64,000 nt of DNA, taken from Steroidobacteraceae bacterium (lineage in GTDB: Bacteria > Pseudomonadota > Gammaproteobacteria > Steroidobacterales > Steroidobacteraceae). Made by a program: the position numbers and the translations under genes. The DNA lies in the NCBI GenBank assembly GCA_025451845.1, contig JANWJS010000021.1, positions 1 to 64,000 of the forward strand, written 5' to 3'. How positions within the stretch are numbered: the stretch's first letter is position 1; every line of letters begins with the position of its first letter. The notes under the pieces were generated by a model. The model searched no databases and was not told the DNA's origin. It saw nothing but the letters and a program-made list of their open reading frames with translations. Below are positions 1 to 64,000 of this stretch, piece by piece.

Positions 1-1
1 C

Positions 2-127
2 GCATCTCCCGAGCAAAGCGCATCTCCCGAGCAGGACGCATCTCCCGAGCAAGGCGCATCTCCCGAGCAGGACGCATCTCCCGAGCAAGACGCATCTCCC
101 GAGCAGGACGCATCTCCCGAGCAAGCT
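2..127 (+). repeat. In-frame tandem repeat, 18-bp unit GCATCTCCCGAGCARRRC, 7 copies, encoding ASPEQ(D/S/G/A)
   Basis: gcatctcccgagca(a/g)nnn repeated 7 times from position 2; strict CAA/CAG alternation implies a 36-bp higher-order unit. Confidence 0.95.
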
Positions 128-1144
128 ACATCGCCCGGTGAGGCCTCGCCGCCACAACCGCTCGCACCGTCGTCGATTGACGAAGATACCGGCGAGATCG
201 AGATAGAGCTCGATCCCAGTATCATCGTGACGTCCGCACGCGCGCCCACTGCGCATGGAGCGGTTGCGGCGCACGAAATCCTTATGCGTGAGCCGCATAC
301 CTCTGTGAGTAGCAGCCTGCCCGCCACCACGTCCGCACCGGCGCGCGTACCAGCACCGGCAGCCTCACCCGTCTCATCTGCATCTGAAGCATGCGCACCT
401 GCGCCCGCGTCCGCTCCTACACCTGCACCCGCAGCGGCGCAGGTAACGGAGTCACGCACTCTGCCGACGCCGGCCACGCCACCACAGGAATCGCCTCGGC
501 ACACACTGCGCGATCCCCTCCAGCCGCCGGCCAGCACCGACTCTGCCGTGACGGAGCAGGCGTCGCACGCACAGCAGACTAACACCCCGCAGAACGACCC
601 CGAGCACGCCTTTGAGCTTGAAACGCCACGACCTCGCGCGGGTCTTGCTTGGAAGCTCGGTGCAAGTGCGCTGGTGGTCGCTCTGGCACTGCAGATCGTC
701 AATCACTATCGCGACGCCCTGGCAGTCAATCCCGCTCTAGCCGGTCCCTTGAGCACCGTTTATTCGACGCTGGGCGTGAAGCTTGCTCCGCGCTGGAACA
801 TCCACGCGTACGACGTGCATCAGCTTGGCGCGTCTGTTGCCGGTACTGCAGCAGGTGAGATTGTGGTGCGTGCAAGCGTCAAGAACTCCGCGAGCCGCGC
901 ACAGCCGCTGCCGCTTCTGCGGGTGACGCTGCAAGACAGGTTCGGTAATCGCATTGCCGCTCGCGACGTGCCGCCCGGAGATTATCTGCCTTCGTCGGTC
1001 ACGCCGAGCTCGCTGCTGGCGGCCGGCGGCCGCGTGGATGCGACCATGGTGTTCGTGGATCCGGGACCGCAGGCGGTGGGCTTCGAAATCGACGCCTGCC
1101 TGCGCCAGCGAAGTGGCGAGGTGGCATGCGCGCACGGACCTTAG
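2..1144 (+). CDS. DUF3426-like protein, 5' truncated by the window edge; the frame is open through position 2, so the listed ORF start at 227 is internal
   Basis: Frame 2 reads (ASPEQ-x)n ... PSSIDEDTGEIEIELDPSIIV then the listed ORF without a stop; single TM (LGASALVVALALQIV) followed by a DUF3426-type C-terminal domain (RASVKNSASRAQPLPLLRVTLQDRFGNRIAARDVPPGDYL). Confidence 0.75.
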   Translation, partial: ASPEQSASPEQDASPEQGASPEQDASPEQDASPEQDASPEQATSPGEASPPQPLAPSSIDEDTGEIEIELDPSIIVTSARAPTAHGAVAAHEILMREPHTSVSSSLPATTSAPARVPAPAASPVSSASEACAPAPASAPTPAPAAAQVTESRTLPTPATPPQESPRHTLRDPLQPPASTDSAVTEQASHAQQTNTPQNDPEHAFELETPRPRAGLAWKLGASALVVALALQIVNHYRDALAVNPALAGPLSTVYSTLGVKLAPRWNIHAYDVHQLGASVAGTAAGEIVVRASVKNSASRAQPLPLLRVTLQDRFGNRIAARDVPPGDYLPSSVTPSSLLAAGGRVDATMVFVDPGPQAVGFEIDACLRQRSGEVACAHGP

Positions 1145-1191
1145 TGACAGCAAGAGCGTGATATGATTTGCCGCTTCCCAGAGGGGCATTT

Positions 1192-1518
1192 ATGACAGAG
1201 ATAAAGAGGGGTCGGCAGCGGGACGCCTCTGGCGCCAGAATCAACGGGCACGGGCGCACACTCAACGATCTGCTGCCGCAAAGGCCGCTGCTGCCCTTGC
1301 GCAGCCACGCGGAGCGGGCTCTGAGCGATTATTTCACCAGCCTCAACGGCTCGCGGCCAGCGGACCTGTACGATCTGGTGCTGCGCGAGGTCGAGGAGCC
1401 GCTCTTTCGCGTGGTACTCGATTACGCCGAGGGCAACCAGAGCCGGGCGGCCGGGATTCTCGGCATCAATCGCGGCACCTTGCGCAAGAAACTCAAACGG
1501 CTCGGCCTCGGCCATTGA
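1192..1518 (+). CDS. fis: Fis-family DNA-binding regulator
   Basis: C-terminal [44 protein letters not shown] at 1192; stop overlaps the purH start. Confidence 0.9.
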
Positions 1519-3089
1519 CTGCGAAGGTGTTGCGCGTTCGCCGCGCATTACTGTCCGTCTCCGACAAGACCGGCCTGGTGGAGCTTGCGCGCGCGCTCGC
1601 CGCATACGACGTCGAGATCCTCTCGACGGGACGCACCGCGCGCCTGCTCGCGGGCAGCGGCGTCGCGGCTCGTGAAGTGTCGGGCTACACAGGATTTCCC
1701 GAGATCATGGACGGGCGCGTCAAGACGCTCCACCCGAAGATCCATGGCGGACTCCTTGGCCGGCGCGGCATCGACGATGCGGTGATGGCGCTGCACGGCA
1801 TCCAGCCGATCGATCTGCTCGTTGTGAATCTCTATCCGTTCGCGGAAACGGTGTCTCGCCCGAATTGCGGCTATGCCGAAGCGATCGAGAATATCGACAT
1901 CGGCGGTCCCGCAATGCTGCGCGCCGCCGCGAAAAATCACGAATCGGTGGCTGTCGCGGTCGATCCGGCGGACTACGCCGATCTGCTCGCGGAGCTGACG
2001 GCGCACGGCGGTTGCACGTCGGCGGCGACGCGCTCACGGCTCGCCGCCAAAGTGTTTGCGCACACAGCACGGTACGACAGCATGGTCGCGAGTTATCTTG
2101 CGAACCGCCAGGAATCGGCCGCGGAGCGCTTTCCCGCGACGCTGCCGCTCGTCTTCGACAAGGTGCAGGACCTGCGCTACGGCGAGAATCCGCACCAGCG
2201 GGCGGCGCTCTATCGCGAGCCGCTGGCGCGCGAGCCGAGCGTCGCATCGGCGCGCCTGCTGCAAGGCAAGGATCTCTCGTTCAACAACATCGCCGATGCG
2301 GACACGGCCATCGAGTGCGTGCGTCAGTTCGAGGTACCGGCCTGCGTCATCGTCAAGCATGCCAATCCGTGCGGGGTAGCAGTGGCCGGCTCGGTGCGCG
2401 ACGCATACGATCGCGCGTATCGCACGGATCCGACCTCGGCGTTCGGCGGCATCATCGCCATAAACCGGGAGCTGGATGCGGCGCTCGCCGCCGCGATCCT
2501 GGAGCGGCAGTTCGTGGAAGTGCTGGCGGCTCCGGCCGTTGCGCCGGACGCGCTGCTGGTTCTCGCCGGCAAGCCCAACGTCCGCGTGCTCGCCATCGGC
2601 GATCTCAACCGCGTCTCTGTCGAGGAGCCTGAATATCGCAGCGTTACCGGCGGCTTGCTCGCGCAAACGCGAGACCTGGCATGGGTGAGCGCTGCGGACT
2701 TGACAGTGGTCACTCGCCGCAAACCCACGGAGCAGGAGACCGCCGACCTTCTCTTCGCTTGGCGCGTATGCAAATTCGTGAAGTCGAATGCCATCGTCTT
2801 CGCCCGCGATGAGGCCACGGTGGGCGTGGGCGCGGGACAGATGAGCCGGGTGTACTCCATCCGGCTCGCCGCCCAGAAGGCGGCCGACGAGAAGCTTGCC
2901 GTCGCCGGGACGGTGATGGCCTCCGACGCCTACTCGCCCTTCCGCGACAACATGGATGTGGCCGCCGGGTACGGGGTCCGGGCGGTAATCCAGCCCGGCG
3001 GCTCGAAGCGAGACGCCGAGGTCATCTCAGCGGCCGACGAGCATGGGATGGCGATGGTACTCACAGGCATCCGCCACTTCCGGCATTAA
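1515..3089 (+). CDS. purH: Bifunctional AICAR formyltransferase/IMP cyclohydrolase
   Basis: [65 protein letters not shown]-like; ends TGIRHFRH. Confidence 0.97.
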
Positions 3090-4357
3090 TGAAGGTCCTC
3101 ATCGTCGGCTCCGGCGGCCGCGAGCACGCCCTCGCCTGGAAATGCGCGACATCCCCTCGCGTCACGGAGGTGTTGGTGGCACCCGGCAATGCGGGCACCG
3201 CGAGGGAGGTGAAGGTGCGCAACGTGCCGGTTCAGGCAACCGACATCGATGCGCTCATTCGGCTTGCCCGCACCGAGAGCGTCGCGCTCACCATCGTCGG
3301 GCCTGAAGCCCCGCTGGTCGCGGGACTGGTCGATGCCTTCCAGCAGAATGGGATGCGCTGCTTCGGGCCCCGGCGGGCACCGGCGCAGCTCGAAGGCTCC
3401 AAGGCCTTCGCCAAGGAATTCCTGCGGCGCCACCACATTCCAGCCGCCGCCTCGGTTACGGTGACCGCGGACACCTACGATCCGGGCCTGCTGCGGCGCC
3501 AGCGGACACCCATTGTCATCAAGGCGAGCGGCTTGGCGGCGGGCAAGGGTGTGGTGATCGCGCAGACGGCCGCGGAGGCCGTCGCGGCCGCCGAGGCGAT
3601 GCTTGCGGGAAAGCTGGGCGAGGCCGGACGCGAAGTGCTGATAGAGGAGTTCCTCGAGGGTGAGGAAGCGAGCTTCATCGTCATGGCAGACGGCTCACAC
3701 GTGCTACCGCTCGCGACGTCGCAGGATCACAAGCGGCTGGCGGATGGGGATCGTGGTCCCAACACCGGCGGCATGGGCGCGTACTCACCGGCGCCTGTGG
3801 TGACGCCGGCCATTCACGCACGGATCATGCGCGAGGTCATTGAGCCTGCAATCCAGGGTCTGGCGGCGGAGGGGATGCCGTACACCGGTTTTCTCTACGC
3901 GGGTGTCATGGTCGCGCGCGACGGCACACCGAATGTTCTGGAATTCAACTGTCGGTTCGGGGACCCGGAGACGCAGCCCATCCTGATGCGGCTGCAGTCG
4001 GACATCACGGTGCTCTGTGAAGCCGCTCTCGACGGCCGGCTCGACCAGGTCCAGGCGACCTGGGATTCGCGGGCCGCCCTCGGCGTCGTTATGGCGGCGG
4101 AAGGCTATCCGGACGCTCCCCGCTCAGGCGATGTGATCTCAGGTCTCGATCTTGCCGCAAAGCTTCCTGGAAAGATCTTCCACGCCGGGACACGGCTCAG
4201 CGAAGATGACGTGGTGGTGAGCGGCGGCCGGGTGCTCTGCGCCACAGGGATGGGCGCGACGGTGGCCGAGGCGCAGAGGATCGCTTATGCACTGGCCGGT
4301 GTCGTGCACTGGCCCGGGGCACTCTACCGCCGGGACATCGGATACCGCGGTTTGTAA
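3089..4357 (+). CDS. purD: Phosphoribosylamine-glycine ligase
   Basis: [58 protein letters not shown] overlap with purH. Confidence 0.97.
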   Translation: MKVLIVGSGGREHALAWKCATSPRVTEVLVAPGNAGTAREVKVRNVPVQATDIDALIRLARTESVALTIVGPEAPLVAGLVDAFQQNGMRCFGPRRAPAQLEGSKAFAKEFLRRHHIPAAASVTVTADTYDPGLLRRQRTPIVIKASGLAAGKGVVIAQTAAEAVAAAEAMLAGKLGEAGREVLIEEFLEGEEASFIVMADGSHVLPLATSQDHKRLADGDRGPNTGGMGAYSPAPVVTPAIHARIMREVIEPAIQGLAAEGMPYTGFLYAGVMVARDGTPNVLEFNCRFGDPETQPILMRLQSDITVLCEAALDGRLDQVQATWDSRAALGVVMAAEGYPDAPRSGDVISGLDLAAKLPGKIFHAGTRLSEDDVVVSGGRVLCATGMGATVAEAQRIAYALAGVVHWPGALYRRDIGYRGL

Positions 4358-4470
4358 ATTGGCGCAAAAGTCGCCTGCGGCGCTGTGCGCGGCCAGCCCT
4401 GTAGCTTTATCCACCCCGCAGCCCAGGGGAGCGGCCCTGGGCCGCTTGATTACTGGCTATTGGACGGTGC
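4358..4470 (+). repeat. Two-hairpin intergenic palindromic element, family A, orientation +
   Basis: attggcgcaaaagtcgcctgcggcgctgtgcgcggcc ... gcagcccaggggagcggccctgggccgc; begins immediately after the purD TAA. Confidence 0.8.
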
Positions 4471-4553
4471 CGATCGCTGCAGGCGAGGCGCATAATCGCC
4501 TCGCTGGTATGGTCGTTGCATGCCCAATAGGGTGGACGGGAGGAGCACTGCCG

Positions 4554-4778
4554 ATGACCACGATTCAAATTGCTCACACTGCGCCGGACCCTTTGGCGTC
4601 CTGGCTGGAAACCGAGTACTGCGCCTCCGTGGCGGCAACGATGCTCGCGCGTACAGAGTATTTCGAGCTGTTGGAGGATGCGATGGTCTCGCCGGCGCGC
4701 CTCGCGCACGCGCTCACCGCCTGGCGCGAGCACGCCAGTCACACCGAGGTGATCGGCGGGCTGGTCGGTACCGCTTGA
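4554..4778 (+). CDS. Small conserved-looking protein of unknown function (74 aa)
   Basis: ATG preceded by gggaggagc; MTTIQIAHTAPDPLASWLETEYCASVAATMLARTEYFELLEDAM. Confidence 0.4.
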   Translation: MTTIQIAHTAPDPLASWLETEYCASVAATMLARTEYFELLEDAMVSPARLAHALTAWREHASHTEVIGGLVGTA

Positions 4779-4794
4779 TTCGCGGCAACCATCG

Positions 4795-4931
4795 GGACGA
4801 TTTCCGCCAATGGGGAACAGCGGGCCAGGGCCGCTCCCTGGCCCGCGGCGAAATGTGTAGGGTCTCGCGAAAATCGTCTCGACGATTTTCGCCAATGAAA
4901 TAGCGGGCCAGGGCCGCTCCCTGGCCCGCTA
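4795..4931 (-). repeat. Tandem copies of the two-hairpin palindromic element (about 83-bp period)
   Basis: gcgggccagggccgctccctggcccgc at 4820-4846 and 4903-4929; gcgaaaatcgt-ctcg-acgattttcgc at 4867-4892; conserved linker gcgaaatgtgtagggtctcgcg. Confidence 0.9.
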
Positions 4932-6398
4932 TCTCTTCATCGCCTCGAAGAACTCGCTGTTGGACTTGGTGTCCTTCATCTTGTCCAGCAGAAACTCGAT
5001 GGCGGCGAGCTCGTCCATCGGATGCAGGAGCTTGCGCAGGATCCACATCTTGGCGAGCTCCCCCTGATCGGTGATGAGCTCTTCCTTGCGGGTGCCGGAG
5101 CGGTTGATGTTGACCGCGGGGAACACACGCTTCTCCGAGACACGCCGGTCGAGATGGATCTCGCTGTTGCCGGTGCCCTTGAACTCCTCGTAGATCACAT
5201 CGTCCATCTTCGAGCCGGTGTCGATCAACGCGGTCGCGAGGATCGTGAGGCTGCCGCCCTCCTCGATGTTGCGCGCAGCGCCGAAAAAGCGCTTCGGGCG
5301 CTGCAGCGCGTTCGCGTCGACGCCGCCGGTCAGGACTTTGCCCGATGAGGGCACCACGGTGTTGTAGGCTCGCGCCAGCCGGGTGATCGAGTCGAGCAGG
5401 ATGACGACGTCCTTCTTGTGCTCGACGAGGCGCTTGGCCTTCTCGATGACCATTTCCGCGACCTGCACGTGGCGAGCCGCCGGCTCATCGAACGTGCTCG
5501 AGACCACCTCACCCTTCACGGTCCGCTGCATCTCGGTCACCTCCTCCGGCCGCTCGTCGATGAGCAGGACGATGAGGTGGACCTCGGGATGGTTGGCCGT
5601 GATGGCGGTGGCGATGTTCTGCAGCAGCATCGTCTTACCCGCCTTGGGCGGTGAGACGATGAGGCCACGCTGTCCCTTGCCGATCGGCGCCACGAGATCG
5701 ATCGTCCGGGCGGTGAGGTCCTCGGTCGATCCGTTGCCGCGCTCGAGCTTCAAGCGCTTGGTGGGATGAAATGGCGTCAGGTTCTCGAAGAGAACCTTGG
5801 TGCGCGAGCTGTCGGGCGAGTCGAAGTTGATCTCGCCGACCTTGAGCAGCGCGAAGTAGCGCTCGCCGTCCTTCGGCGGGCGGATGAGCCCGGAGATGGT
5901 GTCGCCGGTGCGCAGGTTGAAGCGGCGGATCTGACTGGGGCTGACGTAGATATCGTCCGGCCCGGCCAGGTAGGAGCCGTCGGCCGAGCGCAGGAAGCCG
6001 AAGCCGTCCTGCAGGATCTCGAGCACGCCGTCACCGTAGATGTTCTCCCCATTGCGCGCGTGCGCCTTGAGGATCGAGAAGATGATGTCCTGCTTGCGCG
6101 AGCGGGCGATGCTGTCGAGTCCCATGGACTCGGCGACCTTCACCAGTTCGTGGATGGGCTTCGCCTTGAGCTCCGTGAGGTTCATCGAAGCCCGCGACTG
6201 GATGAGCTCTGCGGGACTGATGATCTCCGAGTCGTCGGCGTCGAAAGCCTCTGCCTCGTGCATCACGTCATCGGGGCGGCCGCCGCCGTTGCCATTGGAG
6301 CGGTTGCCGTCACGGTTGCCGTCACGGTCACGATTGCCGCCGCCGTGGCGCGGACCCTTGGGCCGATTGCGGCCCTGATTGCCGAGGTAGCCTCTCAC
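4929..6398 (-). CDS. rho: Transcription termination factor Rho with an N-terminal hydrophilic extension
   Basis: [56 protein letters not shown] start overlaps the trxA stop. Confidence 0.97.
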
Positions 6399-6724
6399 AG
6401 GTTGCTGTCCAGGAATGCTGATAGTTGCGATTTCGACAGGGCTCCGACCTTTTGGGCCTCGACCGTGCCGTTCTTGAAGAGGATGAGCGTGGGAATGCCG
6501 CGGATGCCGTACTTCGGCGGAGTATGCGGGTTCTCGTCGATGTTGATCTTGGCGATCTTCACGCGGTCCTGGTATTCGCTCGCGATCTCATCCAGGATCG
6601 GCGCGATCATCTTGCAGGGACCGCACCACTCCGCCCAGAAATCGAGGAGTACGGGTTTGTCGGACTTGAGGACATCCTGGGCAAAGGTGGAGTCACTGGT
6701 ATGCACGATGTGCGGATTGCTCAC
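6395..6724 (-). CDS. trxA: Thioredoxin
   Basis: [24 protein letters not shown]; classic trxA-rho arrangement. Confidence 0.96.
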
Positions 6725-7030
6725 GCGGTTGAACCTCCGTCGAATACAGAGTGCGAAAGTTGTCTTCTTCGTCTTGCGAAGGACTGGAATTGGGGGTAAC
6801 GAGCGGGGGACTGGGAAAGTCCGTGCCAGAAGCGCCCGTCAAACGGTTACACTAACTCGCGAAATGAGTATCGAGCTTGAGCCTATTAGTAGGAAAGAGC
6901 CTGCTGGAAAAGAAACCGGGGCCGGCAGGTGGGGGCCGAAGGCCCGCCGTCTTGATACGCTTTGTAGCGCTTCCGGGCCGAATTTGCAAGGCCCGCCAAC
7001 CCATCGGTGAAACAATATAAGCCTTTATTG

Positions 7031-8407
7031 ATGACTGATCCACACTCTCCCACCTTCGACAGCTTCGGCCTTGCCCCGCCCGTCTTACAGGGCATACGCG
7101 ACGCCGGATTCGCAAACTGCACCCCGATCCAGGCCCAGACGCTCCCGATCGCGCTCGCGGGGCGGGACGTCGCCGGACAGGCGCAAACCGGCACGGGCAA
7201 GACGGCCGCGTTCCTGGTCGCCCTGTATCACACGTTGCTCACGCACCCGGCGCCAGCGAGCCGCAATCGGACATCCGTCCGGGCGCTCATCGTGGCCCCC
7301 ACGCGTGAGCTCGCCGTGCAAATCCATCACGACGCAGAAACCCTCGGTCGGCACACCGGCCTCGTGCACGCCGTAGTCTACGGGGGTATCGATTACGAGA
7401 AGCAGCGGCGACAGCTGGAAGAAGGCGTCGACGTGCTCATCGGCACGCCGGGCCGGCTGATCGACTACTACAAACAGCACGTCTTCGAGCTGAAGCATGC
7501 GCAGGTCCTCGTGCTGGACGAGGCCGACAGGATGTTCGACCTGGGCTTCATCGCGGATATCCGCTACATCCTGCGCCGACTGCCGCCGCCGGAGCGTCGG
7601 CAGTCGATGCTGTTCTCGGCAACGCTCTCGTACCGGGTGCTGGAGCTCGCCTACGAGCACATGAACAACCCGGAGCTGGTGCGCATCGAGCCGGACAAGA
7701 TGACCGTCGATCGTGTCCGCCAGATCATGTACTACCCCGCGATGGAGGAGAAAGTTCCGCTGCTCGTCGGGCAGCTGCGCCAGAGCGAGGCCCGGCGCAC
7801 CATGATCTTCGTCAACACCAAACGCATGGCGGAGCGGCTGGAGAGCGTTCTGAAAGCCAACGGGTTTCACGCGCAAGCGCTCTCCGGAGACGTGCCCCAG
7901 GCCAAGCGCCTGCGCTTCCTGCGCGATTTTCACAATGGTGACCTCGCGGTACTGATCGCTACCGACGTCGCCTCGCGCGGGCTGCATATCCCCGACGTCA
8001 GCCACGTCTTCAATTTCGACCTGCCGCAGGACGCGGCCGATTACGTCCATCGTATCGGGCGCACGGCGCGGGCCGGCGCGGAGGGGGACGCGATCAGCTT
8101 CGCGTGCGAGGAGTTCGCGGTATCCCTGCCCGATATCGAGGCCTACCTCGGCCACAAGATCCCTTCCGCGTCGATCGGGCCGGACATGCTGGCCGCGGGA
8201 CTCGCGGAAGGAGAGCTGGCGCCGCGGCCTCGCCGCCGCATGCACGGCGGGGAGCGGCGGCCGCATCACACGGGCCCCCGGCCCCATTCAGGCGGGCATT
8301 CGGGAGGGCACGGCGGCAGCCCTTCCGGCGGCGGCTCGGGCCATTCCGGGCGATCAGGGCGCTCGCGGCGAGGTAAGCGTCCTGGGAAGCCGCGTGGCAC
8401 GCCCTAG
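7031..8407 (+). CDS. rhlB: DEAD-box ATP-dependent RNA helicase, RhlB-like
   Basis: [37 protein letters not shown]; divergent from trxA-rho; Gly/Ser/His/Arg-rich C-terminal tail. Confidence 0.9.
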
Positions 8408-8440
8408 GCGCCGGAATGCGCTCTTCGCATTCGCGGCGAG

Positions 8441-8515
8441 CGGCGGACAAAAGTCGCGTCTTTTGCACGCCGTCCGCTGGGCCGGGCAGGACGCCCGGAT
8501 GCAGCGTCATTGATA
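8441..8515. repeat. Palindromic element, family B (downstream of rhlB)
   Basis: acaaaagtcgcgtcttttgcacgccgtccgctgggccgggcaggacgcccggatgcagcg; matches 44660-44735. Confidence 0.6.
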
Positions 8516-8648
8516 GTAGCCGCGGCAGGCGCTTTCAAGGCTCCGCGTGCCGTGCAGGCGTATGATGAGGCGACGCCGGTCAGGTTTCGCATTGGGCTTT
8601 GGCCCCCTTGCGACCCGCCACCGTAAGCGGTAGTGCCCCGGAAAACCC

Positions 8649-8873
8649 ATGGCGGAAATCGAAGACAATGTTGACCGCGAGCTGTTCCGCAACATGGAAA
8701 AGTTGCGCCAACTGCGCATCGAGCACCGCGATCTCGATGACGTGATCACGCGCCTGGCGCTCGACGCGCACGTCGATGAGCTGCAGCTCAAGCGGCTGAA
8801 GAAGCGCAAGCTGATGTTGAAGGACCAGATCACGCGTCTCGAGAGCGAGCTCATCCCGGACCTCAACGCCTGA
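8649..8873 (+). CDS. YdcH/DUF465-family small coiled-coil protein
   Basis: RELFRNMEKLRQLRIEHRDLDDVITRL...LKRLKKRKLMLKDQITRLES. Confidence 0.8.
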   Translation: MAEIEDNVDRELFRNMEKLRQLRIEHRDLDDVITRLALDAHVDELQLKRLKKRKLMLKDQITRLESELIPDLNA

Positions 8874-8896
8874 CGTCTGAGCAAAGGGATAGCTGC

Positions 8897-9009
8897 GACG
8901 TGCGAAAGCAAATCACCCAGCGGCCCAGGACCGCTGCCTCGGCCGCGAGATGAGTCCCCATCACCGGGCTGGCCGCGCAACGCCGCAGGATGCCGACTTT
9001 GCGCCAATG
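8897..9009 (-). repeat. Two-hairpin palindromic element, family A, overlapping the 5' end of the downstream arfB-like ORF
   Basis: Reverse complement reads attggcgcaaagtcggcatcctgcggcgttgcgcggcc ... cgcggccgaggcagcggtcctgggccgctgggtgatttgctttcg. Confidence 0.8.
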
Positions 9010-9399
9010 GACAAGGACCTCGCATGGTCCTTCGTGCGCTCCTCGGGGCCGGGCGGACAGAACGTCAACAAGGTCGCCACGGCGGCGCAGCTCAGATTCG
9101 ATCTCGCGGGTACGGAGTCGCTCGAGCCGGCCGTGAAGCAGCGGCTGCGATCCCTGGCGGGCCGCCGTGTGACCGACGACGGGGCCCTGATCATCGTGGC
9201 ACGCAACCAGCGCACGCAGGAAGGGAATCGGCGCGAGGCGCTCGAGCGCTTGACGGAGCTGGTGCGGCGTGCCCTTGTGGCGCCCAAGGTGCGCAAACCC
9301 ACGCGCCCGACGCGTGGAGCACGGGAACGGCGGTTGGAGACGAAGACCCAGCGGCGCTCGACCAAGCAGTTGCGTGGCCGTGTGCGCTGGGACGATTGA
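9007..9399 (+). CDS. arfB: ArfB/YaeJ-like ribosome-rescue peptidyl-tRNA hydrolase; start uncertain (ORF track gives 8950)
   Basis: FVRSSGPGGQNVNKVATAAQLRFDL (GGQ motif) and basic C-terminus; ATG at 9007 lies at the edge of the repeat element. Confidence 0.8.
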   Translation: MDKDLAWSFVRSSGPGGQNVNKVATAAQLRFDLAGTESLEPAVKQRLRSLAGRRVTDDGALIIVARNQRTQEGNRREALERLTELVRRALVAPKVRKPTRPTRGARERRLETKTQRRSTKQLRGRVRWDD

Positions 9400-9423
9400 A
9401 CCTTCTCGCCGCGCGCCGCTGCC

Positions 9424-11886
9424 TCAGGCAGCGGAGTGACCTCGGGCAAACGCCGCGGAATCCTGCGCGAAGCGCATGACGGAATGGCGGATCTGCTCGC
9501 TGAGGACGAACTGAGCGTCGGCCGCTACCCGCATCAGGACCTCATCGAACTCCAGCTTGCCTCCGGCACTGCTGCGAATCACGTCGCGGCGGCGCAGCAG
9601 ATCGATGAAGTTCTCGAACAGAGTACGGTCGAAGAACTCGGGCGAATTGAGGCCATAGAGCATGGCGATCCGCTGCGCGTTCAACTGGCAGCGCTCCTCG
9701 AGCACCGACTGCGTGACCTCGCCGCTGCCGGCCGCGACGAGCTGCGCGATGACCAGGTAGTAACGCTCGATCGTCTGGATGGTGGCTTGCGCGAGCACGG
9801 AGAGCTGCAGCGCCTCACCCGAGGAGGGCGGCGGCCGGTGCCATACGGTGCGCGTGGCGTCGGGCTGGATGAGCCCATGCTGCCGCATGCAACCCAACAT
9901 GCTGTCGACTACGGCGGGGAGCTCATCCTCGCTCCAGGCGAGGAACAGCTCCGCGGCGATATAAGGATAGATTCGCCAGGCGAGACGGTGGATGTCTTCG
10001 TGTCGCACTTCGGCGTTGCTCGAGAATACGCAAGCGAGCAGCGAGGGCATGGCGAACAGGTGCAGCACGTTGTTGCGGAAATACGTGGCGAGCACAGCGC
10101 TCTCATCGCTCATGCTGACGATGTCTCCCAGCACATGCTTCTGGCGCTGCAGCACCTTCATCGCCTCGCCGTAGGCGATGATGCCGGCGCCGCTGAGGTC
10201 GGTGAGAGTGATGCGGGCGCTGTAGGGAGATTCCCGCAGCAGCGCGCGATAGAGATCGATCTGACGCTCGAGGTCGCCTTCCGGAAGCGCCTGCCGTGGC
10301 ATCGCGAGGAGGATGATGGCGAGCAGGTTGATCGGGGTGACCGCGGCGGCCGCGTTGATATTGCGCATAATGCGGCCGGCGAGGTCGTCCACCGCAGCGG
10401 CAATCCATGGGGCACGCGCGTCCTCGTCAAACGCGCGGGTGCGCCAGTCCGCGTCATGGCGATCCAGAACGTCCCCGAGCGCAATCGGCTCGCCAAGGTT
10501 GACGTACACACGCCCGAAGCGCTCCCGCAGCCTGCGCAGCGACCGCAAGAGGCCGAGCACGCTTTCCTTTTCCTTGGCCTTGCCCGAGAGCTCACCCACG
10601 TAGGTGGCGCCTTCGACGACGCGTTCGTAGCCGAAATACACCGGTAGAAAAACCACGGGCCGCGCAGGATCGCGGACGAAACTGCGCACGGTCATCGAGA
10701 GCATGCCGGTCTTCGGCTGCAGCAACCGACCGGTGCGGCTGCGCCCGCCCTCGATGAAGTATTCGATCGAGTGGCGCCGCGCCATGATCGCGGCGAGGTA
10801 CTTCATGAAGACCACGGTGTAGAGCCCGTTGCCGCGGAACTTGCGGCGGATGAAGAAAGCGCCCCCCATGCGCAGCAACCGGCCTACGATGGGCAGGTTG
10901 AGGTTGATCCCGGCCGCGATGTGTGGCACCGGGTAGCCGTTGACGTAGATGACATACGACAGGAGCAGGTAGTCCATGTGGCTGCGGTGGCAGGGCACGT
11001 AGACGATCTCATTGCCCTGGGCCGCGCGCTCGAGAGTGTCCAGATGTCCCACCGCGACCCCGTCGTAGAGGCGATTCCAGAGCCAGGTCAGCAGACGCTC
11101 GAGGAATCGGACGAAGGCATGCGAGTAGTTGGCGGCGATTTCTTCCGCATACCGCTTGGCCTGAAGCAGTGCCATGCGGCGCGTGAGTGACTTCTCCCGC
11201 ATTTCCTGAGCAACGGCGGCGCGCACGGCGCGCGTTCGCAGCACGCGGGTGACAATGGTGCGCCTGTGGGAGAGATCGGGTCCGATGCGCGCCGCACGAT
11301 GTTGGCCATAAAGCGCGCGCAGCGATCGCGCGACGCGGCGCCCGCGCACGGCAAGCCCCGTCTCGTCGCCGAGCAGGCTGCGCAGGGAGATGGGCTCTTC
11401 CAGCTCGACGAGGGTGTTGCGGCCGTTGAAGAGCACTTGCAGGAATTTGCGGGCGCGGCTGGTGAGAGCCCAATTCTCCACCAGCAGCAGCCGGATCCAT
11501 GAGGCTTCGCGCTGCGGGGCGCGTCCCCAGTACACGGCGGCGGGCACCAGCTCGACGTCGAAGTTGGGGTCGGCATCGAGCGCCGCGAGCATTTGCTGCA
11601 GCTGCGGTGGCGGACGGCGGTCGAGCCGCTCGTCCCAGAAGCCGCGGGGCCGGCTAAGGTAGAAGTAGGAGCGGAGGTCCGAGGATCCGCGGAGGAGGCG
11701 CTTGCGAGGACGCGGGAGCCGCAGGCGCACGCAGGCGCGCTGCAGGACGGCGAGGTCGGTGATGCTGCGGCTCTCCAGCACGTAACAGACGGCTGCCGCG
11801 CGGCCCTGCAGGCGAGCCGGGATGTCCTCGGGCAGGATCCGGTACCGCACCCATATCGCGAGTACGCGATGCAACAGCCAGTTCAA
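9424..11886 (-). CDS. plsB: Glycerol-3-phosphate 1-O-acyltransferase
   Basis: YVPCHRSHMDYLLLSYV, GAFFIRRKFRGNGLYTVVF, EYFIEGGRSRTGRLLQPKTGML. Confidence 0.95.
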   Translation of the reverse strand: MNWLLHRVLAIWVRYRILPEDIPARLQGRAAAVCYVLESRSITDLAVLQRACVRLRLPRPRKRLLRGSSDLRSYFYLSRPRGFWDERLDRRPPPQLQQMLAALDADPNFDVELVPAAVYWGRAPQREASWIRLLLVENWALTSRARKFLQVLFNGRNTLVELEEPISLRSLLGDETGLAVRGRRVARSLRALYGQHRAARIGPDLSHRRTIVTRVLRTRAVRAAVAQEMREKSLTRRMALLQAKRYAEEIAANYSHAFVRFLERLLTWLWNRLYDGVAVGHLDTLERAAQGNEIVYVPCHRSHMDYLLLSYVIYVNGYPVPHIAAGINLNLPIVGRLLRMGGAFFIRRKFRGNGLYTVVFMKYLAAIMARRHSIEYFIEGGRSRTGRLLQPKTGMLSMTVRSFVRDPARPVVFLPVYFGYERVVEGATYVGELSGKAKEKESVLGLLRSLRRLRERFGRVYVNLGEPIALGDVLDRHDADWRTRAFDEDARAPWIAAAVDDLAGRIMRNINAAAAVTPINLLAIILLAMPRQALPEGDLERQIDLYRALLRESPYSARITLTDLSGAGIIAYGEAMKVLQRQKHVLGDIVSMSDESAVLATYFRNNVLHLFAMPSLLACVFSSNAEVRHEDIHRLAWRIYPYIAAELFLAWSEDELPAVVDSMLGCMRQHGLIQPDATRTVWHRPPPSSGEALQLSVLAQATIQTIERYYLVIAQLVAAGSGEVTQSVLEERCQLNAQRIAMLYGLNSPEFFDRTLFENFIDLLRRRDVIRSSAGGKLEFDEVLMRVAADAQFVLSEQIRHSVMRFAQDSAAFARGHSAA

Positions 11887-11904
11887 CCCCGCCCCCTGGG
11901 CCTG

Positions 11905-12492
11905 CTATTCGAAGGCAAGCGCCGGAAGATCTAGCGCGATCAGAAAGTACTCGAAGAGATACTGGATGACGCGAAGCTGATTGTGCAGGGGGTGGTCGCT
12001 CTCCAGAAGGTGAAGCGCGGCCCGATAGGTCTGCGCGAAGCGCACGCTGTGCTCGAAGGGAACGACATCGTCCCGCCAACCGTGCACGACTGTTGCCGGA
12101 CAGTCCAGCACGCCCTGGCGCAACTCCGGGAGGCCGGGCATGTAGAGAGCCGGCGCCATCAAAAAGACACCGCGCGCGTGCAGCAGCGAAGCCGAAGCCA
12201 CCGCGATGTAGCCGCCGAGGCTGGAGCCGACGAGCACCAGGTCGCCTGCGAGCTCCTTGCAGAACTCGACCAGCTTGGCGACACGCTGGCGCGGATCGTC
12301 AAGACCGCGGTAGTCGACGGAGTGCGCTTCGTACCCTTCGCTGCGGGCGACTTCGGCCAGCGCGCAGATCTTTCGGCCCCACGGTCCGCTCTCTTTGCCG
12401 TGCGAGAAAACCACGTGCCGGCTGGCCAGAACGGTCTGTGCCGCGGCGGCGTCTTGCGGATCGGTTGCAGGAGGGATATCGCCCTGGCTCAT
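11905..12492 (-). CDS. Alpha/beta hydrolase (YqiA-like)
   Basis: VVFSHGKESGPWGRK, LVGSSLGGYIA nucleophile elbow, HGWRDDVVPFEHS. Confidence 0.75.
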   Translation of the reverse strand: MSQGDIPPATDPQDAAAAQTVLASRHVVFSHGKESGPWGRKICALAEVARSEGYEAHSVDYRGLDDPRQRVAKLVEFCKELAGDLVLVGSSLGGYIAVASASLLHARGVFLMAPALYMPGLPELRQGVLDCPATVVHGWRDDVVPFEHSVRFAQTYRAALHLLESDHPLHNQLRVIQYLFEYFLIALDLPALAFE

Positions 12493-12549
12493 CGGCGAAT
12501 CATGCAGGCAAACCGAAGACTAAGCTAGAAGGTCGCTCGCGCGTGAACG

Positions 12550-14403
12550 CTAGAAATGGAATCCGTAGCCGAAGAAGACAGTCTGGATCCCCATCAGAGA
12601 GAGGCTGCCGAGCCCCAGCCCGATGACGATGAGCACGAGCGGCACCTGCAGCGCCACCCGGACCGGCCAGCTGTCCCAGCGGACGTGGTGCAGGATGGGG
12701 AGCATGAGGTAGCCCAGGGCGAGGCCGAGGAAAGGGAGCTGAACGGTCACGCACGCGAGGGATACCAAAATCGCGCCGCAGACGAGCTCGATTCCCTGTA
12801 CGAGAGGGTCGTCGGGGTGGCTGCGCCGCGCGAAGTCCAGCAAGGACGTGCGCAGCCGGCCCGTCATGCTGCGCCATGGCCCGGGTGGCCGGCCTCTATC
12901 GGCCGTGACGTGGAAGACCGCGCGCCGGGTGAGAGCGAACAGCACGACGCCGATCGAGGAGAGCGGGCCCAGCGCACCGTAGAGCGCGGTGCTCTGGGCG
13001 AGGAACGACCAGAGTCGCCGAGGATGCCGCGCCATGTCGATGACGAAGCAGAGCACCGGCGAGACGAGCGCGATCAGAGTGACGACGTAAAGATCGGCGC
13101 GATCGAGTACATCGAACGCGGGATTGAGGCGCAGGACCGGCACGAGCCAGGGTCTACCGCCGATGACCCAGGTCATGGTCGCGATGTTGCCGTAGAGGCT
13201 CGTGAGCACCAGATTGGCGTCGAGCACGAAGAGGAAGAATAGAAACGAGAGCGGCAGGTTGAGGGTCGGCAGCAGGATATCGAGCTTCTCGATCCACGTG
13301 ATGCGCCGCGACCGCAACAGGCCTCCGGTCTCCCGCAGCAGGAACTCGCAGGTGCCGCGCGTCCACTTCATGTGGCGGACGCGAAAGGCGCGGACATCTT
13401 CCGGGAACTCCTCGTAGCAGACCACATCATCGGCAAATCGCCCGCGCCAACCGGCTTCCCGCGCACGCAGGGCGAACGCGAGGTCCTCGCTGACGAGCTC
13501 AGGGAAGCCGCCGGCATCCAGCCATGCCTGGCGCCTGACGAGGGCACCGTGCCCGAGCAGCATGACGAAGCCATAGTCGTTGCGCAGCGGGTGATACCAG
13601 CGCCAGTGACTATCGACGCCCGGGCCGATATCCCGGGCGAGCGAGCTCGTGGTGTGCGGGTTGCTGCGGTGAGTCGCCTGCACGAAGCCATAATCGGGCT
13701 CGGACAGCAGGCGCGGCACCAGCGCACGGAGGAAATGGGGCGGCAGGATCTCATCCGCATCCACGAGCGCGAAGAGTGGCTCACGGGCGATGGTCGCCAG
13801 AGCATGATTCAAATTGCCGGCCTTGTAGCCCCGGTGATCGGACCGCCTGATCACTCTAACACGTCCCGGATGGGCACCCGCGAACCGGTCGATGCGCGCA
13901 CGGCACTCGGGATCGGTGCCGTCATCCAGAATGTAGACGCGGTGCTCCGGATAATCCTGCTCGATGCAGGAGCGCACCGAGCGCTCGACGAAATCGTTGC
14001 ACGTCGTGTAGAGCAGCGCCACTGCGGGGCACTCGCTGACGGTAGCCGCTTCCCGGGGCGCGCCAGTCGCGCGTCGCGCGTACCGCGCACCGAACAGGAT
14101 CACGCTGATGTTATAAGCCGCGTAGCCCCAGGCGATGTCGATGAAGAGAACGAAGAACCAGAGAGCGCCCTTCGCCCAGAGGGTCTTGCCGAGGGCCGGC
14201 AGGGTCGCAAGCTGCGGATGAAACCAAGCGACGGCTACCGCCCAGAGTGTCAACACGGTGAGATAGAAATGCGGTTTGGGGCGCCAGCGGGACTCCCCGG
14301 GAGCGATCTGACCGGCAGCGGCACCCATGAGCAGCGGGGTGTCGGACTGCGGAGTCAGCTCCATCGTGGAACGCGCCGCCGCGATTGCAGGCTCGCTGGC
14401 CAT
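12550..14403 (-). CDS. Family 2 processive-type glycosyltransferase, membrane (cellulose/PNAG synthase-like)
   Basis: VDADEILPPHFL, SEDLAFALRAREAGW, KWTRGTCEFLLRE (QxxRW-like region), multiple TM segments; ORF track start 14739 overlaps the upstream gene, ATG at 14403 preferred. Confidence 0.85.
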   Translation of the reverse strand: MASEPAIAAARSTMELTPQSDTPLLMGAAAGQIAPGESRWRPKPHFYLTVLTLWAVAVAWFHPQLATLPALGKTLWAKGALWFFVLFIDIAWGYAAYNISVILFGARYARRATGAPREAATVSECPAVALLYTTCNDFVERSVRSCIEQDYPEHRVYILDDGTDPECRARIDRFAGAHPGRVRVIRRSDHRGYKAGNLNHALATIAREPLFALVDADEILPPHFLRALVPRLLSEPDYGFVQATHRSNPHTTSSLARDIGPGVDSHWRWYHPLRNDYGFVMLLGHGALVRRQAWLDAGGFPELVSEDLAFALRAREAGWRGRFADDVVCYEEFPEDVRAFRVRHMKWTRGTCEFLLRETGGLLRSRRITWIEKLDILLPTLNLPLSFLFFLFVLDANLVLTSLYGNIATMTWVIGGRPWLVPVLRLNPAFDVLDRADLYVVTLIALVSPVLCFVIDMARHPRRLWSFLAQSTALYGALGPLSSIGVVLFALTRRAVFHVTADRGRPPGPWRSMTGRLRTSLLDFARRSHPDDPLVQGIELVCGAILVSLACVTVQLPFLGLALGYLMLPILHHVRWDSWPVRVALQVPLVLIVIGLGLGSLSLMGIQTVFFGYGFHF

Positions 14404-14408
14404 GGCGC

Positions 14409-15776
14409 TCAGAGATAGGCTTGGAACCCGGCGGCCACGACCGTCTCGCCAGGGAATCCCTGGGTGGTCTCGTGCCAGGCGTAGAGCAGAAAGGTGACGC
14501 GCTGGCCGATGGGCACGGAAACGTTGCCGAAAACGCGCGTGATGCTCTTGCCGCCCGTAGCCGACTGCTTGCTGCCGGCCGCGACGCCGAGCCCGAACTG
14601 GGCCTGCCCCTGCGTGTTGAAGGTCGCGAGCAATGCGCCCCGCGTCTCGTGGTAGGTTCCGTCGTAGGCGTAGTACACCGTCGGCTCGAGGGAGAAGTAG
14701 TCGTTGAGCCGCCGATAGAGGTCGGCGTAGGTAATCCACTGCGAGCTGGCCGGGGTGTGGGTGTACCAGAAGCCCACCTTGGGCACGGTGTTGCCGAGGA
14801 AGAAGACCTGCTCCGCGTCCACGACCGGATCGGTCTCACCCGGCAAGTGCCGCTCGCCCGCATCGACTTGCAGCCCGAGCTTCGGCGTGTAGTTGTAGAA
14901 GGCGCCAGCGGTGACGGTCTGGGCGTTGATGAAGCGGCGATCGGGCGTGAAGAGGTCAGCCCCCAGTCCCCGGTCATCGATCACCCACAGGCGCAGGTCG
15001 TGAGTCACCTGCAGCGACAGCTGTGCGTAGCGCAATCCCGTGCGACTCCGGCCGCCGCCCTCGGAGCTGCGCCCCCCGAGCACCATGACGGCGGGATTTC
15101 TCTGTGTTCGCGCCTGCGCAACCGCCGCGAGGCCCGAGCGGGCAGCCGTGAGGTCGGGCTTGAGCTTCAGCGCCTTTTCGAAGGCGGTTTGCGCCGCATC
15201 GAGTTCGCCTTCCTGGAATGCCGCCTGGCCGATCGCGAGCGCATAGTCGGGATTCTCGGGATCCTGGCTGGCAAGCGCCTCGAACTGACCGCGCGCGTCC
15301 CGTGCGTGCCCGCGCCAGAGCGCGACATAGGCAAGTCCTTTCTTCGGATCAAGATCGTAAGGCTGCAATTGCGCAAAGCGGCGGAAGACCGCGACGGCAT
15401 CGTCGAACCTGTGGCTCCAGGCGTAGGTCCAGCCGAGGCCGCTCAGCGCCTCGGGGTTGGCAGGCTCGCGCCGCAGCCCTTCCTGGTAGTCGGCGATGGC
15501 CGCATCGAATTTACCCAGCCACGAGCGCATGCGGGCGCGCCCGAACAGCGCTTGCGTGTTGGCAGGCTGGCTCCTGTAGGTCGCGTCGTAGAGCTCCTGC
15601 GCGCGCGCGTACTGGCCGTGAGCCTCGGCCCGCTGTGCCGCGACGAAAGTGGACGAGGCAACCGGTTGCATCTGCGCCTGCAAGCGGGCGCCCGTGGCCA
15701 GTAACAGCAACGGGGCAAGCAGACGGGCAAGGGTGGCGGCTCCCCGGGCGGCGTGCGACACGCTTCTTGTTGGCAT
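14409..15776 (-). CDS. TPR-repeat plus YaiO/PgaA-like outer-membrane beta-barrel protein
   Basis: Signal peptide; TPR units (AIADYQEGLRREPANPEALSGLGWTYAW); C-terminal alternating aromatic beta-strands ending FQAYL. Confidence 0.7.
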   Translation of the reverse strand: MPTRSVSHAARGAATLARLLAPLLLLATGARLQAQMQPVASSTFVAAQRAEAHGQYARAQELYDATYRSQPANTQALFGRARMRSWLGKFDAAIADYQEGLRREPANPEALSGLGWTYAWSHRFDDAVAVFRRFAQLQPYDLDPKKGLAYVALWRGHARDARGQFEALASQDPENPDYALAIGQAAFQEGELDAAQTAFEKALKLKPDLTAARSGLAAVAQARTQRNPAVMVLGGRSSEGGGRSRTGLRYAQLSLQVTHDLRLWVIDDRGLGADLFTPDRRFINAQTVTAGAFYNYTPKLGLQVDAGERHLPGETDPVVDAEQVFFLGNTVPKVGFWYTHTPASSQWITYADLYRRLNDYFSLEPTVYYAYDGTYHETRGALLATFNTQGQAQFGLGVAAGSKQSATGGKSITRVFGNVSVPIGQRVTFLLYAWHETTQGFPGETVVAAGFQAYL

Positions 15777-15896
15777 GGCCAGCCGCTCCAGCAGGAATCA
15801 TACCTATGTGTTGACTGGGGTGTCTATCGGTCCACGGCCCCGATAGCGGCTCCGGGCCGGCAATGGCTTGCTGCGCAGGCTGCCTCCTGGTGAGGC

Positions 15897-17522
15897 TCAG
15901 CGATAGTCCATTTTCTTCAAAATGGTGGTTTCGATCTCCCACTCCACGCGCTGGCGGGAGGTGGCCAGCCGGTTGACGCTGACCGGGCGCACGCGGCTCG
16001 CTGCGGGGTGATGGGCCACCAGCCACGCGTCGAACTCCCCTGGCCTGCTGGCAGCGACGCCAAAGAGGAGATTGACGCGGCCGTCGGCGATGGTGTCCGG
16101 GCGGTTGACACGCTCGTCGCAGATGACGAAGTAGCGGTCACCGGCATCGGCGCCCATGAAAGCGCCCTGCTCCGCCAACACCTCGAGAAACGTCTCGACG
16201 AGCGCGCGCGCGCGCGCCCAGGTCGCCGGGCCGTTCTGCTCGAGCAGCACCCAGCGGGTGCCGTGCTCGATGCTGGCGGCCACCCACAACCCCAAACGCC
16301 TTGCCGAGAGATATTTCCAGTCGGCGAAGCCGCTGCCGCCCACCGCGAGCGTGCGCGCATCCACGCGCGCGACCGCCCCTGCCGGCCCCGGGCGCGAAGC
16401 GGATAGCGTATTGATTCCAACCTGAGCGAGGCGGAGGCGATCAGCGTCGGAGACCGCTACTGCAGGCTGGGTGCCGGAGCGCAGGGTCATTTCCTCGCTC
16501 GCGGCCCTCCACAAGGCAGAGAGGTCGTCGGAGCGCGCGAGCAAGCCGGCCGCCGCACCGCACGAAGCGAAAGTCTCCAGCCGCCCGCGCAACCGATCGA
16601 GTGCCTGCACCCGCGGGTAGTACATCACCGCGTTGTCGCTGCGAAAGGGCCAGCTGCGCATGCCTTCGAGGGCCGTACGCGCTGTGCTCCAGGATGCCGG
16701 TGGGTCCACTATCAGCATCGCATGACGTTCACGGCAATAGCGTCCCGCGACGAGGAGTGCACTGAGACCGACGTCGTGGTCTCGCGAGAGCGGAGGTATG
16801 CAAAGAAAGTTGAAACCATCGGCGGCGCTCAGCGCGAAGAGCCCGGTACTCGCTGCGGCGGAACCGATGATGTCGTAGTCGGTCAGCGGGCCGCCATCAT
16901 CGCCGTCGGAGTTGGAAAAGGTGTACCCGATCGCCGAGCCGCCGGGCCCCGCTGACCGGTTCGGCCGCTGCGCGGGAAGCGGCTCGACCGCACGCGTCAG
17001 CCGTGATTGCGGCAGCAGATCTGAAAGGCAGCGGCCGGAGTCCGGACGCAGGGAGACACGGCGGAAGATTTCCTGGTCCTCGATGAGCTCCGAGCCCGCC
17101 GAACGGACCCGCTGGATGATGAGGTTGAAGCGATCGGCATCGCCTTCGGGGATGCCGTCGTAGTCGACAGAGGCGCGCAGATACTCCCTCGAACCCGGGT
17201 TGACACCGGCGAGCCGGAGCGCACTGGACCCGGCCGGCAGCGTGATGGTGGGCGGCCGGGCGCCGTTGGCGACACGCACGATGACGGCGCGGCTGCCACC
17301 GTGGTCGAAGAACTGCTCGACGGCGTAGGAAAGGGTCGAGGGTTGCCACAGTCCCCCGAACATCTGTTGGAATTCCGCAAAGCTCGCGACCGCTACCGGA
17401 CGCTGCACCGGTCCCTTCAGAGTTCGGCCGACGAAGGCGGTGACGGCACTCGGCAACCGCGCGATGATCGGCTCGGTCCGGCTTCGCGCGAGCTCCAGGC
17501 CGGGCGCGCCGCGTTCAACCAC
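15897..17522 (-). CDS. Phage/contractile-system tail sheath-like protein (orphan)
   Basis: AVTAFVGRTLKGPVQRPVAVASFAEFQQMFGGLW...LSYAVEQFFDHGGSRAVIVRV N-terminus; sheath-type C-terminal domain. Confidence 0.85.
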   Translation of the reverse strand: MVERGAPGLELARSRTEPIIARLPSAVTAFVGRTLKGPVQRPVAVASFAEFQQMFGGLWQPSTLSYAVEQFFDHGGSRAVIVRVANGARPPTITLPAGSSALRLAGVNPGSREYLRASVDYDGIPEGDADRFNLIIQRVRSAGSELIEDQEIFRRVSLRPDSGRCLSDLLPQSRLTRAVEPLPAQRPNRSAGPGGSAIGYTFSNSDGDDGGPLTDYDIIGSAAASTGLFALSAADGFNFLCIPPLSRDHDVGLSALLVAGRYCRERHAMLIVDPPASWSTARTALEGMRSWPFRSDNAVMYYPRVQALDRLRGRLETFASCGAAAGLLARSDDLSALWRAASEEMTLRSGTQPAVAVSDADRLRLAQVGINTLSASRPGPAGAVARVDARTLAVGGSGFADWKYLSARRLGLWVAASIEHGTRWVLLEQNGPATWARARALVETFLEVLAEQGAFMGADAGDRYFVICDERVNRPDTIADGRVNLLFGVAASRPGEFDAWLVAHHPAASRVRPVSVNRLATSRQRVEWEIETTILKKMDYR

Positions 17523-17614
17523 TGGTGTGAATCCCCGCCGTGTTCTTCTTGTAGACGGACTCTACCACAGCGCCACATTGGGCGCCGCAGTGCTTGGCGG
17601 TCAGCGGGTCGCGA

Positions 17615-18940
17615 TCAGCTGCCGGAAGGAGCGGGAGCCGGCGCAGACGTGGCGCCGTGGTCGGAATCTGCAGCCGGCCGCGCCGCAGCACCTGCGCCGG
17701 GCGCGGCAGCGGGAGCAGCAGCGCCGTGCTCATCTCCAGGCGTGCCGCTGTCAGAAGCATCCTGATCGGTGCCGGACATCAGCTTGTTGAACTCGGCATC
17801 GGTCATCGGCAGGTCCGTCTTGCCGTCCCACGTCGAGCCCGCGGGCAAAGTGTTGCGCACGAGGTGGGCCTGGGCGACCACCTGTGCGAGGCCCTGACCC
17901 CCGCTGCCGTCGATGCTCTGATCGAGGCCGGAGACCGGTATCGGGATGCCGACCGGCGTAGCGACGAGTTGCCCGACACGATCCCAGTCGATCTTCTGAT
18001 GGTTTCGCTTGAGGTTCGTGCGCTGGTCATGGGTGAGTGTCACGGCGAGCAGCCGGCGGGACTTCTTCTGCCAAGGGCGCTTGTCGTCCTCCAGGGGCCC
18101 GGCCGACTGCAGATAGAGGTGTCCGTCTTTCCAGCCGAAGAGGTAGGGCTCGTTGACGACGCGGACTTCGGTGCCGTTCGGCACCATCTTGAAGATCTGC
18201 GCGATGTCTTCGGGAAACAGGTGAACGCAACCGTGACTGACCCGCAATCCGACACTGACCGGCTTGTTGGTTCCGTGGATCAGGTAGCCTGGCCAGCCGA
18301 GGTGCAGCGCATAGTCACCGAGCGGATTGTCCGGACCGGGACCCATGATCTTCGGCAGGACATCGCCTTCCTGACGGTGCTCGGCGATGATCGAGGGCGG
18401 GACACGCCAGACGGGATTCTTCTCGTGCCACAGCACGTGCGTCACCCCTTGCGGAGTCTTCCAGCCCTGCCGGCCGATGCCGACGGGGTGGGTAATCACG
18501 ACCTGCGGCTTGCCGCGCTTGCGGGGCGGGAAGTAGAAGAGCCGCATGGCGGCCAGGTTGACGACGATGCCGCGGTGCGGAGCGTCCGGCAGAACGTACT
18601 GCGTCGGCACCACCACGGATGTGCCGGGTTTGGGTATCCAGGGATCGACATTGGGGTTGACGCGGGTCATCTCACCCAAGCCGACATTGAAACGTCGGCC
18701 AATGTCGCTGAGTGTCTCGTCCTTGCGCACCTTGATGATCTGCAGGGTTCCGACGACGTCCTGCCCCGGCGCCAGCACGAACCGCTCCGTCTGGACTGGA
18801 AGGGGCGCCGGCGGCTCGGCCGGAACGAGCTTTTGGGCAACGACCGGCGCGGGGCGCTGTGGCGGGCGCAGCAGCGAGCAGGCGCCGGCCGCGAAAGCCA
18901 AGCACACCACCAGGGTGATGCGGACGGGGGAAACCTTCAT
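17615..18940 (-). CDS. L,D-transpeptidase with LysM-like segment, lipoprotein or secreted
   Basis: ETLSDIGRRFNVGLGEMTRVNPNVDPWIPKPGTSVVVP (LysM); YLIHGTNKPVSVGLRVSHGCVHLFPEDI (YkuD HGxxSHGC). Confidence 0.9.
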   Translation of the reverse strand: MKVSPVRITLVVCLAFAAGACSLLRPPQRPAPVVAQKLVPAEPPAPLPVQTERFVLAPGQDVVGTLQIIKVRKDETLSDIGRRFNVGLGEMTRVNPNVDPWIPKPGTSVVVPTQYVLPDAPHRGIVVNLAAMRLFYFPPRKRGKPQVVITHPVGIGRQGWKTPQGVTHVLWHEKNPVWRVPPSIIAEHRQEGDVLPKIMGPGPDNPLGDYALHLGWPGYLIHGTNKPVSVGLRVSHGCVHLFPEDIAQIFKMVPNGTEVRVVNEPYLFGWKDGHLYLQSAGPLEDDKRPWQKKSRRLLAVTLTHDQRTNLKRNHQKIDWDRVGQLVATPVGIPIPVSGLDQSIDGSGGQGLAQVVAQAHLVRNTLPAGSTWDGKTDLPMTDAEFNKLMSGTDQDASDSGTPGDEHGAAAPAAAPGAGAAARPAADSDHGATSAPAPAPSGS

Positions 18941-19004
18941 CGTCCCTGGATTATGGCATTTCAGCCACGTTCCTGAGCATGCCGTCGGCAATTGGCGACT
19001 GCGG

Positions 19005-19090
19005 CCAGCCCGTGCGAAAGCAAATCAGTAAGCAGCGGCGCGGCGCAGGGACGGGGCCGAGCGAATCGCCGGGAGCGAACGGCGCCAATA
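19005..19090 (-). repeat. Degenerate two-hairpin palindromic element
   Basis: gtgcgaaagcaaatcagtaagcagcggcgcggcgcagggacggggccgagcgaatcgccgggagcgaacggcgccaatag; shares both ends with other copies. Confidence 0.6.
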
Positions 19091-19091
19091 G

Positions 19092-19122
19092 AAAAAAACC
19101 CCCGGTCCGTCAGGACCGGGGG
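19092..19122 (-). terminator. Rho-independent terminator
   Basis: CCCCCGGTCC-GTCA-GGACCGGGGG with an A7 tract on its left (T-tract for the minus strand). Confidence 0.85.
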
Positions 19123-19177
19123 TTCGAAATGCGGACTTTCGATGAAGGGAAGGAAGTCCGCTAGGGGATACCGACTC

Positions 19178-19384
19178 TCAGTGCAAACGCGCCCAATGCA
19201 GAATCTTGATCTCTTCAGAATCCAAGTCGAAGCTCTGCGCGAGCAGAGATCGCAGCTCGCGAGTCCCGCCGCCGCTCTCCAGCGGATGCCGCAGCTCCAC
19301 CACGCCACTCCACTCGTTCGAAGGCACCACCGCCAGTGCTCGCGGGCGGCCAGTCGTGAAGTGCGTGTAGTACTTGGTAGCCAC
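19178..19384 (-). CDS. Small hypothetical protein (68 aa)
   Basis: GTG-start VATKYYTHFTTGRPRALAVVPSNEWSGVVELRHPLESGGGTRELRSLLAQSFDLDSEEIKILHWARLH; followed by a strong terminator on the same strand. Confidence 0.45.
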   Translation of the reverse strand: MATKYYTHFTTGRPRALAVVPSNEWSGVVELRHPLESGGGTRELRSLLAQSFDLDSEEIKILHWARLH

Positions 19385-19464
19385 GGCAGAAAGCGTAGTT
19401 TCGGGAAGCAGCGGCGTCCGTGAACGGTTCCACAGAACACTGGGGTTTTGACAAAATCGACGAC

Positions 19465-19971
19465 ATGGCACGATTCCAGGCACCCGCAGCGGCGGCTTCG
19501 AAATACATCACACCCGAGGGAGAGCGGCGCTTGCGCGAGGAGCTGGAGCAGCTCTGGCGCAAGGAGCGGCCCAGGGTCACACAGGCGGTGGCTGAGGCCG
19601 CAGCTCAGGGCGACCGGTCGGAGAACGCCGAATACACTTATGGTAAACGCCGCCTGCGGGAGATCGACAGGCGCGTCCGCTTTCTGCGTAAGCGCCTCGA
19701 CGGCATAGTTGTCGTCGATCAGCCGCCCGCAGATCGCAACAAGGTGTATTTCGGCGCTTGGGTGACCGTGGAGTCTCACGACGGCGCACAGTCGCGCTAC
19801 CGCCTTGTGGGACCGGACGAATTTGACCGCGAGCCAGGCTATATCAGTATGGACTCGCCGCTCGGACGGGCATTGCTACGTCGAAGCTTGGACGAACAGG
19901 TTACCGTGGAGGTGCCAGGCGGGACCCGCACGCTGATCATCGTCGAGATCAAATATCCGCGAGACGCATGA
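19465..19971 (+). CDS. greB: Transcription elongation factor GreB
   Basis: YITPEGERRLREELEQLW...GDRSENAEYTYGKRRLREIDRRVRFLRKRLD; SPLGRALL. Confidence 0.93.
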   Translation: MARFQAPAAAASKYITPEGERRLREELEQLWRKERPRVTQAVAEAAAQGDRSENAEYTYGKRRLREIDRRVRFLRKRLDGIVVVDQPPADRNKVYFGAWVTVESHDGAQSRYRLVGPDEFDREPGYISMDSPLGRALLRRSLDEQVTVEVPGGTRTLIIVEIKYPRDA

Positions 19972-19974
19972 CCT

Positions 19975-20066
19975 CGAGAGGCCAGCGCAATCCCTGCGCC
20001 TCGGCCCTTACGGGCCCGACTGGCCGGGCCAGGCGTGCAAAATCGCTCCATGTGATTTTTGGCAGC
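19975..20066. repeat. Degenerate palindromic element downstream of greB
   Basis: gaggccagcgcaatccctgcgcctcggcccttacgggcccgactggccgggccaggcgtgcaaaatcgctccatgtgatttttgg. Confidence 0.45.
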
Positions 20067-20079
20067 CAACCGACGAACA

Positions 20080-21501
20080 CTACCAGGCCACGCGGACGTT
20101 CTTGAACTGCCAGGGATCGGTTTTGTCGAGGTCTTCGGGGAACAACCGCTCGCGCTCGTGCAGCGGCGTCCAGTCGGTGTAACGGCCAACGACCGGCCCG
20201 AGATACGGCATGCAGATCTCGAGGTTGCGCCGGAAATCGATCTCGTCCGGCTCCACGATGCCGCAGTTCGGATTTTCCATTGCCCACACCACGCCCGAGA
20301 GCACCGCCACGGTGACCTGGAGGCTGGTTGCGTTATTGTAGGGAGCGAGCTTGCGCGCTTCCTCGATGGGCAACTGCGAGCCATACCAGTAGGCGTTCTT
20401 CTTGTGCCCGGCGAGCAGCACGCCGAGCTCGTCGACGCCGCTCACGACCTCGTCCATCAGGATGCGCTGGCGCTCCTGCTGCACGTAGTTGCGCCCCGCC
20501 AGCTCATACACTGACATCACGGCGGAGTCGCACGGATGGTAGGCGTAATGGACCGTGGGGCGATATACAACCTGTGCGCCGTCGCGGACGGTCATGTAGT
20601 CCGCGATGGAGATGGACTCACCGTGCGTGATGCAGAAGCCATGGAAATGTCCGGCTCGCGGTGTCCACGTCCGCACGCGTGTACCGGCGCCCGGCTGCAT
20701 GAGGTAGATCGCGGCCATGCAGCCGAAGTCGTGCCGCTTGCCATCACGCGGAAAGTTGCGCTCGTGAGTTCCCCAGCCCATCTCGCTCGGTTGCGCGCCT
20801 TCGCTGACGAAGCCATCTATCGACCAGGTGTTGACGAACTCACCGGGCTGCTTGGGCACGCCCGCGACCTGGGTGTCGCGCTCGGCGATGTGAATCACCT
20901 TGACGCCGAGCTGGCGCGCGAGCTCGCCCCAGTCGCCCCGTGAGGCGGGGTTACCGGCATCCACCTGGGCGTCGGCGGCGATATCGAGCAGTGCCTGTTT
21001 GACGAAGTGCGACACCAGCCCCGGGTTGGCGCCGTGGGTGAGCACCGCGGTCGGCGAGCGGGCGTTGCCCGGACGCAAGGCGAGCGCCTCCTCGCGCAAG
21101 GCGTAGTTGGTGCGGCGGCCGGCCGGGACGGTCGGATCGGTATAGCCGCCCGGCCAGGGCTCGATGCAGGTATCGAGGTACATCGCTCCCTTGTCCCAAC
21201 AGAGCTTGACGAGCGCGATGCTGGAGACCTCGACGGAGACGTTGATCAGGAAGTCGCCGCGTCCGAGCAGCGGATTGAGCACCCGGCGGTAGTTCTCGCG
21301 CGTGAGGCGCTCCTTGATGAAGCGGATACCGTAGTCCGCCGCCTCGGCGTTACCGCGGTCCTCTGCGGTGATGATGGTGATGCGATCCGGCGTGATGCCG
21401 ATGTGCCGGAGGATGAGAGGCAGGACGCCCTGCCCGATGCTGCCGAAGCCGACGATGAGAATGCGGCCGGGAAACTCTACGTGGATCTTGTGCTCGGTCA
21501 T
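20080..21501 (-). CDS. hss: Homospermidine synthase
   Basis: ILIVGFGSIGQGVLPLILRHI, YLDTCIEPWPGGYTDP, THGANPGLVSHFVKQAL, YHPCDSAVMSVYELAGR. Confidence 0.92.
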   Translation of the reverse strand: MTEHKIHVEFPGRILIVGFGSIGQGVLPLILRHIGITPDRITIITAEDRGNAEAADYGIRFIKERLTRENYRRVLNPLLGRGDFLINVSVEVSSIALVKLCWDKGAMYLDTCIEPWPGGYTDPTVPAGRRTNYALREEALALRPGNARSPTAVLTHGANPGLVSHFVKQALLDIAADAQVDAGNPASRGDWGELARQLGVKVIHIAERDTQVAGVPKQPGEFVNTWSIDGFVSEGAQPSEMGWGTHERNFPRDGKRHDFGCMAAIYLMQPGAGTRVRTWTPRAGHFHGFCITHGESISIADYMTVRDGAQVVYRPTVHYAYHPCDSAVMSVYELAGRNYVQQERQRILMDEVVSGVDELGVLLAGHKKNAYWYGSQLPIEEARKLAPYNNATSLQVTVAVLSGVVWAMENPNCGIVEPDEIDFRRNLEICMPYLGPVVGRYTDWTPLHERERLFPEDLDKTDPWQFKNVRVAW

Positions 21502-21521
21502 GATCTCGATAGGTTACCGTA

Positions 21522-22184
21522 TCAACGCCGCCAATGCGGCGGATACGTGCGCTCGTAGCCAGGGAGAGACTCGATGCGAGCGACCCAGCGGGCGACGGCG
21601 GGATAATTCACTTCCACGGGCATGAAGCGGGAGGCGAGCTCGCGCGCCTCCGGGCGCTCGAGTGCGCGCTTCAGCAACTGAAATCCGGGGAAGATCACCA
21701 TGTCTACGGCCGAGTAACTCTCGCCGACCACCCATTCGGATTTGGACAGGCGACCCTCGATCGTGCGCGCTTCGCTCGCCGCCGCGTGCATGGCGCGCGT
21801 GATCGCGTCGCTGCGCAGGTCGACCGTCTTCGAGAAAACCGCCTCGACGATTCTCGCGAGGTGCGGCTCGATGTAGGCCTGGTACTCGCAGATGACCCGC
21901 ATGATGGTGCCGGCTTCCTCGGGGCTGCGGCCGAAGATCGGCGGATCGGGATATTTCAGGTCGAGGTAGTAGAGTATGGCGAGTGACTCGAAGCAGACGT
22001 ACTCCCCGTCCTTGAGGACCGGGACCCGGCCGCGCGGATTCATGTGGAGCATCTGCGGCGATTTGTGCTCCTGCTTCGAGAACTGCAGCAGGTGGGCCGT
22101 GTAGGGCAGGCGCTTGTATTCGAGCGCCAGCAGCACCCGCCAGGCGTACGGGCTGCCGCTCCCCCAATAGAGTTCAATCGCCAT
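21522..22184 (-). CDS. Glutathione S-transferase family protein
   Basis: YWGSGSPYAWRVLLALEYKRLPY, MNPRGRVPVLKDGEYVCFESLAILYYLD. Confidence 0.88.
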   Translation of the reverse strand: MAIELYWGSGSPYAWRVLLALEYKRLPYTAHLLQFSKQEHKSPQMLHMNPRGRVPVLKDGEYVCFESLAILYYLDLKYPDPPIFGRSPEEAGTIMRVICEYQAYIEPHLARIVEAVFSKTVDLRSDAITRAMHAAASEARTIEGRLSKSEWVVGESYSAVDMVIFPGFQLLKRALERPEARELASRFMPVEVNYPAVARWVARIESLPGYERTYPPHWRR

Positions 22185-22199
22185 TTGTGGGAATTGTAG

Positions 22200-22322
22200 C
22201 TAAAGACGCAGGGAGCGAAAGCAAGTCAATAGGCGGCCCAGGGCCGTTCCCTGGGCCGCGGGATGATTCCCGGTAAAGGGGCGGGCCGCGCAAGCGGCAG
22301 GATGCCGCCCTTTGCGCCAATT
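22200..22322 (-). repeat. Two-hairpin palindromic element, family A
   Basis: gcgaaagcaagtcaataggcggcccagggccgttccctgggccgcgg ... gggccgcgcaagcggcaggatgccgccctttgcgccaat. Confidence 0.85.
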
Positions 22323-22343
22323 TTAGGGATGGAGAAAACAGGT

Positions 22344-23234
22344 ATGTCTCAGACGACGCTCATAACTCCGCGGCAGCTTGCCGCGCGGCTCGAGGATCGG
22401 GATCTGGCCGTGATCGACTGCCGCTTCGATCTCATGCGTCCGCAGTGGGGCCTCGAGGCGTACGCGAGCGCCCGGATTCCGCACGCCCTGTACGCACATC
22501 TGGACCACGACCTGTCGGGGAAGACGTCTGCCTCGACGGGACGCCATCCGCTGCCGCCGGTCGATGACATCGCAGCGCGGCTCGGGCAGTGGGGTATCGA
22601 TGCTCAGGTGCAGGTAGTTGCTTACGATCAGGGCTCCGGGGCATACGCTGCGCGCCTGTGGTGGCTGCTGCGCTGGCTGGGACACACGCGGGTCGCCGTA
22701 CTCGATGGCGGCCTCACGGCCTGGCAGGAGGAGCGGCTGCCGCTCGATACCGCGCCTCTTTCCAACGCCGCGGCCCAGGTGCAGCCGGGCAGGCCGGCGC
22801 GCCGCTTCGCCCCGCGGCCCGACGAGGAAATGGTGGTGAGCACCACCGGGCTCGAACACCTGATCGCCTCGGGACAAATGGCCTGCGCGGACGTCGTGTT
22901 GATCGATGCGCGCAGCACCGATCGCTTTGCCGGCCGCAACGAGACGATCGACCCGGTCGCCGGCCACATCCCCGGCGCACGCAACCATCCGTTCACCGGC
23001 AACTTGGACGCCGCCGGCCGATTCCTCGACCGCGGCACGCTGCGCCAGCAGTTCGCCAGGAGTCTCGGGGGCGTGCCGCCCGATGCGGTGATCTGCATGT
23101 GCGGCTCGGGCGTGACCGCATGCCACAACCTGCTCGCTATGGAAGTGGCCGGCCTCCAGGGCGCCCGCCTCTACGCCGGCTCCTGGAGCGAATGGATCCA
23201 AGACCCCAAGCGCCCCATCGCCACTGAAGCGTAG
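22344..23234 (+). CDS. sseA: Thiosulfate/3-mercaptopyruvate sulfurtransferase (tandem rhodanese)
   Basis: ITPRQLAARLEDRDLAVIDCRF; active-site CGSGVTACHNLLAM; GSWSEWIQDPKRP. Confidence 0.92.
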   Translation: MSQTTLITPRQLAARLEDRDLAVIDCRFDLMRPQWGLEAYASARIPHALYAHLDHDLSGKTSASTGRHPLPPVDDIAARLGQWGIDAQVQVVAYDQGSGAYAARLWWLLRWLGHTRVAVLDGGLTAWQEERLPLDTAPLSNAAAQVQPGRPARRFAPRPDEEMVVSTTGLEHLIASGQMACADVVLIDARSTDRFAGRNETIDPVAGHIPGARNHPFTGNLDAAGRFLDRGTLRQQFARSLGGVPPDAVICMCGSGVTACHNLLAMEVAGLQGARLYAGSWSEWIQDPKRPIATEA

Positions 23235-23395
23235 CGGGCCAGGGCCGTTCCCTGGCCCGCGGTGAAATGTGTAGGGTCTCGCGTAAATCGTCGCGACGAT
23301 TTACGCCAATAGATCACAGGCCAGGGCCGTTCCCTGGCCCGCGGCGAAATGTGTGGGGTCTCGCGTAAATCGTCGCGACGATTTACGCTAAAGGA
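23232..23395 (-). repeat. Tandem pair (82-bp period) of two-hairpin palindromic elements
   Basis: Perfect 26-bp palindrome GCGTAAATCGTCGCGACGATTTACGC at 23281-23306 and 23363-23388; (cg)ggccagggccgttccctggcccgc in each unit. Confidence 0.95.
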
Positions 23396-23521
23396 CGACA
23401 GGCGAGGCAGCGGTCCTGGCTCGCTGTGTACTGCCAACCGATCGGCCGCGCGCGTGCCACACAGTTTTGATATCGTGCGCGGCCAAGTGAACTCACCGAG
23501 ACGGACAACGGACTCTCGCAC

Positions 23522-25501
23522 GTGGCCGTAGACCCGAAGAGCGCTTTGAACGGCGCTCGCAGGTTCAACCCTGCCCAGCCCTGGCGCATCGAGGACTCCC
23601 TGGAGCTCTACCACGTCAATGCGTGGGGCAAGGGTTACTTCGGCATCAACGCTGCCGGCCATGTCGTGGTGCGGCCCGACACGCAGACTGGGCGGGACAT
23701 CGACCTCCACGACGTCGTCGAGGGTCTGGAAGCTCGTGACCTGACCACGCCCGTCGTGGTGCGCTTCTCCGACATCCTGGCGCATCGCTTGAAGCATCTG
23801 CACGCTGCTTTCGCGCAGGCGATCGCCGAAAACGACTACCGCAACCGCTATGCGGCGGTCTTCCCCATCAAGGTGAACCAGCAGCGCCTGGTCGTCGAGG
23901 AGGTCTACCGCTACGGGAAGGAGTTCGGATTCGGCCTCGAGGTCGGCTCGAAGCCGGAGCTCCTCGCGGTGATGGCGATGACCGAGAACGCCCCGGAGCG
24001 GCTGATCATCTGCAACGGCTTCAAGGACGACAGCTACATCGAGGCCGTGACCCTCGCCACCAAGCTGGGGCGGACCATCATCCCCGTCGTCGAGAACTTC
24101 GATGAGCTCGGCCTCATCTTGAAGCATGCCGACCGCTACCAAGTGCGGCCGCGCCTCGGCGTGCGGGTGAAGCTCTTCACCGAGGGCTCTGGCCGCTGGC
24201 GCGAGTCGGCGGGCGAGAAGTCGAAATTCGGCCTCTTCATCACCGAGATCGTGGAGCTCTTCGGGACGCTGAAGGCGCGCGGGATGCTGGACTGCCTGCA
24301 GCTCGTGCACTGCCATCCCGGCAGCCAGCTGCAGGACATCCGGCGCGTGAAGGATGCCATCAACGAGCTGGCGCACGTCTACGCGGAACTGAAGCTGATG
24401 GGCGCGGGGCTGCAGTACATCGATGTGGGAGGCGGCCTGGGTGTCGATTACGACGGCAGCGGTACGAACTACTCATCGTCGATGAACTACACCCTCAACG
24501 AGTACGCGCGCGATGTCGTCTACCGGATCGCCAGCGTCTGCGACGCGCGCGACATTCCGCACCCGATGATCATCAGCGAGTCCGGCAGAGCGATCGCCGC
24601 ATATCACAGCGTGCTGGTGTTCGATGCCCTGGGCTCCTCGGCGCTCGACAAGTTCCGCGTGACCGGGCGGGAGGATGAGGACTACGCGGGGGAAGAAGAG
24701 CTGCCGCAGCCCATCGGAGACCTGTTCGAGGCGTTCCGCTCAGTGAGCGAGCGGCGGCTGGTGGAGTGCTATCACGACGCTCTGACGGCTCGCGATCAGG
24801 TGCTACAGATGTTCAACCTCGGCCTCCTGTCGCTGGAGCTCCGCGCGCTGGCCGAGCGCCTCTTCTGGGCGACCTGCGCCCGCGTGCGCGACTGCTGCCG
24901 TCGGCTGGAGCGGCTGCCGGAGGAGCTCGAGGGACTGGAGTCGATCCTCTCGGACACGTATTTCTGCAATTTCTCGGTATTCCAGTCGCTGCCTGACAGT
25001 TGGGCAATCGACCAGCTCTTCCCCATCATGCCCATCCACCGGTTGAACGAGCGGCCGGAACGCACGGGGGTGCTGGCCGATATCACCTGCGACTCGGACG
25101 GCAAGATCGACCATTTCGTGTCCCTGCGGGACATCAAGCGGACGCTGGAGCTGCATGAGCTGAAGCCGGGAGAAAAATACTACCTGGCCGTCTTCCTGGT
25201 GGGTGCCTACCAGGAGACCCTCGGGGACCTGCACAACCTGTTCGGCGACACCCACGTGGTGCACGTGCGGCTGCACGACGAGGGGGGATGGTGGATCGAG
25301 GAGATCGTCAAAGGCGACACGGCCAACAAGGTGCTCGAGTACATGGAGTATGACGTCGCAGAACTCTACCCCGCCCTGGCGCGCGATTGCGAGCGGGCCA
25401 TCCGGGATGGGCGCATGACGATCGCGGAAAGCCAGATGCTGAAGCGCTTCTACGAGAGCGAGCTCGACGGGTATGCCTACCTGGAGCCGGCCGGCAGCTG
25501 A
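23522..25501 (+). CDS. speA: Biosynthetic arginine decarboxylase
   Basis: YFGINAAGHVVVRP, AVFPIKVNQQRLVVEEV, ICNGFKDDSYIEAVTLA, CHPGSQL, YIDVGGGLGVDYDGS. Confidence 0.97.
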   Translation: MAVDPKSALNGARRFNPAQPWRIEDSLELYHVNAWGKGYFGINAAGHVVVRPDTQTGRDIDLHDVVEGLEARDLTTPVVVRFSDILAHRLKHLHAAFAQAIAENDYRNRYAAVFPIKVNQQRLVVEEVYRYGKEFGFGLEVGSKPELLAVMAMTENAPERLIICNGFKDDSYIEAVTLATKLGRTIIPVVENFDELGLILKHADRYQVRPRLGVRVKLFTEGSGRWRESAGEKSKFGLFITEIVELFGTLKARGMLDCLQLVHCHPGSQLQDIRRVKDAINELAHVYAELKLMGAGLQYIDVGGGLGVDYDGSGTNYSSSMNYTLNEYARDVVYRIASVCDARDIPHPMIISESGRAIAAYHSVLVFDALGSSALDKFRVTGREDEDYAGEEELPQPIGDLFEAFRSVSERRLVECYHDALTARDQVLQMFNLGLLSLELRALAERLFWATCARVRDCCRRLERLPEELEGLESILSDTYFCNFSVFQSLPDSWAIDQLFPIMPIHRLNERPERTGVLADITCDSDGKIDHFVSLRDIKRTLELHELKPGEKYYLAVFLVGAYQETLGDLHNLFGDTHVVHVRLHDEGGWWIEEIVKGDTANKVLEYMEYDVAELYPALARDCERAIRDGRMTIAESQMLKRFYESELDGYAYLEPAGS

Positions 25502-25666
25502 CAAGCCGGGGCCGCTCCCTGCGTTGTTCGAAAGCAACGGATCGGTCGGCCGAAGGGACTTTCCCGGAGCGCCGTTCGAAAGCGAATCATAAAGCGGCCC
25601 AGGGCCGCTCCCCGGGAGAGAGTCACGGGGCCGCGCAAAGCGGCGAAGCCGACTTTGCGCCCATAA
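25500..25666 (-). repeat. Two-hairpin palindromic element with an additional partial copy
   Basis: cgttcgaaagcgaatcataaagcggcccagggccgctccccggg ... ggccgcgcaaagcggcgaagccgactttgcgccc; stem 25633-25660. Confidence 0.8.
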
Positions 25667-25823
25667 ACAGACAGGAGTAGCATGCTGGAGCGTTGGTATC
25701 CGCACGCTTGAGTTCCGTTGTTTGGTTCGAATCCCTTCCCAGTCACGTAATCCATGATCACGCGGCACATGCGACCGCCTCGCGCGGGTCGCCGCTGTGC
25801 GCATTGCGAAGAGAGACTCCCGG

Positions 25824-26105
25824 ATGACGACGATCTACGTGGGCAATCTGCCCTTCAATGCCACCGAGCAGGATGTGAAAGCGCTGTTCGAGCGTCACGG
25901 CAAGGTGGAATCGGTCAAGCTCATCAATGATCGGGAAACCGGCCGCCCACGCGGCTTCGGTTTCGTCGAGATGCCGCAGAGCGAGGCCCAGGGGGCGATC
26001 CAGGCCCTGAACGGCTTTCAGATGGACGGCCGGGCGCTACGGGTCAACGAGGCCCAGGAGCGTGCACCGCGCGCACGCCAGGGCGGCGGTCCGTTCAGAC
26101 GCTGA
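25824..26105 (+). CDS. RRM-type RNA-binding protein
   Basis: IYVGNLPFNATEQDVKALFERHG (RNP2), RPRGFGFVEM (RNP1). Confidence 0.93.
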   Translation: MTTIYVGNLPFNATEQDVKALFERHGKVESVKLINDRETGRPRGFGFVEMPQSEAQGAIQALNGFQMDGRALRVNEAQERAPRARQGGGPFRR

Positions 26106-26134
26106 AACCAGCGTCCGCTATACGCCTTTGCACA

Positions 26135-26161
26135 AGCCCCGCTCCGGCGGGGTTTTTTTTG
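26135..26161 (+). terminator. Rho-independent terminator
   Basis: aaGCCCCGCTCCGGCGGGGtttttttt. Confidence 0.88.
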
Positions 26162-26190
26162 TTCCGGCCCCCCTCCAGAATTACGCACCC

Positions 26191-27033
26191 ATGTACACGC
26201 CGTCGCGAACCACCGCCATCGCCCTCATGTGCCTCCTGAGTGCCGGGGGACTGGTCGCGGGGTGCACCACGACGGGCGGCCGGGAGCCGACCGCAAATGC
26301 CCTCGATGCCATCCTCGCGGGTAACCAGCGCACGGTAGCCGACCGTAGCCGCGACCCGTACCGACATCCCAAGGAGACGCTCCTCTTTTTCGGCATCCGT
26401 CCGAACACGCGGGTATTGCAGGTTTGGCCGGAATCGGGCTGGTACACGGAGATTATCGCGCCACTCGTGCACGGCAGGGGACGGTACTACGCCGGTGTCA
26501 TCGCGCCCGACCCGGGCAGCCGTTTCCTCACGGCGCGCCTCGCCAACTACCGCCGGCTCCTCGCCTCTCGCCGGGATCTGTACGGCGCAGTGCAGGTAGT
26601 GACTTTTCCGCTGGATGGGACCGATGTGCTGCCGCCGGGCTCGGCGAGCATGGTGCTGAGCTTCCGCGGCCTGCATGAATGGATGGCGCTCGGGGATGCG
26701 CAGCAGGCGCTCGCCACCCTATATCGCGTGCTGGCGCCGGGCGGGGTGTTTGGGGTGGTGGACAACCGAGGGAATCCGGCCGCGCCGCAGGATCCGCGGG
26801 CGAAGAGCGGCTATGTCAGGCAGGACTATGCGATCCGGATGATCGAGGCCGCGGGGTTCAGGCTGGTCGCGACTTCGGAGGTGAATGCCAACCCGAAGGA
26901 TACCAAGAACTACCCCGCCGGCGTGTGGGCGCTGCCGCCGGATTACCGGCTGGGGAATATCGATCGCGCGCGGTACCAAGCCATCGGCGAGAGCGACCGA
27001 TTCACCTTGAAGTTCGTGAAACCCGGCAAGTAA
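26191..27033 (+). CDS. Predicted lipoprotein with SAM-dependent methyltransferase-like fold (COG4798-like)
   Basis: Lipobox LVAGC; DPYRHPKETLLFFGIRPNTRVLQVWPESGWYTEIIAPLV; LAPGGVFGVVDNRG. Confidence 0.8.
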   Translation: MYTPSRTTAIALMCLLSAGGLVAGCTTTGGREPTANALDAILAGNQRTVADRSRDPYRHPKETLLFFGIRPNTRVLQVWPESGWYTEIIAPLVHGRGRYYAGVIAPDPGSRFLTARLANYRRLLASRRDLYGAVQVVTFPLDGTDVLPPGSASMVLSFRGLHEWMALGDAQQALATLYRVLAPGGVFGVVDNRGNPAAPQDPRAKSGYVRQDYAIRMIEAAGFRLVATSEVNANPKDTKNYPAGVWALPPDYRLGNIDRARYQAIGESDRFTLKFVKPGK

Positions 27034-27066
27034 CGGCTCCGCCGCTTCAGCGGAATCGGGCTGCAG

Positions 27067-29172
27067 CTACCACATCTCTTTCAGGCGGGCGCTCACATCC
27101 AGGGCGGCGTCGCCGCTCTCCGCCGTCATCAACACTTCGCCGGCCGGGCGGGAGCCGTGGAAGGCGGTGGCTTCGAGCGTCTTCAGCACCTTTTCGGTGA
27201 GGAAGCGGCTGCGGCCGCCATAGACATGAGCGTCGCCGAGGCGATGTTGGGCCGTCAGGTGGAACTTCAGGGGCGCGAGCAGCAGAAGGTCGTTTTGAGC
27301 GCGAGTGAGGCCGACGTACAGCAGGCGCCGCTCCTCCTCGATCAGCTCGGGCTTGCCGGTGGCGAACTCGCTGGGAAAGCTGCCGTCGACCACGTTGAGC
27401 AGGTAGACAGTGTCCCACTCCATGCCTTTGGCGGAGTGGATGGTGGAGAGGATGAGGTAGTCCTCATCGAGCGCGGGCCGGCCCGCGAGGTCGCTGGTGG
27501 CATTTGGGGGATCGAGGGTGAGCTCGGTCAGGAAGCGCTCGCGGGACGGATATTGGCTGGAGAGTACTTCGAGCTGGTCGAGATCGCCGAGGCGCGTATG
27601 AAAGTGCTCGAATTGCCGCTCGAAGTGCGGGCGATACCATTCCCGGGCGAGATGCACCTGTCCGTTCCACGGGCGCTGCGGATCCGCGAGCGCGAAGAGC
27701 AGCTCGAGCAGCTTGCGCCAGTCCTGGGCCGCTCCGGACGGCGGCGTGAAGCCCTGCAGGCAGACAAGCGAGCCGCCGTTGGCTTCGAGGTGATCGAGCG
27801 CGCGGCGCGCGTTGGCGGGTCCCATACCGGGCAGAAGCTGCAGCGTGCGGAAGGCCGCTAGGCTGTTGCGGGAATTGTCGGCCCAGCGCAGCACGGCCAG
27901 CAGATCCTTGATGTGCCCAGCCTCGAGGAACTTGAGGCCGCCGTACTTCACGAACGGGATCTGACGCCGTCCGAGCTCGATCTCGAGAACATCGCTGTGG
28001 CTCGAGGAGCGATAGAGCACCGCCTGCTTGCGCAACGGCACATTGGCTTCGCGGCGCTTCAGCACCTCGCTGCAGACACACTCCGCCTGCGTTTGCAGGT
28101 CTTCCACGGTGACGAGGCGCGGCCGCGGTCCTTCGCCGCGGCTCGACAACAGATGCTTTCGGTGCTGGCGAGACGCCTCTGCCATGACCGCGTTGGCGAC
28201 GTCGAGAACCTGTTGGGTGGAGCGGTAGTTTTGTGCCAGCGTGATCACCTCCGCCCGCGGCGTAAAGCGGTCGGGGAAGCCGAGGATGTTCTCCACCGCA
28301 GCGGCGCGGAACGAATAGATCGCCTGCGCGTCGTCGCCTACGATGGCGAGCCCGGCACCATCGGGCCGCAAGGCGTGCAGGATCTCCGCCTGCAGCTTGT
28401 TGGTGTCCTGATATTCGTCGACCAGCACATGATCGAAGTGGCCGCTTACGTGGGCGGCGAGCTGCGGATGGGACATCATGATCTGCCAGTAAAGCAGCAG
28501 GTCATCATAGTCGAGCAGGCTGTTGCGCTGCTTGCGCTCGACGTATGCGCGATAGAGCCGCGTCAAGTCCGATTCCCACTGTGCGCACCAGGGGAATTGC
28601 GCTTCGAGCGTCTCCTTGAGCGGGCGCTGGGTGTTGACGCGGTGGGAATAGATCTGCAGGCAGGTGTCCTTGCGCGGAAAGCGCTGCTCCTTTTGCGCGA
28701 GCCCGACCTCCTGGCGCAAGGTGTCGATCAGGTCGGCGGAGTCGCCGCGGTCGAGCACGCTGAACTGCGGATCGATCTTCAGATGCCGGGCATAGTGGCG
28801 CAGGAGGCGGTTGCCGACGGAATGGAAGGTGCCGGCCCAGCTCATGCGTTGCAGGATGCTCTGGCTGACTCCGCCGAATGTCTCGTTCAGCGTCGATTTG
28901 GCAAGCTCGTACGCGCGCCGGCGCATCTCCGTCGCGGCTCGTCGGGTGAAGGTCAGCATCATGATGCGTGCGGGATCCACTCCATGGATGACGAGATGCG
29001 CGACGCGGTGGGCCAGGGTATCGGTCTTGCCGGTCCCCGCCCCCGCGACGATCAGCAGCGGGCCGGACTTGAACCCCTTCGGCGTGCCGGCACCATCCGG
29101 CTGCGGCTCGCCATAGGTCACCGCACGGCGCTGGGGGCCGTTGAGCTTTGCTAAGTGTGACGCCGTCGACAT
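27067..29172 (-). CDS. UvrD/Rep-family ATP-dependent helicase
   Basis: LLIVAGAGTGKTDTLAHRVAHL, DEYQDTNKLQ, ILSTIHSAKGMEWDTVYLLNVVDG, EEERRLLYVGLTRA. Confidence 0.93.
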   Translation of the reverse strand: MSTASHLAKLNGPQRRAVTYGEPQPDGAGTPKGFKSGPLLIVAGAGTGKTDTLAHRVAHLVIHGVDPARIMMLTFTRRAATEMRRRAYELAKSTLNETFGGVSQSILQRMSWAGTFHSVGNRLLRHYARHLKIDPQFSVLDRGDSADLIDTLRQEVGLAQKEQRFPRKDTCLQIYSHRVNTQRPLKETLEAQFPWCAQWESDLTRLYRAYVERKQRNSLLDYDDLLLYWQIMMSHPQLAAHVSGHFDHVLVDEYQDTNKLQAEILHALRPDGAGLAIVGDDAQAIYSFRAAAVENILGFPDRFTPRAEVITLAQNYRSTQQVLDVANAVMAEASRQHRKHLLSSRGEGPRPRLVTVEDLQTQAECVCSEVLKRREANVPLRKQAVLYRSSSHSDVLEIELGRRQIPFVKYGGLKFLEAGHIKDLLAVLRWADNSRNSLAAFRTLQLLPGMGPANARRALDHLEANGGSLVCLQGFTPPSGAAQDWRKLLELLFALADPQRPWNGQVHLAREWYRPHFERQFEHFHTRLGDLDQLEVLSSQYPSRERFLTELTLDPPNATSDLAGRPALDEDYLILSTIHSAKGMEWDTVYLLNVVDGSFPSEFATGKPELIEEERRLLYVGLTRAQNDLLLLAPLKFHLTAQHRLGDAHVYGGRSRFLTEKVLKTLEATAFHGSRPAGEVLMTAESGDAALDVSARLKEMW

Positions 29173-29306
29173 GACGGCGGGGGACTATACGTAATCGGGT
29201 GACCTGCTGTCACTGAATGCCGTCACGTGCCCAACGTACAGTGCTTGCGCAATTGCCCTGCAAGCCCGAGACGTTCCAAAGTGTAAGCATGCTAGGCTCG
29301 GCACCG

Positions 29307-29855
29307 ATGACACCTGAGAGGCAGACGACGCACTTTCGTGGACGAATCATATCGCTCACCACCGACGAGGTCCGGCTGCCCAACGGACATATGGCTTCGC
29401 TCGAGGTTGTTCACCATCCCGGCGGCGCGGCGGCAGTCGCAATCGACGCGCAGGAGCGCGTGTGTCTGCTGCGGCAATATCGCTATGTCGCCAATGGCTG
29501 GCTGTGGGAGTTGCCGGCGGGAAAGCTGGAACCGGACGAGCCGCCGCTCGTGACCGCCCGGCGCGAGCTCATCGAAGAGGCGGGCGTGAGCGCACGTGAA
29601 TGGCGCAGCCTCGGCTCCTACCTCAGCTCTCCAGGGATCTTCACCGAGGTGCTGCATCTCTTTCTTGCGACGGGCGTGGAGCCGGCAGCGGTCGCGCATG
29701 AGCAGGTAGAGGTGATCGAGGTTCACTGGGTGCCCTTCCGTGAGGCGTGCGACTGGGCGGAGAGCGGGCAGATCCGCGATGGCAAGACGGCCATGGGGCT
29801 GATCCGGGCACGTTATGTCCGTACCCGCGCACCGCCAGAAGTGGCCCCGGGCTGA
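29307..29855 (+). CDS. NUDIX hydrolase (ADP-ribose pyrophosphatase-like)
   Basis: LPAGKLEPDEPPLVTARRELIEEAGV Nudix box. Confidence 0.9.
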   Translation: MTPERQTTHFRGRIISLTTDEVRLPNGHMASLEVVHHPGGAAAVAIDAQERVCLLRQYRYVANGWLWELPAGKLEPDEPPLVTARRELIEEAGVSAREWRSLGSYLSSPGIFTEVLHLFLATGVEPAAVAHEQVEVIEVHWVPFREACDWAESGQIRDGKTAMGLIRARYVRTRAPPEVAPG

Positions 29856-29941
29856 TTCGTGACGGCTGTCTCGGAACAGCGACAGACGCGCTGCTAAGGT
29901 CTATTCGTCCGCAAACCGCGGATTGCCGTTTGCACTGCTCC

Positions 29942-30292
29942 TTGGACGCCAGTACCAAAAAGATCGACTGCGCGGAACACCGCCAGCAGGACAGCACTGG
30001 CGAGCGCCGCCGGCTCTCCCAGATCCGCCACGACGAGCGCGGGAACGCTTACGTCGAATGGGTCGACGCACCTGCGGACCTGATAAAGCGCCCGAAGCTC
30101 GAGATCCAGGGCGACTCCGGTGAATTGCAGCTGGATACGCAGCGCAGCGCCTACGATCCGTACTCGAACGCCACCGGCGCCGCGCGCAAGACCGGCAACA
30201 CGACACGCACCGACCTGCGCAAGCTTTCCGAGTGGATCAAGATGATGCGCGAGCTCGAGGAGCGCAAGCGCAACGGCGAGGACGGGCAGTAG
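29942..30292 (+). CDS. Hypothetical protein, start uncertain
   Basis: IRHDERGNAYVEWVDAPADLIKRPKLEIQGDSGELQLD...LRKLSEWIKMMRELEERKR. Confidence 0.45.
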   Translation: MDASTKKIDCAEHRQQDSTGERRRLSQIRHDERGNAYVEWVDAPADLIKRPKLEIQGDSGELQLDTQRSAYDPYSNATGAARKTGNTTRTDLRKLSEWIKMMRELEERKRNGEDGQ

Positions 30293-30407
30293 CTCCCGCC
30301 CGCTCGACCCTTCGATGGGGCACGACTTCCGATGGACACTTCTCACGCAGGAAGCGCCGCATCCACCGTCGCCCGGCAGGCCCTCGACCCGACCCCCCGC
30401 GGAATCG

Positions 30408-31067
30408 TCAGGCGGACCGCTCGATGTGCGTGAGCTTGCGCGCATTGCTGAGGCGGTAGAACCGCCGCAGCTCGCTGAGCACCTCCCCCTCCGTGGCGGC
30501 CCCGGCACGGCGCAGCGAATGCTCGAGCCGGCGGCAGAACTTCTCCGCGTAACGACTGGCTTCGCGGTAGAGGTCCTCGCGCCCGTCTGCGAGCCGTGGA
30601 TCGATGTGCGCGCGCTCGAAAAGAATGCGGCGCAGCTCTGCCGGAAACCGGCCCGGCAGCTGGCGGCGGAGCAGCCAGTAGCTGGCGACGTACTTGTCCA
30701 CCTCCGCCTGCATTTCGAGCTCCAGGATCGAGACGGGACGGTCGTGGTCGGCGTTCCAGGCGAGGTAGAGGAAGTGACTGACCCCTTCGAGCGCCTTGCA
30801 ATAGTCCGCGACGTTGCCGTCGTGCAGGCGCACCATCGGGTCTTCGCGCCGCAGTCTTTCCAACAGCTGCGCATCGAGGTAGAGCGAGACCCCCGCTTCC
30901 TCGCCGGCGGTCGCGGGCTGCGCGACGATGAGATCCTCCTCCGAAACCCTGGCCCGCACCGATTCCGGCAGACGCTTGCGGTCAGTGACGAGGAAGTCAT
31001 AGACGTCGTGAGCGATGCTCACGTCGTATATGCCGCCGATGAGTTGCTGCAGCTGCGTGAGGATCAC
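30408..31067 (-). CDS. Conserved-looking protein of unknown function, second gene of a pair
   Basis: GTG at 31067, 4 nt after the upstream stop; ILTQLQQLIGGIYDVSIAHDVYDFLVTDRKRLPESVRAR. Confidence 0.6.
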   Translation of the reverse strand: MILTQLQQLIGGIYDVSIAHDVYDFLVTDRKRLPESVRARVSEEDLIVAQPATAGEEAGVSLYLDAQLLERLRREDPMVRLHDGNVADYCKALEGVSHFLYLAWNADHDRPVSILELEMQAEVDKYVASYWLLRRQLPGRFPAELRRILFERAHIDPRLADGREDLYREASRYAEKFCRRLEHSLRRAGAATEGEVLSELRRFYRLSNARKLTHIERSA

Positions 31068-31071
31068 GGAA

Positions 31072-31701
31072 TCAGTGCGCGAGCTGCGCTCCGGCGGCCA
31101 CGGTCGGATCGACCCCGAGGCGCTTGAGCAGCGCGTAACAGCGCCGGCTGCCGGTCTTGAGCCAGATCTCGTACAGACGCAGGATGTCCTTGTCGGAATG
31201 CGTATAGGCGGTCTCCGCGAGCTCGTTGAGCGCATCGACCATGGGCTGGAATTTCTGCGACAGTTCGGCGAACACGTCGCCGAGGACCCGGCCCCTGCCC
31301 CGGGACAGCGCTTCGGCGAGGACGCCGTAGGCGCGCCCCCCCATCGCGATGTGGTAGTCGATATCGATCAGCTTGCGCGCAAAGCTTTGCGCAAAAAACC
31401 CTGCCACGAAGAGCGAGACGTCGCCCAGCCGTTGCAGGTTGCGGTTGCGGTCGCCGGTGGAGCGCGCCTCGAGCGCCTCGGACAGCATGACGACGAGCGG
31501 CTTCAGGCGCGGGCCCTCGGGAGTGCTGTCAAACAAAGCCTCGGAACGGGCGAATAGAGTCAACAGGTTGACGACGTAGTGCTCGGTCTGGTCCTCGACC
31601 GAGAGCTGCTGAGTGGCGAGCGCGCCGTGCAGGGCGTCCCTGAAGTATTCCTTCAGGTTGACGACGGGCTGCACCCGGCTGGATGAGTGAGCGTCAGACA
31701 T
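31072..31701 (-). CDS. Conserved-looking protein of unknown function, first gene of a pair
   Basis: Strong SD (aggaggt in the minus sense); NLKEYFRDALHGALATQQLSVEDQTEHYVVNLLTLFARSE. Confidence 0.65.
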   Translation of the reverse strand: MSDAHSSSRVQPVVNLKEYFRDALHGALATQQLSVEDQTEHYVVNLLTLFARSEALFDSTPEGPRLKPLVVMLSEALEARSTGDRNRNLQRLGDVSLFVAGFFAQSFARKLIDIDYHIAMGGRAYGVLAEALSRGRGRVLGDVFAELSQKFQPMVDALNELAETAYTHSDKDILRLYEIWLKTGSRRCYALLKRLGVDPTVAAGAQLAH

Positions 31702-31800
31702 GGCTGTTAAGACCTCCTGAGCACGCCTCCTAAGGAATAAAACGGCAGGACACGCCTAAAGTTCACCTCACCTATCGGGTGAATACCGTGATGTATTGTC

Positions 31801-31910
31801 CATTGGCGCAAATCGCTCCCGGCGATGTGCGCGGCCAGGCCTGTGACTCGTTCGATCTCGCAGCCCAGGAGCGGCCTGGGCCGCTCATTGGCTGGCTTTC
31901 GAGCGCCGGC
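31801..31910 (+). repeat. Two-hairpin palindromic element, family A, orientation +
   Basis: cattggcgcaaatcgctcccggcgatgtgcgcggccaggcctgtg ... cgcagcccaggagcggcctgggccgctcattggctggctttcg. Confidence 0.85.
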
Positions 31911-31931
31911 GGGGTCGTATCTATTTGGCGT

Positions 31932-32690
31932 TCAGCTTTGGCAGCTGAGAGTGTCGACTGCTAACAGTTCGGCCAGGCGCAGGCAGTCGGCAACATCGAC
32001 GTCGGCTGGCTCCAGGTGGGCCGGCCAGGGCGCCTGGCTGCGGTTCATCCAGGCGGTGCGCAGGCCGGCCTCGCGTGCCGCATTGACGTCCAGGAATGGG
32101 TCATCGCCGACATAGAGGATGTCGTGGGGATCGAGACGCAGGTCACGCACAAGCTGCTGGAAGCAACGAGGATGCGGTTTCGCGACACCGATCTGGCGCG
32201 CGTTCAGCGAGACGCTGAAGAGCGGGCCGAGTCCGATCAGGTCGAGGTCCGCATTCCCGTTGCTGAGGGACGCGAGCGTGTAGTGCGCATGCAGGCGTTG
32301 CAGCGCGGGCTGAACGTCGGCGTAAGTCTGCAGCTGGTTGCGTGCGGCGAAGAATACCTGGAAAGCGCGATCGGCCACTTCTTCGCCATATCCACAGTCG
32401 CGAGCGTGCGCGGCCAGCGCGGTGATGCGCAGGTAGGTGAAGTCGTGGGCATTGTGAGGCTCGCTACGGGCAAGCCGCTCGCGCGCACCGCGCATTTCCT
32501 CGAGCGAGACCCGCTCAATGATCCGCGGGCAGTGCTCGCGCAGCCAAGCGAGCAGGCACTGCTCCGCGTGAACGATCACCGGACCAACATCCCACAGTGT
32601 ATTATCGAGATCGAAGGCGATCGCGTGCAAGTCGCCGAGCCCGGCCGCCCGGAAAGCGGCGGACCCTAAGCTCAAGGTTCCCGTCGTCAT
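31932..32690 (-). CDS. HAD-family hydrolase
   Basis: AIAFDLDNTLWDV; LASLSNGNADL; VAKPHPRCFQQ; ILYVGDDPFLDVNAAREAG. Confidence 0.9.
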   Translation of the reverse strand: MTTGTLSLGSAAFRAAGLGDLHAIAFDLDNTLWDVGPVIVHAEQCLLAWLREHCPRIIERVSLEEMRGARERLARSEPHNAHDFTYLRITALAAHARDCGYGEEVADRAFQVFFAARNQLQTYADVQPALQRLHAHYTLASLSNGNADLDLIGLGPLFSVSLNARQIGVAKPHPRCFQQLVRDLRLDPHDILYVGDDPFLDVNAAREAGLRTAWMNRSQAPWPAHLEPADVDVADCLRLAELLAVDTLSCQS

Positions 32691-32710
32691 GCTGTGAAGG
32701 TTACCATTCC

Positions 32711-33364
32711 ATGTCGGATCTGACTCTGGTGATCGGCAACAGGAACTACTCGTCGTGGTCGCTGCGGCCGTGGATGCTCCTCAAGCGCCTCGGTGTCGAA
32801 TTCCGCGAGGTTCTGATCCGGCTGGACACGCCCACGACGAAAGACGAGATCGAGAAGTACGGGCCGAGTGGGCGAGTCCCCGTGCTGCTCGATGGTGACC
32901 TCTGCGTCTGGGACTCCCTGGCAATCTGTGAATACGTGGCGGAGCTCACAGGGCGCGGCTGGCCGCAGGAACGGGCCGCTCGCGCCGTTGCACGTTCGGT
33001 CTGCGCGGAAATGCATTCGGGCTTCGCCAATCTGCGCACGGAATGGCCGATGAATGCGCGCGCGCGCAACCGCCACACGGTCCTCACGCTGAGCCTGGAG
33101 GCGGACATCGATCGGGTTGACGAGATATGGAACGACTGCCGCCGGCGCTTCGGCGCCGCGGGGCCCTGGCTCTTCGGGGAGTATTCCGTCGCAGATGCGA
33201 TGTATGCGCCCGTGGTGCTGCGCTTCAACACCTACGGCGCCGCCCGGATCTCGCAGACGGCACGCTGGTACATGGCTGCGGCACTCGAGGATGCCACTCT
33301 GCAGTCGTGGCTCGCGGCCGCCAAGGCGGAGCCCTGGACGCTTCCCCAGAGCGAGGTGGGGTGA
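32711..33364 (+). CDS. Glutathione S-transferase family protein
   Basis: LVIGNRNYSSWSLRPWMLLKRLGVEF; GRVPVLLDGDLCVWDSLAICEYVAE. Confidence 0.9.
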   Translation: MSDLTLVIGNRNYSSWSLRPWMLLKRLGVEFREVLIRLDTPTTKDEIEKYGPSGRVPVLLDGDLCVWDSLAICEYVAELTGRGWPQERAARAVARSVCAEMHSGFANLRTEWPMNARARNRHTVLTLSLEADIDRVDEIWNDCRRRFGAAGPWLFGEYSVADAMYAPVVLRFNTYGAARISQTARWYMAAALEDATLQSWLAAAKAEPWTLPQSEVG

Positions 33365-33371
33365 GGGTGTC

Positions 33372-34406
33372 CTACCCATACGTAGCGCGCCATTCAGCCC
33401 GGTACGACATCCCCAACGACATCAACCGCTCCAGCAGATCCGGATAGCTGATGCCGGCCGCGCGCGCGGACTCGGCGAAATCTTCGGCCGCTTCCAGATT
33501 GGGATTCGCGTTGGCTTCGAGCGCATAGACCTCGCCGCCGGCGGTGGCCCTGAAATCCATGCGGGCGCAGCCCGAGAGCCCCAGCGCCCGGTATATCCGG
33601 CGAGAGAGCTTGTCGAGGCGCGTGAGCACGGCCGGTGCCAGATCCTCCGCGGCGCGGGTCGTGATGCCGTACTTCGTCTGATATCGCTTGTCCCATTTCA
33701 CCTTGCGGGTGGCGATTGCGGCCAGGGAGTCGGGCATCGAGCCGAACACCATCTCCCACACCGGCAGACGCGTCAGCCGGTCGTTGCCCGTCACTCCGAC
33801 GTAGAGCTCGCGGCCCTCGATGTACTCTTCGACAAGCGCGTCGGAACCGATTTGCTCCTGGACGAACTCGATCCGTTCCTTGAGCCGCGCTGCATCCTCC
33901 ACCACCGACGCCTGCGCAATACCGAGCGAAGCATCTTCGACGGTCGACTTCACGAAGAGCGGGAAGCGGAGCTTGCGCGGAACATGGATGCGCGCGCCCT
34001 TTTGGAAGACGGCGAACTGTGGTGTCGGAATGCGATGGAAGGCGAGGAGCTGCTTGCACAGTGGTTTGTCACGCGAGAGCAGCAGACCCCGGGGATTGCA
34101 GCCCGTGTAGGGTTGGCGCAGCAACTCGAGAAAGGCGACCACGTGCTGGTCATATGTGACGATGCCGTTGAATTCCTCGAGCAGGTTGAAGACGATGTCG
34201 GGTTTCCAGTCGGCAATGCTGCTACGCATCTCGGTGAGGCTGTCGAGGACACCGAGGCAGCGGACGTCGTGTCCGCTAGCGCGCAGCGTGCTCGTGACGT
34301 CGTATTCGGTACGCCACTCCTCGACCTCTTTGTCGTTGTGTCCCTCGAGAGATTCCGGCGGCACCAGGCTCGCGTGCACGACGACGAGCGTGCGCAGTTT
34401 TCTCAT
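33372..34406 (-). CDS. D-Ala-D-Ala ligase-like ATP-grasp protein
   Basis: FPLFVKSTVEDASLGI, DALVEEYIEGRELYVGV, ARMDFRATAGGEVYALEANANPNL; ATGA overlap with the upstream gene. Confidence 0.85.
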   Translation of the reverse strand: MRKLRTLVVVHASLVPPESLEGHNDKEVEEWRTEYDVTSTLRASGHDVRCLGVLDSLTEMRSSIADWKPDIVFNLLEEFNGIVTYDQHVVAFLELLRQPYTGCNPRGLLLSRDKPLCKQLLAFHRIPTPQFAVFQKGARIHVPRKLRFPLFVKSTVEDASLGIAQASVVEDAARLKERIEFVQEQIGSDALVEEYIEGRELYVGVTGNDRLTRLPVWEMVFGSMPDSLAAIATRKVKWDKRYQTKYGITTRAAEDLAPAVLTRLDKLSRRIYRALGLSGCARMDFRATAGGEVYALEANANPNLEAAEDFAESARAAGISYPDLLERLMSLGMSYRAEWRATYG

Positions 34407-35596
34407 AGTCGCAGGTGGGGAGTCTCGCCTTGCGCGTAGAGGCTCGCAAGCCGCTCGAGCAGCCATCGGGCACTGCGGATGGCATCGCGGCGGCTGCCGC
34501 GGACATAAAGCTTCAAGGTGTCACTGCGCTCGATGAGCATCCGGACGATCTGCTGCACACTATAACGCTCAAGGCCCAGCTCGCGCGACACGGACGCAAT
34601 CAGCAATTTACGATTGGCGCGCAAGAGAGTTGCCGCGCGGGTAGCGGCGCGGCGCGGCGGCGCCGGCGCGAACAACCTGTGCAGATATTCATCGGCCAAG
34701 CCGCGGCGGTAGTAGCGCTGCCGGGCGAGCTTGCGCCGGTAATGCTGGGCCAGCGTGCGGGTATTCGTCTCGATGGGCTCTACGCGGATGCGATTGCGCA
34801 CCGGCGGGCGGCGCCCCCGAACCTGCGCAAGCAGCGCGTCGACGGCGCTCAGCTTTTGGAAGGCCGGCCAGTCAGCGTAGCTCTTGCGCCACCCGGATCG
34901 CGGCTTCAGCCAGACGGCGAACGTTTCTGCGAAGTCCTCCGTCGGGTGTGACTGCGCATACCACTCTCCCAGGTGGTGTACGTAGCGCCGGCTGCCGGGC
35001 CGTGCCTTGTACCGCGCGGGATATTGCAGCGAGGCGGGACCGAAGATCTCGCGCCAGCGTTTGCGGCGACGAAGCCTGTAAGCGTTGTCGAGTGCATGTC
35101 CTGCTTCGTGGCGCAGGATGCGCATGAACCAGCGCGTGTTGCCGCCCTCCGCTTCGCGCATGATGCGGCGCTCGAGGCGCTCCAAACGGGGGTGCGCCAA
35201 ATAGAAAGGGATCGCGAGACCGGGGACGCCATCCGGCGAGAACCACTCTTCGGACAGCCACACGTGCGGGTGGAAGCTGATGCCTCGAGCCTCGAGCTCA
35301 GAATAGAGCCGCTGTACGCGACGCTCGAGCCGCGAGCCCTGAACCCGAAGACCCAGATCGCAGAAGCGCAACGACAGCAGGCTCGCGTCAGGAAGACGAG
35401 TCCATGCCTGTTTTTTGACGGGTTGAAAGTCGCTCCCGGCGCTTTGCGCGGCCCGTCCTGCGCCTCGTCCCTTCGGCGCCGATGCGCGACCAAAATCGCC
35501 TCGGGCGATTTTGTCAGCAGCCGGCCGTCGTAGCCGTTTCGAGCCTGCCGGCAAAGGGCGGCCGGTGCCGGCTTTCTTGATCGCTTTCGGGGCCAC
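34403..35596 (-). CDS. Putative zincin-like metallopeptidase; N-terminal ~60 codons lie largely over a repeat element, start uncertain
   Basis: WFMRILRHEAGHALDNAYRLRRR (HExxH) with downstream ESEDFAETFA-type Glu region (THPTEDFAETFAVWL as read: SHPTEDFAETFAVWL). Confidence 0.7.
   Translation of the reverse strand: MAPKAIKKAGTGRPLPAGSKRLRRPAADKIARGDFGRASAPKGRGAGRAAQSAGSDFQPVKKQAWTRLPDASLLSLRFCDLGLRVQGSRLERRVQRLYSELEARGISFHPHVWLSEEWFSPDGVPGLAIPFYLAHPRLERLERRIMREAEGGNTRWFMRILRHEAGHALDNAYRLRRRKRWREIFGPASLQYPARYKARPGSRRYVHHLGEWYAQSHPTEDFAETFAVWLKPRSGWRKSYADWPAFQKLSAVDALLAQVRGRRPPVRNRIRVEPIETNTRTLAQHYRRKLARQRYYRRGLADEYLHRLFAPAPPRRAATRAATLLRANRKLLIASVSRELGLERYSVQQIVRMLIERSDTLKLYVRGSRRDAIRSARWLLERLASLYAQGETPHLRL
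35415..35520 (+). repeat. Palindromic element inside the 5' part of the metallopeptidase ORF
   Basis: gggttgaaagtcgctcccggcgctttgcgcggcccgtcctgcgcctcgtcccttcggcgccgatgcgcgaccaaaatcgcctcgggcgattttg; stem 35491-35513. Confidence 0.7.
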
Positions 35597-35608
35597 GGGC
35601 CCGCAAGC

Positions 35609-37090
35609 CTAACCCATCTCGAGCAGAGCGTGCTGCAGAAGGCGATCGGCGTAAGTCTCGATGAGATCGCGGTGCGCGAGGCACTGCCGCCAGGGGGCCG
35701 GGATCGCGGCCGCGCCGTAGTGGGCGCCGGCGAGCTGACCACAGGCAGCAGCCGCCACGTCCGAATTGCCCCCGTGATTGGCCGCATGGAGCACGGCGTC
35801 GCGGAAATTGCCGGTCGCCGCGAAGGCTTCGAGTGCGACGGCGAGGGCCTCGGACGCCGCGCCGCTTCTCGGCCGGCGCCTGGCCGCAGTGGCGACCGCA
35901 GCGAGGATCTGCGCCTTCGGCCGTCCTGACAACGCCAGAAAAAGAGCGCGCGCGAGATCGCGGCAGGCGGCGAGGACCGCTGGAGCCTGGCAGGTAGTTC
36001 GCGCCGCCTCGCTGGCGAGCTGGACGGCCTCCTCTTCCGCGGCGAAGAAGAACATCACCACCGGCGCCACCCGCGAGAGCGGCTCGGGGTCGAGCTGGTC
36101 GGGAACGTGCGAGCCGGAGAAGAGCTGGCGCCGCCACTGCGCCACGGCGAGGGCGCGCGCAGTGCTTGCCGTGATGCCGAGACATTGACCGGTCGCCGAA
36201 AGATAGCCTTCGCGCTGCCAGCGCCCGTAGCGCTTCACTTGGTCGCGGGCATCGAAGCCGTCGGTGGCCAGCAGGCTGTCCGCGAGACACAGCGCCATCG
36301 CCGTATCGTCGCTCCAGCCGCCGCGGGGCAGCGCGAACGGGCCCCCGCCGAGCAGATCGCCAACCGCGGTGAAGGTGCCGCGTCGGCGGTACTGGGTCGG
36401 GGCAGCAACGGCATCACCCGTGGCGAGGCCGATCAAGGCGCCCAGGAACCGCTCGCGCAGGCTCCGGGCCGCGGCAAGCGTGGCCGGATCCAACAGCGGG
36501 TCCGGAGCGGGCGCCGCAGGTGCCGTCTTGGGCCCGGAACCTCCGAGGGGTGGCGCGAGGGGGGCGGCGAGCGCGAAGTTCAGCTTGCGCGCCTTCCACA
36601 GGCGCACGTAGCCGGTCTGGGCCTCCGTTTCCGGCACGCTCGGCCAAAGCTTCGAGCGCTCGCTTTGCTGCCAGAGCCGCGACAGCTCATCGAGCGCCTG
36701 CTCACCGGTTAGACCGCGCTCGACGAGCAGGCACCCGACCACCGTCCCCGTGCGGCCGATGCCGGCACGGCAATGCACGTACACGGCCCTGCCGGAGCCC
36801 AGTGCCTCGTGCAGGCAGTCGAGGATCTCCATCATGTGCTCGCGCCTCTCGGGAAGACCGTGGTCACGGATGGGCTTGCGGAGGTACTCGACGTTGAGAG
36901 GAAGCGCCTGATCGTAGGAGTCGATCTCGCTCGGCTGGGTGAGATCGAGAAAGCACTCGATCCCGCAGGCGAGGAGGATGCCGAGGCGTTGGCGGGTGGC
37001 TTCGGCGGTGAGGCCGCAAGGGTGCTCGCCGGCGAGGAGCAGGCCGGGGAGAGCCCAGTAGGTGTTGGGGAGCGGCGGAGCGACTGCCAT
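35609..37090 (-). CDS. Fusion: N-terminal dual-specificity/tyrosine phosphatase-like domain and C-terminal ADP-ribosylglycohydrolase domain
   Basis: VYVHCRAGIGRTGTVVG (CX5R) and FLGALIGLATGDAVAAPTQY...GGWSDDTAMALCLADSLL...NHGGNSDVAAAACGQLAGAHYG (DraG/ARH motifs). Confidence 0.9.
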   Translation of the reverse strand: MAVAPPLPNTYWALPGLLLAGEHPCGLTAEATRQRLGILLACGIECFLDLTQPSEIDSYDQALPLNVEYLRKPIRDHGLPERREHMMEILDCLHEALGSGRAVYVHCRAGIGRTGTVVGCLLVERGLTGEQALDELSRLWQQSERSKLWPSVPETEAQTGYVRLWKARKLNFALAAPLAPPLGGSGPKTAPAAPAPDPLLDPATLAAARSLRERFLGALIGLATGDAVAAPTQYRRRGTFTAVGDLLGGGPFALPRGGWSDDTAMALCLADSLLATDGFDARDQVKRYGRWQREGYLSATGQCLGITASTARALAVAQWRRQLFSGSHVPDQLDPEPLSRVAPVVMFFFAAEEEAVQLASEAARTTCQAPAVLAACRDLARALFLALSGRPKAQILAAVATAARRRPRSGAASEALAVALEAFAATGNFRDAVLHAANHGGNSDVAAAACGQLAGAHYGAAAIPAPWRQCLAHRDLIETYADRLLQHALLEMG

Positions 37091-37096
37091 TGCCGA

Positions 37097-37993
<897 letters not shown>

Positions 37994-38035
37994 TTTTGTC
38001 GTCCCGTGCGCGGCTCTCGGAAGGCTGCCGGGCAT

Positions 38036-39553
38036 CTACGCGGCCGCCTCGCTGGGCGCCGCTTCAAGATACTTCGCCTCGACGTAGCGGATGAAAGCTG
38101 AGGCGGACACGGGCTTGCCGGTGGCGCCGCGCAGCAGATCCTGCACCGGCAGCAAGGAGCCGAGGCCGTGCACGTGGGTGCGCAGCCAGGCCAGGAGGCC
38201 CGAGAACTCGCCGCGCGCGAGCTGCTCATCCAGCGCCGGTACCTCCTTGCGCAGGCTCTCGTAGAGCTGACCGGCGATGACCGCGCCCAAGGCGTACGAG
38301 GGAAAGTAGCCGAAAGAGCCGACGGCCCAGTGCACGTCCTGGAGGCAGCCTTCGCTGTCGTTTCCCGGCCGGATGCCCAGACGCTCCTCCATTCCAGTGT
38401 TCCAGGCGTCCGGCAGATCTCTTACCGCAAGCGAGCCGCTCAACAGCTCCTTCTCGAGCTCGTAGCGCAGCATGATGTGCAGGGGGTACGTGAGCTCGTC
38501 GGCATCCACTCGAATCAGCCCCCGGCGCACGCGCGTGAGATGAGCGTAGATGTTCTCAACGTCCCATTCCGGTCCGCTGAGGCCGAAATGCTTCACGATG
38601 AGCGGCTGCACGTAGCGCACGAACGGGCGGCTGCGACAGATGATCATCTCCGTGAGCAGGGACTGGCTTTCCTCCAGCGCCATCCCGCGATCGCGGCCGA
38701 CAGGCTGGTCGCGCCAGTCCTGCGGCAGGCCCAGGTCATACATTGCGTGGCCGGTCTCGTGGAGCGCACCGAGGAGCCCCGAGAAGAGGTCATTGGGATC
38801 GAGGCGGGTCGTGACGCGGATGTCACCGGGGACGCCCTCGGTAAAGGGGTGCTCACTGTCATCGAGGCGCCCGCGGTCGAAAGGAAAGCCGATCTGCTTC
38901 ATCACTTCGACGATGAGCGCCCGCTGCTTGCCAGCCGGGAATTTAGCATCGAGCGGCGCGGGCGGGCGGCTCTCCTGAGCGGCGATTGCCTCGCGGATGA
39001 GCGAGGGGAGCCGCCGGGAAAGGCCCTTGAACATCGCGTCGATGTCGGCCGTGGTGATGCCCGGGCTGAACTCATCCACCAGCGCGTCGTAGGGCGCCAG
39101 GTTCAAGGCCTGTCCGAGCAGCGCCGCCTTGTCGCGGACCAGGTGTACGACCTCTTCCAGATGCGGCGCGAACAGCTCGAACTTGCCCTGCTGGCGGGCC
39201 TCGAGCCAGCGAACCTCGGCCCGCGAGGTGGCGCGCGCGAGCCGGGAAATCAGCGATACCGGTGTTGCGATCGCATGGTCACGCTGGCGGCGCATCTCGC
39301 GCAGGTTCGCCACCTGCCAGTCCTGCAGTCCCTGGATATTGGCTTGCGCGCGGTCGAGCAGGCGGGTGATGCGCGGCGCGGTGAGCAGCGCGTGGTACTC
39401 CGTCTCCAGCGCGGCAAGCTGCTCGCCGCGCACATCCGCACTGCCACGCGGCATCATCACGGCAGCGTCCCAACGAAGAACCGACAGAGCCCCCCGAAAG
39501 GCGTGTAGTCGCTTGAACTCCTGCTCTAGCTGTTTGTAAGGCGAGGCCGACAT
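38036..39553 (-). CDS. M32 carboxypeptidase (Taq type)
   Basis: LGALHETGHAMYDLGLP HExxH; GMALEESQSLLTEM; WDAAVMMPRGSADVRGEQLAAL. Confidence 0.93.
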   Translation of the reverse strand: MSASPYKQLEQEFKRLHAFRGALSVLRWDAAVMMPRGSADVRGEQLAALETEYHALLTAPRITRLLDRAQANIQGLQDWQVANLREMRRQRDHAIATPVSLISRLARATSRAEVRWLEARQQGKFELFAPHLEEVVHLVRDKAALLGQALNLAPYDALVDEFSPGITTADIDAMFKGLSRRLPSLIREAIAAQESRPPAPLDAKFPAGKQRALIVEVMKQIGFPFDRGRLDDSEHPFTEGVPGDIRVTTRLDPNDLFSGLLGALHETGHAMYDLGLPQDWRDQPVGRDRGMALEESQSLLTEMIICRSRPFVRYVQPLIVKHFGLSGPEWDVENIYAHLTRVRRGLIRVDADELTYPLHIMLRYELEKELLSGSLAVRDLPDAWNTGMEERLGIRPGNDSEGCLQDVHWAVGSFGYFPSYALGAVIAGQLYESLRKEVPALDEQLARGEFSGLLAWLRTHVHGLGSLLPVQDLLRGATGKPVSASAFIRYVEAKYLEAAPSEAAA

Positions 39554-39775
39554 GATCTCTTCCCGTCCGTCCGCTCCGCGCCAGGCCAAAGCAGCCCTGA
39601 TGGTGCCCCGAAAGGAGCGCATCGATGCCCGGATGGGGGTGGCCGGGGGCGGGAGGATGGGCATAGTCTACCAGGGAGCGGCGGCGCGGCCGGCCTCCAG
39701 AGGATAGAGACCCTTAAAAATCAATAACTTAAATAGAGCCGCGACGGATTGACACTCCGTACGGGGGGTCAGGCC

Positions 39776-39883
39776 CTAGAAGACCAGGTGCCGCCACTCC
39801 GGCCACCGGGCCACGGCGACACCGATACCGATCGAGACGATGAGCAACAGAGTGAGCGTGAGTCCTATGAGAAAGCGTTGCAT
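39776..39883 (-). CDS. Candidate 35-aa single-pass membrane peptide
   Basis: MQRFLIGLTLTLLLIVSIGIGVAVARWPEWRHLVF; hidden as the C-terminus of a long listed ORF. Confidence 0.35.
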   Translation of the reverse strand: MQRFLIGLTLTLLLIVSIGIGVAVARWPEWRHLVF

Positions 39884-39940
39884 TGTTGGACAGGTAAGGC
39901 TCGCGGACGCGGACGCAATGATAGCCCGCTGGCGGGCCGC

Positions 39941-41395
39941 ATGAGTTTGGCCATCTGTCTGCTCGCCGCAGAGGTGGCGCCGCTGTCCAAGACCGGCGGG
40001 CTCGCAGATGTCGCCGGCGCGCTGGCGAAATACCTGACTGGCGCCGGTCACGATGTCCGGCTCTTCACGCCCCTCTATGCGTCCATAGACCGCGCGAGAT
40101 TCCCGGTGCAGCCCGTCGATGAGCTGCAGCACGTGCCGCTGCAGATCGGCCCGCATCACTATGTCTTCTCGGTCGGTACGACCCGGCTTCCCGGGTCCGA
40201 AGCTCGGGTGTACCTGATCGACTGCCCGGTGCTCTATGGGCGGCCGGTGATCTACACGACCGATCCGGACGAGCACTTGAGGTTCCTGGCCTTCACCCGG
40301 GCGGTCCTGGCTGCCTGTCAGCGCATGGGCTGGCCGCCGCAGATTCTGCATTGCAACGACTGGCACACGGCTTTCGGGCCACTGTTCGTCAAGGCGCTGC
40401 TCGCGGGCGACCCGCTTTTCGCGCGCACGCGCTCGGTACTGACGATCCACAACATCGGCTACCAGGGAATTTTCTCGTCCGCGGCCATCGCGGACCTGGA
40501 GCTCGGTCCCAAGAGCTACCTGCTGCACCAGGACGATCTGCGCACGGGCAAGATCAACCCGCTGCGCCATGGGATTCTGTACGCGGACGCGATCACCACA
40601 GTCAGTCCCACACACGCCAGCGAGATCTGCACGGATCAGTACGGGATGGGCCTGCAGGACTCCTTGCGCATGCGCGGGGAGGCGCTGACGGGAATCCTGA
40701 ATGGCGTGGACTACCAGGTGTGGGATCCGCGCATTGACAGATACCTGCCGCAGCATTACGGCGCGGACACTCTTTCGATCAAGGCGGGACTGAAGAGCGC
40801 GTTCATCGAGCGGCTGGGCCTGAGCTTGCCCGTGACGACACCGCTCGCGGGCATGGTCAGCCGGCTGGCCGCGCAGAAGGGCATCGAGCTGATGTTCGAA
40901 TCGCTGCCGCAGGTGTTGGAATGGCGAGATCTGGGCTTCGTGGCGCTGGGGAGCGGCGAGCCGCAATACGAGCGCTTCCTAGCCGAGCTCGAGCGGCGCT
41001 TCCCCGAAAGAGTGGTGTTTCGGCGGGGTTACGACGATGAGCTGTCGCACTGGATCGAGGCCGCCTGCGACATGTTCCTGATGCCCTCGCTCTACGAGCC
41101 GTGCGGACTCAACCAGATGTACAGCCTGCGATACGGCACCGTGCCGATCGTGCGGCGCACGGGCGGCCTCGCGGACTCGGTGGAGGGGTACGACCCTGAT
41201 TCGCGCGCAGGCACCGGCATCGTATTCAGCGACTTCGATTCGGAGGCGCTCGAATGGGCACTCAACACGGCGCTCGACCTGCACGCGCAACCCGAGGAGT
41301 GGCGGCAGATCGTGCGCAACGGCATGGCGAAAGACTTCTCCTGGGAACGGCAGGGTGAGAAGTACGTCGCGATATATCGGCAACTGGCGGCATGA
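39941..41395 (+). CDS. glgA: Glycogen (starch) synthase, GT5
   Basis: AAEVAPLSKTGGLADVAGALAKYL; LHCNDWHTAF; PSLYEPCGLNQMYSLRYGTVPIVRRTGGLADSV. Confidence 0.96.
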   Translation: MSLAICLLAAEVAPLSKTGGLADVAGALAKYLTGAGHDVRLFTPLYASIDRARFPVQPVDELQHVPLQIGPHHYVFSVGTTRLPGSEARVYLIDCPVLYGRPVIYTTDPDEHLRFLAFTRAVLAACQRMGWPPQILHCNDWHTAFGPLFVKALLAGDPLFARTRSVLTIHNIGYQGIFSSAAIADLELGPKSYLLHQDDLRTGKINPLRHGILYADAITTVSPTHASEICTDQYGMGLQDSLRMRGEALTGILNGVDYQVWDPRIDRYLPQHYGADTLSIKAGLKSAFIERLGLSLPVTTPLAGMVSRLAAQKGIELMFESLPQVLEWRDLGFVALGSGEPQYERFLAELERRFPERVVFRRGYDDELSHWIEAACDMFLMPSLYEPCGLNQMYSLRYGTVPIVRRTGGLADSVEGYDPDSRAGTGIVFSDFDSEALEWALNTALDLHAQPEEWRQIVRNGMAKDFSWERQGEKYVAIYRQLAA

Positions 41396-41584
41396 GCTGC
41401 TCCGGAGAAATCCCGTTGCCGCAGTGAACTGCGCGGCACTGCGCGACTTCACCGCCATTACTCTGTTGGGACGCACGACCCGCGCGAGTTTGCGCGACGG
41501 GCCGCGGTTCGCAGCCGTGATCGTGAGTTGTCTGCCTCTTGAGACATTGCGCTCGCGCACGAGGTAGCGTTTACTGTCTGCCAA

Positions 41585-41665
41585 GCCAAGGGCAAACCCG
41601 CCGTAAGGCGGGGACGCAAAGCCTCCGGTCTGAGTTTTCAGACAGCGGGGCTGCCGGTTCGAAGC
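41585..41665 (+). ncRNA. Cyclic-di-GMP-I (GEMM-I) riboswitch aptamer
   Basis: ccaaGGGCAAACCCGCCGTAAGGCGGGGACGCAAAGCCTCCGGTCTGAGTTTTCAGACAGCGGGGCTGCCGG; GNRA-capped P2, ACGCAAAGCCTCCGG core, P3 with AGCGGGG receptor side. Confidence 0.92.
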
Positions 41666-41785
41666 CGCCATCGAGCGGCGTAGCGCCGTCGCGCGATCCG
41701 AGCGGCTCGACTCGCACTCGAGCTGCATCCGGCGTGTTTGCCGCCCCTGGTGAAATCAATTCGGGTTTCCGTACGGGGTGGTCAC

Positions 41786-42703
41786 ATGTTCCCTGCAAAA
41801 AAAGCTGCAGCGCGCCTGCAGCATGCGGCGCTCTGCGCGCTGGCGTCTGTTTCCCTGCTCTCCTCGGCGCTCGCACGCGCCAATACTCTGCCGACGATCA
41901 GCGGGGCGCCGGCCACCAGCGTCATGGTGCAGCACGCCTACGCCTTTCAGCCGTCCGCCGCCGATTCCGATCACGACAAGCTGACGTTCTCCATCAGGAA
42001 CAAGCCCTGGTGGGCGGCCTTCAGCTATTCCACGGGGCGGCTGTCGGGTACGCCCGAACACACCTCCACTTTCGGCAACATCTCCATTTGCGTGAGCGAC
42101 GGGACGTCTCGCAGGTGCCTGCCGACGTTCGGGCTGAAGGTTTTCGCGCCCAGTGCTTTTCCGGTCATTTCCGGGACGCCGGCCACCGCCGTGACCGCCG
42201 GCAACGCATATTCATTCAAGCCCACGGCCCATGACCCCAACGGCATGCGGATCACCTTCGGAATCTTCGACAAGCCCAACTGGCTCAACTTCAATCACAC
42301 GACCGGCCAGCTGTCCGGCACGCCGACGGCGGCGGACGTAGGCAAGTACGCCCACATCGGCGTCACCGCTTCCAACGGCCTTCACCAGGCGGCTCTGCCC
42401 TCCTTCTCGATCACGGTAAACTCGGGAGGAGCCCAGCTGCCACCGGGCAACGTGACGATCTCCTGGACGCCGCCCACGGAGAACACCAACGGCACCACGC
42501 TGACCAACCTCGCGGGCTACCATCTCTATTACGGGACGAGTCAGTCCAGCCTCAATCAGAAGGTGAACATCACCAACGCCGGGCTGGCGAGCTACGTGGT
42601 GAGCAACCTGACGTCGGGAAAGTGGTACTTCTCGCTCACGGCGGTGAACAGCCAGGGCGTGGAGAGCCCGCGCTCGGCGGTTCTGACCACCGCAGTCGAG
42701 TAG
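41786..42703 (+). CDS. Secreted protein with putative Ig (He_PIG/cadherin-like) repeats and a C-terminal FN3-like domain
   Basis: Signal peptide ...SALARA; two repeats (ISGTPATxVxxGxAYxFxP...GxLSGTPxxxDVG); TWTPPTENTNG...YHLYYGTS FN3-like. Confidence 0.85.
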   Translation: MFPAKKAAARLQHAALCALASVSLLSSALARANTLPTISGAPATSVMVQHAYAFQPSAADSDHDKLTFSIRNKPWWAAFSYSTGRLSGTPEHTSTFGNISICVSDGTSRRCLPTFGLKVFAPSAFPVISGTPATAVTAGNAYSFKPTAHDPNGMRITFGIFDKPNWLNFNHTTGQLSGTPTAADVGKYAHIGVTASNGLHQAALPSFSITVNSGGAQLPPGNVTISWTPPTENTNGTTLTNLAGYHLYYGTSQSSLNQKVNITNAGLASYVVSNLTSGKWYFSLTAVNSQGVESPRSAVLTTAVE

Positions 42704-42774
42704 CCCTTCAATGGAAGAGCATGTGAGGCATTTCGAATGAAATCAACATGCCGCCGCCCAGCCGGTGGCAGCCA

Positions 42775-43242
42775 TCAGCGCAGGGCGAATGTGCCGCTCT
42801 GCTCGAACGGGATCGAGAGCAGCCAGCCGTGGGCGAGTTCCACAGTGCCCTTCATGCGGTAGTCGATGCCCTGGCCGCGGGGCTTGCTGAAGAGGGTGAA
42901 GAGCGCGCCGGCGGCGTTCGCGTTGACATCCATGTTGAATTCAGCCGTGCCGAGCGCCGGAACGACGAAGCTGGCGTCCGACGCGCCGGTGGCGAATGCC
43001 TCGCCACCGAGGTAGACAGTGTAGGAAAGGCCCTTGACGGGGAGGCTGCGGTTATTGGGATTCTCGACGCGCATGCGGACCCGCAGTTGCTGCTGGAGGA
43101 GGTTGGCCCTGAGCACCTCGATGTCGACGATGGAGAGTCTCGGGGTCTGGAGCTTCGGCAGAAATAGCGCGCAACCGGCGAGCGCGACGACAATGAAAAG
43201 AACCGCTACGGAACGCATGGCCCGGATGTTAGCGAACATCAC
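42775..43242 (-). CDS. LEA14-type (LEA_2/WHy domain) lipoprotein
   Basis: Lipobox VALAGC; RVRMRVENPNNRSLPVKGLSYTVYLGGEAFATG. Confidence 0.85.
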   Translation of the reverse strand: MMFANIRAMRSVAVLFIVVALAGCALFLPKLQTPRLSIVDIEVLRANLLQQQLRVRMRVENPNNRSLPVKGLSYTVYLGGEAFATGASDASFVVPALGTAEFNMDVNANAAGALFTLFSKPRGQGIDYRMKGTVELAHGWLLSIPFEQSGTFALR

Positions 43243-44588
43243 GCGCGCCCGTACGAGCCGTTGAGTTGCGCGAAATGCCGGGCAAGATCTCCTGTCAGCG
43301 CGTCCGCGGGCAGGCGCCAGAGCCAGTTGCCCTGGACGGTGCCGGGTGTGTTGAGCCGCGCCTCCGAGCCGAGGCCGAGAAGGTCCTGGGCGGGGACGAT
43401 GGCGAGCTGGCCGACGGACCCCAGGGCGGCGCGGATCAGCGCCTCCGGCATGGAACCGGGCGCCACGCGTAGCATGGAGTCGACGCGGCGGCGCGTCTGC
43501 TCATCGAGGCTGCGATACCAGCCCAGCGCGGTGTCGTTGTCATGCGTCCCGGTGTAGACGACGCTGTCGTGCTCGTGCATGTGCGGGAGATGCGGGTTGT
43601 CGCTGTCGCCGCTGAAGGCGAATTGCAGGACCCGCATGCCGGGCAAGCCGAAGCCCTTGCGCAGCGCCACGACGTCTTCGGTGATGACGCCGAGGTCCTC
43701 CGCGAGGATCGGCAGGCCGCCCAGCTCGTCCATGAGAATCCGCAGGAGATCTTCGCCAGGCGTCAGGTGCCACTCTCCCCCGCGGGCATCCGCGGCGCCG
43801 GCCGGTACGGCCCAGTGCGCGGCAAGGGCCCGAAAATGATCAATGCGCAGCAGGTCGGCACGGTCGAGCTGCTCGAGCACGCGCGCGCGCCAAAAGGCGA
43901 AGTTGTCGCGGCGCATCATCTGCCAGTCATAGAGAGGATTGCCCCAGAGCTGCCCGGTCCGCGAGAAATAATCGGGTGGGACGCCGGCCATGGCGGCGGG
44001 ACGTCCCTCGTCGTCCAGCTGAAACTGCTCGGGATGAGCCCACGTCTCGGCGGAGTGCGGCGCGACATAGAACGGCAGATCGCCGACGATCCGAACGCCC
44101 CGCATCCGGGCGTGCTCGCGCAGCCGGCGCCACTGGACGAAGAAGGCGAACTGCTCACGCTTGGCGCGCTGCAGCTCGGCCGCGCGCTCGCGTCCCACCC
44201 GATCCAGTGCAGCGGGGGTCCGGTCGCGCACGTCCGTGGGCCACGTCCACCATACTGCGCCGGAATGCGCGGTGCTCAGGACCTCAAACAGTGCGTAGTC
44301 ATCCAGCCACTGCTCGGTTTCGTTTACAAACGCTGCGTACTCTGCGGGTAATACATCCGGTATCTCCGCCGGGTCGAGGAAAGCAGGACTGCCGGCAAAG
44401 TCGGAGCGGACCCAATAGGGGGAGCCGTCGGGCCCCGTCGGGCCGGTAGGCAACACCTGCCAGACGGTGAAGCCGGCGTCCGCCAGCCAGTCAATGAACG
44501 CTCGCCCACCGCGGCCCAGCGGAGCCTCGAGCGAGCCGAGATGTAGCAGTACTCCGGCACGACGTCGGTCGAGCACGGGTAAGCGCAT
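43239..44588 (-). CDS. malQ: 4-alpha-glucanotransferase, GH77
   Basis: GVLLHLGSLEAP; FVQWRRLREHARMRGVRIVGDLPFYVA; LRIDHFRAL; LAEDLGVIT; YTGTHDNDTALGW. Confidence 0.95.
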   Translation of the reverse strand: MRLPVLDRRRAGVLLHLGSLEAPLGRGGRAFIDWLADAGFTVWQVLPTGPTGPDGSPYWVRSDFAGSPAFLDPAEIPDVLPAEYAAFVNETEQWLDDYALFEVLSTAHSGAVWWTWPTDVRDRTPAALDRVGRERAAELQRAKREQFAFFVQWRRLREHARMRGVRIVGDLPFYVAPHSAETWAHPEQFQLDDEGRPAAMAGVPPDYFSRTGQLWGNPLYDWQMMRRDNFAFWRARVLEQLDRADLLRIDHFRALAAHWAVPAGAADARGGEWHLTPGEDLLRILMDELGGLPILAEDLGVITEDVVALRKGFGLPGMRVLQFAFSGDSDNPHLPHMHEHDSVVYTGTHDNDTALGWYRSLDEQTRRRVDSMLRVAPGSMPEALIRAALGSVGQLAIVPAQDLLGLGSEARLNTPGTVQGNWLWRLPADALTGDLARHFAQLNGSYGRA

Positions 44589-44659
44589 GTCGAATACTCC
44601 TTCATAGCATGCATAACCGACGACCAGGCACATGGATGCGCCCCGCCGCCGCAGGTTGC

Positions 44660-44822
44660 GGAGGTCGCGAGCAAAAACCGCGCTTTTGCTTGCGACCGCG
44701 CTGGGCCGGGCAGGATGCCCGGATCCGGCGCCTTAAACAACATGGCGCAGCCTCGGGCAAAAAAACTGCGCACTTTGCCCGAGCCAGCGGGTGGATCGCG
44801 CAGGAGGCCGGATCCAGGCGCT
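44660..44822 (-). repeat. Tandem palindromic element, family B, between the GH57 gene and malQ
   Basis: ggtcgcgagcaaaaaccgcgcttttgcttgcgacc and ctcgggcaaaaaaactgcgcactttgcccgag hairpins, each followed by a GC-rich ...gcaggatgcccggatcc / gcaggaggccggatcc arm. Confidence 0.75.
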
Positions 44823-46610
44823 TCAACTGGCGGAGGCCCGCCGCATGACGCCGCCGTGCTCCGGGCTGCCGCGACCCACGGAAATCGGCTGTGCCAGACT
44901 CTCGGGCGGCGGCAGGCCGAGAAGGCGGTAGAGAACGACGAGCTGGCGCCGGTACAGGCTGTCGAACTGGCTCACGGCATCGGCCGGGTTGTAGTCTCCA
45001 AACCACCAGAACCAGTCGGAACTCTCGCAGAGGGCGAGCTGGCGCTCGACCGCGGCCCGCTGCGCAGTATCGAGGGCGCCCGATGACAGCACGCGGTCGA
45101 AGGCGAGCTTGGCCTCGCAGAGAAGATCCCAGGCGCGATTCTTGGCTGGATCGCCCATCCAGGTAGCGAGCGTGCCGTGTACCCAGCTCCCCGCCACTAC
45201 GTCCGGCAGGGGGAGCGGCTCCAGTCCGCGCGCGACGCAATCAGACAGCGTGGTCAGCTCCAGCAGCGGGTGCGCGGCCAGGAGCGAATACAGCGCGCGC
45301 AGGAAGTAGAGGCCATTGAACGGGTAGTGCTCCCACGCATTTTCGCCATCAAGGGCGATCAGCACGGCGTGACGGACGCGCCTCTCGGAAGCGCTTCCCG
45401 GTGTGCTTTCCGCCTCATGAAGCTGCGTCACGGATGACTCCGCGGGCACGGAGGGCTCGGCGTACTGCCTGGCGAGATGCGCGAGCTCGTTGACGAGATT
45501 GTGAGCAGCATCGTCACCGTGCCACGTCGCGTACGTGAAGCCGACGAGGTCGGAAAGTGTGTCGTCGCGAAAGAATTCGACCATGTTACCGCCGGGCAGG
45601 CGGTAGGGTTGGTTGTAGAAGCGCGAATCGCGCGCGGACTTGGCATCGCTGCGAGCAAGAGCGCCCTGCAGGACGTTGGCGCTGCTCGCCGCCCACTTGA
45701 AGCCGGCGCGATCGAGCAGCTCCAGCGTGCCGCGGCTGATTGCCCCCTCCGACGGCCAGCAGCCGCTCGGCTCCGTGCCGAACGCCTGTTTGAAAACGCG
45801 GAGCGACTCCCGCACGTGCCACTGCGCGCGCTCCGCCCCCCCCGGATAGGACGAGTGTTGCGGCAACGGCATGTTGGGTACGGCATCGCGTGCGGCCTGG
45901 AAGTCGAGCAGCAGCGGTATGATCGGATGCCCGTATGGGGTTATTGACAGCTCGCACTGCCCGCGCTCGGATAGCTTTCGATAGCGCGGCACGATGGAAG
46001 CGACGAGGTCTCCGACCAGCGACAGGAGGCCGCGCCGCTGCTCGAGCGAGAACGCCCGCCCCTGTTGGGTGAGGCTGCTCACGAAAGTGTCCGAGCGGCG
46101 CACGGTTTCGCCCAACCAGGCAAGGTGGTACCACACGGCGAGATCGTGGATGAGCTGATCGGAGGCGTAGTTCACGCGCTCCACGGTGGCGAGCGTCTCG
46201 GCCAGCGTGGCGAGCTCGAGGTACGGGCCGAAGCGCTCGATCATCTGCTTGCGCTGGGCCTTGAGGCACGCCCGCAGCAGCTCCAGGCGCTCCGCGGGAT
46301 CGGACGGCACCGGATCCGGACCCAGGAGCGCGAGCACGGGGTCCGGCAGAGGGTTGCCGGCGCGCAGGTGATCGGCCACGCGGCGCGCGATCTCCTCGAT
46401 CTGCTCGAGCAGCACGGGCGTGAAGTTGACTACCGCGCGCGCTGCCGGGTTCGCCTCCAAGTGCGCGGCCATGTCGGTGTAATCCTTGATCGCGTGGAGG
46501 TAGGTCCACGGCAACACATATCGTCCTGTGAGTGCGTCACGGTACTGTGGCTGGTGCATATGCCACAGGAGGACGACGGGCAGGCGTGGGTTGGATCCCA
46601 TGGGACTCAA
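44823..46610 (-). CDS. Glycoside hydrolase family 57 protein
   Basis: PVVLLWHMHQPQYRD; ESLRVFKQAFGTEPSGCWPSEGAIS; LIALDGENAWEHYPFNG. Confidence 0.92.
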   Translation of the reverse strand: MSPMGSNPRLPVVLLWHMHQPQYRDALTGRYVLPWTYLHAIKDYTDMAAHLEANPAARAVVNFTPVLLEQIEEIARRVADHLRAGNPLPDPVLALLGPDPVPSDPAERLELLRACLKAQRKQMIERFGPYLELATLAETLATVERVNYASDQLIHDLAVWYHLAWLGETVRRSDTFVSSLTQQGRAFSLEQRRGLLSLVGDLVASIVPRYRKLSERGQCELSITPYGHPIIPLLLDFQAARDAVPNMPLPQHSSYPGGAERAQWHVRESLRVFKQAFGTEPSGCWPSEGAISRGTLELLDRAGFKWAASSANVLQGALARSDAKSARDSRFYNQPYRLPGGNMVEFFRDDTLSDLVGFTYATWHGDDAAHNLVNELAHLARQYAEPSVPAESSVTQLHEAESTPGSASERRVRHAVLIALDGENAWEHYPFNGLYFLRALYSLLAAHPLLELTTLSDCVARGLEPLPLPDVVAGSWVHGTLATWMGDPAKNRAWDLLCEAKLAFDRVLSSGALDTAQRAAVERQLALCESSDWFWWFGDYNPADAVSQFDSLYRRQLVVLYRLLGLPPPESLAQPISVGRGSPEHGGVMRRASAS

Positions 46611-47914
46611 GGGGACAGCCGGCGAAGCATGTCAGGGGTCACGAGCACGACACCTCTCTCGGTAACGACGAACCGTCGGGCATCGTCCACTCTGTCGAGA
46701 CCGATGCGCATGCCGTCGGGAATCTCGCAGCCCTCATCGATGATGGCCCCGCGGATCTGGCAGCCGCTGCCGATGAGGGCATGCGGCAGGACGACGGAAC
46801 GCTCGATCACCGTGCGCTCTTCCACGCGCACGTCGGAGAAGAGCAGCGACTCCCTCACCATCGCCCCGGAGATGATGCAGCCGCCCGAGACCATTGAGTT
46901 GATGGCTGTGCCGCGGCGTCCGTCCTCGTCGAGGATGAACTTGGCCGGCGGCTGATGCATCTGATAGGTCCAAATGGGCCAGTCCTCGTCGTAGATGTTG
47001 AGCTCGGGCCTGACGTGCACCAGCTCGAGATTCGCCTCGTAGTAGGCGTCGATCGTCCCCACGTCGCGCCAGTAGCTTTGCGCACGTGTCTTGACGTCTT
47101 GGAAGGGATACGCGAACACCTGCAGGGTGCTGCTGAGAGTCTTCGGGATGATGTTCTTGCCGAAATCGTGAGCGGAAGCATCGTCGACTGCGTCCTCTTC
47201 CAGTAGACGCTGCAGAAGACGCGTGTTGAAAACGTAAATGCCCATCGAAGCGAGAATCGTGTCCGGCCGGCCCGGAAGCGTATCCGGGACGGCAGGCTTC
47301 TCCGAGAACCGGGTCACCCGGTTCCATTCCGTCGCAGTGAGGACGCCGAAGTGCCGCGATTCGCCCGCGGGCACTTCGACCACGCCGACCGTGATGTCAG
47401 CGCCCTTCTCCACGTGGTAGGCGATCATCGGACCATAGTCCATCTTGTAGATGTGATCTCCTGCAAGCACGAGCACGTGCTTGGGCCTATGGGCGAGGAT
47501 GAGGTCAATGTTCTGGTGGACGGCATCGGCCGTGCCCCGGTACCACACCGGACCCTTCTGCTGCTGGGCCGGGATGGTCTCGATGAATTCGCCGAACTCG
47601 CCGCGCAGGTAGCTCCAGCCACGCTGCACGTGCGCGATCAGTGACTGGGCCTTGTACTGGGTGAGAATCGAGATCTGGCGTATGCCCGAATTGACGCAGT
47701 TCGAGAGCACGAAATCGACGATGCGGAACTTGCCGCCAAAGGGGGTCGCCGGCTTGCAGCGGTGCTCGGTGAGGTCCTTCAGGCGCTCCCCGCGCCCGCC
47801 GGCCATGATCACGGCAAGGGTGCCGCCCGTCAGGCGGCTCACATAACGTCCGGAAGAGGCGCGCGCAGGCTGTCGAGGCATGATAGACCGGGCAGCGGGC
47901 TTGTTAGGGTCCAA
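46607..47914 (-). CDS. glgC: Glucose-1-phosphate adenylyltransferase
   Basis: VIMAGGRGERLKDLTEHRCKPATPFGGKFRIVDFVLSN; GTADAVHQN; LVLAGDHIYKMDY. Confidence 0.97.
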   Translation of the reverse strand: MDPNKPAARSIMPRQPARASSGRYVSRLTGGTLAVIMAGGRGERLKDLTEHRCKPATPFGGKFRIVDFVLSNCVNSGIRQISILTQYKAQSLIAHVQRGWSYLRGEFGEFIETIPAQQQKGPVWYRGTADAVHQNIDLILAHRPKHVLVLAGDHIYKMDYGPMIAYHVEKGADITVGVVEVPAGESRHFGVLTATEWNRVTRFSEKPAVPDTLPGRPDTILASMGIYVFNTRLLQRLLEEDAVDDASAHDFGKNIIPKTLSSTLQVFAYPFQDVKTRAQSYWRDVGTIDAYYEANLELVHVRPELNIYDEDWPIWTYQMHQPPAKFILDEDGRRGTAINSMVSGGCIISGAMVRESLLFSDVRVEERTVIERSVVLPHALIGSGCQIRGAIIDEGCEIPDGMRIGLDRVDDARRFVVTERGVVLVTPDMLRRLSP

Positions 47915-47932
47915 TCTTAGCGTGCGCGCAGG

Positions 47933-50515
47933 CTAAAGCCACTTCATCAGACCGAGGGCATACTCGTGCGACAGCAGGTCGTGCCGCGGGTAGACACGCA
48001 CCTCGGTGGCGAACTGGCCGCATTCCGGCGGCTCCGTATCGAGCGCGAACACGGCCGCGCCGTCGGACTCCTGCTCGCCGGTAGCCGCGAGGGGCACGAC
48101 CCAGAGGCCGTCGCGCTCCGGCGGCACGAACGAGCAGAGCGGCGGGGGGCCCCGCTCACCTTCGGGCAGGAGGCGCCGGGCCACGAGCTCCACGCGCACG
48201 TCGGAGGGTTGCAAGCCATTGAGGCTGGCCGCGACCCGCAGCCGCAGGTGCTCCCCCTGCGGCAGCTCACCGGGGGCGTCCGCGACCACCCGCAGACTGA
48301 CCCGGTTCCAGGCCTGCCGAATCCGCTGCTGCCATTCCGCCAGCCCCCTGGCGCCGGCGAAGCCACCCTCGGCGAGCCGCCGATACTGCTCCGCCGCCGG
48401 CCGATAGAGCCCGCGCTTATAGTCCTCCAGCACCCGGCTCATATTGAAACGGGGTATGACAGTCATCATCGCGCGCTTGGCGCGCGCAACCCACTCCGGC
48501 GAGCAGCCAGCCTCACCCTCCTTCCGGCCGTTGGCGTAATAGAGGGGAATGATCTCCTCTTCGAGAGCGTCCAGGATCAGCTCCGCCTCGAGCGCGTCGC
48601 GGCGCTCGGGGTCAAGCACGTTGGCCGGTGGAATGCCCCAGCCGTTGTCCTGCATCCAGCCCTCGGCCCACCAGCCGTCCAGGATGCTCAGGTTCAGGCG
48701 CCCGTTGATGGCCGCCTTGATGCCGGAGGTGCCGCTCGCCTCGAGCGGCGCGATGGGATTGTTGAGCCAGACGTCGACCCCGGAGACGAGCGAGCGGCCG
48801 AGCTGCAGATCATAGTCCTCGAGGAAAATGATGCGGCCGACGAACTCCGGCGAAGTCATGAGCTCGCGAATCTCGCGCAGCACTTGCTTGCCGGGCTCGT
48901 CCGCCGGGTGCGCCTTGCCGGCGAAGAGCAGGAGCACGGGCCGCTCCGGATCGTTGACCAGACGCGCGAGACGAGCGCGATCCCGCAGCAGCAGCGTCGC
49001 CCGCTTGTAAGTAGCGAACCGCCGCGCGAAGCCGATCGTCAGCACATTCGGCCGCAAAGGATCGAGGAACCGTGTGACGTGGCGAAGCTGCGCCGGGCTC
49101 ATGCCCTTGCGTGCGTACTCGCGCTGCAAGCGCTCGCGGACGCTGGCGAGCATCCGGGACTTCACGGACTGGGCCGCGGCCCAGAAGCGCTCATGCGGCA
49201 CGGATTCGAGCGCGCTCCAGAATGGGACGTCGCTCAACCGGTCGCGCCAGCCCGCCCCCAGCTCCGTGTTGAAGAAGTCCATCCATGTATTGTGCAGGAA
49301 GGTCGGCACGTGCACGCCATTGGTCACGAAGCCGACGGGGTTTTCTTCGGGCCGGATCTCCGGCCACTGGTCGGAGCACAGTCCGGAGGAGACACTTCCG
49401 TGGATCCGGCTGACGCCATTGATGTGGCGGGCACCGTTCAACGCCAGCCGGGTCATGTTGAACAGACCCGGCGCCGCCGGGGTGCGCGCCAGATCGAGGA
49501 CGCGCTCGACGGGAATGCCGAGCTCGCGCACGAAATCGCCGAAGTGCCTGAGGATGAGATCGTGCCCGAAGGCATCATGGCCGGCGGCGACTGGAGTGTG
49601 AGTCGTGAACACGCACGCTGCGGCGACCGCCTCCAGCGCGGCCTCGAACGGCAGGCCGAGCGACAAGTGCTCGCGCAGCAACTCGAGGATGAGGAATGCA
49701 GCGTGGCCCTCATTGAGATGCCATACGGCCGGCTTGATGCCCAGTGCGCGGAGCGCGCGAATGCCGCCGATACCCAGGATCATCTCCTGGCGAACGCGAG
49801 TGGACTCATCGCCCCCGTAGAGGCGATGGGTAATGTCGCGATCGGTCGGGGCATTCTCGGGGGTGTTGGTATCCAGCAGATAGACTGGCACGCGGCCGAC
49901 TCTCGCCTTCCAGAGGCGGGCGACGACGTCGCGGCCAGCTATGGGTACGGTGACCCTGATCCATTCCCCGGCGGCATTGCGTGCTGCCTCCACGGGCAAA
50001 TCGCGTGGGTCATGCTCACGGTATTCCGCGTGCTGGACCCCGTCGTTGTCCACCGTCTGGGTGAAGTATCCCTGCTCGTAAAGGAGTCCCACTGCGACGA
50101 AATTGGCACCGCCGTCGCTCGCCGCTTTGCAGTAGTCGCCGGCCAGAACGCCGAGGCCGCCGGAATAGATGGGGAAGCTTTCGTGAAAGCCGTACTCCGC
50201 ACAAAAATAGGCCACCAGCGGCTCATCGCTCCGGGATACCGGCGCGGTCACATAGGCATCGAGCGCCTCGAGCGCTGCGCGGTAACGGGCCAGGTACATT
50301 GGGTCGCGGGCAGCGCGGTCGAGGCTCGACTGCGCGATGCAGCGCAGGAGCAGCCGCGGATTGCCGCTCGTCTGCGTCCACAGCTCCGGGTCCAGGTCCT
50401 CGAAGAGCGCGCGGATCGGGCGATGCCAGGAGAAGAACAGGTTGCCGGTCAGCTCGGGGAGGCGCTTCAGGGCCTCCGGAACGACGGGGGTGATCTCTAG
50501 GAGCGTATTGCGCAT
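47933..50515 (-). CDS. glgP: Alpha-glucan (glycogen) phosphorylase with DUF3417 N-terminus
   Basis: LTGNLFFSWHRPIRALFEDLDPELW; EYGFHESFPIYSGGLGVLAGDYCKAASD; NEGHAAF; LNNPIAPLEASGTSGIKAAINGRLNLS. Confidence 0.95.
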   Translation of the reverse strand: MRNTLLEITPVVPEALKRLPELTGNLFFSWHRPIRALFEDLDPELWTQTSGNPRLLLRCIAQSSLDRAARDPMYLARYRAALEALDAYVTAPVSRSDEPLVAYFCAEYGFHESFPIYSGGLGVLAGDYCKAASDGGANFVAVGLLYEQGYFTQTVDNDGVQHAEYREHDPRDLPVEAARNAAGEWIRVTVPIAGRDVVARLWKARVGRVPVYLLDTNTPENAPTDRDITHRLYGGDESTRVRQEMILGIGGIRALRALGIKPAVWHLNEGHAAFLILELLREHLSLGLPFEAALEAVAAACVFTTHTPVAAGHDAFGHDLILRHFGDFVRELGIPVERVLDLARTPAAPGLFNMTRLALNGARHINGVSRIHGSVSSGLCSDQWPEIRPEENPVGFVTNGVHVPTFLHNTWMDFFNTELGAGWRDRLSDVPFWSALESVPHERFWAAAQSVKSRMLASVRERLQREYARKGMSPAQLRHVTRFLDPLRPNVLTIGFARRFATYKRATLLLRDRARLARLVNDPERPVLLLFAGKAHPADEPGKQVLREIRELMTSPEFVGRIIFLEDYDLQLGRSLVSGVDVWLNNPIAPLEASGTSGIKAAINGRLNLSILDGWWAEGWMQDNGWGIPPANVLDPERRDALEAELILDALEEEIIPLYYANGRKEGEAGCSPEWVARAKRAMMTVIPRFNMSRVLEDYKRGLYRPAAEQYRRLAEGGFAGARGLAEWQQRIRQAWNRVSLRVVADAPGELPQGEHLRLRVAASLNGLQPSDVRVELVARRLLPEGERGPPPLCSFVPPERDGLWVVPLAATGEQESDGAAVFALDTEPPECGQFATEVRVYPRHDLLSHEYALGLMKWL

Positions 50516-50774
50516 TGGTTCCAGGCTCGGGCTTCCTGCAGCGAATGAGACCGCGCAGTCTAGCGGGTCGGACCGGGGTCTGCTCGTGGAGCACCGCCCG
50601 CGAAAGAGCCGCAGTCGAGCTCGTGCCGCGGCTCGGGACATTTTCCTGCGGGCTTACCGGTGACCGGTGCTCACCTCCGAGGGAACCCGGAGCCCCCGTC
50701 GTGGCATAGTGCCGAGCCTGCGTGGCGTGGCCACAGGCGCGCCGCAATAACAACGTATATATGAGGAGCAACTC

Positions 50775-52685
50775 GTGAAACGTGCGCTGCCCCTTTCCGC
50801 CACCAGTCTGCTGCTGCTCGGCGTGTGCATCCCCCGACCCGCGCCGGCGGCTGAGCCCAATGCCAACGCGCGCCCCTACGCGACCCAGTCGAATCCCGAG
50901 ACTCTCGTGCTGGACGCGCGGGATGTCGGCCGGGGCCTGATGACTGCCACCATGCGGATCCCGGTCGAGCCCGGAGAGTTCACATTCGTTTATCCGAAGT
51001 GGACGCCCGGGGAGCACGGGCCGACCGGTCCGATCGCCGATATCTCGGAGATCAAGGTGACGTCCGGCGGCCAGTCGCTCACGTGGCGGCGCGACCCGAT
51101 CGATATGTACGCCTTTCATGTCGACGTCCCGAGCGGGGTGCATGCGCTCGACGTGCGGTTCACGGTGCTCGTCAATGCGCCCGCGGACACCATGTCCACC
51201 CCTAACCTCGCTATCGTCAACTGGAACCGGGTGCTCTTCTACCAGGCCGACACCAACTCCCACCATGTCTATTTCAAGCCCAGTATCATCCTGCCGGATC
51301 GCTGGAGCTACGGCACCGCGCTCCCTGGCCCGCAGCAGTCGGGACAGCGGGTGGACTTCGCCGAGGTACCGCTCAACATGCTGGTCGACTCGCCGCTCGA
51401 CTGCGGCCGCTACGCCAAGCACATCGAGCTGTGGCGCCAGGGCAGCGCCTACCAGATGCTCGATGTGTTCGCCGACAAGCCGCAGGACCTCGACATCCCG
51501 GACAAGCTGATCGCGAAGTACAAGCGCATGGCCCCGGAGGCGTTCGCGCTCTATGGTTCGCGGCATTGGAACTACTACCATTCGCTGCTGACTCTGTCGG
51601 ATGCGATCGGCTTCCAGGGCGTCGAGCATCATCAGTCGAGTGACAACCGCGGGCCCGATGACTTCATGACGAATCCCAAGGAGCAATTCGCGGCCGGCGA
51701 CCTGCTGACGCACGAGTTCTCGCATTCCTGGAACGGCAAGTACCGCCGTCCCCGGGATCTCACCACCCTCAACTTCCAGATCCCGATGCAGACGGACCTT
51801 CTCTGGGTGTACGAGGGCATGAATCAATACATGGGGGATCTCCTCTCCTTCCGCACGGGAATCAGGAAACCCAGCGACTACGCGGAATACCTGGCGGCTC
51901 TCTATGCCCGCCTGGCAAGCGAGCCCGGGCGGAATACCGAGCCGCTGATCGACACCACTACGGCCGCGCCCTACCTCTACCAGGTAGACGGCTCGTATCC
52001 GAGCATCCGCCGCACCGCGGGGGACTTCTACGCGGAGGGAGAGTTGTTCTGGCTCGACGTGGACACGCTGATCCGCGACAAGACGCAGGGCAAGAAGTCA
52101 CTCGATGACTTCCTGCATCTCTACAGCACCCCGTCCGTCACCGGGCCGATCACCAAGACCTACACACGCGCCGACATCGAGCGGCTGCTGAACGAGGTAG
52201 TACCGTACGACTGGCATGCCTTCATCCAGCAGCGCGTGTATGAGCTCGCCCCGACGCCGCCGACCGGCGAGCTGGCGAGGGCAGGCTGGCGGTTGGTCTA
52301 CACGAGCAAGCCGAACGAGTTCATCGAGGCTTTTGAGACGCTGCGACACAGCAACAGTCAGTGGTACAGCTACGGCCTCGAGATCGGCAAGGACGACACG
52401 GTGGCGGACGTGCGCGAAGGCTCGCCTGCATGGGCGGCCGGCATGGCTCCGGGCATGAAGATCGCCGCCGTCGACGGGCAGGCCTATAACGATGACGTGC
52501 TGAAGTACATCTCCACCCAGGCGGAGCACTCAAACGGATCGACCAGGTTCCTGGTGCAGCAGGACGGTTGGTACCACACGTATCAGGTGACCTATCACGG
52601 GGGACCGAGTTATCCACATCTCGTGCGCGTTGCCGGCAAGGCCGACATGCTGGCCAAGATCATGGCGCCGCACGCGGGCTCCTGA
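50775..52685 (+). CDS. M61-family metallopeptidase with PDZ domain, secreted
   Basis: LLTHEFSHSWNGKYRRP (HExxH); YEGMNQYMGDLL; GSPAWAAGMAPGMKIAAVDGQ PDZ. Confidence 0.92.
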   Translation: MKRALPLSATSLLLLGVCIPRPAPAAEPNANARPYATQSNPETLVLDARDVGRGLMTATMRIPVEPGEFTFVYPKWTPGEHGPTGPIADISEIKVTSGGQSLTWRRDPIDMYAFHVDVPSGVHALDVRFTVLVNAPADTMSTPNLAIVNWNRVLFYQADTNSHHVYFKPSIILPDRWSYGTALPGPQQSGQRVDFAEVPLNMLVDSPLDCGRYAKHIELWRQGSAYQMLDVFADKPQDLDIPDKLIAKYKRMAPEAFALYGSRHWNYYHSLLTLSDAIGFQGVEHHQSSDNRGPDDFMTNPKEQFAAGDLLTHEFSHSWNGKYRRPRDLTTLNFQIPMQTDLLWVYEGMNQYMGDLLSFRTGIRKPSDYAEYLAALYARLASEPGRNTEPLIDTTTAAPYLYQVDGSYPSIRRTAGDFYAEGELFWLDVDTLIRDKTQGKKSLDDFLHLYSTPSVTGPITKTYTRADIERLLNEVVPYDWHAFIQQRVYELAPTPPTGELARAGWRLVYTSKPNEFIEAFETLRHSNSQWYSYGLEIGKDDTVADVREGSPAWAAGMAPGMKIAAVDGQAYNDDVLKYISTQAEHSNGSTRFLVQQDGWYHTYQVTYHGGPSYPHLVRVAGKADMLAKIMAPHAGS

Positions 52686-52782
52686 CCGCATTTCGACCGA
52701 GCGCTCGCACTGACCGAATACCCCACCGCCGGAGGACCTACTCCGGTGGAGGGTGGCGAATGAGACCTCGATCGGCCTCAAA

Positions 52783-52812
52783 AAAATCGGCCCCTGAAGG
52801 GCCGATTTTCTG
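52783..52812. terminator. Bidirectional rho-independent terminator between convergent genes
   Basis: aaaaTCGGCCCctgaaGGGCCGAtttt. Confidence 0.85.
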
Positions 52813-52835
52813 TTACCGATCAGCGCGCGCCGCCG

Positions 52836-55724
52836 TCACCGCAGCATATACGCGATGGTCGCGTAGACGAAGCGTCCGTAAGGATTGCCGTAGGAGAGAT
52901 CGTACCCACCCACGAAGTTGTTGACGGTGGATGCGTAGTTCCCGTAGGGCGGATTCTGGTTGAAGAGATTCTTCACTCCGACCGTGAAGTCGAAGTGATT
53001 GATCCCCGTATAGGAGCCCTGCAAGTCGATGGTGTCGTACGCCGAAACGTGGCGCGGCGTCTCGGTGATTGTCGAGGGCTGGTCTATGTAAGGTTCCTGG
53101 TAGTTCTGCGTCACCGAGAGCTGCCAGGAGGGCGCGTCGTACCCGAGCGTGAGGCTGTGACGCCACCGGACGATGACTCCGCCGCCCCCAGCGACCTGCG
53201 AGTCGCCCTGATTGATCTGGCTGATCCAGGTGCCGTCGAACTGTTGCGCATCGTACTTGTAGTAGTACGAGCCGTTGCCGCGCAGCAGGAAGTATCCCGG
53301 ACCCGCCGGTATGTCGTAATCCAGGTTGACGTCCAAACCGCTGACATAGGTCTTGAAGAGATTGGCGTTGGTCTGGCTGATGAAGACGATGTTGCCGTTC
53401 GCATCGCGAGAGATATAGCTCGCGAACTCCGTGGCATTGGCCGCATTCTCCAGGATGACGTTATAGGGGAGCCCGCCGGGCGTGATGGCATTGCGCAGGT
53501 AGATCCAGAACGAGTCCACGTCGAGAGTCAGGTTCGGCATCGGCTTCAGCACCGTCCCCAGCATGTAGCTGACCGACTTCTCGGATTTCAGGCTGGGATT
53601 GCCGCCCGCCAGGGTCTGGAACTGAAAGCTGCACGCCGGATTGTTGGGATCGAACACGGCGCACTTGATGGGATCGCGCGTCCCGTTCGACGTGACGCTG
53701 GGGACCTGAGGCGAGTACAGATCCGTCAGCGACGGCGCGCGGAAACCCGTGCCCGCGGCGCCGCGCAGCAGCAACCATCGCAGCGCTTGCCAATGGAGCG
53801 TCAGCTGCGGATTGACCGTGTTGCCGACCTGCTGATAATGGTCCCAACGCACGGCAACATCCGCGCCCATTGACTGAAACATGGTGCCGCTGAACTCGAA
53901 GTAGGCGGCCTCCGCGGTGCGCGCAGCTGATTCCGGATACTCATTGCCTGCCAAGCCGGCGATGTCACCCGACAGAAGGGCGGGCGAGGGCGAGAAATCG
54001 TAAGTCTCCCGCCGCAGCTCTCCGCCGACCGCCATGCGCAGGGCGCCGCCCGGCAGATCCGCGATCTTACGGCTGGCGCTGCTGTCGAGGCTCGTGAGCG
54101 ACGTTCTGGTCGAATAATCTTCGTTGTCGTAGTTGGCCGCCATCGCCGCGGCCGCTGCGCCCGCGTCCGTCGTGGGACCGAAGGGATTGATGACGCCGGA
54201 GTCGAGCAGCGGCATGATCTTCGAGTACGACGCCCATCCGCTCTGCAGGTTGTCGTACACGGCCACTCCGCTGAAGAGGAGCGAGGTGTCGTAATCCCAC
54301 CCGGCGGCAGTGCCTTTGACGCCTCCCACCAACCGTGTGGTATCGGCCGTATCCTCCGTCTGTCGCAGGCCGGTCGCGAAGCTGCGATAGATCAGGTTGA
54401 GAGGCTGACCGGCGAGTCCGTGCGAAGCCGCCCAGGCCGTCGGATAGTAAGGACTGCTGGGAGGCAGCAGGAAGGCGCCCTGTCCGGCTTTGACGGCCTT
54501 GTATCCGGGATACTGGGTGGCGAGGAGGTTGGCCAGGTAGGCGATGTACGGGTCGCCGGCCACCATCGGATTCTGATACGAGAGCGGCACCGGCTGCTCC
54601 CACTGCGTCGTCCGATTCTGCGAGAACAGCGCATTGCCGTAGAGTTGGCTAGTGTCCGACAACTTGAAGGCGGCGTTGAGGTAGATGCTGCCCCTTTTCT
54701 GCAAGGGCTCGAGCGCATCAGACGATGAGTTGTCGAAGCGGCACTGGGCGGGGTAATTCACGTCGTTCAGGGAGTGCGGCCCGCAATTGCCGGCCATCGG
54801 ACTGCGCGTGCTCCCGTTGGGAAACAGCGAGTTACCCGTCGGAATCCTTACGTTTGCCGGGAAGGCGAATGATGAGGTCACGTCATTGCCGTAACCGGGA
54901 CTGTACCGGGTCGCGAAGGAGCGCGACCGACCCATGAGGGGCGATGAGTGATTGAAACTCAAGCCAATGCCTATGTTGTAGCGGTCGCTGTCGAGCGACC
55001 CCATGCCCGCATACAGGGATGCGGTCTCCTGGGTACCGCCTCCGGCCTGCGTCGGCGCACCCACCGTTGCGCTCGCATCCAGCCCCTGGAAATTCGACTT
55101 CAGGATGAAATTGACCACGCCCGCGATCGCGTCACTCCCGTACACCGCCGAGGCGCCGTCCTTCAGGACCTGGACGTCCTGGATCGCTGCCACCGGAATG
55201 GCGCCGATATCAACCGCGTCGTCCCCAGCGCTGCCGCCATAAAGCGTGGACCGCAGGCCATTGATGAGCACGAGCGTACGGTCGTCCCTGAGGCCGTGCA
55301 GCGAAACCGTGGCAATGCCGCCCGTCGTAAAGCCCGTTCCCTGCGCCGGCTGCGTACTACCCACGCTGCTGACGGCACTGACTTGTTGCATGAGCTCCGG
55401 GACACTCGTCGCACCGGTGCGCGCAATGTCTTGCGCGCTCAATATCTGCACGGGCAATGCGGCCTGCGCGTTCCCTCCCCTGATGGAGGTGCCCGTGACC
55501 ACCACTTCCTGCAGCGTGCCACCGGCGGTGCCGGTAGCCGCAGGACCCGTATTGGTGTTTGCCGCGCTGACCGACTGCTGCTGCGGGTCGGCGGGCGCCC
55601 CCGCGACGGCAATCGCCGGCAACCCGGTGATCAGGGCGATGATGCCCAGGGTCGGGATCTGGCCCGCAACGCGCGCAGTGATCCCGTGGATATTCATATC
55701 GACGCCCATGTTGCCCTCCCACAC
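52836..55724 (-). CDS. TonB-dependent receptor
   Basis: LQEVVVTGTSIRGGNAQAALPVQILSAQDIARTGATSVPELMQ plug; DGASAVYGSDAIAGVVNFI; barrel C-terminus YATIAYMLR. Confidence 0.95.
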   Translation of the reverse strand: MWEGNMGVDMNIHGITARVAGQIPTLGIIALITGLPAIAVAGAPADPQQQSVSAANTNTGPAATGTAGGTLQEVVVTGTSIRGGNAQAALPVQILSAQDIARTGATSVPELMQQVSAVSSVGSTQPAQGTGFTTGGIATVSLHGLRDDRTLVLINGLRSTLYGGSAGDDAVDIGAIPVAAIQDVQVLKDGASAVYGSDAIAGVVNFILKSNFQGLDASATVGAPTQAGGGTQETASLYAGMGSLDSDRYNIGIGLSFNHSSPLMGRSRSFATRYSPGYGNDVTSSFAFPANVRIPTGNSLFPNGSTRSPMAGNCGPHSLNDVNYPAQCRFDNSSSDALEPLQKRGSIYLNAAFKLSDTSQLYGNALFSQNRTTQWEQPVPLSYQNPMVAGDPYIAYLANLLATQYPGYKAVKAGQGAFLLPPSSPYYPTAWAASHGLAGQPLNLIYRSFATGLRQTEDTADTTRLVGGVKGTAAGWDYDTSLLFSGVAVYDNLQSGWASYSKIMPLLDSGVINPFGPTTDAGAAAAAMAANYDNEDYSTRTSLTSLDSSASRKIADLPGGALRMAVGGELRRETYDFSPSPALLSGDIAGLAGNEYPESAARTAEAAYFEFSGTMFQSMGADVAVRWDHYQQVGNTVNPQLTLHWQALRWLLLRGAAGTGFRAPSLTDLYSPQVPSVTSNGTRDPIKCAVFDPNNPACSFQFQTLAGGNPSLKSEKSVSYMLGTVLKPMPNLTLDVDSFWIYLRNAITPGGLPYNVILENAANATEFASYISRDANGNIVFISQTNANLFKTYVSGLDVNLDYDIPAGPGYFLLRGNGSYYYKYDAQQFDGTWISQINQGDSQVAGGGGVIVRWRHSLTLGYDAPSWQLSVTQNYQEPYIDQPSTITETPRHVSAYDTIDLQGSYTGINHFDFTVGVKNLFNQNPPYGNYASTVNNFVGGYDLSYGNPYGRFVYATIAYMLR

Positions 55725-55929
55725 AGCTCTGAGGCCGCTTTCGATGCAACCGCCTCACTCTATCATGCGGTTCTCTCCAGATTCCCCGCGCGGCGGCGCT
55801 GCATCCGCCGTTCGTCGCCGGGATTCCACTGCTCGCCGCAACGGTCATGCGATTGAGCCGTGAGCCCGCCGCCTTGGATCTGCGCAAGTCCACGGCTGCG
55901 CTGCCGGCCGCAACCGTTACACTAAGAAG

Positions 55930-56556
55930 ATGTGGATGAGTTGTCGTGGAATGACGGCGGGCGCCGTCACGGCCCTTGCCGCCACGCTGGCGGTTGCGAG
56001 TGTTCCGGCGCCGGCACAGCAGCCGCCGGCGGCGCAGCAATCAGTGCTGGGCGCCGGTTTGCCATCGGTTTCGCTGGGCGGGCCTTGCCTACGGTCCGGC
56101 AAAGCATACTTGCGCGCCCGCATCCGCGGGGCAGTGCGGCTCGACGTCGACCTGCATGGACCGGGATTGGCTTGCGAGGGCGGACCACGCCTCGACGGTA
56201 GCGGAATCCGCATGGGCTTCGAGGGACGAGTGGGCGTGGGTCCCCGAAGACGGCGGATACGCATCGTTTTCGGCATCGACGGTGCGAAGGAAGATCGGGC
56301 CGGGCGCGAGCTGCCGACCAACCTGACGGTGTTCTTCGAGGGCGAGAAGCTGCTCTTCGCGACGCAGGGCGATGACAACTGCACGGTGGATCGTCTGACA
56401 CAGCAGCCTATCGTCGCCAACGGAAGCCGCACTCACACGTACCGAATAGTGGCGCACGGCTTCTGCATCGCGCCCGCCAACAACCTGGGCGGCGATCGGC
56501 GCATTCTGGTGACCACCTTCGATTTTGCCGGGCGTGCGGATTTCAATAACAGATGA
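55930..56556 (+). CDS. Secreted hypothetical protein
   Basis: Signal peptide AVTALAATLAVASVPAPAQ; cysteine-containing beta-rich domain. Confidence 0.6.
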   Translation: MWMSCRGMTAGAVTALAATLAVASVPAPAQQPPAAQQSVLGAGLPSVSLGGPCLRSGKAYLRARIRGAVRLDVDLHGPGLACEGGPRLDGSGIRMGFEGRVGVGPRRRRIRIVFGIDGAKEDRAGRELPTNLTVFFEGEKLLFATQGDDNCTVDRLTQQPIVANGSRTHTYRIVAHGFCIAPANNLGGDRRILVTTFDFAGRADFNNR

Positions 56557-56575
56557 GAGACGAGGTTATCGGCCC

Positions 56576-57121
56576 GTGAAGAGTCACTCGCGCCCCGCGC
56601 ATTTGCCCACAATCCGCCTGACAATGGGCCTGATGCTCGCCTGTGCGCTCGCGTCTGTCTGTCTGGCACAGACTGCCCCGATCGAGATCCTGACGCACTT
56701 TCCGCGCACGACCCTCGAAATCGTGGCGCGCGGCCATCGGGACCACTTCGAAATCTGGATCGCCGACACGCCGCAGCGGCAGGAGCAGGGTCTCATGTTC
56801 GTGCGCGACCTGCCGGCCAGCCAGGGCATGCTCTTTCCGCAGGGCGCGCCGCAGGTGGCGCACTTCTGGATGAAAAACACCTACATCCCCCTCGACCTGG
56901 TGTTTGTCGGCAAGAATCGGCGGGTCGCGAAGATCATCGCCAACGCGCGTCCGTTCTCGCTGGACCTCCTGTCCTCAGACGTACCCGTCATCGCCGTTCT
57001 CGAGATACGCGGCGGCGAGGCGCGTGAGCTCGGGATCGGGGTCGGCGATCGCGTGAGCTGGAAAGCTCGGCAGCGGCCTCATAATCTGGCTCCAAAGCTG
57101 CGCCCAAACCTGGCTCCATAG
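56576..57121 (+). CDS. DUF192-family secreted protein
   Basis: FEIWIADTPQRQEQGLMFVRDLPASQGMLFPQGAPQVAHFWMKNTYIPLDLVFVG. Confidence 0.9.
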   Translation: MKSHSRPAHLPTIRLTMGLMLACALASVCLAQTAPIEILTHFPRTTLEIVARGHRDHFEIWIADTPQRQEQGLMFVRDLPASQGMLFPQGAPQVAHFWMKNTYIPLDLVFVGKNRRVAKIIANARPFSLDLLSSDVPVIAVLEIRGGEARELGIGVGDRVSWKARQRPHNLAPKLRPNLAP

Positions 57122-57250
57122 CGCTCCGCTCCCACCCGCGCTCCACGTTGCATAGCAACAACGCGAGCATTCCCGACTGCTCTGCAGCGGTCCCTTAGCA
57201 GCCGCAAACGCCGGTTTCGAGGCCTGCGGAGCTGCAATCCCTCCCCGGCC

Positions 57251-57436
57251 GTTGCTTTTTTGCAAAAAAAGAGCGGGTGCGGAGGGGTAGCGCGCTAGCT
57301 AGAATCCGACCCCGCAAATCCAGCCGGCGGCATGATTATGTCTACTGTCAGTGTCATTTGTTGTATGGACGCGACATCTGCTCTGTCCGCCTAAACGAGC
57401 AATCGATCCGCCGCTCTGTTGCTTTTTTACAAAAAA
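57251..57436. repeat. Pair of near-identical palindromic AT-rich motifs GTTGCTTTTTT(G/A)CAAAAAA at 57251-57270 and 57418-57436
   Basis: Direct reading of both copies, 167 bp apart, upstream of a TonB receptor gene. Confidence 0.85.
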
Positions 57437-57607
57437 GTATCTCCTTACAGCGACACGCTGCTAAGATCCGCGCCACGCAGACGCGCCTCGGGCTTGGCCT
57501 GGGACGCAAGAATCCGCAACCCTTAGACAAAGCCGGCTCAGCCTCCGCCAGGAGACCCCGGCAATACTCTGAGGCGGCCGAGAAAGCCGCCCGATAGGAG
57601 ACTTTGG

Positions 57608-60586
57608 ATGAGAACGAACCGTGAACTGGCGCTCGCCGTCAAGCGGGCTCTTGCAACCGGCACCATAGCGCTCTGCGGCGCTGGCGCCATGGTCGCATAC
57701 GCACAACCGGCCACCACCGCCCAGGCAACCGTCCCGCAGGCTACGGCCGCGAAGGCAACCACCCAGCGCGCGACCACTGCGAAGAAGCCCATCCTCCTCG
57801 CACAGGCCACCACGGCAGAGTCGAGCACGGCGGCAGCGCCGGCCACCGTCGCCGCTCCGCAGCTTCAGACCGTCATCGTCACCGGCTCCCTGATCGCGAG
57901 ACCGGCGGCCGAGACCGCCGAAGCCATTACGATCCTGAAGGCGGATGTCCTCAAGAATCAAGGCATCACGAATATCGAGCAGGCGCTCAATACCGTCACG
58001 TCCAACACACCGTCGGTCAACATCTCCTCGGCCATCGGAAGCTTTTCCGGAGGCGGCACATATGCCAACCTGCGCAACCTCGGCCAATCGCGCACCCTGG
58101 TGCTCCTAGACGGCCAGCGGCTGGCCCCCAATGCCTTCAGCGGCAACGCGGTCGACCTGGGCGGTATTCCGTTCTCGGCCATCGACGGTGTCGAGGTGTT
58201 GCGCGAAGGCGCCTCGGCGCTTTACGGCTCGGACGCAATCGCAGGCGTGATCAACTTCAAGACCAAGAGGAATTATCAGGGGCTTCAGCTCCAGGGCAAT
58301 TTCGACCACCCGCAGGAGCACGGCGGCGGCTCGATCGAGGGCGATATCGCCTTCGGACACGGGGACCTGGTCAGCGACGGCTATAACTTCATGATCACGG
58401 GAAGTTTCCAGCACCAGCAGGAAATCCAGGCGACGTGGCGCAAGTTTTCGGCCCAGGGTTATGATCCCGCGCGCGGCGTGACCAATACGAACGATCCGGG
58501 AACGTGGCCGGGCACATTCGTCGACTCGGTGGGCAACTTCTGGCAGCCGAACTATCCGACCTGCCCAGGCAATCCCTTCCTGGAAATCGATCCCAATAAT
58601 CTCGGCAACACCTGCGCCTACCGGTATTCCGCCGCGACGGATGATATCCCGGACTCCAAGGAAACCTCGGGGCTGGCGTCCTTCACCAAGGCGCTGCCGG
58701 CTAACAACACCCTGCAGCTGCAGTACTTCTATACCCGCTCCGAACTGACCGCCTGGTCCGGTCCGATGTTCTATGCGCTGCCGATCAGCGATACCAACCC
58801 GTACATCCCGGCACCCTCCGCGTTGACCTGTGAGGCTGGCTGTACGGTGGACGGGTCGGCGACCGGGGCACCGACGGCGACGCCCATTATGGCCGGCGGC
58901 TACACTGCCATCTGGAGCGATCCCCTCAACAACCGCTACACCGGCAACATCAACACCGAGCAGCGTGCGCTGTTGACCTTCGCCGGCAGCAACGCGGGTT
59001 GGGACTACGCCGTGTCTGGCAACTACAGCCAGAACAAGAACAACAACAACAACGTCTCGAACTTCCCGGATGAGACCGTGCTCGCGCCCACGGGCGCCAA
59101 AAAGCCCACTTTTGGGGCCCCGGGCGTCCCGGGCGTCCTGAGCGACCTGATCAATCCCTTCGGTCCCCAGAGCGCCGCAGGACAGGCTTTGATCAACCAG
59201 TCGTATATCGCCGGTACCTACCTGCTGGGCGAAGACAAGCGGTGGAGCATCGACGGCCATGCCAGCCACGAGCTGGGCGATGCCTTTAACGCAGGCACTC
59301 CGGCGACCGTGGCGCTCGGCGTCAGTGTGGGAGGCGAGCACTTCCAGTCCGACACCTCCCTCTACAACGACATCACCAGCGCCGCAACGGGGCTTTCGGA
59401 CAGTGCGATCTCCAAGAGCCGCCAATTCCAGGCGGCGTTCCTCGAGGTGGACGTCCCGATGGCGAAGAACGTCGACCTCGACGTCTCGGATCGTGAGGAC
59501 CGGTACAGCGATTTCGGCAGGACCAACAACGCGAAACTGTCGGTGCGCTATCAGCCCGCCAGTTTCCTGACCTTCAGGGGAACAGCCTCCACCGGCTTCC
59601 GGGCGCCCACACTCAACGAGCTGTATGCGTCGAATGCCATTGCAGCTTCGACCAGCGGCACCATGGGACAGGGGAACCCGGACTGCCCGCCCGCAAGCGG
59701 GGCCCACGCGATTGCACCGTTCACCGACGCGACCTGCACGACCCAGGGACTGGGCATCACCGGCGGAAATTCCAACCTGACGCCTGAGACATCGCAGAAC
59801 TTCGATTTCGGCATCATCATCTCGCCGATCCGCAACCTGGGCATCACGCTGGACTACTACCGGATCCTGCTCAAGAACACGATCGGATCAATCCCCGCAT
59901 CGGCGATGTACGCTAATCCGGGCGAGTTTACGAAGTACTACGTGCTGGCCACTGGCTCGAACCCTGCTACCGGGGTGCCCTACCCATCGCTCACGCCGTC
60001 GGTAGATTCGGCCACGAGTTGTATTCCCTTCTCCAAGCCGAGCTGCGGATATCTCGTTCTGACCAATCAGAATACCGGCAGGAGCACGACGGACGGGATC
60101 GACTTGAGCATCCTGTACTCTCAGCACACGCCGATTGGAACGTTCCACGAGGACCTGGAAGGGACCGCGGTCACGAAGTTCGAAGCGCAGCAGTACAACG
60201 GCGGCCCGGAGCGCAACCTGGTCGGTTGGTTCAACCACCTTCCGCCGTCGTATCGGTGGGAGCATGACCTGCGGCTGGATTGGACGAGCCCGGAGGGCAT
60301 GTGGGGCGGCGGGCTCTCCAACCGCTTCTACTCGACCTACATCGACCAGTTCAAAGATGGCAACGGCAAGCCGCGGATCGTGGGCAGCTATTCGCTCGTG
60401 GATGGTTACGTGAGCGTCAAGCCGATTCACAGTCTGACGGTGTTGTTCGGTATCAAGAACATCCTCGACAGGAGTCCGCCGTTCACCAACGCATCGCAGA
60501 ACAACTTTACGGCGGGGTACAACTCGCTGGTGGTTGACCCCCTGATGCGGAACTTCTATGTCAACGTGAAGTACGACATCTACTAA
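57608..60586 (+). CDS. TonB-dependent receptor with Ala/Thr-rich N-terminal leader segment
   Basis: LQTVIVTGSLIARPAAETAEAITILKADVL plug; REGASALYGSDAIAGVINFKTKR; C-terminal VNVKYDIY. Confidence 0.95.
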   Translation: MRTNRELALAVKRALATGTIALCGAGAMVAYAQPATTAQATVPQATAAKATTQRATTAKKPILLAQATTAESSTAAAPATVAAPQLQTVIVTGSLIARPAAETAEAITILKADVLKNQGITNIEQALNTVTSNTPSVNISSAIGSFSGGGTYANLRNLGQSRTLVLLDGQRLAPNAFSGNAVDLGGIPFSAIDGVEVLREGASALYGSDAIAGVINFKTKRNYQGLQLQGNFDHPQEHGGGSIEGDIAFGHGDLVSDGYNFMITGSFQHQQEIQATWRKFSAQGYDPARGVTNTNDPGTWPGTFVDSVGNFWQPNYPTCPGNPFLEIDPNNLGNTCAYRYSAATDDIPDSKETSGLASFTKALPANNTLQLQYFYTRSELTAWSGPMFYALPISDTNPYIPAPSALTCEAGCTVDGSATGAPTATPIMAGGYTAIWSDPLNNRYTGNINTEQRALLTFAGSNAGWDYAVSGNYSQNKNNNNNVSNFPDETVLAPTGAKKPTFGAPGVPGVLSDLINPFGPQSAAGQALINQSYIAGTYLLGEDKRWSIDGHASHELGDAFNAGTPATVALGVSVGGEHFQSDTSLYNDITSAATGLSDSAISKSRQFQAAFLEVDVPMAKNVDLDVSDREDRYSDFGRTNNAKLSVRYQPASFLTFRGTASTGFRAPTLNELYASNAIAASTSGTMGQGNPDCPPASGAHAIAPFTDATCTTQGLGITGGNSNLTPETSQNFDFGIIISPIRNLGITLDYYRILLKNTIGSIPASAMYANPGEFTKYYVLATGSNPATGVPYPSLTPSVDSATSCIPFSKPSCGYLVLTNQNTGRSTTDGIDLSILYSQHTPIGTFHEDLEGTAVTKFEAQQYNGGPERNLVGWFNHLPPSYRWEHDLRLDWTSPEGMWGGGLSNRFYSTYIDQFKDGNGKPRIVGSYSLVDGYVSVKPIHSLTVLFGIKNILDRSPPFTNASQNNFTAGYNSLVVDPLMRNFYVNVKYDIY

Positions 60587-60610
60587 AGCCCTTCGCGAAA
60601 GTTGATTTGA

Positions 60611-60638
60611 AGCCCCGCCTCGCGCGGGGCTTTTTTTT
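60611..60638 (+). terminator. Rho-independent terminator
   Basis: aGCCCCGCctcgcGCGGGGCtttttttt. Confidence 0.9.
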
Positions 60639-60841
60639 GGCACTCTTTCGTATGGCCGGCAGGTGCGGCCGCCATTGTGGCTGCAGTTCGTCCTTCCAGC
60701 CGCACCATTCATCGCAACGCCGTGCGCCGCTGGCCGACCAGTTCGGACTGTACTGCCACCAGCCATGGCATACTCCGCGGCCATCGCGCGCGCGGCGGCC
60801 CCGAGGTCGGCGCAAGAACAGCTTCGAGGGAGGAGCATTTC

Positions 60842-62431
60842 GTGAAACGCCTTGTTCCCCTGCCCTGCGCGTACATTGCCGCAGGCGTGCTCTGTTGCCT
60901 TACGTACGTGTCCGCCGCGGCCGGCTACGACACGGTCTGCAGGTCAGCCGCTGAAGAATCCGCAGACCTGGCGGCGCAGCGGGTCACCTCCCAAACCCTG
61001 GTCGCCGACTATAGGGCGCGGATCGCAGCGCACGACGGGCAGATCCATGCCGTCATCGGCTTGAACCCACAAGCTACGGCGCAAGCGCGCGCCTCGGATG
61101 CGCGCCGGGCGAGCGGCAAGGCACGGGGACCCGTGGATGGGCTCCCCATCCTGGTCAAGGACAACATCGGCATCGCCGGCCTGCCGACCACCGCCGGCTC
61201 GCTCGCGCTTGCAGAGAACGTGCGCGGCGTGAGCGCCACGGTCGTGCAGAATGTGACTCGCGCCGGCGCCGTGATCCTCGGCCGGACCAATCTGTCGGAG
61301 TGGGCGAACATCCGCTCGGAGCACTCGAGCAGCGGCTGGAGCGGGGTGGGTGGGCTCACGCGCAATCCCTACATGCTGGATCGCACGGCGTGCGGGTCGA
61401 GCTCCGGATCCGCGGCCGCGGTGGCGGCGGGAATGGCGGCCGCCGCCATGGGAACGGAGACGGATGGCTCGATCAGCTGCCCGTCTTCCATGAACGGCCT
61501 GGTGGGACTGAAGCCGACAGTGGGACTCGTCTCCCGGAACGGCATCGTGCCGATCAGCCATACGCAGGACACGGCGGGACCCATTACCCACACGGTGCGC
61601 GACGCGGCGATACTTCTGACCGCAATGGCTGGGAGCGATCCCGCCGACCCGGCCACGGCGAGCGCAGATGGGCATCGCATCGACTACACCACCGCGCTCA
61701 ACCCGCATGCGCTCAAAGGGGTCCGCCTGGGCGTGGCGCGGTTCCTGGCCAAGGGCTTCACGCCTGAAACCCTCGGCGTATTCAACCGCGCGCTTGCCGT
61801 GCTCCAGGCGCAGGGCGCCACGCTGGTGGACGTCAAGGATTACGACATGGCGAAGATCGGCAAGCACGAGAACCTGGTGCTGTCGACTGAGCTCAAGGCT
61901 GACCTCAACGCATACCTCGCCGGGTCGCCGCCCGCAGTGAAGACCCGAACGCTCGCGCAGCTCATCGCTTTCGACGATGCGCATCCGGAGGAAATGACCT
62001 GGTTCGGCCAAGGCTATTTCGTCAAAGCGGAGCGCACCAAGGGTCTGCAGGACCCCGCCTATGTCAAGGCACGCGCCACCAATCTGCGGCTCGCCGGGCC
62101 GGACGGGATCGATCGGCTGTTGCGCGAGCATAGGATTGTCGCCCTGATCTCCCCCACCACGAGTCCCGCCTGGGTGATCGACCTGGTGAACGGTGACTCC
62201 GGGGGCGCGAGTGACAGCAGCTTGCCGGCGATCGCCGCGTATCCTTACATCACCGTGCCCATGGGGGAAGTCCACGGACTGCCTGTGGGACTCTCTTTCA
62301 TAGGACCGAAATGGTCGGAGGCTCGGTTGCTCGGTCTCGCATATGGCTACGAGCAGGCGAGCCATGCAGCTCGTCAGCCCGCGTTTGCTGCGGACGCGCT
62401 GCATCCGCGGGCCGCTGAATCCTGCCAGTGA
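60842..62431 (+). CDS. Secreted amidase (amidase-signature family)
   Basis: PILVKDNIGIAGLPTTAGS; CGSSSGSAAAVAAGMAAAAMGTETDGSISCPSSMNGLVGLKPT; signal peptide. Confidence 0.93.
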   Translation: MKRLVPLPCAYIAAGVLCCLTYVSAAAGYDTVCRSAAEESADLAAQRVTSQTLVADYRARIAAHDGQIHAVIGLNPQATAQARASDARRASGKARGPVDGLPILVKDNIGIAGLPTTAGSLALAENVRGVSATVVQNVTRAGAVILGRTNLSEWANIRSEHSSSGWSGVGGLTRNPYMLDRTACGSSSGSAAAVAAGMAAAAMGTETDGSISCPSSMNGLVGLKPTVGLVSRNGIVPISHTQDTAGPITHTVRDAAILLTAMAGSDPADPATASADGHRIDYTTALNPHALKGVRLGVARFLAKGFTPETLGVFNRALAVLQAQGATLVDVKDYDMAKIGKHENLVLSTELKADLNAYLAGSPPAVKTRTLAQLIAFDDAHPEEMTWFGQGYFVKAERTKGLQDPAYVKARATNLRLAGPDGIDRLLREHRIVALISPTTSPAWVIDLVNGDSGGASDSSLPAIAAYPYITVPMGEVHGLPVGLSFIGPKWSEARLLGLAYGYEQASHAARQPAFAADALHPRAAESCQ

Positions 62432-62627
62432 TGGCGAAGCCCTGACACCGGCCGGCATCGGCTCAGCCGGTCAGCGGGATGCGCCGGCTCGGGTCGTAGG
62501 CATGCGGCGCGACGCCGAGCTGCGCGTGGCGGAAATGGGATGAAGAGAGGGAGGCAGGCGGCAGGATGGATTCGGAGTCGGACGTGCCGAGCGTAGTCTT
62601 ATGCCTCAGAAAAAGGGGGAGTACTGC

Positions 62628-64000
62628 ATGACGCCGAGGCACCTCGATATTTCCTGCCGCGAAAGCACCATTCTGGGCGCGCTGGCGGCGCTGCTATTGA
62701 CCACCAGCGCGGCTGGGAGCGGACGTGCCATGACGGCACTGGACTACGCGGGCGCGGAGCGCTTCATGCCCTACAACACGGAGCCGCTCGTCGATCATGC
62801 CGTCCAGAAGGTGCACTGGCTTGATGACCGGCGCTTCTGGTACGTCGATCACGATTCCGGCGGCGATCGGTACCGGTTGATGACTGCCGCCACCGGCCGT
62901 GTCAGCCCCGTGTTCGATCAGCCGAAGCTTGCCGCCGCGCTCGGCAAGGTGACGGCTGAGCCGGTCGCCGCGACCAAGCTCGCGATCGATGCGATCGACA
63001 TCAGGAGCGCCGGCCGGTTTGAGATCACCCGCGACGGGAAGGTCTACCTGTGCGACCTGACCGGGGCCGGCCATTGCGCCGACAAAGCGAGCGTTATCAA
63101 GACCGGGAAGGAGCCGGGGATCGCCTCGCCGAATGGCAAGCTCGAGGCCTTCCTCCGCGACTGGAACCTTTGGGTACGCAACGTGGCGACGGGCAAGGAG
63201 ACTCAGCTCACCTTCGACGGCAAGAAGGACTTCGGCTATGCGACCGACAACGCGGGCTGGCGGCAATCCGACAAGCCCGTGCTCAACTGGTCGCCGGACT
63301 CGAGCGAGATCGCCACTTATCAGCAGGATCAGCGCCAGGTAGGAGACATGGACCTCGTGAGTACGCGGATCGGACACCCCGAGCTCAAACAATGGAAATA
63401 TCCCCTGCCCGGGGATACGCACATTTTCATGATGGAGCCCGTAGTCGTCGTTGTCGCCACCCGCCAGGTGGTGCGGCTGAAGCTCCCTCCCCAGCAGCGC
63501 ATCTCGAGCCTCTGCGATGACATCACCTGCAAGTCCGATGGCAGTTGGGATGATGCCAAGTGGGCTCCCGACGGCAAGACCCTCGCACTGGTGAGCACCT
63601 CGCGGGACCGCATGCACGAATGGTTTCAAATCGCCGACGCCCGTACCGGCGCGGTGCGGACTGCCTTCGAGGACAGCGCCCCCAGCTACTACCGCAGCGG
63701 CATCGACGCGGTGAGCTGGCGCTATCTGCCCAGCTCGGACCAGGCGATCTGGTACAGCGAGCGCACCAACTGGGGCAACCTCTATCTCTACGATCTGAAG
63801 ACCGGCAAGCTGGAGCACTCCATCACGACGGGTGAAGGCGATGTGACGGAAGTTCTGCACGTCGATAGCAAGACGCGAACGGTGTGGTTCCGCGCGGTTG
63901 GGCGCACACCGGGTGTCAACCCGTATTACCAACAGCTGTGGAGCGCCAGCCTGGATGGAGGCAAGGCCAAGCTGCTGACGCCTGAGCCGTGCGATCACGC
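62628..64000 (+). CDS. S9 peptidase, DPP-IV N-terminal beta-propeller region; 3' end outside the window
   Basis: Open frame from ATG 62628 to the window end (not in ORF track): ...RRFWYVDHDSGGDRYRLM...DNAGWRQSDKPVLNWSPDSSEIATYQQDQR... Confidence 0.85.
   Translation, partial: MTPRHLDISCRESTILGALAALLLTTSAAGSGRAMTALDYAGAERFMPYNTEPLVDHAVQKVHWLDDRRFWYVDHDSGGDRYRLMTAATGRVSPVFDQPKLAAALGKVTAEPVAATKLAIDAIDIRSAGRFEITRDGKVYLCDLTGAGHCADKASVIKTGKEPGIASPNGKLEAFLRDWNLWVRNVATGKETQLTFDGKKDFGYATDNAGWRQSDKPVLNWSPDSSEIATYQQDQRQVGDMDLVSTRIGHPELKQWKYPLPGDTHIFMMEPVVVVVATRQVVRLKLPPQQRISSLCDDITCKSDGSWDDAKWAPDGKTLALVSTSRDRMHEWFQIADARTGAVRTAFEDSAPSYYRSGIDAVSWRYLPSSDQAIWYSERTNWGNLYLYDLKTGKLEHSITTGEGDVTEVLHVDSKTRTVWFRAVGRTPGVNPYYQQLWSASLDGGKAKLLTPEPCDH

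Follow-up and report, generated by a model that had tools for sequence, protein, structure and literature searches.

A c-di-GMP-I riboswitch upstream of a secreted Ig/FN3-like surface protein gene in a Steroidobacteraceae bacterium and its possible action on translation

Does c-di-GMP control a surface protein gene of this Steroidobacteraceae bacterium through the leader of its mRNA, and if so, at which step and in which direction? The question is raised by the leader of a gene for a secreted Ig/FN3-like protein in the 64-kb stretch of DNA analyzed here (64,000 nucleotides; hereafter the window), which a preliminary description had assigned to the c-di-GMP-I (GEMM-I) class of riboswitches. The Infernal search with RF01051, set beforehand as the test that could refute this assignment, returned a match of 75.0 bits at 41581-41658 on the forward strand, far over the gathering score of 35, and the GEMM-I aptamer is the sole Rfam match in the whole window. 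We regard the classification as correct and lean towards the view that this is an ordinary c-di-GMP-I riboswitch with which the mRNA for the surface protein begins and which acts on translation (Table 1).

Table 1. Features of the riboswitch locus, in window coordinates
Feature	Position	Strand	Basis
Candidate sigma-70-type promoter: TTGCGC (41547-41552), 17 nt, TTTACT (41570-41575)	41547-41575	+	by eye
c-di-GMP-I (GEMM-I) riboswitch aptamer	41582-41659	+	RF03167, RF01051, alignment and base table
J1 strand GCCAAGGGC, holds G19-G21	41585-41593	+	complementary to anti-SD segment 41743-41751; constrained fold, duplex scan, pair count
P2 helix with GUAA tetraloop (loop 41603-41606)	41597-41612	+	sequence, folds; CCCGCC-GUAA-GGCGGG
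P3 helix; usual 11-nt tetraloop receptor absent	41620-41652	+	folds, comparison of 70 aptamers
Predicted expression platform hairpin: anti-SD and SD, AUG in outer helix	41724-41797	+	folds, shuffles
Target gene, 305 aa: signal peptide, two He_PIG, C-terminal FN3	41786-42703	+	Pfam, AlphaFold2

In Vc2 numbering, the Rfam alignments of both matching families (RF01051 and RF03167) place the contact bases G20 at 41591, A47 at 41618 and C92 at 41654, and the long-range pair C44-G83 is present as well (41615 and 41645). The base equivalent to G20 decides between cyclic dinucleotides in GEMM-I aptamers (PMC9262584). Because of G20, A47 and C92 the window aptamer is, as judged from its bases, of the ordinary c-di-GMP type; A47 occurs in 68 of 70 aptamers compared, that is, in all that are readable at this position, the remaining two being unreadable. 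P1 is weak. The GTAA tetraloop named in the preliminary description is indeed found as a GNRA loop (GUAA) on P2, but the receptor side claimed along with it is not there: P3 is an uninterrupted plain helix with a small closing loop (GUCUGA-GUUU-UCAGAC), and both the folds and the 70-aptamer comparison show that it lacks the CUAA...UAUG tetraloop receptor, a feature common in the class and not obligatory. Most relatives with a GAAA loop have this receptor; among the 70 aptamers, from this genome and its relatives, it is present with 37 of the 52 GAAA loops and missing with the other GNRA loops, ten in all; these ten aptamers all belong to Ig/FN3 genes. The receptorless GEMM-I aptamers are a small subtype and not a new class.

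The start codon expected about 120 nt downstream was located 127 nt past the aptamer on the same strand (AUG at 41786), and the predicted architecture of the product, a secreted protein with a signal peptide, two Ig-like repeats and an FN3 domain, was borne out by two He_PIG Ig-like domains (Pfam PF05345; residues 33-121 and 126-212, approximately; E 4.1e-16) and one FN3 domain (PF00041; residues 222-302; E 2.8e-06), all over the cut-off, the signal peptide being judged by eye. An AlphaFold2 model based on nine sequences consists of three beta domains with a mean pLDDT of 86. A fold search returned generic Ig/FN3 proteins, including domains like those of the staphylococcal adhesin SraP, at low TM-scores, and the best E of a PDB sequence search was only 0.02. 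A role in attachment is plausible. Within 39749-47914, the gene adjoins a glycogen/maltodextrin cluster, in which glgA-like, malQ-like, GH57-like and glgC-like genes were recognized from their translations. Because a strict-consensus scan found no promoter, the -35/-10 pair upstream of the aptamer is listed as a candidate; a similar pair with the same spacing lies just upstream of most relatives' aptamers, and the mRNA would begin at about 41582 if this promoter were used.

A scan of the forward strand between aptamer and start codon found no intrinsic terminator, and a terminator-based expression platform was discarded for this reason. The preliminary description had suspected the platform in the inverted repeats of region 41666-41785. 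The repeats are real and this placement is supported, but the key one overruns 41785 and takes in the start codon. It forms a hairpin with a minimum free energy (MFE) of -31.8 kcal/mol (z -2.66), and none of 200 shuffles was equally stable. Within the hairpin an anti-SD sequence, GCCGCCCC (41740-41747), pairs with the SD sequence GGGGUGG (41775-41781), and an outer helix (41784-41790) encloses the AUG. Of 30 Ig/FN3 leaders, 28 keep the start site more closed than shuffled leaders do, and in near relatives the arms of the SD helix differ while the pairing is kept (CUGCCC/GGGGUAG and CCACCU/AGGUGG). Two pairs of this helix change on both sides among five sequences; since 60 of 500 shuffles reach the same score, the covariation is suggestive only.

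When the SD was forced open in a constrained fold, the anti-SD segment paired with the J1 strand of the aptamer. In the window leader, the computed cost of opening the SD is 11.5 kcal/mol when the aptamer strand is available but 15.2 kcal/mol when this strand is masked, a difference of 3.7 kcal/mol, and 14 of 17 SPOR-type leaders lean the same way. In the J1:anti-SD helix 86% of the cells are paired, compared with at most 54% when the strands are slid, and two pairs have changed on both sides; the match is seen, with both-sided changes, in leaders of three relatives (G001, G005, G010). Taken by itself, the window leader has a J1 duplex no stronger than that of shuffles (p 0.48). Among leaders with a loop other than GAAA the pairing occurs in 7 of 15 (2.7 expected), as against 4 of 15 leaders with a GAAA loop (3.0 expected), and for this reason we propose it for the window-like subset only. 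As a general mechanism it was rejected: conspicuous among the seven window-like Ig/FN3 leaders examined first, it faded once there were 30. Another candidate competitor, the GGGG of the aptamer's P3 strand, appears in the MFE structure of the SPOR-like leader on contig 20, is weak in the window, and was likewise set aside.

Sequence and computation support the aptamer with its G20, A47 and C92, the hairpin and the complementarity; that c-di-GMP binds, that switching follows and that its sign is OFF, we infer. The anti-SD strand, in the resting fold, (41740-41749) would pair with the SD and enclose the AUG. As long as the aptamer is empty, J1, including the guanine-contacting G20, could pair with the anti-SD strand and help to open the start site; with c-di-GMP bound, J1 would be held in the aptamer, the anti-SD would be free to bury the SD, and translation would fall. 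Our best guess is that c-di-GMP represses translation, as it does in Vc2. A further proposal is tentative and, in our estimation, rather unlikely to hold: that the receptorless subtype (GUAA, GCAA or GUGA loop and plain P3) is tied to one Ig/FN3 family in the order, and that c-di-GMP and the anti-SD contend in it for J1, not via P1. Vc2 of Vibrio cholerae is described in PMC9262584, which cites Inuzuka 2018, as switching translation OFF by masking a remote ribosome-binding site. As far as this description goes, the window element resembles Vc2 in the aptamer class, in G20, A47 and C92, and in the proposed translational control by masking of the ribosome-binding site at a distance; it differs in having GUAA instead of GAAA, no 11-nt receptor in P3, a weak P1, another target gene, and J1 as the proposed switching strand.

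The same riboswitch and gene might also constitute an ON switch, in which c-di-GMP raises the amount of surface protein through a rearrangement or an effect on mRNA stability unseen in equilibrium folding. We regard this as possible, although the less likely direction: attachment is normally favoured by c-di-GMP, and Vc1, the GEMM-I riboswitch of the adhesin gene gbpA, acts positively (PMC4744006), but no alternative pairing was found that would let the bound aptamer disrupt the SD hairpin, and opening of the SD is cheaper, not dearer, with the aptamer strand free. The parallel with Vc1 consists in a GEMM-I aptamer upstream of a secreted surface-attachment protein, a role plausible for the window protein; positive regulation has been shown for Vc1, and GbpA is an unrelated chitin-binding protein. 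The SD hairpin of the window is predicted to be closed in both states at equilibrium. The OFF model is thus not forced, and given the stability of the hairpin any switching would have to be kinetic.

Alternatively, the aptamer could be a decayed relic and the leader constitutive. This is improbable, given that all contact bases and helices of the window copy are intact and that the pairing of GEMM-I with the Ig/FN3 gene family has been kept across the order. Among 40 genomes, the window's own being one, the search found GEMM-I in 34, and 17 homologues of the window protein (own genome again counted) have a GEMM-I aptamer just upstream on the same strand. It precedes the Ig/FN3 gene at 8 of 20 loci found by their FN3 domain in named genomes, a ninth preceding a neighbouring Ig/FN3 gene, and at 13 of 20 loci drawn order-wide from 246 genomes. 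On these three counts, the pairing is far beyond chance. What speaks for a relic comes from the same genome, where both GEMM-I aptamers before the FN3 lipoproteins of contig 9 are degenerate. There, two adjacent paralogous lipoprotein genes (L019; 95736-95823 and 96481-96566 in genome coordinates) each have an aptamer of their own, with A20, altered junctions and scores of 56.8 and 33.5 bits; because G20 is found in the related L080 aptamer, they look derived, either decaying or shifted in ligand preference. The FN3 domain of the window protein is 52-54% identical to that of both lipoproteins.

Several other arrangements of GEMM-I were noted among the relatives. Tandem aptamers 120-160 nt apart stand before a single Ig/FN3-type gene at L209 (405-693), L088 (408-734) and L154 (genome G034, contig C28, 111525-111851). 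Two genomes of the same order, G030 and G033, have 21 and 15 GEMM-I matches (e.g. L158, L159, L160), many of them aptamers of about 114 nt with an extended P3 ahead of varied genes for apparently secreted proteins. In the same genus, a GEMM-I aptamer stands before a gene whose product, judged by eye, resembles a secreted cellulase (GH5-like; L116, genome G005, contig C124).

A c-di-GMP-I-GGC variant with altered recognition, which is what the first Rfam match would imply (cmscan reports RF03167 at 41582-41659 on the forward strand with 71.7 bits, E 5.2e-15, over a cut-off of 59), is very improbable, as the RF01051 bit score is higher and the RF03167 consensus has G at position 47 (GACGCGAA) where the window has A (GACGCAAA). 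With GGC read as bases 20, 47 and 92, the label fails at its defining base and most likely stems from the short P3 and not from the recognition bases; a receptorless P3 common to both plausibly accounts for the better E-value of RF03167.

The ordinary c-di-GMP-I aptamer of the window is one of seven GEMM-I matches in the 4.4-Mb genome, six of which are above the RF01051 cut-off. Three precede FN3-domain proteins, namely the window gene and the two contig 9 lipoproteins; those on contigs 20 and 11 precede two paralogues in which a SPOR signature is faint, that on contig 27 an M23 peptidase ahead of secA, and that on contig 46 pilM at the head of the pil operon. SPOR-like, M23, pilM and Ig/FN3 targets recur in genomes of the same genus. 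The pilM-operon aptamer (L018; contig 46, 9045) has G20 and a leader of about 300 nt. The M23-peptidase aptamer has A20 at L102, L137, L142 and L145 (G001, G016, G017 and G019) and G20 in other species of the genus, a pattern suggesting that the selectivity base has changed repeatedly. There are 32 GGDEF and 3 PilZ domains in the genome; GHxxGD has its usual form at all 21 GGDEF sites read, and the Hypr serine was found at none of them. Together with the G20 of the window this led us to reject cGAMP (GEMM-Ib, A20) as the ligand.

In Geobacter sulfurreducens, a GEMM riboswitch lies upstream of the FN3 protein KN400_1971 (PMC13194489). GEMM-I before an FN3 gene is thus already known, and the window element, which likewise precedes a gene for an FN3-domain surface protein, is not a new kind, although Geobacter belongs to another phylum and also uses GEMM-I of the cGAMP type, in contrast to the G20 and the 21 Hypr-free GGDEF sites here. 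The GEMM-I riboswitch of Geobacter pilM senses cGAMP (PMC9262584); it corresponds in position to the contig 46 element, whereas the pilM aptamers here have G20 and are, by this base, of the c-di-GMP type. Our literature search found no paper joining riboswitch, c-di-GMP and Ig domain.

The link to biofilm drawn in the preliminary description may exist, and finds some support in the other members of the set (pilM, M23, SPOR-like proteins and FN3 lipoproteins) and in the 32 GGDEF domains. Jointly, the seven elements seem to subject the genes for pili, cell wall and surface proteins to one signal. They point to a c-di-GMP riboregulon comprising type IV pilus assembly (pilM), the M23 peptidase next to secA, SPOR-like proteins and Ig/FN3 proteins. 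The switch itself is textbook, and the useful part is this set of putatively co-regulated, mostly uncharacterised surface genes. If the contest between J1 and the anti-SD is right, it would offer GEMM-I aptamers a simple means of controlling translation that does not depend on P1.
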